From: Candidatus Iainarchaeum sp.
GTDB taxonomy: Archaea > Iainarchaeota > Iainarchaeia > Iainarchaeales > DTGL01
DNA: 33,479 bases
Assembly (NCBI GenBank): GCA_026396995.1
Contig: JAPLVS010000028.1
Span: 1 to 33,479, forward strand
Direction: 5' to 3'
The first letter of the stretch is position 1; every line of letters starts with the position of its first letter. This document shows positions 1 through 33,479 of the stretch, in pieces. The translations under genes were made by a program, and so were the position numbers. The notes under the pieces were generated by a model. The model searched no databases. It was not told where the DNA came from and worked only from the letters and a program-made list of their open reading frames with translations.

Positions 1-1
1 A

Positions 2-1099
2 TTTTACAGGCAGGCCTTTCCATTCGGCGGCTTCACTTTTCTCGGAGTGCTCTGCGATGCCGACAAAAAATATTTTTTTTATATGAGGGACGGCCTGAGG
101 CCGTTGCATTTCACTAAGGCGAACGGCCTTCTTGTGTTCTTTTCCGAAACAAGCCATGCCAACTGCCTCGGTGTGCAGGAAATAGTGGAAATAAACGCAG
201 GCGAAGCAGGATTCATCGAGCCCCTGACCCTCAAATGGTTGAAAATAGACATGAACAGGGAATTAAAGGGAACGGCAAGCAGGGGCCTCTGCCCTTTCGA
301 AGTGGCATATTTCCAGAACTATGATTCGAAAATAGACGGCGTCACTGTCGATTTTGTGAGAAGGGAATTCGGGAAGGCCCTTGCAAGGGAGCATCCCCCA
401 AACTCCGGTTCGATAATATCATGGGTGCCAAAATCAGGCATAAGCGCGACACAGGGCTATTTCGAGGAAGCCCTGAAAAACCAGGGCAACATAGAATTCA
501 GGCAGGTTATCACAAGAATGCCTGACTCGAGGGCGCGCGGCGAACGCTCTTTTTTGGGATACAAGTCATTGTCACTGCAGGAAAAGCTCTCAAGGAAATT
601 CAAAATCAATTCCCACGACGTGAAAGGCGAGCATGTCATTGTCATAGACGATTCGATTGTGCGCGGCAGCGTTTCCCAATGGATTGCGAAAATGCTGAAT
701 GCCGCAAAGCCGAAAGGCCTTTCTTTCATGGCAGCATGGCCTCCGATGGTCGGGGAATGCAGGGCAGGCATAGACATCGACAGGGAAGAGCTGATTGCAT
801 TGAGGTATTTTGGCGCAGGCGAAATAGTCGAAGACCAGCAGAAGCTTGAAAAAAAATTGGGCGAATGCTTTGCCTGCAAGAAATGCAAGTGCAAAAAACT
901 GTTCGACAGTGTTTCCTATGTGAGTGCCGGTGCAGTCAAAGAAGTTTTCGGGAAATACCTTAAGGGAAAAGTGTGCACCGGCTGCTTTGAAGGCAATTAT
1001 TCCTACATCCACGCAGGCAACCTTGAAAGAATGCCGCAATGGCTCAGGGAATTTGTTTCAGAAAACAAGGTCGAACTGCCTGAAGAAGTAAGGCTCTGA
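2..1099 (+). CDS. purF: Amidophosphoribosyltransferase (PurF), 5'-truncated by window edge
   Basis: Reading frame is open to the window edge (FYRQAFPFGGFTFLGVLCDADKKYFFYMRDGLRPLHF); PRTase-like VIVIDDSIVRGSVSQ motif; next to purL/Q/M. Confidence 0.93.
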   Translation, partial: FYRQAFPFGGFTFLGVLCDADKKYFFYMRDGLRPLHFTKANGLLVFFSETSHANCLGVQEIVEINAGEAGFIEPLTLKWLKIDMNRELKGTASRGLCPFEVAYFQNYDSKIDGVTVDFVRREFGKALAREHPPNSGSIISWVPKSGISATQGYFEEALKNQGNIEFRQVITRMPDSRARGERSFLGYKSLSLQEKLSRKFKINSHDVKGEHVIVIDDSIVRGSVSQWIAKMLNAAKPKGLSFMAAWPPMVGECRAGIDIDREELIALRYFGAGEIVEDQQKLEKKLGECFACKKCKCKKLFDSVSYVSAGAVKEVFGKYLKGKVCTGCFEGNYSYIHAGNLERMPQWLREFVSENKVELPEEVRL

Positions 1100-1109
1100 G
1101 GTTTTCCTT

Positions 1110-4082
1110 TTGGACAGGATAGAAATATGCACAAAAAAGGAATTCGCAGACCCGAAAGGCAGAAGGTTGGAGAGCGCTGCGCTCGAAGACCTCGGCATAA
1201 GGCTTGATTCCGCAAGGACAATAAAGGCATTTTCAATCAGCGGAGGCCTTTCCGAAAAGCAGCTTGAAAGGATTGCGCGCGAGGCGTTCTCAGACCCATT
1301 CACCCAGGAAGTTTCGGTCAATGCGCCGCTTGCCGAAAGATTCCAATTTGATTTCCTGCTCGAAGTGGCATTCAAACCAGGCGTAACAGACAACGAAGCG
1401 CGCACTGCGCAGGAATCGATTGAAAATTTCCGCGGGAAAAAATTCAAGGGCACCGTAAGGACCTCGGCGCAATATCTTCTGTCAGGCATTTCGGGAACGG
1501 AAGCCGAAAGGATTGCTGCCGAACTGATTGCCAACAGGCTCATAGAATGCTGGCGCATCTGGCCTTACGAAAAATGGAAGGAATCAAAGCCATGCCTTGA
1601 AATAAAAGAGGCAAAATCCGCCGAGAAGCCGAAGGTTGAGGAATTCGACCTGAATGCAGGCGAAAGGGAGCTCGGCCTTCTGAGCACTGCACGGTGCCTT
1701 GCGCTTTCCGCCGGCGAAATCAAGGCATTTGCAGCATACCTCAAAAAACCTGAAGTGCTTGCGGAAAGGAAAAAGCGCGGTTTGGGCGAAAAGGCCACTG
1801 ATGCCGAACTGGAGTGCTTTGCGCAGACGCAGAGCGAGCACTGCAGGCACAAGGTTTTCAGGGCAGGCATAAAATACAGGGAAAAAAATTTAGAGCACAG
1901 GATAGACGGATTGCTGAAAACATTCATCCGCGGGGCGACAGAAAAAATAAGGATGAATGCGGGAAAAAAAGATTTCTGCGTTTCTGTTTTCGAGGACAAC
2001 GCAGGCATAATTTCCTTTGATGAGGGCTGGAATATTGCCTTCAAGGTCGAAACCCACAATTCGCCGAGCGCCCTCGATCCGTACGGCGGCGCGCTCACTG
2101 GCATTGTTGGAGTGAACAGGGACGTGATGGGCGCGGGCATCGGCGCAATGCCGATATTCAACACAGACGTGCTCTGCTTCGGCCCGCCCTCCAAAAAAAG
2201 TGGGGATATTCCCAAAGGAACGCTCCACCCTAAAAGGATTTTCAGGGGAGTGAGGAAAGGCATAGAGGACGGCGGCAACCAGAGCGGCATTCCCACAATA
2301 AACGGGAGCATTTTTTTCGACGAGTCCTTTTCTGTGAGGCCGCTTGTGTTCTGCGGCACTGCTGGAATAATGCCTGCTGAAATCCGCGGAAAGAAAAGCC
2401 ATGAAAAAAGAGCGAGGTCCGGGGACAAGATAGTTATGATCGGGGGCAGGATAGGGAAGGATGGCATTCACGGCGCGACATTTTCGAGCATGCAGCTCGA
2501 CGAGGCGTCGCCTGTGAGCGCGGTCCAGATAGGCGCCCCCATAGTGCAGAAAAGGGCGCTCGACTTGTTGCTTGAGGCAAGGGACCTTGGCCTTTATGAT
2601 TCGGTAACAGACAACGGCGCAGGCGGCCTTTCCTCAAGCGTCGGGGAAATGGCATTGCAGAGCGGAGGCGCACTGCTCGAACTTGAAAAAGCGCCTTTAA
2701 AGTATCCCGGCCTGCAGCCATGGGAGATTCTTTTGAGCGAGGCGCAGGAGCGCATGACGCTTTCTGTGCCGCCCTCCAAGCTCGAAAAATTCCTTGATTT
2801 GTGCAAAAGGCGCGGTGTCGAGGCGACGGTTCTCGGCGAATTCACAAAATCAGGGAAACTTGAAGCGAAGTACGGCAAGAAAACAATCCTTTTCCTTGGC
2901 CTTGATTTTTTGCATGACGGCCTTCCGAAGCTGGAGCTTGAGGCGGAATTCGCGCCTGCGCCTGAAGAGCCAGAGGGAAATATCGCAATTCCTGATTTCG
3001 GAAGCGAACTGAAGGCAATCCTTTCTGACTTAAATGTCTGCTCAAGGCACTGGGTTGTAAGGCAGTACGACCACGAAGTGCTTGGCATGAGCGTAATCAA
3101 GCCTTTGGAAGGGGCTGCAAACGACGGCCCGAGCGATGCGGCAGTGATAAAGCCTCTTGCCGATTCCTGGAAAGGATTGGTTGTATCTAACGGGATAAAT
3201 CCCTGCATCGGTGAAAGCGATTCTTATTGGATGGCAGCAAACGCAATCGACGAGGCTGTGAGGAATGCAGTCGCAACAGGCGCTGACCCTGAAAAAATCG
3301 CATTGCTTGACAATTTCTGCTGGCCTGACCCGAAATTCAACCAGCTCAAAAACCCTGAAGGCAAAAAGCATCTGGGGAAACTGGTGAGGGCAAGCAGGGC
3401 ATGCTTTGATTTTTCCACGGTATTCGGAATGCCTTTCATTTCAGGAAAGGATTCGCTTGCAGGCGACAGGGCTGTCGAGGGAAAAAGATATTCGATAAAG
3501 CCGACCCTGCTGATTTCGGCACTTGGCAAAATAGAAGACGTGAGGAAAGCGGTTTCAATGGACGCAAAGCGCGCAGGCTACCTTGTGTTTGTGCTCGGTG
3601 CCACAAGGGATGAAATGCAGGGCTCTGTTTTCCTGCAGAAGCACGGCTCGCAGAAAGGGATAATGCCGAAAGTTAATGCGGAAAAGGCGCTCGCGCTATA
3701 CAAGGCGCTCCATAAGGCTGCAGTTGAAGGGATTGTGGAAAGCGCGCACGACTGCTCGCAGGGCGGCCTTGCTGTGGCACTTGCAGAAAGCGCTTTCGCA
3801 GGCGGCCTGGGAATGAAGGTAAGCCTTGAAAAACTGCCGCGCGAAGGCGCATTGGGCGATGCACAGGCATTGTTTTCAGAGAGCGCTTCAAGGATTCTAG
3901 TTACGGTGAAGACTGAAAACAGGGAAAAATTCGAAAGCATGCTTTCAGGGAACGATTTCGGGTGCATCGGTGAAACTACTGTGGAGCAGTTTTTGGAAAT
4001 AAGGGGCTTTAATGGAGACAGTATTCTGAAGGAAAATATTTCGGAACTGAAAAAAGAATGGATGAAAACGCTTGACTGGTGA
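1110..4082 (+). CDS. purL: Phosphoribosylformylglycinamidine synthase, large PurSL-type single chain
   Basis: 990 aa; motifs FAQTQSEHCRHKVF, KVETHNSPSALDPYGGALTGIVGVNRD, TDNGAGGLSSSVGEMA; about 170 aa N-terminal region resembling PurS-like domains; TTG start. Confidence 0.93.
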   Translation: MDRIEICTKKEFADPKGRRLESAALEDLGIRLDSARTIKAFSISGGLSEKQLERIAREAFSDPFTQEVSVNAPLAERFQFDFLLEVAFKPGVTDNEARTAQESIENFRGKKFKGTVRTSAQYLLSGISGTEAERIAAELIANRLIECWRIWPYEKWKESKPCLEIKEAKSAEKPKVEEFDLNAGERELGLLSTARCLALSAGEIKAFAAYLKKPEVLAERKKRGLGEKATDAELECFAQTQSEHCRHKVFRAGIKYREKNLEHRIDGLLKTFIRGATEKIRMNAGKKDFCVSVFEDNAGIISFDEGWNIAFKVETHNSPSALDPYGGALTGIVGVNRDVMGAGIGAMPIFNTDVLCFGPPSKKSGDIPKGTLHPKRIFRGVRKGIEDGGNQSGIPTINGSIFFDESFSVRPLVFCGTAGIMPAEIRGKKSHEKRARSGDKIVMIGGRIGKDGIHGATFSSMQLDEASPVSAVQIGAPIVQKRALDLLLEARDLGLYDSVTDNGAGGLSSSVGEMALQSGGALLELEKAPLKYPGLQPWEILLSEAQERMTLSVPPSKLEKFLDLCKRRGVEATVLGEFTKSGKLEAKYGKKTILFLGLDFLHDGLPKLELEAEFAPAPEEPEGNIAIPDFGSELKAILSDLNVCSRHWVVRQYDHEVLGMSVIKPLEGAANDGPSDAAVIKPLADSWKGLVVSNGINPCIGESDSYWMAANAIDEAVRNAVATGADPEKIALLDNFCWPDPKFNQLKNPEGKKHLGKLVRASRACFDFSTVFGMPFISGKDSLAGDRAVEGKRYSIKPTLLISALGKIEDVRKAVSMDAKRAGYLVFVLGATRDEMQGSVFLQKHGSQKGIMPKVNAEKALALYKALHKAAVEGIVESAHDCSQGGLAVALAESAFAGGLGMKVSLEKLPREGALGDAQALFSESASRILVTVKTENREKFESMLSGNDFGCIGETTVEQFLEIRGFNGDSILKENISELKKEWMKTLDW

Positions 4083-4138
4083 AAAAATGAAAAAAGGCAG
4101 GAAGCAGGCATTGCCAAAAGGAATCGGCCGGTGAAATC

Positions 4139-4945
4139 ATGAAAATCAGGGCATTGGTTCTCACAGGGGAAGGCATAAACTGCGATTATGAGACAGCACT
4201 GGCTTTCTCCAGGGCAGGCGCTTCCGCGCAGAGGATGCACATCAACGACCTTATTGAAAGCCCAAAACAGCTCGAGGCATTCCATGCCCTCGCGATTCCA
4301 GGCGGATTTTCTTTCGGTGATGATTTGGGGGCTGGAAAGGCGTTTGCGAATAAAATAGTGCACGCTGTTGGAAAGGAAGGGAAATTGTTCGATTCCATTG
4401 TTAATTTTATTGAGGAAGGAAAGCCTGTAATCGGCATATGTAACGGCTTCCAGATATTTGTGAAAAGCGGCCTGCTTCCAGCGCTCGGAGGCAAATACGG
4501 CGAACAGCAGGTCTCGATTTTTTACAACGATTCAGGAAGGTTCGAAAACAGGTGGGTGAAACTTAAAGCGCCCGAATCCAACAGCATTCTCCTCAGGGGG
4601 ATAGGCCAGCTTGAGGTTCCGTGCAGGCACGGCGAGGGAAAATTCATTGCGGACAACAATATGCTCTCTAAACTGTGGGAGAAAAAGCTTGTCTGCCTGC
4701 AGTACGCGGATTCTGAAGGCAAGCCCACAATGTCCTTCCCTGAAAATCCTAATGGCTCGATGAATGCGATTGCAGGCATCTGCAACGAGAAAGGCAATGT
4801 GCTCGGCCTTATGCCGCATCCTGAAGCATTCCTTTTCGCAACAAATCATCCGCAATGGGCAAGGGAAAAGCCGGACACATGGAACGGACAAGGTTTAAAG
4901 ATTTTCGAAAATGCAGTTAAGTACGTGAGGGAAAATTACAGGTGA
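4139..4945 (+). CDS. purQ: Phosphoribosylformylglycinamidine synthase glutaminase subunit (PurQ)
   Basis: Class I glutaminase: IPGGFSFGDDLGAGKAFA, nucleophile GICNGFQ, LGLMPHPEA; follows purL. Confidence 0.94.
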   Translation: MKIRALVLTGEGINCDYETALAFSRAGASAQRMHINDLIESPKQLEAFHALAIPGGFSFGDDLGAGKAFANKIVHAVGKEGKLFDSIVNFIEEGKPVIGICNGFQIFVKSGLLPALGGKYGEQQVSIFYNDSGRFENRWVKLKAPESNSILLRGIGQLEVPCRHGEGKFIADNNMLSKLWEKKLVCLQYADSEGKPTMSFPENPNGSMNAIAGICNEKGNVLGLMPHPEAFLFATNHPQWAREKPDTWNGQGLKIFENAVKYVRENYR

Positions 4946-4949
4946 TTTT

Positions 4950-5960
4950 ATGGATTATAAAACGGCGGGCGTGGATGTTCCGCTGGGCGACAAGTGCTCG
5001 GCAATCGCATACAATGAATCCAAAAAGACCTTCAAAAACAGGAAGGGAAAAATAGGGGAAGCATTGCTTTGCGAGGGCGGCTTTTCAGGCCCGATATTCT
5101 TCCCGGAACTCAAAAACGCGATTGTGGTGAAAAACTGCGACGGTGTAGGCAGCAAGGCTGTCGTCGCATGGAAAATGAAAAAATACGGTTCCCTGGCATT
5201 CGATTTGGTTGCAATGGTTGCAGATGACTGCGTTGCGCTCGGCGCAGAACCGATTTCCGCAACAAACACAATTGATATCGGGAAGGTGGATGAAAAAGTC
5301 ATTTCAGGCTTAATGAAAGGCGTTCCGAAGGCCTGCGAGCGCGCAGGAATTTCTATGGTCGGCGGGGAAATAGCGGAAATGCCTGACCAGGTGAAAGGCT
5401 TTGCCTGGAACGCGGACCTTATCGGGGTGCTGGAAAAAAAGAAAATTGTTGATGGGAGAAAAATCAGGAAAGGAGATTCGATTGTCGCCTTCAAAAGCAA
5501 CGGCATCCGCTCGAACGGCCTCACGCTCGCGAGAAGGATTCTCGAAAAAAATTATGGGGAAAACTGGCACCTGAAAAAATTCAAAGGGCAGAAGTGGGGC
5601 GATATTTTGCTCAAGCCATCGATTATCGTGAGCCCTGCGATTGTGGAAATGGTCGGCGCTTACGGTGAAAAGGGAAAGTGCGAAGCGCACGGCTTCGCGC
5701 ACATCACAGGCGGCGGCATTTACGGCAATTTCGAGCGCATCATGAAAAACCCGAAGCTCAGCGCAGTGTTCGAGGATTTGTGGGAACCCAATCAGGAGTT
5801 TTTGGAATTAATCCGCCTTGGCAATGTCCCGAAGCAGGACGCTTTCAGGGCCTGGAACATGGGCAACTGCTTTTTGGTCGTCACCCCTGAACCGAACAAG
5901 GCGATTGAAATCGCTGAAAAGCACGGGATTAGGGCGAGAGAAGCCGGAAGGATTTGCTAG
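4950..5960 (+). CDS. purM: Phosphoribosylformylglycinamidine cyclo-ligase (AIR synthetase, PurM)
   Basis: 336 aa; NCDGVGSKAVVAWKM, DLVAMVADDCVALGAEPISATNTI, SNGIRSNGLTLARRIL, AHITGGGIYGNFERI. Confidence 0.93.
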   Translation: MDYKTAGVDVPLGDKCSAIAYNESKKTFKNRKGKIGEALLCEGGFSGPIFFPELKNAIVVKNCDGVGSKAVVAWKMKKYGSLAFDLVAMVADDCVALGAEPISATNTIDIGKVDEKVISGLMKGVPKACERAGISMVGGEIAEMPDQVKGFAWNADLIGVLEKKKIVDGRKIRKGDSIVAFKSNGIRSNGLTLARRILEKNYGENWHLKKFKGQKWGDILLKPSIIVSPAIVEMVGAYGEKGKCEAHGFAHITGGGIYGNFERIMKNPKLSAVFEDLWEPNQEFLELIRLGNVPKQDAFRAWNMGNCFLVVTPEPNKAIEIAEKHGIRAREAGRIC

Positions 5961-5997
5961 TTATTCTTATTAACTTCTTTCGCCGAATAATTATTTG

Positions 5998-7209
5998 ATG
6001 AAAGAGCGCAGTTTCAGGAACACGCGCTTGTGGAGGAAGCCGGCTGGAGCCAGGCGCGTGTCATTGAAGGAAGGCAGTATTAACCGGCAGTCACTGAATT
6101 TCAGAAGGGCTGCGCAGTCGATTGAGGCAGAAAAAATTCCACTCAAGAGGAAACTTGCCGCCCTTACGGAATCTTTGCGTTCTCCAGGTTCGCCCCTGGT
6201 TTCGCCTTTTTACACCGGCTGGGAGCACGAATCTCTCGGTTTTGCGGTAGACTGGTTTTTTCGTAAAATTGTCGTGAACAAACCGGACAAATTACAATAT
6301 GCTTCTTTAGGCGTCGGGAACGGCGTTAAGGTTTTAATAAATGAAAAAATCCTGCAATTGTTCGGGTTCAAGGAGGTTGGAATCATTGGTGTTGACCTTA
6401 ACAGGCAATCATTAAGGCATGCAGCACAGCTGAGCCCCGAAGGGGATTTCCGCAGAGTAATGTTGCCTGCCGGGCAGGATTTTATTGACGGGAATTCCGG
6501 AAAATTCCATTTAGTGGAAAGCAGCAATTTATTGCACGAGGTCTTCATGCAATCCAAAAAACGCGGGGACGGATGGGCCGGAGTTGACTCTGTCTTGCGT
6601 CAGGCCCGCAAGCTGATTTCCCCAAACGGCGGAATTTTTCTAGTACACGACGGTGTTTTGCCTGAACACAGCGAGAGCCTGCTTGAGGCTAGGCTTTCCC
6701 CAAGATATGCGAGGGCCCTGAAGGTTTTCAGCAAAACGCTTCCACCGAAAAGCGTGGCGTGGCACCAGCAAAAGGGAAACGAACGTTCAGCCGAAGTTGC
6801 CCTTTCAGCCAGAAACCTTGCAAGGTTCCTTTCGAAAGCAAGATATCTTGTGGAGCCAGGCTGGCGTAGCCAATATCCCCCCAAGAGGGAATTGAGGCAG
6901 GTTTATCCTTTTGCCTCAATGCAGGAAATGGCGGTTCACCTCCTCAAAGCGGGTTTTGATGCAGTTATTGCAATGGATTATTCAGACAAGGCAATTAGAG
7001 AAAACTGGGAAAGAAACTGCATTGTCCGGCAGGCAGAGCTGCCGCATAATTACGGCCGCTTCTTCGCAATAGTTTTGCCAAAGGGAATCAATAGAACAAA
7101 GGCGTTGACTGAAGTAGAAAATCTTGGGAGCTTGTTGCGGAGCCCGCAACTCCCAAGTCTTGCCGACGAAGAAATCGGCAGAATCCGCGTTTTTTCAGAA
7201 CAGCATTAA
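5998..7209 (+). CDS. Hypothetical protein with class I SAM-methyltransferase-like fold
   Basis: About 403 aa; LGVGNGVKVLI (motif I-like), IGVDLNRQSLRHAAQ, VESSNLLHEV, ISPNGGIFLVHDG; basic N-terminus; no specific family recognised. TTG at 5995 and ATG at 5998 are both in frame. Confidence 0.6.
   Translation: MKERSFRNTRLWRKPAGARRVSLKEGSINRQSLNFRRAAQSIEAEKIPLKRKLAALTESLRSPGSPLVSPFYTGWEHESLGFAVDWFFRKIVVNKPDKLQYASLGVGNGVKVLINEKILQLFGFKEVGIIGVDLNRQSLRHAAQLSPEGDFRRVMLPAGQDFIDGNSGKFHLVESSNLLHEVFMQSKKRGDGWAGVDSVLRQARKLISPNGGIFLVHDGVLPEHSESLLEARLSPRYARALKVFSKTLPPKSVAWHQQKGNERSAEVALSARNLARFLSKARYLVEPGWRSQYPPKRELRQVYPFASMQEMAVHLLKAGFDAVIAMDYSDKAIRENWERNCIVRQAELPHNYGRFFAIVLPKGINRTKALTEVENLGSLLRSPQLPSLADEEIGRIRVFSEQH
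7123..7157. repeat. Long inverted repeat (14 bp stem with 4-nt bulge, 3-nt loop)
   Basis: CTTGGGAG-cttg-TTGCGG-agc-CCGCAA-CTCCCAAG read directly. Confidence 0.85.
7161..7180. repeat. Second inverted repeat, 6 bp stem
   Basis: TGCCGA-cgaagaaa-TCGGCA, 3 nt after the preceding hairpin. Confidence 0.7.
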
Positions 7210-7210
7210 T

Positions 7211-8026
7211 CTAAATTTTTACTGCCCCGCTTTCAAGGTCAAAATACCCCTGCTTCCATTTGCCGTTTTCTTTTATGAATACTTTGCTGTTTTTTATTGC
7301 AACAAGGCTGTCCGCCACGAGTTCGAGGGCTTTGAGGAATGCAGGGTCGTCGCCTTCGCGCTTGAGTTTTTCCTGCATGCTGTCGGCATATTCCTGTAGT
7401 TTTGCCCTGTCGTCTTTCACTGCATTCAGTTTTTCCATGTCAACTTTTACTGCCTTTGAGAGCACAAGCACCGGGCCGCAGTCCACTTCCCCTGTGATGA
7501 AATGGATTGTCGAGCGCAGCTCGGTTTGCCCTGCGGTCAGGGCGTCAAGCACAGCGTTTTTTCCAGTGAATGCTGGCTTTCCTTCGGAAACAATTGTTAG
7601 GTTCGATGGGTGCACGTTGAGCATGCGGAACGAGAATTCGGAAAGCAAAGGCTCGCCCACAATGCGCATGAACCCGCTTAACATCAAAAATTCGGCATTC
7701 ATTTCCTTTATTTCCTGGAGTGCGCGCTCGAAATATTTTTTCCTTGCGTCCTGGCTTTTAGAGTCCAAAGAATGGATGATAAAAAACTTGTCCCTGTCCA
7801 CAATCACTATCTCCAGGCTGTAGTTTTTGAGCGAGTGCGCGCCGCGCGCCATCGAATTGTCTGAAAATGCGCCCACAAACTTGATTTTTTGCTTCAATTC
7901 AGGCCTTTTCTTCATTTCTTCGAGAATGAAATTAGCCGAGCCGGCGTTCCCTGAGAAAAGCACGGCAAGCTTCAAAGGCCTGTTTTTCTGCTCGAACAAT
8001 GGTTTTGGCGAAAAAAATCCGAACAT
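7211..8026 (-). CDS. purN: Phosphoribosylglycinamide formyltransferase (PurN)
   Basis: KLAVLFSGNAGSANFIL, LSGFMRIVGEPLL, NVHPSNL (Asn/His), STIHFITGEVDCGPVL (Asp); about 270 aa with C-terminal extension. Confidence 0.88.
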   Translation of the reverse strand: MFGFFSPKPLFEQKNRPLKLAVLFSGNAGSANFILEEMKKRPELKQKIKFVGAFSDNSMARGAHSLKNYSLEIVIVDRDKFFIIHSLDSKSQDARKKYFERALQEIKEMNAEFLMLSGFMRIVGEPLLSEFSFRMLNVHPSNLTIVSEGKPAFTGKNAVLDALTAGQTELRSTIHFITGEVDCGPVLVLSKAVKVDMEKLNAVKDDRAKLQEYADSMQEKLKREGDDPAFLKALELVADSLVAIKNSKVFIKENGKWKQGYFDLESGAVKI

Positions 8027-8104
8027 CAGGAAGCTCCTTCAATTAACAAGGCTCGCAAACAATTAAAATACCATAATTCCTTTTTTATTTCTGGGGGGTT
8101 TCTG

Positions 8105-9136
8105 GTGGGTTCGGTCAAGGAACTTGTTCTTGAAAGTGGTCCGGCTGACACAATTCTCGGCACAGGAAAATTCGTTTTCTCGAACGATTTTTCTGTCTTC
8201 GACTGGGGCAAAATGCCTGACATAATCCTGCTGAAAGGCAGAGTGCTTTGCATGATGGCGGCATTCAATTTCGAGCTCCTTGAAAAGAACGCCGTGAAAA
8301 CGCATTATCTTGGCCTTCTTGAAAATGGCCTCACAAGAAAATTTGAGGAAGTCTCAGAGCCTTTGAACGAAATGAGGGTCATGGTGACAAGAAAACCGGA
8401 ACTCGAATTCAAAAAAGGCGTTTATGATTACGCGCGTTTCAGGAAAAAGGCAGGGGAAAATTTTTTGGTGCCACTCGAGATAATTTTCAGGAATTCTGTG
8501 CCTGTGGGCAGCTCTGTCAGGAAAAGGTTCAAGCCGCCGAAGGCAGGATTGAAGGGAAAAAACTGGCCTGATAAAAACGTGAGGCTGGAAAAGCCGATAA
8601 TCGATTTTTCGACAAAGCTCGAGGCAAAGGACCGCTACCTTTCTGAAAAGGAGGCATTCAAAATATCATGCCTTTCGAAGGAAAAATTCTCGGAACTGAA
8701 GGGAATTGCATTGAAAGTGAACAAAATAATCACCGGACAGGCCGAAAGGCAGGGATTGGAGCACGAGGACGGCAAAATCGAAATGTTTTATTTCCGCGGC
8801 GAGCTTTTTGTCGCGGATGTCGCCGGCACATTTGATGAAAACAGGTTTTCTTTTGCGGGAAAGGAAATCAGCAAGGAAGTGATAAGGCAATATTACAAGA
8901 AAAGCCAGCCTGAATGGGCTGACGCAGTTGAAAAAGCCAAAGCAATGGCAGAGAAAAAGAAGGACCGGGACTGGAAAAAATACTGCAAGATTGAACCGAA
9001 AAGCCTGCCGCCTGCAATGCTGGAACTGGTGAGCGAAATGTACTGCGCAGGCGCGAACAGGTACTGCGGGAAGGAAATATTCAGCGCGCGCGGCCTTGGC
9101 GAAATATTGGAAAAACTGTATTCGTGGAGGGAATGA
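8105..9136 (+). CDS. purC: Phosphoribosylaminoimidazole-succinocarboxamide synthase (SAICAR synthetase, PurC)
   Basis: GKFVFSNDFSVFDWGKMPDII, LVPLEIIFRNSVPVGSSVRKRF, FADVAGTFDENRF-type region (FVADVAGTFDENRF); GTG start; directly upstream of purE. Confidence 0.9.
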   Translation: MGSVKELVLESGPADTILGTGKFVFSNDFSVFDWGKMPDIILLKGRVLCMMAAFNFELLEKNAVKTHYLGLLENGLTRKFEEVSEPLNEMRVMVTRKPELEFKKGVYDYARFRKKAGENFLVPLEIIFRNSVPVGSSVRKRFKPPKAGLKGKNWPDKNVRLEKPIIDFSTKLEAKDRYLSEKEAFKISCLSKEKFSELKGIALKVNKIITGQAERQGLEHEDGKIEMFYFRGELFVADVAGTFDENRFSFAGKEISKEVIRQYYKKSQPEWADAVEKAKAMAEKKKDRDWKKYCKIEPKSLPPAMLELVSEMYCAGANRYCGKEIFSARGLGEILEKLYSWRE

Positions 9137-9137
9137 A

Positions 9138-9638
9138 ATGGACAGCACTGCCATAATTTTTTTAGGCTCAGAAAAGGACAAGGGCGTTGCAGAGAAGATA
9201 ACTGCATTCTGGAAAAAGAACGGTTTTGCCATTAAATTTGAGGTCAGGGCTGTTTCAGCCCACAAGGCCGCTGAAAGCGTTCTTCTGGCTGTGAAAGAAT
9301 ATGAAAAAAAATTCAAAAACCTTGTATTCATCGCTGTTGCAGGAAGGAGCAATGCATTGGGCCCGCTGATTTCAGGCCATTCGAAATTTCCGGTAATAAA
9401 TTGCCCTGTGCTCTGCGAAAAATTCGATTTCATGGATTTGCTTTCATCGGTGCGCATGCCTGGCAATGTCCCGTGCGCAACAATCCTCGAGCCGGAGAAC
9501 GCTGCACTGCACGCTGCCAAAATCCTTGCGCTCTGCGATGCGGAACTTGCGGCAAAGGCCTCGCAGTACATGGCGGCGGTTGGAAAAGAGATAATGGAAA
9601 AGGATATTGCAATCAAAAAAGAGTTCTTGAAAAAATGA
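9138..9638 (+). CDS. purE: AIR carboxylase (PurE, class II-like)
   Basis: MDSTAIIFLGSEKDKGVAEKI, VSAHKAAESV, VAGRSNALGPLISGHSKFPVINCPV. The start is set to ATG 9138, not the longer 9096 ORF. Confidence 0.88.
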   Translation: MDSTAIIFLGSEKDKGVAEKITAFWKKNGFAIKFEVRAVSAHKAAESVLLAVKEYEKKFKNLVFIAVAGRSNALGPLISGHSKFPVINCPVLCEKFDFMDLLSSVRMPGNVPCATILEPENAALHAAKILALCDAELAAKASQYMAAVGKEIMEKDIAIKKEFLKK

Positions 9639-10501
9639 CCGCATTCACTCTCGACGGGAAAAAGCTTGCTTCTGAACTAGAGGAATCCCTGAAGCCGAGG
9701 ATTGCAGCCCTGCTGAAAAAAAAGGTTAAGCCGTGCCTTGCGGTGATAATGGCGGGCGAAAACGACGCTTCGGCTGTTTATGTTGCAAGGAAAGAGGATG
9801 CATGCAAGAGGCTCGGCATCATTTCCAAGGTGGTTAAATTTCCTGCAGGGGTTCCGCAGGAAAAAATAATAAAAGAAATAAAAAAGCTCAACAGGGACAA
9901 AAAAGTGCACGGTATCCTTGTGCAGCTGCCCTTGCCTGCAGGCATCGACAAGGCAAAGGCGATTGAAGCGATTGCGCCTGAAAAGGACGCCGACGGCTTC
10001 ACACCGTATAACCTCGGCCTTCTCGCGCTTGGAGCCGAAAGGCTTGCACCATGCACCCCTAAAGGCGTTCTCAAATTCATAGAATTGGCAGGAAAAAAAT
10101 TCGAGGGGGCGAGGGTGTGCATCGTCGGCCACGGGCTTGCAGCTGGAATGCCGCTGGCAATCATGCTGGCAAACCGCAACTGCACTGTTTCTGTATGCGA
10201 TAAATTCACACAAAATCTTGGGCATGAAACTTCGCAGGCCGATATCCTGATTAGCTGCGCCGGCGTCCCTGGCCTCATAAAAAGTGAAATGGTCAAAGAT
10301 GGCGCGGTAGTGATTGATGTCGGCACAACGCTTGTTGAAGGGAAATTGAAGGGCGATGTTGATTTTGCAGCGGTGAAGGAAAAGGCCTCTTTCATCACGC
10401 CTGTCCCCGGCGGTGTCGGCCCGATGACTGTCGCATGCCTTATGGAAAACACCGTGATTGCCGCAGAAGGCATTGCTCTTGGAAGGAGCGGGAAGAAATG
10501 A
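9635..10501 (+). CDS. folD: Methylenetetrahydrofolate dehydrogenase / methenyltetrahydrofolate cyclohydrolase (FolD)
   Basis: AVYVARKEDACKRLGI, GILVQLPLPAGID, KDADGFTPYNLGLL, CTPKGVLKF, ITPVPGGVGPMTVACLMENTV; ATGA overlap with purE. Confidence 0.94.
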   Translation: MTAFTLDGKKLASELEESLKPRIAALLKKKVKPCLAVIMAGENDASAVYVARKEDACKRLGIISKVVKFPAGVPQEKIIKEIKKLNRDKKVHGILVQLPLPAGIDKAKAIEAIAPEKDADGFTPYNLGLLALGAERLAPCTPKGVLKFIELAGKKFEGARVCIVGHGLAAGMPLAIMLANRNCTVSVCDKFTQNLGHETSQADILISCAGVPGLIKSEMVKDGAVVIDVGTTLVEGKLKGDVDFAAVKEKASFITPVPGGVGPMTVACLMENTVIAAEGIALGRSGKK

Positions 10502-10566
10502 AGGCCATGGAAAACACAGTGATTGTGGCAGAGGGCATTGCGCTTGCAAGGGGTGGAAAGAAATGA
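10442..10566 (+). repeat. Imperfect tandem duplication of the folD 3' end (60-nt copies 10442-10501 and 10507-10566, 65-nt period)
   Basis: Hand alignment: 51/60 nt identical; MENTVIAAEGIALGRSGKK* vs MENTVIVAEGIALARGGKK*. Confidence 0.93.
10498..10566 (+). CDS. Possible 22-codon mini-ORF (MKAMENTVIVAEGIALARGGKK) created by the folD-tail duplication
   Basis: ATG overlaps the folD TGA (ATGA at 10498-10501) and its TGA overlaps the purH ATG (10563-10566). Expression unknown. Confidence 0.4.
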   Translation: MKAMENTVIVAEGIALARGGKK

Positions 10567-12092
10567 AGGTTAAATGCGCGCTGATTTCTGTATCTGACAA
10601 GAGAGGCCTCGTGGATTTTGCGAAAGGCCTGAAAAAGCTCGGCGTCGAGATAATCGCCTCAGGAGGCACATTCAATGCGCTTGCCGATGCCGGCATAGGC
10701 GCCGTGAAGCTTTCAGTTTATGCCAAGGCGCCTGAAATGCTTGGCGGGAGGGTGAAAACACTGCACCCGAAAATCCATGTAGGCATCCTTGCGGACAGGG
10801 AAAACAGGGCGCACATGAATGAACTGAAAAAATACAAAATAAAGCCGATTGATTTGGTTGTAGTGAACCTTTACCCTTTCCGCTCTGCCCTTGAAAAAAA
10901 CCGCCCTGAAAAAGAGCTTGTGGAAAACATAGACATAGGCGGAGTGGCGCTGCTCAGGGCGGCAGCAAAGAATTTTTCCTCGGTTGCTGTTGTCTGCGAC
11001 CCTGATGATTATGTAGAAGTTCTCGGGGGGCTGCAGGGAAAGAAAGGCGTTCTTTCCGATGCCACAAGGAAAAAGCTCGCCGCAAAGGCTTTCTGCGAAA
11101 CCGCAGCATATGATTCGGTTATCGCGCGCTATTTTTCCCCTCTCTCCAGCATGCCTGAAAAATTTTCGCTTGCTTTCGAGAAAGTGCAGGGCTGCAGGTA
11201 CGGCGAGAACCCGCACCAGAATGCGGCAATTTACAGGAGCGCTTTCCCTGAAAAAAATTCGCTCCTTGATTTCAGGCAATTGAACGGCAAGGAACTTTCA
11301 TTCAACAATTTTTTGGACCTGAATTCCGCGGTTGCGATTGCAAGGGAATTCGCAGAGCCTTGCGCTGCCATAATCAAGCACGGCAATCCATGCGGGGTGG
11401 CTGTTGCGGAAAGCCTTGAAGAGGCTTTTTCGCGCGCTCTCGAGTGTGATGAAAAAAGCGCTTACGGCTCAATCATAGCGCTGAACAAGGAATGCGATGC
11501 AGGCACAGCGAAAAGGATTTCGGCTTTTTTCAACGAGGCGGTTGTGGCGCCCTCTTTTGAGGTGGCCGCCCTTGCCATCCTTAAAAAAAAGGAAAATCTG
11601 AGAGTGCTTGAACTGCAGTTCCCAAAGCCTTCAGGCGGAATTGATTTCAGGCGCATCGAGGGCGGGCTTCTGCTGCAGGAAACAGATAATATCTCTTCTG
11701 CTGAGGAGGGAAGGCAGGTTGTTTCCAGGAGAAAGCCTTCCGAAAGCGAGAATGCGGACCTCGAATTCGCCTGGCGCATCGCAAAGCACGTGAAAAGCAA
11801 TGCGATTGTGCTGGCAAAAGGCAGGGCAACAATAGGGATAGGCGCGGGCCAGATGAATCGTGTGAATTCTGTTAAAATCGCGCTTGAAAATGCAGGGCAG
11901 AGGAGCGATGGCGCTGCCCTTGCAAGCGACGCCTTTTTCCCTTTCAGGGACAACATTGATGTTGCTGCAGACAATGGCGTCAAGGCATTCATTGCGCCAG
12001 GGGGAAGCATCCGCGACAGCGAGGTCATAAAGGCCGCGGATGAAAGGGATGTTTCGCTTGTTTTCACAAAGGCAAGGCATTTCAGGCATTAG
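10563..12092 (+). CDS. purH: Bifunctional AICAR transformylase / IMP cyclohydrolase (PurH)
   Basis: CALISVSDKRGLVDFAKGL, EMLGGRVKTLHPKIHVGILADR, RYGENPHQNAAIY, FNNFLDLNSA, IKHGNPCGVAV, FIAPGGSIRD; 509 aa from ATG 10563. Confidence 0.95.
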   Translation: MKVKCALISVSDKRGLVDFAKGLKKLGVEIIASGGTFNALADAGIGAVKLSVYAKAPEMLGGRVKTLHPKIHVGILADRENRAHMNELKKYKIKPIDLVVVNLYPFRSALEKNRPEKELVENIDIGGVALLRAAAKNFSSVAVVCDPDDYVEVLGGLQGKKGVLSDATRKKLAAKAFCETAAYDSVIARYFSPLSSMPEKFSLAFEKVQGCRYGENPHQNAAIYRSAFPEKNSLLDFRQLNGKELSFNNFLDLNSAVAIAREFAEPCAAIIKHGNPCGVAVAESLEEAFSRALECDEKSAYGSIIALNKECDAGTAKRISAFFNEAVVAPSFEVAALAILKKKENLRVLELQFPKPSGGIDFRRIEGGLLLQETDNISSAEEGRQVVSRRKPSESENADLEFAWRIAKHVKSNAIVLAKGRATIGIGAGQMNRVNSVKIALENAGQRSDGAALASDAFFPFRDNIDVAADNGVKAFIAPGGSIRDSEVIKAADERDVSLVFTKARHFRH

Positions 12093-12100
12093 GTGAAAGC

Positions 12101-12301
12101 ATGGGCTTTGGCGGAAAAATAAAGGAATTTGTCACAGGCGAAAAGGAAGGAGCGGATAATTCCGCGGCTTCGGATGCGAAATACCCTGGTGAAACCTGCG
12201 CCTTGTGCGGGCAGGCGAACTGCGAAAAGAAATGGGCCGGGCAGTTCTGGCACAAGAAATGCATGCGGCAAATGAGGAAAACAGCGAAAGGAATGATTTG
12301 A
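12101..12301 (+). CDS. Small putative zinc-binding protein (66 aa)
   Basis: CALCGQANCEKKWAGQFWHKKC (CxxC...C...HxxC) arrangement; ATG follows purH by 8 nt. Confidence 0.65.
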   Translation: MGFGGKIKEFVTGEKEGADNSAASDAKYPGETCALCGQANCEKKWAGQFWHKKCMRQMRKTAKGMI

Positions 12302-12319
12302 ATTTTCAGGCTGCCTATT

Positions 12320-13183
12320 TCATTTCCTTGCCGCTTTTATCTGTATCATGTGCTTTGTGCTTTTTGCCGCGCTGTAGCAGACTGCGGCGCCGAGGCTGCA
12401 ATACGCGAGGCCCTTGAACAAATAGTCTATTTTTCCCGGGCTTTTCGTTGTCAGTTTCAGGAGCCTGCCGGCAACCCATCTTTTCGGCGTCGAATAATTT
12501 TCCTGTATGTACTGCATTACCTGCCAGTAAGAATCATTGAACCTGCGCATGCTCCAGTCCTGTATGACCTTCACAGGCACGTATTTCCCGTGGATCGAGG
12601 TCCTGCCTTTCTTTATCGCCTTCAGTATGCTGTCCACATCGTTTTCTGCGCTTATTTCTGTCACTCCATAGCCGACCATTTCGACGCAGTGGGCGTCGCT
12701 GCCTGCGACAGTATGGAGCGAATATTTTTTTGCGAAGATTTTCGCGTTCTTGTTCGAGAGGCGGTCGACATTTATTGAATTGAAAACCTCTATTGCATCG
12801 CATTTTTTGGCCTTCTGCCTCAAGCCCTTGTTTGCAATGTCGAAAGGGTGTGGCGCAATCGCAACGCCGCCCTGCGCCCTGATAAGGTCGATTGTTTCCT
12901 CAGCTGAATGCCCTGGCTTTATCCTTTCGGACAGCCCAAGCCCAAGGACATGCCTGTCCATGTCTGTCTGGATTTCCTCGCCCTTTATGACCGTTATGCC
13001 GATTTTTTTCCCTATTTTTTCGGCCTCGATGCTGCCCTTGAATTCGTTGTGGTCTGTTATGGCGATGGCACCAAGCCCGAGCTCCTGGGCGCGCTTGACA
13101 AGTTCGGCAGGCGAATTCAGGCCTTCCACCGAAATCTTTGTCCCGTAAGAATAAAACGAGTGCGAGTGCAGTTCCGCTTTCAT
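12320..13183 (-). CDS. PHP-domain phosphoesterase
   Basis: MKAELHSHSFYSYG, AIAITDHNEFKG, KGEEIQTD, IAPHPFD, VAGSDAHCVE metal-binding motifs; ATG 13183. Confidence 0.88.
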   Translation of the reverse strand: MKAELHSHSFYSYGTKISVEGLNSPAELVKRAQELGLGAIAITDHNEFKGSIEAEKIGKKIGITVIKGEEIQTDMDRHVLGLGLSERIKPGHSAEETIDLIRAQGGVAIAPHPFDIANKGLRQKAKKCDAIEVFNSINVDRLSNKNAKIFAKKYSLHTVAGSDAHCVEMVGYGVTEISAENDVDSILKAIKKGRTSIHGKYVPVKVIQDWSMRRFNDSYWQVMQYIQENYSTPKRWVAGRLLKLTTKSPGKIDYLFKGLAYCSLGAAVCYSAAKSTKHMIQIKAARK

Positions 13184-13184
13184 T

Positions 13185-13199
13185 AAAACACCGTGTTTT
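13185..13199. repeat. Perfect palindrome immediately upstream of the PHP start codon
   Basis: AAAACAC-C-GTGTTTT, ending 1 nt before the ATG on the minus strand. Confidence 0.7.
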
Positions 13200-13214
13200 T
13201 CCAACAAATAACGC

Positions 13215-13230
13215 TTCCACTATATAAATT
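13215..13230 (-). promoter_or_regulatory. Putative TATA box for the PHP gene
   Basis: AT-rich tatataaatt/aatttatata element about 40 nt upstream of ATG 13183. Confidence 0.4.
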
Positions 13231-13266
13231 CCTTACCATTGCCGAAAGTAAACCAAAAGAAATAGC

Positions 13267-14553
13267 CTACTTATAAAACTGTTTTGCCCATTCCTTTAAA
13301 ATTTTTTTGTGGTCAAAAACCAGCCTCGGCATCCTTCTAAGCCTGAAAACTTTCACCTGCCTTGATTCATGGCTCTGCCTTATTCTCCCGAGGCCTTTTG
13401 CAGTGAAAACAACTGTCGCGGAATGCCAGCGCGGGTCCCTTCCAGGTTCAGAATAAGCCCTGAACTGCTTTAGCCCCGCAAGCCGCAGGCCTGTTTCCTC
13501 GAACACTTCCCTTTTCACTGCGCTCTCGAGCGATTCATTGTATTCCACAATTCCGCCTGGCAGTGCCCAGCCTTTCGGCTCGTATCTCCTTTCCACAAAA
13601 ACAATCCCGCCCTTATATTCCACAATGCAGTCGGCAGTCAGCATTGGCCTTTTATCTGAAAGCAGGAAACTGTCGAGAGCGCAAAGCGCGGCCCCGAGCA
13701 CTGCGCCCTTCCCGTGCAATTTTTCCCTGAAAACCTTCACCCTTTTTTTCACAACGACGTGCTTTTCCATTTCCTTTTCCGCTTCCTTCAAAAGCAGAGG
13801 AATATTCGAAAGCCCGCCGCCGAGCACGATGATGTCAGGGTCAAAGGCATTCGCGGCATTTGCCATGCCGGTTCCCAAAAAGCGCGCTGTTTCCTTTATC
13901 GCCACTATAGCGGCCTTGTTCCCTGCCTTCGCTTTTTTTGCTACCTCTTCAGCGCTCTTTGCCTTCAACCCGAGCGCGTTTGCCCTTTTCACAAGAGCCC
14001 TCCCGCATGCAAGCGCTTCAAAACAGCCCTGGTTGCCGCAAAAGCATTTTTCGGCCGAGCCTGCATCGATTATCGTGTGGCCGAACTCTGCAGCAATCCC
14101 TTTCCCCTTCAGAAGCCGCCCTTTCTCAATCACTCCGGAGCCTATGCCGGTGCCGATCGTGAGCGCCACAACATTTTTGAATTTCCCGCCGAAGCCGAAA
14201 AAATATTCGCCCAAAGCGAACATGTTCGCGTCGTTTTCAAGCGCAATCCTGCACTTAAACCTTTTTTCCAGGAACGCCTTAACCTTCGTGCCCTTTATTG
14301 CCGGCATGTTCGGCGAGCTTATTACAGTGCCTTTTTCAGACTCAACAAATCCGGCAAAGCCTACCCCTATGCCCTCGATTTTTTCACTGCCCTTGGCTTT
14401 GCGTATCGCCTTTGCAAGCGCGATAAGTATTTCCTTTTCTGTTTTCGGGGTTTTCAGCCTGCATTCATTGAGAATCCTGCCGTCGCCGTCGGCGAGTGCT
14501 GCAAAAATCTTTGTGCCGCCGACATCAACGCCGACAGCCTTCACAGAATTCAT
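13267..14553 (-). CDS. ROK-family sugar kinase fused to C-terminal Nudix hydrolase domain
   Basis: ROK: VGVDVGGTKIFAAL, ENDANMFALGE, GTGIGSGVI, CFCGNQGCFEALACG. Nudix box: GIVEYNESLESAVKREVFEETGL (GX5EX7REVXEETGL). Single 428-aa frame; Nudix part about residues 304-428 (about 13270-13644). Confidence 0.9.
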   Translation of the reverse strand: MNSVKAVGVDVGGTKIFAALADGDGRILNECRLKTPKTEKEILIALAKAIRKAKGSEKIEGIGVGFAGFVESEKGTVISSPNMPAIKGTKVKAFLEKRFKCRIALENDANMFALGEYFFGFGGKFKNVVALTIGTGIGSGVIEKGRLLKGKGIAAEFGHTIIDAGSAEKCFCGNQGCFEALACGRALVKRANALGLKAKSAEEVAKKAKAGNKAAIVAIKETARFLGTGMANAANAFDPDIIVLGGGLSNIPLLLKEAEKEMEKHVVVKKRVKVFREKLHGKGAVLGAALCALDSFLLSDKRPMLTADCIVEYKGGIVFVERRYEPKGWALPGGIVEYNESLESAVKREVFEETGLRLAGLKQFRAYSEPGRDPRWHSATVVFTAKGLGRIRQSHESRQVKVFRLRRMPRLVFDHKKILKEWAKQFYK

Positions 14554-15318
14554 TGTTTCAGTTCCTTCTTGAGCCTTTCGATGTTTTCCACTTTCAATGG
14601 GTCGGTGCGGCTTGCGAGTGCCAGGAAATATGAGGCGAAATCCCCGGCCATTATGAAATAGAACATTTTCTCCATGCGGGTGTGGCCTTTTGCCTGCACT
14701 TCGATGAGCCTGCTTTTTTTGGAAATTATTTTTTTCGTGAACTCAATTCTCCTGCGCTCCCTTTCGCCCTCCCCTGCATTCCTGAACAAAACAAACGCCA
14801 GGTTTTTCTCAAGCGGCCTGAAGCCTACGATTTCATTGTGGTTTAATTCAGGTTTCAAGCACTGCCATCACAGGCACAAAAGTCATGCCGAGCTGGGTGC
14901 GCGGGGCAAAGTTGGGGGGAATAGAAATGCAGTTTTCGCATTCTTTGGAGAGAATGCCGCCAGAGGAAATGCAGGCAATGCCAATCTTCCTTTTTTTGGC
15001 TTCGCGGAAAGCCGAAAGAGTTTCCTCTGTATTGCCTGAATAGCTCACTATTATGGCAAGCCAGTCCCTGCCTGCAAATTCAGGCAAAGAATAATCCTGA
15101 GAAACAAAGATCGGAACCTTTGCCTTTCCCTCAAGCAACTCCCTTGCGATAAGGCCGCCTATCCCGCTTCCCCCCATGCCGCAGATTATCACTCCCCTGA
15201 ATTTTTTGCCTTTAAGGCGCGCAGGCAGCTTCCATGAATAGCCGATTTCGACTGCCTTCCAGAACTGTTCAGGGAAAGAGCGCACGATTCCAAGTATTTC
15301 TTCCTTTTTTTTGTCCAT
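14550..15318 (-). pseudogene. Disrupted bifunctional phosphoglucose/phosphomannose isomerase (N-terminal SIS ORF 14848-15318; C-terminal ORF 14550-14858)
   Basis: N part: GVIICGMGGSGIGGLIARELLEG, IIVSYSGNTEETLSAF, stops at PVMAVLET*. C part in another frame: PELNHNEIVGF ... MAGDFASYFLALASRTDPLKVENIERLKKEL. The segment normally between them is absent. Confidence 0.75.
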
Positions 15319-15334
15319 TCCAACACCCAAAATA

Positions 15335-17218
15335 CTATGCTTTCTTTTCATTTAACCTTTTGCTTATGCCTTTTTCCAGCAATTCCATTATCTCCTTGCC
15401 TGAAGCCCTGCCCTTGAGCTCTTTCATTGCATCGCCCATAAGGGCGTTCACCGCAAGCTTTCCCTTTGCCTGAATAAGAGCGTGGTTGCTTTCGAGTATC
15501 CTTTCAATTATTTTTTCGGTTTCCCCTGCAGATGCCTTTTTTCCGGCAATGCCGTCGACCGCATTTTCAACCGGAATTCCTTTTGCAATTTCCCTTGCGG
15601 CGTCGAGCAGGACATCCTTTGAGATTTTTCCCTTCTTTTCCGCCTCAAGCAATGCCTCGATTTCTTCATTCGTTATACTTTCCACTTCGATGCCTTCCCT
15701 TTCAAGCGTTTTCAGGCCCTCAAGCAAAAATGCCGCGGTGGTGATGGCATTGAACCCTTTTGCAAGCATGGATTCGAAAAAGCAGGCCCAATTGCTTAAT
15801 CTCATTTCTTCGGCCAGCTTCTGGCCCAAGCCGTGCTTTTTGTACAATTCAAGCCTTTGCTCCACTGTGAGCGGAAGCGAGCGCTTCAGGCCTTCAAGCA
15901 TTTTCCTGTCGATGGCAACTGTTTTGATGTCTGTTTCAGGATACATCCTTGCAGCGCCAGGCAAAGGCCTCAAATAACAGGAAGTTCCGTTCTCGAGCGC
16001 ATTCCTTGTTTCCTCTGGCACTCCGCCGAGCGCCATTGAGCACCTTTCCCTTATTGTGCCAAAGGCCTTCCCTGCTTCGGCCAGGACCACAATAAATGCG
16101 TCCTTTTCAGTGCAGCCCAATTTTTGTGCAACCTTTTTCTTTTCCTCTTCTGATACGCCATATTTCGGGAGCTCATCGCTGTGCAATAATCCCTTTATGC
16201 CGTGCCTTGCATTCAGGTAATCCTTTATTTCCGTGCCGAAGCGCCTGTCAGGCTGCAATTCTTTTCCAACGAGGCCGGCAAAGCCTTTCAGTTTTATTGC
16301 AAACGCCCTTTTGCCTGCCCTGAGGTCTGAGGCGACAAACTTGCATTCTGTTTTGGAGAAAATTTCCGAAACATCAATTTCTTTTTCCTGCAGGTCCTTT
16401 TCCTTCACTCCCCTTTTTTCCAGCTCTTTTTTCAATTCAATCAATGCAGCCTGCCTCTGCACTTCCATTTCCACGAATTTCGCAATCATGCCAAGTTCCT
16501 GAACGCCCTTCAGTTCAATCCTCGCTCCGCCTGCAATGCTGATGTTGATGTCCTGCCTGATTGTGCCCAAGCCCCTCTTTGCCTTGCAGGTTCTCCTCAA
16601 TAATTCGCCGATTTTGAGCGCGCAGTCCTGTGCCTCCTGCGGCGACCTTATTTCCGGCGCGGTTGCGATTTCTATCAGCGGGATGCCCTGCCTGTCAAGC
16701 GAATAAACGACCTTGCCCTCTGTTTTTTCCACGGGCCTGCAGGCATCCTCTTCCAGGACAATGGTCTGGATGCCTATCTTTTTCTTTCCCAAATCCAGGG
16801 AGCCGTTTTCCGCCACAAGCATTGTGCGCTGGAACCCGGCAGTGTTCGAGCCGTCAACCACGATTTTCCTCATCGCGAACAGTTCGTCGAAAACGCTTGC
16901 ATTGCACATCAGTGAAATCTTGAGCGCTGTTTCGAGCGCCAGTGGATTCGCGGGTTTCGGCGGCTCCTCGTCGGCTTCAACCAAACAGCAGCAGTCCTTG
17001 AAGGAATTATAGTCGAAGAGCATTCCCCTTCCTGACTGCTCTGCTGCGGCCTTGTCTATTTCGCCCATTTCAGAGGCAGAGGCCCTCAGCCTGCGCTGAA
17101 AAACAAAATCAGGCTTTCCTTCCTTCAGCAGTGAGGGGCACCGGCAGTACAGTTTTCCAGTATCGAGTTGCTGGTGCACTTCAAGGCCGCATTTAAGGCC
17201 TATAGCCGAGTAATCCAT
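15335..17218 (-). CDS. gatE: Archaeal Glu-tRNA(Gln) amidotransferase subunit E (GatE)
   Basis: 627 aa; GLKCGLEVHQQLDTGKLYCRCP, RRLRASASEMGEID, VVDGSNTAGFQRTMLVA, RQDINISIAGGARIELKGVQEL, GatB/YqeY-like tail. Confidence 0.94.
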   Translation of the reverse strand: MDYSAIGLKCGLEVHQQLDTGKLYCRCPSLLKEGKPDFVFQRRLRASASEMGEIDKAAAEQSGRGMLFDYNSFKDCCCLVEADEEPPKPANPLALETALKISLMCNASVFDELFAMRKIVVDGSNTAGFQRTMLVAENGSLDLGKKKIGIQTIVLEEDACRPVEKTEGKVVYSLDRQGIPLIEIATAPEIRSPQEAQDCALKIGELLRRTCKAKRGLGTIRQDINISIAGGARIELKGVQELGMIAKFVEMEVQRQAALIELKKELEKRGVKEKDLQEKEIDVSEIFSKTECKFVASDLRAGKRAFAIKLKGFAGLVGKELQPDRRFGTEIKDYLNARHGIKGLLHSDELPKYGVSEEEKKKVAQKLGCTEKDAFIVVLAEAGKAFGTIRERCSMALGGVPEETRNALENGTSCYLRPLPGAARMYPETDIKTVAIDRKMLEGLKRSLPLTVEQRLELYKKHGLGQKLAEEMRLSNWACFFESMLAKGFNAITTAAFLLEGLKTLEREGIEVESITNEEIEALLEAEKKGKISKDVLLDAAREIAKGIPVENAVDGIAGKKASAGETEKIIERILESNHALIQAKGKLAVNALMGDAMKELKGRASGKEIMELLEKGISKRLNEKKA

Positions 17219-17391
17219 TTCAATCCCTCAAAAATAGCGCGGAAAAGGTTTTAATTCGCATTATTGCTTCAGCGCCCTCCGGCAAAGACCGGGCGGAGAT
17301 GGCTAGTTGGTTCAAACTGCAGATAAGCCCCAAAGCGTTGTTTTTGGGCCATATAGGCATTTTTATTAAGGAGTTTGTGCGTTATCTTTTT

Positions 17392-17535
17392 ATGGTTGAA
17401 TATCCTTCGGCCGACAAAAAATCAGGGAATTTGAAAGATAGCGAAAGATGCGAAATCGTTTCCGAAGAAATAGAGGAATTCAACAAACTCGTCAAAGGGC
17501 ACAAAAAACTACTGGAAGCCATCGGCAGGCTGTGA
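17392..17535 (+). CDS. Small hypothetical protein (47 aa)
   Basis: ATG 17392 MVEYPSADKKSGNLKDSERCEIVSEEIEEFNKLVKGHKKLLEAIGRL; plausible charged helical protein in a gap between annotated genes. Confidence 0.35.
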   Translation: MVEYPSADKKSGNLKDSERCEIVSEEIEEFNKLVKGHKKLLEAIGRL

Positions 17536-17560
17536 TAAGTTCCGCTTCCCGGATTTCTGA

Positions 17561-18319
17561 TTATGCTTTCAGCATTTCAATCAGTGACACAAATTTCTTT
17601 CCTTCGAGCGCGAGTTCCCTTGCCATCTGCCTCACGAACTTGTCAGGGGAAAAAATGCCTTTTTCGCAGATTATGGCTTTGACAAGCTCAGGCTCAGTGA
17701 TATCGAAGGCAGGATTCCTTACAGTAAGCTTCGGCAATCTTTCATCCCAGACCTCATGCTGCGACCTTTCCTCGATTTTTTCCTCTGCGCCGAAAAATGT
17801 GGCGGCATCAAACGCATGCGAGCTTGTGGCGACATAGTGCGGCACATTGGCCTTTTTTGCGGCCAAAGAAATCTGGGAAGTTCCAATCTTGTTCACGACA
17901 GCACCATTTGCGATTATTGCGTCCGCGCCTGAAAGGAAGGCATCGCATTTGCCGATAAAAGAGCGCGCAGCTGAATCGACAATCATTGTGCACGGAATGC
18001 CTGCCTTTGCAAGGTTGCGCGCTGTAATCCTGCCCTGGAACCGCGGCCTTGTTTCTGTGAGGAAAACCTGTTCCAGCTTTTAGAGCCTGAGCATTTCAAG
18101 GAGAATGCCTTCCACTGTGCTCGAATGGCAGTGCGTGAAAATGACAGGGCAATGCCTTAATTTTTTTGCGCCGAGTTCAGCAATTTTATGCATGGATTCT
18201 TTCCTGTTTTCCTCAAATTCAGAGCACTCGCGCACAACCGCTGTTTTGAGTTCCGCTGCAGGGCGGTTTTTCATTGCGGTTTTGAGTATGAGCATCAAAG
18301 CATTCCCTTTGTCTGGCAT
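17561..18319 (-). pseudogene. eIF2B-alpha/MtnA/ribose-1,5-bisphosphate isomerase-like gene interrupted by an in-frame TAA
   Basis: Same frame on both sides of TAA 18080-18082: ...VIFTHCHSSTVEGILLEMLRL * KLEQVFLTETRPRFQGRITARNLAKAGIPCTMIVDSAARSFIGKCDAFLSGADAIIANGAVVNKIGTSQISLAA... Confidence 0.8.
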
Positions 18320-18350
18320 AAAAACTGGAAATATAACGCAGTTCGGGAAT

Positions 18351-18941
18351 TTAAAAGTTTGGTTGTTCCCCTGGCTCAACAAGATTGCGTTTTCTCCTCA
18401 GGCCTGGCTCGTTTGTGAAATTCATCTGGATTCTGAATAATCCTTCTATTGTGGGGTCATATACTGCTTTGACCTTGACAAACTTGTATTTTTGCAGTGC
18501 TGCCCTGATTTTCGGGTTGTCGCTTCTTTGCATGTTCCAGCGGAACGCCAAATTGGAACGTCTCTTGAGTACTTTCCTGGGCCGTTTTTCCCTTTCAATA
18601 AGTATAATGGCCATAGGGGCGCCCATAAGTGCTGGCCCGGGATCTTTCACTGTGGCTGAAACTGTAATCCCTAAACCCATGAATATTGCCTCATAGGTAT
18701 TTAGTTTCCTTATAGCACGCCTGGTTGCAGCGCGCATTTGAAGCCAGGCCCGGATTTCATTAGGGATTTCTTCGTGCTTCAGGATTTCGCCCTTTGTTCC
18801 GAACACTCTGGTTTTTGCTCTCCTGACAATGCGCCTTGCCTTCCCAGTGGCTGTTCCCTTCTGGCGTTTTGATTTTATTCCAATCCCGCCGGTTATGGCT
18901 TGCCTGTCGAAAGAAGTTCTTGCAAGCCTTGGTTTTCCCAT
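18351..18941 (-). CDS. Hypothetical, strongly basic protein
   Basis: About 196 aa, Lys/Arg-rich (GIKSKRQKGTATGKARRIVRRAKTRVFG); no family recognised; ATG 18941. Confidence 0.55.
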   Translation of the reverse strand: MGKPRLARTSFDRQAITGGIGIKSKRQKGTATGKARRIVRRAKTRVFGTKGEILKHEEIPNEIRAWLQMRAATRRAIRKLNTYEAIFMGLGITVSATVKDPGPALMGAPMAIILIEREKRPRKVLKRRSNLAFRWNMQRSDNPKIRAALQKYKFVKVKAVYDPTIEGLFRIQMNFTNEPGLRRKRNLVEPGEQPNF

Positions 18942-19134
18942 TTGAATCAATATAATTAGCGATTAATCCGATATAATTGTTTCTGTTCCTGCTGCCTTTC
19001 AGGGATGCGCCTGTTTTGCCTGTTTCTGGTTATGTTGCATTGCGGAAAAATCATTTTTTAATCCTTTTCAAGGCTATTGGTATCATTGGCCTTCTTGGTT
19101 TTTTCTGTCTTGCCGTGAGGCTTGGCAGGCTGAA

Positions 19135-19150
19135 CCGAAAGGTTTTAAAC
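19135..19150 (+). promoter_or_regulatory. Putative BRE/TATA promoter of ftsZ
   Basis: ccgaaa-ggttttaaac upstream of ftsZ; spacing plausible for archaeal transcription start. Confidence 0.5.
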
Positions 19151-19208
19151 GTTTTTAATGGGAGAATCTTTTATTACTTAATTTTTTAACTGAAAGAGGG
19201 GGAGCACC

Positions 19209-20408
19209 TTGGAGAGCATGGTTAGGAAGGCAATCAAAAGGGTTCAGTCCATGAAGGAAGAGCCGTCAAAGGCAAGGAACGATTTTGGCGACGAACCGTC
19301 TGTTAAAGAGCTTGTAAAGGACGCGGTAAAAGACCCGAAAAAGAAGAAAACAAAAGGCCTTATCGAAAACGAGGAAGACCTCCAGAAAATGCTTGAGCTT
19401 TCAAAAGCAAAAATAAGGGTTGTAGGAGTGGGAGGCGGCGGCTGCAATACAGTGCAGAGAATGCACGAAATCGGCATCACAGGAACAGAAACATTTGCAG
19501 TCAACACAGACGCCCAGGATTTGCTTAACACCGAAGCTGACAAAAGGGTTCTTATTGGAAGGGAAACAACCAGAGGATTAGGCTCTGGCTCTGACCCGAG
19601 CGTCGGGGAAGCGTCTGCAAAAGAAAGCGTTGAAGAGCTCACAGAACTTTTAGGCGACTCAGACTTATTGTTCATTACCTGCGGGATGGGCGGCGGCACA
19701 GGGACAGGCGCAAGCCCGGTGGTTGCAGAAATAGGAAAAGAAATGAAATGCTTGACAATCGCAATTGTCACGCTGCCATTCACTGTGGAAGGAAAGCGCA
19801 GGACAGAGAACGCGCTTGACGGACTGGCAAAACTGAGGGAGCACGTTGACACCGTGATTGTCATACCGAACGATAAAATACTGGAAATCGCACCTGATCT
19901 TCCGGTCAACGCGGCTTTCAAGGTCGCGGACGAAGTGCTCACAAACGCGGTCAAAGGCATTACAGAAATGGTCACAAAACCAGGCTTAATCAACTTGGAC
20001 TTCGCAGACCTTCGCACTATCCTGCGCAAGGGCGGAGCAGCAATGATTGGCCTTGGGGAAAGCCACAGCGAAGAGGCAAGCGACGCAAGGGCGCTCGAAG
20101 CAGTCGAGAATGCGCTAACTTCGCCTTTGCTTGACGTTGACATAAGCCATGCAAAGCGCGCTCTCGTAAACGTGGTCGGCGGCGCAGACATGACTTTGAG
20201 GGAAGCCGAAATGATTGTGGAAACAGTCAGCTCGAAAATCGATGCCGATGCTCACATCATATGGGGCGCAATGGTTGATTCGCAGATGCCCAAGAACAGG
20301 ATTCAGGCAATGGTTGTTGTTGCGGGGGGAAAATTCCCGTATCTTGATGACCTTGAAAAAGTGCAGACAGACAAGGGCCTTGACTTGGGGATAAGGTTCA
20401 CAGGGTGA
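19209..20408 (+). CDS. ftsZ: Cell division protein FtsZ
   Basis: VVGVGGGGCNTVQRM, NTDAQDL, FITCGMGGGTGTGASPVVAEI, NDKIL; about 60-aa charged N-terminal extension; TTG 19209 or ATG 19218. Confidence 0.96.
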   Translation: MESMVRKAIKRVQSMKEEPSKARNDFGDEPSVKELVKDAVKDPKKKKTKGLIENEEDLQKMLELSKAKIRVVGVGGGGCNTVQRMHEIGITGTETFAVNTDAQDLLNTEADKRVLIGRETTRGLGSGSDPSVGEASAKESVEELTELLGDSDLLFITCGMGGGTGTGASPVVAEIGKEMKCLTIAIVTLPFTVEGKRRTENALDGLAKLREHVDTVIVIPNDKILEIAPDLPVNAAFKVADEVLTNAVKGITEMVTKPGLINLDFADLRTILRKGGAAMIGLGESHSEEASDARALEAVENALTSPLLDVDISHAKRALVNVVGGADMTLREAEMIVETVSSKIDADAHIIWGAMVDSQMPKNRIQAMVVVAGGKFPYLDDLEKVQTDKGLDLGIRFTG

Positions 20409-20442
20409 GCCTTAAAGCAGGCAAAATTTGGCTGGTGGGAAG

Positions 20443-20607
20443 ATGTTAGAGTCATGGAGAAGGATTTTCACTGTAAGCAAGAAGCCTGACTGGGAAGAAT
20501 ACAAGCTGATGCTGAAGGTCACGGCGCTCGGCATACTCCTTATCGGAGTGCTGGGCTTTGTTGTGCTTTTGGTTTTCAGCCTTACCAGCATAGGCAGGCC
20601 TGCCTGA
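20443..20607 (+). CDS. secE: Preprotein translocase subunit SecE/Sec61-gamma (54 aa)
   Basis: MLESWRRIFTVSKKPDWEEYKLMLKVTALGILLIGVLGFVVLLVFSLTSIGRPA; single TM; between ftsZ and spt5. Below the ORF-track size cutoff. Confidence 0.85.
   Translation: MLESWRRIFTVSKKPDWEEYKLMLKVTALGILLIGVLGFVVLLVFSLTSIGRPA
20592..20605. repeat. Perfect 14-bp palindrome at the secE 3' end
   Basis: AGGCAGGCCTGCCT. Confidence 0.7.
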
Positions 20608-20742
20608 AGGCGGTGCAGGAAAGGAATAAGAATCCTTCAAAGCCAGGCCTTCGAAGCAGGCTGCAATTGCTTTGGAAAGGAATAAAAACATTCAACATCC
20701 TAAATTATACAGTTATTAACCGCTGTTTATTGCGTGGTAAAA

Positions 20743-21180
20743 ATGATTTTTTCCGTAAGAACAACTGCCGGACAGGAAAGTCTGGTTGTGGACATGCTCC
20801 AGAGAAAACTGGAATCTGAGCCACTTGCAATATACTCCTTGACGGTCTTCCCAGACCTGAAAGGATATGTGCTAATCGAAGGCGACACAGAGCTCTCGGT
20901 TAGAAGGGCGATAAGTGACATTCCGCACATCAAGGGCAAGGGCATTGTGGGCGGGAGCATAAAGGTCGAGGAACTTGCGCCTTTGCTGAAATCGAAGCCT
21001 TTGATGGAATCCATAAAGGAAGGCGAAAAGGTCAAGATTGTCACAGGCCCGCTCAAAGGTGAAAAGGCAAGGGTTATGAGGGTCAACCAAGCCAAAGAAG
21101 AAGTTACGGTCGAACTGCTTGAGGCTGCGGTTAAAATGCCGCTCACAATCAAAGCGGAAAACATCAGGGTGCTCAAATAA
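20743..21180 (+). CDS. spt5: Transcription elongation factor Spt5/NusG
   Basis: MIFSVRTTAGQESLVVDML ... FPDLKGYVLIEG, KOW-like EGEKVKIVTGPLKGEKARV; ATG 20743 preferred over GTG 20734. Confidence 0.92.
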   Translation: MIFSVRTTAGQESLVVDMLQRKLESEPLAIYSLTVFPDLKGYVLIEGDTELSVRRAISDIPHIKGKGIVGGSIKVEELAPLLKSKPLMESIKEGEKVKIVTGPLKGEKARVMRVNQAKEEVTVELLEAAVKMPLTIKAENIRVLK

Positions 21181-21195
21181 GGAACAGGTGAACTC

Positions 21196-21669
21196 ATGGC
21201 TACTGTAAGCGTTATGGTTGAAGGCGGGAAAGCGTCGGCAGGCGCACCGCTCGGCCCGGCATTGGGCCCATTGGGAATAAATATCGGCGAAGTCATAAAA
21301 CAGATAAACGACAAGACAAAGGCATTCGCAGGCATGAAAGTGCCAGTGAAAGTGCTTGTTGATTCCGGCAAAAAAACATTCGAAGTCCAGGTCGGTTCGC
21401 CTCCTATGAGCGCGCTCATCAAGCAGGAGGCAAAAATCGAAAAGGCTTCAAAGGACTCGAAAAGGGAATTTACAGGAAACATTTCGATTGCGCAGGCAGT
21501 AAGCATTGCGAAAAAGAAGGCGTCAAGCCTCACATCCTACAACCTCAAAAGCAATGTGAAAGAGGTTTTGGGAACCTGCAATGCAATGGGCGTCAAGGTC
21601 GAAGGAAAGCGCGGAAGCGAAGTAATCGCGGAAATCGACCAAGGCAAATACGACGAGCAGCTCAAGTGA
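21196..21669 (+). CDS. rpl11: Ribosomal protein L11 (uL11)
   Basis: VEGGKASAGAPLGPALGPLGINIGEVIKQIN. Confidence 0.96.
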   Translation: MATVSVMVEGGKASAGAPLGPALGPLGINIGEVIKQINDKTKAFAGMKVPVKVLVDSGKKTFEVQVGSPPMSALIKQEAKIEKASKDSKREFTGNISIAQAVSIAKKKASSLTSYNLKSNVKEVLGTCNAMGVKVEGKRGSEVIAEIDQGKYDEQLK

Positions 21670-21708
21670 GCGTGCCGGCGCAAGGTTATTAAAGGTTATT
21701 AATGGAGA

Positions 21709-21720
21709 TTATAATATAAA
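21709..21720 (+). promoter_or_regulatory. Putative TATA element for the rpl1-rpl10-rpl12 unit
   Basis: ttataatataaa about 80 nt upstream of the rpl1 ATG. Confidence 0.45.
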
Positions 21721-21796
21721 GCCGCAAAAAATTAACCTTTTTTGCACAGGGCTGCTGGTGCGGTCCTGCACTACTGCTTGAAGCAGGAGGCTTTCG

Positions 21797-22447
21797 ATGA
21801 AAAAAGAACAAGTGCTTTCTGCACTCGCAAAACTGGATGCAAACTCACCCAAGCGCAATTTCGCGCAGTCCGTGGAGCTAGTCATAACTTTCAAGGACCT
21901 TGACCTGAAAAAGCCGGCCAACCTCTTTGATTTGAAGGTTGACATGCCTTATTCCACCGGAAGGGGCGAGGGAAAGGCGCTTTTGTTCGCTTCAAGCAAG
22001 CCGTTCTCCGATTCAGTGAAAACTCTTTTTTCAAGGGTTATTTTCGAGGACGAAATCGCGAAAATGAAGAAAAAGGAAATAGCGGAATTGCTTGGATTTG
22101 ATGTTTTGCTGGCCGAAGGCCCTGTAATGATAGCAGTCGGAAAATATTTGGGCCAGGATTTGGCGCCGAAAGGAAAAATGCCGAGGCCGATTCCGGCAAA
22201 CCCTGAGCTTGTGAAAACAGAGCTTGAGAAAATGAAGGCAGGCGTCAGGGTGACCAATAAGAAAGGCAAGGGCGTTCCGATGGTGCAGGTTTTGGTGGGA
22301 AAGGAAAACATGAAGCCTGAAGAGCTTGCGGAAAACATTGCAAAGGTTTATGGCGAAGTGGAAAAGGCTTTGCCGAAGCAGAGGCACAACATAAAGGCTG
22401 TAAGGGTCAAGAAGACCATGAGCCCGGTTGTAAAGATTGAATTCTGA
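21797..22447 (+). CDS. rpl1: Ribosomal protein L1 (uL1)
   Basis: 216 aa; LGQDLAPKGKMPRPIPAN, VRVTNKKGKGVPMVQVLVG; SD-like ggagg at 21786-21790. Confidence 0.95.
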   Translation: MKKEQVLSALAKLDANSPKRNFAQSVELVITFKDLDLKKPANLFDLKVDMPYSTGRGEGKALLFASSKPFSDSVKTLFSRVIFEDEIAKMKKKEIAELLGFDVLLAEGPVMIAVGKYLGQDLAPKGKMPRPIPANPELVKTELEKMKAGVRVTNKKGKGVPMVQVLVGKENMKPEELAENIAKVYGEVEKALPKQRHNIKAVRVKKTMSPVVKIEF

Positions 22448-22460
22448 ACAGGTGCATTGG

Positions 22461-23324
22461 ATGGTTAGGTCTCACACAAGGAAATGGAAGGAAAACGAGC
22501 TGAAAGAGCTCGAAAAGCTGATGGCTGGCGCGAAAGTCATAGCCGTGGCTGAAATTTCCCGTTTCCCATCAAACCTGTTTTCGGAAATAAGGAAGAAATT
22601 GGCAGGCAAGGCGACAATAAGGGTCACAAAGACAAGGGTTGCGCTAAAGGCTCTCGGAGCCTCGAAATTCAAGGGCCTTGGAATAGAAAAATCATTGCAG
22701 CGCTCTGTAGCACTTATATTTACAGACATGGACCCGTTCGAGCTTTACCTGCTTGTGAAAAGCTGCAAGGGCAGCGCTGCGGTAAAGCCTGGGATGGTTG
22801 CTGAAGCCGACATAATTGTGCCTGCAGGCGACACAGGGTTGCCGCCAGGGCCGGACCTCGCTGATTTGAAGAATGCCGGCCTGAAGGTCAAATTGCAGGG
22901 CGCATCCATAAAGATTTCAGAGGACTCGCCTGTCGCAAAGAAAGGCGAAGTCATAACAGATGTTGCTGCAAGGGCGCTCATAAAGCTCGGCATAAAGCCG
23001 CTTGAAATAGGCCTGAAGATTACGGCAGCGCTTGAAGGGAAGCAGCTTTACGAGGGCACAGTCCTGAACATAGATTTGGATGAAACAGTGAAGAATATAA
23101 TGTCCGCTTACAACAACGCGTTGAATTTGTCTGTCAATATTGAATACCCGACAAAGGCAAACATAGAAATCCTCATAGGCAAAGGCTACAGGGAAGCCAA
23201 GGGCGTCGCATTGGAGGCAAAATACGCCTGCAAGGCAACCGAAGGCGAACTCAAGGCAGAGCCGGCTGCAGAGGCTGGCACAGGGGAAAAGAAAGAGGAA
23301 GCGCCGAAACAGGAGGGCGCTTGA
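22461..23324 (+). CDS. rpl10: Ribosomal protein L10/P0 (uL10)
   Basis: RKWKENELKELEKL, VAEISRFPSNLFSEIRKKL, FTDMDPFELY, GDTGLPPGP, GEVITDVAARAL; ATG 22461. Confidence 0.94.
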   Translation: MVRSHTRKWKENELKELEKLMAGAKVIAVAEISRFPSNLFSEIRKKLAGKATIRVTKTRVALKALGASKFKGLGIEKSLQRSVALIFTDMDPFELYLLVKSCKGSAAVKPGMVAEADIIVPAGDTGLPPGPDLADLKNAGLKVKLQGASIKISEDSPVAKKGEVITDVAARALIKLGIKPLEIGLKITAALEGKQLYEGTVLNIDLDETVKNIMSAYNNALNLSVNIEYPTKANIEILIGKGYREAKGVALEAKYACKATEGELKAEPAAEAGTGEKKEEAPKQEGA

Positions 23325-23360
23325 AAGAAATGATTTTGATTGTAACTGAGAGGTGAAAAA

Positions 23361-23660
23361 ATGGAATACGTCTATTCCGCAATGTTGCTGCATTCCGCAG
23401 GAAAAGAGATAACGGAAGGCTCGGTGACATCCATCCTCAAGTCGGCAGGACTCGAGGCAGATTCCTCGAAAGTCAAGGCTTTGATTGCATCGCTCAAGAA
23501 CATCAACATTGACGAGGCAATCGCGAAGGCGGCAGTAGCCCAGGTCGCAGTGGCGGCAGGGCCGGCAGCCGGAGCAAAGGAAGCCAAGGCCGAAGTCAAG
23601 GAAGAGGAAGGAAAGACCGAGGAAGAGGCAGCACAGGGCCTGAGCGCACTGTTCGGGTGA
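23361..23660 (+). CDS. rpl12: Ribosomal protein L12/P1
   Basis: [34 protein letters not shown], Ala-rich linker, acidic tail ending GLSALFG. Confidence 0.94.
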
Positions 23661-23682
23661 ATGCCGCTTTTTTTCTCTCTTG

Positions 23683-23708
23683 TAGCCGGCAGGCTTAATT
23701 GCCGGCTA
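23683..23708 (+). terminator. Hairpin followed by T-rich tract downstream of rpl12
   Basis: TAGCCGGC-aggcttaatt-GCCGGCTA then tccttgattttt; partial repeat of the arm at 23760-23782. Confidence 0.55.
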
Positions 23709-23822
23709 TCCTTGATTTTTCTCCAAGCGCCTTTTTTTTGGCGGTGAGGCTGGCTTCTTGCCGGCTATCCTTTAATTTTTCCCTATTTTTGCCTGAGCCG
23801 GAGGTGTTCGGCCAGATAAAAC

Positions 23823-23832
23823 ATATTTAAAT
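23823..23832 (+). promoter_or_regulatory. Putative TATA box for the Lon-like protease gene
   Basis: atatttaaat about 40 nt upstream of ATG 23869, with ggagg before the start. Confidence 0.5.
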
Positions 23833-23868
23833 TCTTTGAATGTTCTTTTTTCATCCGGAGGCCTTGCC

Positions 23869-26082
23869 ATGATGAAAAAAGTTAACCTGCTGCTGTTATT
23901 CGTTTTTCTTGCGTTTTCAACGCCTTTTGCCTGGGCAATAGTCGAAAAAGGCTCGATTGCAATCTATGCAGTCACGAGCTCAGACGAAGCTTTGAAGGCG
24001 GAACTCATGATTGAGATTGTGCCAGGCACAGGCAAGGCCTGGAGCTCTGTAGAGCCTTTGGTCGGCACTTCCACACAGAATACCGAACGGATTTCTGTCG
24101 GTCTTGCAAGGAATTATTTCGGGCGCGTTGACCAATATGATTACAAGTTCGACATCAACTCGAATGCCTCTGTGGTGGAGGGCCCAAGTGCGGGCGCGGC
24201 AATGGCATTGCTCCTGATTTCGATGCTGCAGGACAAGAAAATTCCGGATTATGTGGCCATGACAGGGCAGATTGCCGAGGACGGCTCGATTGGCGCGGTG
24301 GGCGGTGTTTTTGAAAAGGCCCAGAAGGCGTCTGAAACAGGCATCACTGTTTTTTTGATTCCAAAAGGGGAAGCGTACCAGATGCACAGGTTCCCTGACG
24401 GCATAAAGACTGTAAATCTTCCGGATTATGCCCTGAGCGAATGGGGCATGAAGGTCATAGAGGTTTCGAATATCGACGAGGCGCTTGAGCTGGCCTTCAC
24501 AAAGCCTGAAAACATCGATGTCAACAGGCAGCCTGAAAAAAGCCCGGAAATATTTGTGCCTGAAGGGATAGAAATCGGCGAAGAGCTCCTGCCGATGAAG
24601 GAACTCACGCAGAAATATGTCGATGAAGCGCAAAAGAGCCTTGAGGGTGCAAAGGCAGCACTGAACGAAAGCCCGCTGGAAGACCCTGCAATAGTTTCTG
24701 TCCTGCTTGATTCGTTGAGCGACTCAGAGGCGACAATCGAAAAGGCAAAGCTTTTGCTTGACAAGAATTATCTCTATTCTGCGGCAAATTACGCCTTCCT
24801 TGCAAAGGTGGGTTCTGACCTTGTGAAAGACCTGAGCGAAAATCCCTCGCTTGTGGAGCCGAATTCTGCGCTCCTTGACAAAAAAATCGCTGGCCTCGGC
24901 AGCGAGCTTTCCTCGCTTGGGGAAGACCTGAATTCCTTTTATTCCGCGGAATTCATCGAATGGCTTGTTGCGGCAAAGGAGAGGTTTTATTGGGCGAAAC
25001 TGAACCTGAAAAACCTTTCAGGCACAAAAACAATAGTCATCAGCTCGAGCGGAACAAGCATTTCCGACATAGGCATTGCAATCGATAATTTAAAGGACTA
25101 TGAGTATGCGCGCGAATGGATTGAGATATCGAAAGACTTCCTTGAAATTGCAAAAAGGGCGGATGACAAGATAAAACCGGTTCCTTTGCTGGGCAAGAAA
25201 GCAGAGGAATACATCATTGCCGCTGAAAACGAGCTGACCTTGGTGCCGGCCGAGGAAACAGCGGACATCGAGAGAAGGCTGAATGCGGCAAAGCTTGCAA
25301 GGCAGGAAGGATGGGACGATTCCGCGGCATTCGATGCCGCTTCGGCGCTTGCCGACAACGCAAAAGCCGGGCTGAGGCTTGCTTTTTTCGCGGAAGAAAT
25401 GGCAATCATGACAAAGCAGGCGCGCAGCGAGCTTGCAGCATTGCCTGCTGCTGAAAAAATAAAGAGCGAGCCGACGCCAAGCCAGGAACAATTGGTTCTT
25501 GGCAACGACACACTGGCGCTCATTGCAGTTGCACTGGCGGCATTGGCTGTTGTGGCATTCCTCCTGCTGGCTAATGCGGCGAGAATGCCTTCGGGCAAGT
25601 CGCAGGAAGAATTCATTTCCAAGAGGATGGAGCGCTTGGACAAAATGAGGCATCTGACCGAAAAGGCCAGGCTTGGGGAAAAACTGAGCGAGGAAGAATA
25701 CCAGAAAATGAAGGCCGAGCACGATGAGAAATTCCTGGCGCTCGAAGAGGAAAAAAAGACAAGGTCAAGGCATTTGCTTGAGACCGACAGGCTGCACGGC
25801 GAAATCCAGATGATACAGTTCATGCTGAAAGAGCTCAGGGAACAGTACGATAAAGGCGAAATAGTGGATGCGGATTACCGGGCAGCCCTGGATTCGCTTA
25901 CAAACCGGCTTGCATCAGTGAAAAGCAAGGCATCCGATGAAGAGGCCGAGGTGTCGCAGGATGGAAAAAAAATCGCAGCCCTGAAGGAAGAGGATGAAAA
26001 GCCAAAGCCTAAAATCCAGAAAATAAAGCCGAAGGCCGGAAAGGAAAAGCCGGAAAAGGCAAAATGGGCCTTCAAGAGGTGA
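23869..26082 (+). CDS. Secreted/membrane-anchored Lon-like (S16) serine protease lacking an AAA+ domain
   Basis: N-terminal signal peptide; VEGPSAGAAMALLL (Ser) and TGQIAEDGSIGAVGGVFEKAQKA (Lys); C-terminal TM LALIAVALAALAVVAFLLLANA and charged coiled-coil tail; no Walker motifs. Confidence 0.82.
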   Translation: MMKKVNLLLLFVFLAFSTPFAWAIVEKGSIAIYAVTSSDEALKAELMIEIVPGTGKAWSSVEPLVGTSTQNTERISVGLARNYFGRVDQYDYKFDINSNASVVEGPSAGAAMALLLISMLQDKKIPDYVAMTGQIAEDGSIGAVGGVFEKAQKASETGITVFLIPKGEAYQMHRFPDGIKTVNLPDYALSEWGMKVIEVSNIDEALELAFTKPENIDVNRQPEKSPEIFVPEGIEIGEELLPMKELTQKYVDEAQKSLEGAKAALNESPLEDPAIVSVLLDSLSDSEATIEKAKLLLDKNYLYSAANYAFLAKVGSDLVKDLSENPSLVEPNSALLDKKIAGLGSELSSLGEDLNSFYSAEFIEWLVAAKERFYWAKLNLKNLSGTKTIVISSSGTSISDIGIAIDNLKDYEYAREWIEISKDFLEIAKRADDKIKPVPLLGKKAEEYIIAAENELTLVPAEETADIERRLNAAKLARQEGWDDSAAFDAASALADNAKAGLRLAFFAEEMAIMTKQARSELAALPAAEKIKSEPTPSQEQLVLGNDTLALIAVALAALAVVAFLLLANAARMPSGKSQEEFISKRMERLDKMRHLTEKARLGEKLSEEEYQKMKAEHDEKFLALEEEKKTRSRHLLETDRLHGEIQMIQFMLKELREQYDKGEIVDADYRAALDSLTNRLASVKSKASDEEAEVSQDGKKIAALKEEDEKPKPKIQKIKPKAGKEKPEKAKWAFKR

Positions 26083-26088
26083 GATGGG

Positions 26089-26559
26089 ATGAAGACACTG
26101 ATTGCGTATTACTCCAAAAGCGGGGCAAACGAGGCTGCAGCAAAAGAGCTCCAGAAAATTTTGAATGCGGACCTTGAAAAGATCACTGACTTGAACAGCC
26201 GCAAAGGCATTCTCGGCTTCCTTTCAGGCGGCTCTGACGCATCGAAAAAGAAAAATGCGAAAATCGCGCCCTGGAAAAAGGACCCTGCCGGATACGGTGC
26301 TGTTGTACTGATGTCGCCGTTGTGGGCAGGCTTGATTACGCCTGCGCTCCGCACTTACATCGACCATAACAGGGAAAGGTTCAAGAAGATCGCTTTCCTT
26401 TCAGTTTCCGGCGGCGGGGCAAAAAACGAACAGGCGCTTCCAGACCTCGAATCCTTTGCAGGCAAAAAAACAATTGCAAGCCTGCTGCTTTCAGGGCAGG
26501 AAGCAAAGGAAAAAACAATGGAAGAAAAGCTGCTGGAATTTGCAAAAAAAATAAAATAA
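26089..26559 (+). CDS. Flavodoxin-family protein
   Basis: MKTLIAYYSKSGANEAAAKEL (FMN phosphate-loop-like), VVLMSPLWAGLITPALRTYID. Confidence 0.85.
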   Translation: MKTLIAYYSKSGANEAAAKELQKILNADLEKITDLNSRKGILGFLSGGSDASKKKNAKIAPWKKDPAGYGAVVLMSPLWAGLITPALRTYIDHNRERFKKIAFLSVSGGGAKNEQALPDLESFAGKKTIASLLLSGQEAKEKTMEEKLLEFAKKIK

Positions 26560-26569
26560 AAAAGCGGCT

Positions 26570-29545
26570 TCACCCTTCGCTCTTCGGGCTGTTCTTTTCG
26601 TCTATTTTTTCCTTCAGGTTGAGGCCGATTACGCTGGACTTGTCGTTGTCTAGGGTGACTCCAACAATCTGGTTTGCGCTTTTAATCAGGGAATTGTTGT
26701 GGGTTATCGCCACGAACTGGGAATTCCTGCTTATCTCGCTGATTATCCTTGTGAGCCTTATCGAGTTGGCTTCGTCCAGCGCTGCATCCGATTCGTCGAA
26801 GAAATAAAAGGGTGCTGGGTCGTACTGCTGGATTGCGAAAATGAACGCGAGCGCTGTGAGCGTTTTTTCCCCGCCGCTCATGCTGTCAATATTCTGCAAA
26901 TTTTCGCCCTTGTGCTTTGCCTCTATCACGAGGCCGGCATTCATGGGATTTTCAGGTTCGGTAAGGCTTATCTGGCCGACGCCGTCGAAAAAGTTGTAGA
27001 ACATTTTGGAAAAGTTCTCCCTTATCGCATTGAAACACTGCATGAAGACCTCCTTCCTTTTGACCTCGATTTTCTGTATCATGTCGAGGATTGCATTTCT
27101 TTCCTCCTCCAGCTTGTTCAGTTTTTCCCTGACCTCGAAAATTTCAGCCTTTTCGCTGCCAAGGGATTCCGCGGCCTTGAGGTTCACAGGCCCTATTTTT
27201 TCCAGTTTTCTCTCGGCTTCTGCAAGCTCTTTTTTCAGCTCTTTTACCGACATTCCCTCCAGGGGCCTGAATTCCTTGAACTGCCCGAATTCTTCTTTGA
27301 GGTCCGAGAGCCTTACCTCGAATTTGCCGCTTTCAACCCTGAGTTCCTCCATTTCCCTGGATTTTTTTCTGGAATCAGCTTCAAGCAAGTCTTTTTTCTC
27401 CCTCAGCGCGGCAAGCTTTTTGTCCAGTTCATCTTTCTTTTCCCTTTCGGCCTGCATTTTTTCGGCCTGCTCCCCGCTTTCCTTTTCCAGTTTTTCCAGC
27501 CTTTCACCGAGTTCTGCAGATTTTTTTTCAAAGGATTCGGTTCTTTTCTGCGTTTCTGTGTTTTCGGAATGGATTTTTTCGGTTTCATTGACAGCGCTTT
27601 CTGTTTCCGCTTCAATCCGTGCAAGCGTTTTTTCGCTTATGCTTCTGCTTTCGCTTTCGAGCATTCTCAGGTTGCTTTCGAGCTCGCTTTTCCTGCTGTT
27701 CAGCTCTATTGTTTTCTTGTCAGTCTTGATTGACGAAAGCCTCAGGCTTAGCTCGCTTCTCTTCGCCTTCAGGGATTCAAGGGCTTTTTCGGCTTCCCTT
27801 ATTTTTGCAGCCGCCCCTGTTGTCTCGGTTTTTCCGGCAAGCAGGCTTTTCTGCTTTGCCTCAAGCTCGGCTATCGCGGAAAACTTTTCGTTGAGCACCG
27901 CAATCTCGCTTTCAAGGCTCCGCATCACAGCCTGCTCTTTTTCGAGTTCAATCTTCCTTTTCCTTGCCTCCGCAAGCCCGGATGAAACGCGCTTGATTTC
28001 GAAAAGCGCTTTTTTCTCCTCGCCCCCCTTTTTTTCAACGAGCTGTTTTTTCTTTTGGGCGGAAAGGTCGGAATCGCACACAGGGCATTTCGCTATCTCC
28101 CTGCGCAGTTCCCTGAGCGAAGAATGAATATCGTCGATTTTCGCTTCAAGCGATTTTTCCTCTGAAAGCGCCTTTTCCGCGCTTTTTTCCGCGGCTTCAA
28201 GCGCCTGCGCGATTTTTTTGGATTCCAGCAGGCCGAAGCGCTCCTTGAGCTGTGCGGCCTTTTCCCTGTGGCTTTTCAGCGCCTTCAGCTTTTCCGCTGT
28301 TTCTGCAAGCTCTTTTTCAGCAAGGCTGTTCTGCCTTTCAGCCGCGCTTTTTTCAGACAAAAGCATGGCCAGCTGCTTCTGGTGCCTTTCAATCTCATTG
28401 TCGGTTTCGCCGAGATTTTTTTCCATTGCGCTTATTTCGCTTTCCTTTGCCTTCGAGCCTGCTCCGACCAGGCCGAGTTCGCCTTCCACTTCCTTCAGCT
28501 GCCTTTTGATTGCAGGAATTTCTTCGGCTATCTTGCCGAGCCTCTGCTTTTCAAGCAGGCTTTCTTCCCTGAACGAGGCGAGTTTTTTTGAAAGCGCGTC
28601 CTCGCGCGCGCTGTTTTCGGCAAGCCTCTTTTTTTCATTCGATGCTTTCTCGAGCAGGAGGCTTTTTTCGCCTTTAAGCGATTCTATTTTCGAGATTGTT
28701 TCCCTTAACGATTTTTCCCTTTTCTCGAACAGTTCCTTTTCCTTGGACTGCGCTGTTTTTTCGGTTTCGGAAATGCCCTCCGCTGTTTTCTTTATTTTTT
28801 CATCTATTGAGTCAGCTTCCCCTTTCAGTTTTTTCAGTTTTGCCTGGCCTTCTTCAAGCCCTTTTCCGGCTTCCTCTGATTCGAGCTTCAGGATTGTGGC
28901 CTTCGACCTGTTTTTCGTCTCGACTGTTTTGAGATATTCTTCGGCTGCGCGCTTTTCGTTCTCGAGGATTTCAATCCTTGAAAGGCGCTCGTTCAATACA
29001 AGGGCAGTGTTTTTCACTTTTTCCTCTGCCTTGCCGAGATTTTTTTCAGCCTCCTCCTTTTTCAGGTCGAATTCGCTGATGCCTGCAAGGTCGTCTATTA
29101 TTTCCCTTCTCTGCTCGGGATTCATTTCAATTATCCTTGTGATGTCGCCCTGCGTGACAATGTTGTTGCCGTCGCTTTTCAGGCCGAGCTCGTTAAGGAG
29201 GGAAACAGCCTCGTTCAGGCTTTTTTTCTGGTCGTCGATGCGGCAGGTGCTTTTTCCGGCCTTGTCGATTGTCCTGCTTATGCTCCATTCCCTGTCCTTG
29301 TCCCTTACCACGATTTCGGCTTTGCCGTATGCTTCGCCGGCACTGTTGTTTATGAGGTTTGAAATCCTGCCAGCCCTGAGCGATTTCATCGAGGTTGAGC
29401 CGAGCACAAAGAGGATTGAGTCAAGTATGTTGCTTTTGCCTGAGCCGTTCGGGCCTATTATTGCCGTGAACCCTTTCTTGAAAGGTATGGTGGCTTTCCT
29501 GAAGGACTTGAAGTTTTTGAGCCTGAGTTCTTTCAGTTCGGCCAT
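26570..29545 (-). CDS. SMC-like ATPase with central CPVC zinc-hook motif
   Basis: Walker A IIGPNGSGKSNILDSILFVLG; DLAGISEFD; C-terminal MQCFNAIRENFSKMF, SMSGGEKTLTALAFIFAIQ, FYFFDESDAALD; CPVCDSDL at about residues 487-494 of 991. Confidence 0.9.
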   Translation of the reverse strand: MAELKELRLKNFKSFRKATIPFKKGFTAIIGPNGSGKSNILDSILFVLGSTSMKSLRAGRISNLINNSAGEAYGKAEIVVRDKDREWSISRTIDKAGKSTCRIDDQKKSLNEAVSLLNELGLKSDGNNIVTQGDITRIIEMNPEQRREIIDDLAGISEFDLKKEEAEKNLGKAEEKVKNTALVLNERLSRIEILENEKRAAEEYLKTVETKNRSKATILKLESEEAGKGLEEGQAKLKKLKGEADSIDEKIKKTAEGISETEKTAQSKEKELFEKREKSLRETISKIESLKGEKSLLLEKASNEKKRLAENSAREDALSKKLASFREESLLEKQRLGKIAEEIPAIKRQLKEVEGELGLVGAGSKAKESEISAMEKNLGETDNEIERHQKQLAMLLSEKSAAERQNSLAEKELAETAEKLKALKSHREKAAQLKERFGLLESKKIAQALEAAEKSAEKALSEEKSLEAKIDDIHSSLRELRREIAKCPVCDSDLSAQKKKQLVEKKGGEEKKALFEIKRVSSGLAEARKRKIELEKEQAVMRSLESEIAVLNEKFSAIAELEAKQKSLLAGKTETTGAAAKIREAEKALESLKAKRSELSLRLSSIKTDKKTIELNSRKSELESNLRMLESESRSISEKTLARIEAETESAVNETEKIHSENTETQKRTESFEKKSAELGERLEKLEKESGEQAEKMQAEREKKDELDKKLAALREKKDLLEADSRKKSREMEELRVESGKFEVRLSDLKEEFGQFKEFRPLEGMSVKELKKELAEAERKLEKIGPVNLKAAESLGSEKAEIFEVREKLNKLEEERNAILDMIQKIEVKRKEVFMQCFNAIRENFSKMFYNFFDGVGQISLTEPENPMNAGLVIEAKHKGENLQNIDSMSGGEKTLTALAFIFAIQQYDPAPFYFFDESDAALDEANSIRLTRIISEISRNSQFVAITHNNSLIKSANQIVGVTLDNDKSSVIGLNLKEKIDEKNSPKSEG
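28064..28087 (-). other. Rad50-like zinc-hook motif CPVCDSDL within the SMC-like gene
   Basis: Minus-strand TGCCCTGTGTGCGATTCCGACCTT; residues 487-494 of 991. Confidence 0.85.
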
Positions 29546-29566
29546 TTGAATCCGTTCCCCGGGCTG

Positions 29567-30421
29567 TCACTTTTTTTCCCTTTTCTTCCAGGGCTCGTGC
29601 CTTTTTGCTTCATTCTGACCGGCTTCGCCGCGGTTGTCAAGGTAGTAAAAGGCAAAGAACAGGGAAGCGAAAGAGAAAACCAGGGAATCGAATATTGCCG
29701 AGACCGCAAAAGAGAGGATGCCTTCGGCGAGCGGCTCAAGAACGAGCAGACCGATGTTGGTTATGATTGCAACCGAGAATATTACAACAGCCAGTGCCAG
29801 CAGGGATTCAAGGAATTTTTTCGAGGTGAACCGCCAGCTTGCGGCAAGCCCTTCCCTGGCGCTGAGGCCGTCGACTGCGATTGCAGGCGCCGCGAAAAGG
29901 AAAAGCTTCAGGAACGAGAAAGCGAAAATTAACAGCGCTAGGCATATGACTGCGCCGCTGATGATGTGCGGCGGGAAGAAGAGCACCATAAGGGACAGGA
30001 GGATGAATGCAAGGAATGCGAAAACCATGCCTGCCAGGACAAGGCTTATCGCCTGCGGGAGCATTGAAAACATGAATTTCAACGAATCTGAAAAAGCGCT
30101 TTTTTCCCTGAACCTCATTGCGTATTTTGAACAGAAAAACATGAGCATTGCCGAGAGAACCGCTGAAAGCAGGAAAATCGCCAGCACAAGCAGGAGAAGG
30201 CCGGCATAGGCTTTTGAAAACAAGGATACGGCTTCAAAAAAGCCAAGCTGCATTCCGCCCTGCGGTATGGCGAAATCATAGACTGCTGCAAGCATCGGGA
30301 CAACCGTCATGTCCGAAAGGAATACCGCGATTATTGCAACAGCAATCCCTGGCAAAAGCACAAACGGGTTTTTCAGGAAAACCGCCAGGGAATTCTTGAA
30401 AGCGTTAATCATACACAACAC
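29567..30421 (-). CDS. Multi-pass membrane protein
   Basis: 284 aa with several hydrophobic segments and a basic C-terminal tail. Confidence 0.75.
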   Translation of the reverse strand: MLCMINAFKNSLAVFLKNPFVLLPGIAVAIIAVFLSDMTVVPMLAAVYDFAIPQGGMQLGFFEAVSLFSKAYAGLLLLVLAIFLLSAVLSAMLMFFCSKYAMRFREKSAFSDSLKFMFSMLPQAISLVLAGMVFAFLAFILLSLMVLFFPPHIISGAVICLALLIFAFSFLKLFLFAAPAIAVDGLSAREGLAASWRFTSKKFLESLLALAVVIFSVAIITNIGLLVLEPLAEGILSFAVSAIFDSLVFSFASLFFAFYYLDNRGEAGQNEAKRHEPWKKREKK

Positions 30422-30505
30422 CTGACAATATATGGCAAATGCTTATTTTTATAGTTTTCTGTCGGTTTTAACGGCCTTTTTCAGCATCCGTTTTCCGGCC
30501 TGCCT

Positions 30506-31471
30506 TTATTCCCTTAGCTCGGCCGCGTCGATTTCTCCATCGCTGTCGAGGTCGAGGCCTTCCACGACATGCGCTGTCCTTTTTTCCGAAAACCTGCTGG
30601 CTTTGGCTATTTCCTCAGTGTTCTGGATTACAGAAAGTATGGCCGCCCTTGTGCCGGCATTCCTTTTCCCTGCAATGAACAGTATGGAGCGCGACTCGAA
30701 GAAGGGGTGCCTTATTTTTTCCACTATGCCGATGTTGTCTTCAGTGAATTCCTTGCCTGAATTGGCGCTTTCAATCACCCACTGGGCGTTCTTCTGCCTG
30801 AACGAAACCGAAAGGTGCGGGTTTACCTGCCTGCTAAGGCTGTTGGTTATCGGGCCGCCGATTACGATAAGGTTGGAATTCTCGTCTTTCAGGCTGCGCA
30901 CCATCGTGTCAAGGTAAACCAAAGGGACGCGGCTTTTTTTTGAAAGCGTGCCGAGGAAGCCGGCGAGCTCCACTGCGAGGTGGGCATCCCTGGCCCTTGC
31001 CCTGAATTCGCCGTGCAGGTCAGGCGCCCCGACCACGATTTTCGCATTGAGTTCGCCCCTGCTTATGAACGGCTCGAAAAACGCCTGGATGCTTTTCCCG
31101 AGGCTTTTTTCCTCGCCTGTTATCGCCGAGAAAGCCTCCTTCCTGCCGATTTCATCGAGGGCAGGCACCAATGCAAAGCAGCTGTCCGATGCCGAATAAA
31201 ACTTTGCAAGGCCGCCCTGCCTTTCCTCCTTCTTGGCCACTTTAACAAGGCCCGCCGCCTTCAATTTGTTGATGTAATAATACGCTTCCTGCTGGCCAAG
31301 GCCGAGCTTTTTCGCGATTTCCGCAGGATATGATTCGCGCTTTACAAGCTCCCTGAAAATCAGCCATGCCTTGCTGTTCATAAGCGGCTTGAGCGGTTCG
31401 ATGGAATCCACAAGCCTTGCATTAAGCTTCATCCTTGAGCCGTTTTTTTCGATTACAACAAAAGAATCCAT
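30506..31471 (-). CDS. Winged-HTH (ArsR-like) regulator with C-terminal EF-hand-like loop
   Basis: WLIFRELVKRESYPAEIAKKLGLGQQEAYYYINKLKAAGLVKVAKKEERQGGLAKFYSA wHTH; C-terminus DLDSDGEIDAAE; central NLIVIGGPITN segment. Confidence 0.82.
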   Translation of the reverse strand: MDSFVVIEKNGSRMKLNARLVDSIEPLKPLMNSKAWLIFRELVKRESYPAEIAKKLGLGQQEAYYYINKLKAAGLVKVAKKEERQGGLAKFYSASDSCFALVPALDEIGRKEAFSAITGEEKSLGKSIQAFFEPFISRGELNAKIVVGAPDLHGEFRARARDAHLAVELAGFLGTLSKKSRVPLVYLDTMVRSLKDENSNLIVIGGPITNSLSRQVNPHLSVSFRQKNAQWVIESANSGKEFTEDNIGIVEKIRHPFFESRSILFIAGKRNAGTRAAILSVIQNTEEIAKASRFSEKRTAHVVEGLDLDSDGEIDAAELRE

Positions 31472-31484
31472 GCTATCAACAAAT

Positions 31485-31518
31485 TAATAGTGGTATTAAA
31501 CAATTACTAATACTATTA
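31485..31518. promoter_or_regulatory. Two adjacent TAATA-n-TATTA palindromes, candidate operator
   Basis: TAATAgtggTATTA (31485-31498) and TAATAcTATTA (31508-31518), 14-47 nt upstream of the HTH regulator start. Confidence 0.45.
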
Positions 31519-31573
31519 CGAATCTTTTTTATTCATTTCCTTTGCAGATTATTATCCGCTTCACAGTGGACTG

Positions 31574-31600
31574 CCCGCTTTTTCAGCGGGATTTATAAAA
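31574..31600 (+). promoter_or_regulatory. Hairpin abutting the putative glmS TATA box
   Basis: CCCGC-tttttca-GCGGG directly followed by atttataaaa, 44 nt upstream of ATG 31644. Confidence 0.45.
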
Positions 31601-31643
31601 TGCGGAAGCGGCATCTATATGTTGTTTCATGCTGGTGCTTTGG

Positions 31644-33395
31644 ATGTGCGGGATTATCGGCTTTAAAGGCAAGGGAAATGCCGGAAAAATCATTTTCGAA
31701 GGCCTCAAAAGGCTTGAATACCGCGGCTATGACAGCTGGGGCATCGCGCTCAACAGCGCAGGCCTCGAAATCCTCAGGAAGCCAGGCAAAATAGGTTCGC
31801 TGCCTGCTGCCTTTGAGGGCGGCTCGCTCGGCATCGGGCACACCCGCTGGGCAACCCACGGCGGGGTGAATGAAAAAAACGCCCATCCGCAGCTTTCAAA
31901 CAACCGCAAAATCGCGGTTGTGCACAACGGCATAATCGAGAATTTCCTGGAACTGAAAAAATTCCTTTCCTCGCACGGCTTTTCCTTTGCTTCGGAAACA
32001 GACACCGAAGTCATACCTAATCTCATACAGTTCCATCTGGCCGAAGGGCTTTCCTTCAGGGAGGCAGTCAGGAAAACACTGCTCCAGCTGGACGGCTATT
32101 ATGCGATTGCAGCAGTCCTCGAGGGCAGCGGCACAATCATTGGCGCGCGCAACGGCTCGCCGCTTGTCGCAGGCCTTGGCAGGAACGAATTTTTCATAGC
32201 GAGCGACATTCCGGCTTTCATGCCCCATACCAGGAAAGTGGTGTTTTTGGATGACCGGGAAATAGTTGAACTGGATGATTCCATAAAAGTGTTCAGCGTC
32301 GATTCCGGGCTTGAAATAAAGAAAAAAGTGCAGAGAATGCACTGGAGCATAGAGCAGGTGAAAAAAGGGAATTTCGCGCACTTCATGCTGAAAGAGATAT
32401 CGGAACAGCCTGATGCGATAGAAAAAGCCGCAATGCAGGACCCTGCCCGCCTTAAAAAAATCGCCGGCATCATCGGAAAAGCGGATAATGTTTTTTTTGT
32501 GGGCTGCGGCACAAGCTACCATGCCTGCGTTTCAGCAGAATACGCTTTTTCTGAAATAGCCGGGAAAAGCGTGAAAGCGGTCCTTGCATCCGAATTCGCA
32601 CGGCATATCAAATCCCTTTCGGAAAAAAGCGTTGTGGTTGCGGTATCGCAGAGCGGCGAAACAATAGACCTGCTTGAAACAGTCAGGGCTGCAAAGGAAA
32701 AAAAAGCAAAAATAGTTTCTGTGGTGAATGTTGCAGGCTCTTCGCTTCCAAGGATGAGCGATGAAACGATAATGATGAACTCAGGCCCTGAAATATGCGT
32801 GCTGTCCACAAAAAGCTATACCGCGCAGCTTGCGGTAATGCTCCTTCTCGCTTTTTCGCTCTGCGGCAGGGCTGCAGAAGGAAGGTGCATCATCAGGAAA
32901 GCCGCGGAAAAGGCAGCCGAAACCATAAGGAAAAGCCTGCCTGCTGCAAAAAAACTCGCAAAAAAACTTTCAAAAAAACAGGACATTTTCCTGATAGGCA
33001 GGGGCAATGCCTTTCCAAGCGCGCTCGAGGGCGCGCTCAAGATAAAGGAAGTGAGCTATATCCACGCCGAAGGCTTTGCGGGCGCTGAATTAAAGCACGG
33101 CACGATTGCATTGATTGAAAAAGGCGTTCCTGTAATTGCCTTCATGACAAGCGAAAGCGAAAAACAGATAACAAGCAACGCAATGGAGGTAAAGGCAAGG
33201 GGCGCATTCCTCATAGGGATAGGGGAAAAGAAAAGCGAAATCTTCGATGAATTTTTTGAAATAGGCGGGTGCGACGAGGCAGCGCTCATCCCAAGGATAA
33301 TTCCCGTGCAATTGCTTGCGTATTACCTTGCGCTTGAGCGCCGCTTAGACCCGGACAAGCCGAGGAACCTTGCAAAAAGCGTAACCGTAAAATGA
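31644..33395 (+). CDS. glmS: Glutamine--fructose-6-phosphate aminotransferase (GlmS)
   Basis: MCGIIGFKG Ntn nucleophile, RLEYRGYDSWGIAL, GHTRWATHGGVNEKNAHPQ, SIS domains, C-term LALERRLDPDKPRNLAKSVTVK. Confidence 0.96.
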   Translation: MCGIIGFKGKGNAGKIIFEGLKRLEYRGYDSWGIALNSAGLEILRKPGKIGSLPAAFEGGSLGIGHTRWATHGGVNEKNAHPQLSNNRKIAVVHNGIIENFLELKKFLSSHGFSFASETDTEVIPNLIQFHLAEGLSFREAVRKTLLQLDGYYAIAAVLEGSGTIIGARNGSPLVAGLGRNEFFIASDIPAFMPHTRKVVFLDDREIVELDDSIKVFSVDSGLEIKKKVQRMHWSIEQVKKGNFAHFMLKEISEQPDAIEKAAMQDPARLKKIAGIIGKADNVFFVGCGTSYHACVSAEYAFSEIAGKSVKAVLASEFARHIKSLSEKSVVVAVSQSGETIDLLETVRAAKEKKAKIVSVVNVAGSSLPRMSDETIMMNSGPEICVLSTKSYTAQLAVMLLLAFSLCGRAAEGRCIIRKAAEKAAETIRKSLPAAKKLAKKLSKKQDIFLIGRGNAFPSALEGALKIKEVSYIHAEGFAGAELKHGTIALIEKGVPVIAFMTSESEKQITSNAMEVKARGAFLIGIGEKKSEIFDEFFEIGGCDEAALIPRIIPVQLLAYYLALERRLDPDKPRNLAKSVTVK

Positions 33396-33411
33396 AAAGG
33401 AAAGTGAAAAA

Positions 33412-33479
33412 ATGGGAAAAGTTTTCGGAACAGACGGAATCAGGGGAAAGGCAAACACTTATCCGATGACGCCTGAAAT
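33412..33479 (+). CDS. glmM: Phosphoglucosamine mutase (GlmM), truncated by window end
   Basis: MGKVFGTDGIRGKANTYPMTPE..., bacterial-type GlmM N-terminus; directly after glmS. Confidence 0.85.
   Translation, partial: MGKVFGTDGIRGKANTYPMTPE

Follow-up and report, generated by a model that had tools for sequence, protein, structure and literature searches.

The glmS gene starts amino-sugar production for cell-surface glycans and is the first gene of UDP-GlcNAc synthesis. In bacteria, one form of GlmS control, the glmS ribozyme, acts after transcription. Control of GlmS by GlmZ/RapZ in E. coli is likewise described as post-transcriptional (PMC9841335). The archaeal regulator described here resembles these bacterial systems in that the supply of the same enzyme would be affected, but it is a predicted DNA-binding protein, unrelated to GlmZ/RapZ or to the ribozyme. 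Archaeal regulators of the TrmB/ArsR/PadR type (e.g. PH1932, PDB 1ULY) have a winged HTH (wHTH) domain in common with the glmS-linked regulator; their effector domain, in contrast, is different. Haloarchaeal TrmB was considered as a prior glmS regulator and set aside, the paper checked making no mention of glmS.

Two other described protein elements are relevant to this architecture. The structure 9FSA, from Methanococcus voltae, is of the domain responsible for dimerisation of the S-layer anchor (PMC11410804). Dx[DN]xDG loops held between strands are a setting for which Ca2+ binding has been shown in other proteins; intracellular cases that are neither EF-hands nor calcium blades are rare, and so are archaeal ones (PMC3123361). 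In a literature search that covered mainly open-access journals, no paper turned up on a glmS-dedicated regulator in archaea or on the same architecture. As a kind of protein, the one-component wHTH regulator is known, and it is the combination of sensor domain, tail and target that is new.

Domain organisation and spread of the regulator

In the window (the whole 33,479-nt stretch of Candidatus Iainarchaeum sp. DNA that was analysed), the regulator gene lies at 30506..31471 on the minus strand, with an ATG start and a TAA stop. It encodes a 321 aa protein composed of a wHTH, an S-layer-anchor-like domain and a DxDxDGxxD tail, and is present as a single copy in the 1.35 Mb genome (81 contigs). 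The wHTH (residues about 25-95; 31187..31399, −) was delimited by Pfam HTH_20, by helices in the AlphaFold2 model and by alignment. HTH_20 scored 27.7 bits against a cut-off of 27, and the wHTH crystal structures PH1932, NolR and CzrA also support it. An alignment of 76 sequences contained 24 invariant columns, which include Q61, Y64 and Y65 of the wHTH as well as D307, D311 and D315 near the C-terminus. By profile and predicted fold, the protein is a wHTH transcription regulator. It may bind DNA sequence-specifically, and the intergenic regions of its relatives have an enriched motif in common (see below). Membership of the TrmB family was rejected: the TrmB HTH scored 23.4 against a cut-off of 25.6, and the TrmB C-terminal sugar-binding domain was without a match in Pfam.

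The middle of the protein is an alpha/beta domain (residues about 138-284; 30620..31060, −) that resembles the S-layer anchor in sequence and predicted fold. S_layer_C (PF05124) scored 47.9 bits against a Pfam cut-off of 23.9 (E 1.6e-12; best stretch residues 177-284) and was matched in 17/17 scanned family members at E<=1. The MJ-type S-layer model of NCBIfam, TIGR01564, also scored above its own cut-off. A profile search of solved structures matched 9FSA, and the same structure was the top Foldseek match of the window model, with an E of 1.3e-7 and a TM of 0.69 (by target length). For a second model, made from a distant relative, 9FSA was absent among the 50 matches listed, and so the fold match to 9FSA depends on the model of the window protein and on the sequence profiles. 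With these matches, two readings in the first-pass annotation were borne out, namely an archaeal winged-HTH regulator and a middle segment reminiscent of S-layer-type proteins. Both models also gave a weaker fold match between the anchor-like domain and BcsB of bacterial cellulose synthase.

The regulator and the S-layer anchor have the motifs LDTE, N..LI..GGP..N and AG....T in common. The regulator differs in being a predicted cytoplasmic protein fused to a wHTH, without lattice domains and with an extra PDxHG...ARARD segment. Moreover, its anchor-like domain is contiguous, whereas in S-layer proteins the anchor halves are split by the surface region. The extra segment (GxPDxHGxxxARARD, G148-D162; 30986..31030, −) contains a family-specific set of residues, G148, D151, H153, G154 and D162, that was invariant in the 76-sequence alignment. 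This stretch has lower local confidence in the AlphaFold2 model, and we propose that it may form a ligand loop. We rejected the possibility that the regulator is itself an S-layer protein: it has no signal-like N-terminus by eye, its domain is contiguous and fused to a wHTH, and the true S-layer gene lies elsewhere. That gene encodes a 984 aa protein with a signal-like N-terminus and the anchor halves at its two ends (contig C26; L102:2949-5903, −).

When genome contigs were queried with the single protein no relatives were found, whereas an alignment query recovered 186, with one genome per species. The best 80 of these 186 come from records titled Diapherotrites, Micrarchaeota, Aenigmatarchaeota, Woesearchaeota, Nanohaloarchaea, Bathyarchaeota and Odinarchaeota, among others, and the closest named relatives among them are mostly Candidatus Diapherotrites. 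A few records under other titles, for example Aminicenantes, probably represent mis-binned contigs. Closer to the window's own genome, 18 of 53 relatives carry a homologue (39-63% identity, own copy aside). A tail-less query detected the S-layer-like domain, whether or not the full HTH accompanied it and with a few fragments among the matches, in 29/87 genomes of the own phylum, 55/300 of the phylum of a Bathyarchaeum and 53/193 of the phylum of a Woesearchaeote. In the phylum of an Odinarchaeota-titled genome, here called Asgard-like, the domain was found in 16/148 genomes, again with or without the full HTH and with a few fragments. The regulators form an archaea-wide, mostly single-copy family that spans DPANN, Thermoproteota and Asgard-like genomes and is apparently undescribed. 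One Aenigmatarchaeota-titled genome has a second, divergent copy (L227, G090:C2:881623-882456), with no glm gene in the stretch read.

Downstream of the regulator in the window are a gene for a 284-aa membrane protein without an NCBIfam match (29567-30421, −) and, after it, an SMC-like gene (26570-29545, −). Elsewhere, too, the regulator is followed downstream by similar membrane proteins, at 7 loci, and by SMC-like genes, at 6 loci. In 13 loci, an archaeal RecJ-family nuclease lies close downstream on the opposite strand (e.g. L049:8120-9655).

The C-terminal calcium-type loop

The last residues encoded by the ORF at 30506-31471 (−) are ...RTAHVVEGLDLDSDGEIDAAELRE, and the loop DLDSDGEIDAAE (residues 307-318; 30518..30553, −), a predicted Ca2+ site, ends three residues before the C-terminus. 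The strict pattern [GA]xDx[DN]xD[GS]x[VILM]D was present near the end of 176/181 distinct complete relatives, and all 176 have D at loop positions 1, 5 and 9. Of the remaining five, four deviate from the pattern at a single position, and in the fifth the disruption is upstream. Since loci L022-L101 had been chosen partly by a pattern that included the loop, its conservation was re-tested with a tail-less query, and DxDxDGxxD was kept in 121/126 of the distinct complete proteins found in this way. In other ORFs of the same loci, the strict pattern had 0 matches in 847,337 residues. Together, these three results show that the loop is not a chance resemblance and that the calcium-type loop noted in the first-pass annotation is conserved. 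It occurs once per protein, three residues from the C-terminus in 153/176 relatives. Position 12 is variable, with E in 133/176, D in 11/176 and otherwise K, R, Q, V, S or N, such that 43/176 do not have Glu.

The first-pass annotation had described this loop as a canonical EF-hand, with a paired EF-hand or dockerin fold to be looked for by structure prediction. EF-hands are helix-loop-helix motifs, usually paired, with a 12-residue loop that has D1, D/N3, D/N5, G6, a hydrophobic residue at 8 and E/D12. The window protein has this loop pattern, as do most of its relatives, but the Glu at position 12 is not a constant of the family. In the AlphaFold2 model of the window regulator (mean pLDDT 91.6), the C-terminus (residues 299-319; 30515..30577, −) is predicted to be a strand (299-306), a loop and a second strand (316-319). 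The model of a distant relative, in which position 12 is Lys, gave the same strand-loop-strand (mean pLDDT 90.9), and flanking helices were absent from both. Pfam scores for the window protein were below the cut-offs for EF-hand_5 (15.7 bits; cut-off 25.9) and EF-hand_1 (11.6; cut-off 25.4), and Pfam contained no dockerin match in the regulator. We therefore rejected the EF-hand reading, on the basis of the strand-loop-strand models, the single C-terminal loop, the variable position 12 and the sub-cut-off scores.

In its sequence and modelled surroundings, the loop agrees with the class of Dx[DN]xDG calcium loops held in a strand-loop-strand (Rigden and Galperin; PMC3123361), with which it has in common the ligands D1, D/N3, D5, G6 and D9 between beta strands. 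It differs in its setting: the protein that carries it is predicted to be a cytoplasmic transcription regulator of archaea, whereas the known examples other than EF-hands and calcium blades are mostly extracellular. The predicted Ca2+ at this position is probably structural and not the primary signal.

Five Asgard-like proteins end in KGDLNEENQISG variants, with a degenerate loop, and a sixth ORF, incomplete at one end, looks similar (L258-L263). In a tree, the five proteins formed a fully supported clade on a long branch, which grouped with loop-bearing relatives (support 0.90). This grouping suggests that a fast-evolving Asgard-like clade lost the loop; long-branch attraction could affect the placement. 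At the five loci of this clade whose flanks are long enough, glmS has kept its divergent place next to the regulator. This arrangement bears on whether the protein is a calcium- or metal-responsive factor, as the first-pass annotation proposed. In such a factor, Ca2+ at the C-terminal loop would switch DNA binding, and glmS would be one of the targets because surface glycans or the S-layer would depend on Ca2+. The near-invariance of the loop ligands across phyla would suit such a role, as would the Ca2+ binding of the motif class in other proteins (PMC3123361). However, the single loop is far from the wHTH in sequence and forms a rigid, high-confidence hairpin in the models, and there is no calcium-transport gene among the recurrent neighbours. 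We consider a calcium-responsive role unlikely and do not favour it, because the clade with the degenerate loop has retained both the gene and its divergent glmS neighbour.

Linkage to glmS and the shared intergenic region

In the window, glmS lies at 31644..33395 (+) and was identified by TIGR01135 (640 bits; cut-off 418); its start is taken to be the Met of MCGI, in an ORF that opens at 31629. When the neighbours at 183 distinct loci were clustered with no family preselected, a GlmS family headed the list, being present at 123 loci and, in 98 of these, at the divergent −1 position. Neighbour representatives were identified as GlmS, archaeal GlmU and GlmM. Among 177 testable loci, glmS was divergent on the 5′ side of the regulator in 122, within 600 nt in 100, and in another orientation in one case only. 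At least one of glmS, glmM and glmU was near the regulator in 136/177, and glmM or glmU often takes the divergent place where glmS is absent. About 23% of the testable loci, many of them from Woesearchaeota, showed neither glmS nor glmM nor glmU in the stretch read. The glm linkage spans Diapherotrites, other DPANN, Thermoproteota and Asgard-like genomes; in the Asgard-like set glmS was divergent in 14/16 loci, and the other two had no glmS match in the stretch read. Regulators that are pairwise as little as 25% identical have kept the divergent glmS, as have 18 clusters at the 45% identity level. Within the own phylum, glmS was present in 28/29 genomes with the regulator versus 16/58 without it (Fisher p=2.5e-10, with kinship and completeness ignored).

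The regulator and glmS are separated by a divergent intergenic region (31472..31643), and the equivalent regions of relatives are enriched in a common motif. Motif discovery in 16 Diapherotrites regions returned ACCACTATtA, with a score of 5.1 per sequence versus about 3.0 in dinucleotide shuffles, and 97 regions analysed together gave a related motif, ACCATTA (score 2.84 versus about 0.94 in shuffles). The Diapherotrites matrix, ACCAnTATTA, found 32 sites versus 3.5 in shuffles in Diapherotrites (training set included), and in untrained groups 30 versus 5.9 (other named groups) and 20 versus 6.1 (Thermoproteota), counts that are not independent because the intergenic sequences are related. 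In the window, the candidate operator is the 14-mer TAATAGTGGTATTA (31485..31498, +), the only exact copy in the genome, with a second, weaker candidate site, TAATACTATTA (31508..31518, +), recognised by eye only. The regulator start has many motif sites at a distance of no more than about 50 nt, while other sites are nearer glmS, an arrangement suited to autorepression combined with action on glmS. We slightly favour activation of glmS over its repression. A motif-blind palindrome test was weakly positive (10/97 regions at p<=0.05), and on this result we claim no palindromic operator. Some Thermoproteota regions between glmS and the regulator (e.g. L147, L198, L204) contain long GC-containing inverted repeats, e.g. 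ACCGCTAACAGGTTTTTTTTAGCGGT, which are possibly lineage-specific operators.

The regulon could be wider if the protein were a general envelope or surface-layer regulator, for which glmS would be one regulon member. Its anchor-like domain would then act as a cytoplasmic sensor of S-layer precursors or of lipid-linked glycans. The relationship by homology between sensor domain and S-layer anchor, the presence of the same domain in the genome's S-layer gene and the fact that GlcNAc is a plausible N-glycan precursor are all in line with this. Against it, a genome-wide search with one pattern found near matches at no convincing second or envelope promoter, leaving the exact candidate operator at glmS alone, and the S-layer gene is on another contig. 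We judge this wider role to be quite improbable. Although gene order can persist by descent and about a quarter of the testable loci are without glm genes nearby, it is very improbable indeed that the glmS linkage is inherited order without regulation, with the protein regulating something else or only itself, given a nearly always divergent linkage at 25-45% identity in several phyla, the frequent replacement of an absent glmS by glmM or glmU, and a regulator whose presence tracks that of glmS.

Proposed role in UDP-GlcNAc supply

We think it likely that the protein is a cytoplasmic one-component regulator of UDP-GlcNAc synthesis, probably with a structural calcium site; control of glmS and of this pathway had not been raised in the first-pass annotation. 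In this model, the wHTH would bind the intergenic DNA common to the regulator and the divergent glmS, and binding would set the expression of glmS (in many genomes also of glmM or glmU) together with that of the regulator's own gene. Most likely, the regulator would dimerise through its middle domain, a homologue of the dimeric S-layer anchor. The PDxHG...ARARD segment, gained by the regulator, may sense a pathway metabolite such as GlcN6P or UDP-GlcNAc. At the C-terminus, the predicted DxDxDGxxD strand-loop-strand would bind one Ca2+ that fastens the tail, most likely in a structural role. A more ambitious scheme, which seems to us rather improbable, is that of an ancient archaeal regulator whose sensor, akin to the S-layer anchor and of common origin with it, would link both cytosolic Ca2+ and an amino-sugar signal to the supply of surface-glycan precursors by glmS-glmM-glmU.

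As a regulator of UDP-GlcNAc synthesis, the family found beside the first gene of this pathway would provide a testable entry to the control of archaeal surface-glycan supply. With this family, a domain of the S-layer-anchor type is found within a predicted cytoplasmic regulator, and the Dx[DN]xDG calcium-type loop, until now described mostly in extracellular proteins, gains a widespread intracellular archaeal example.
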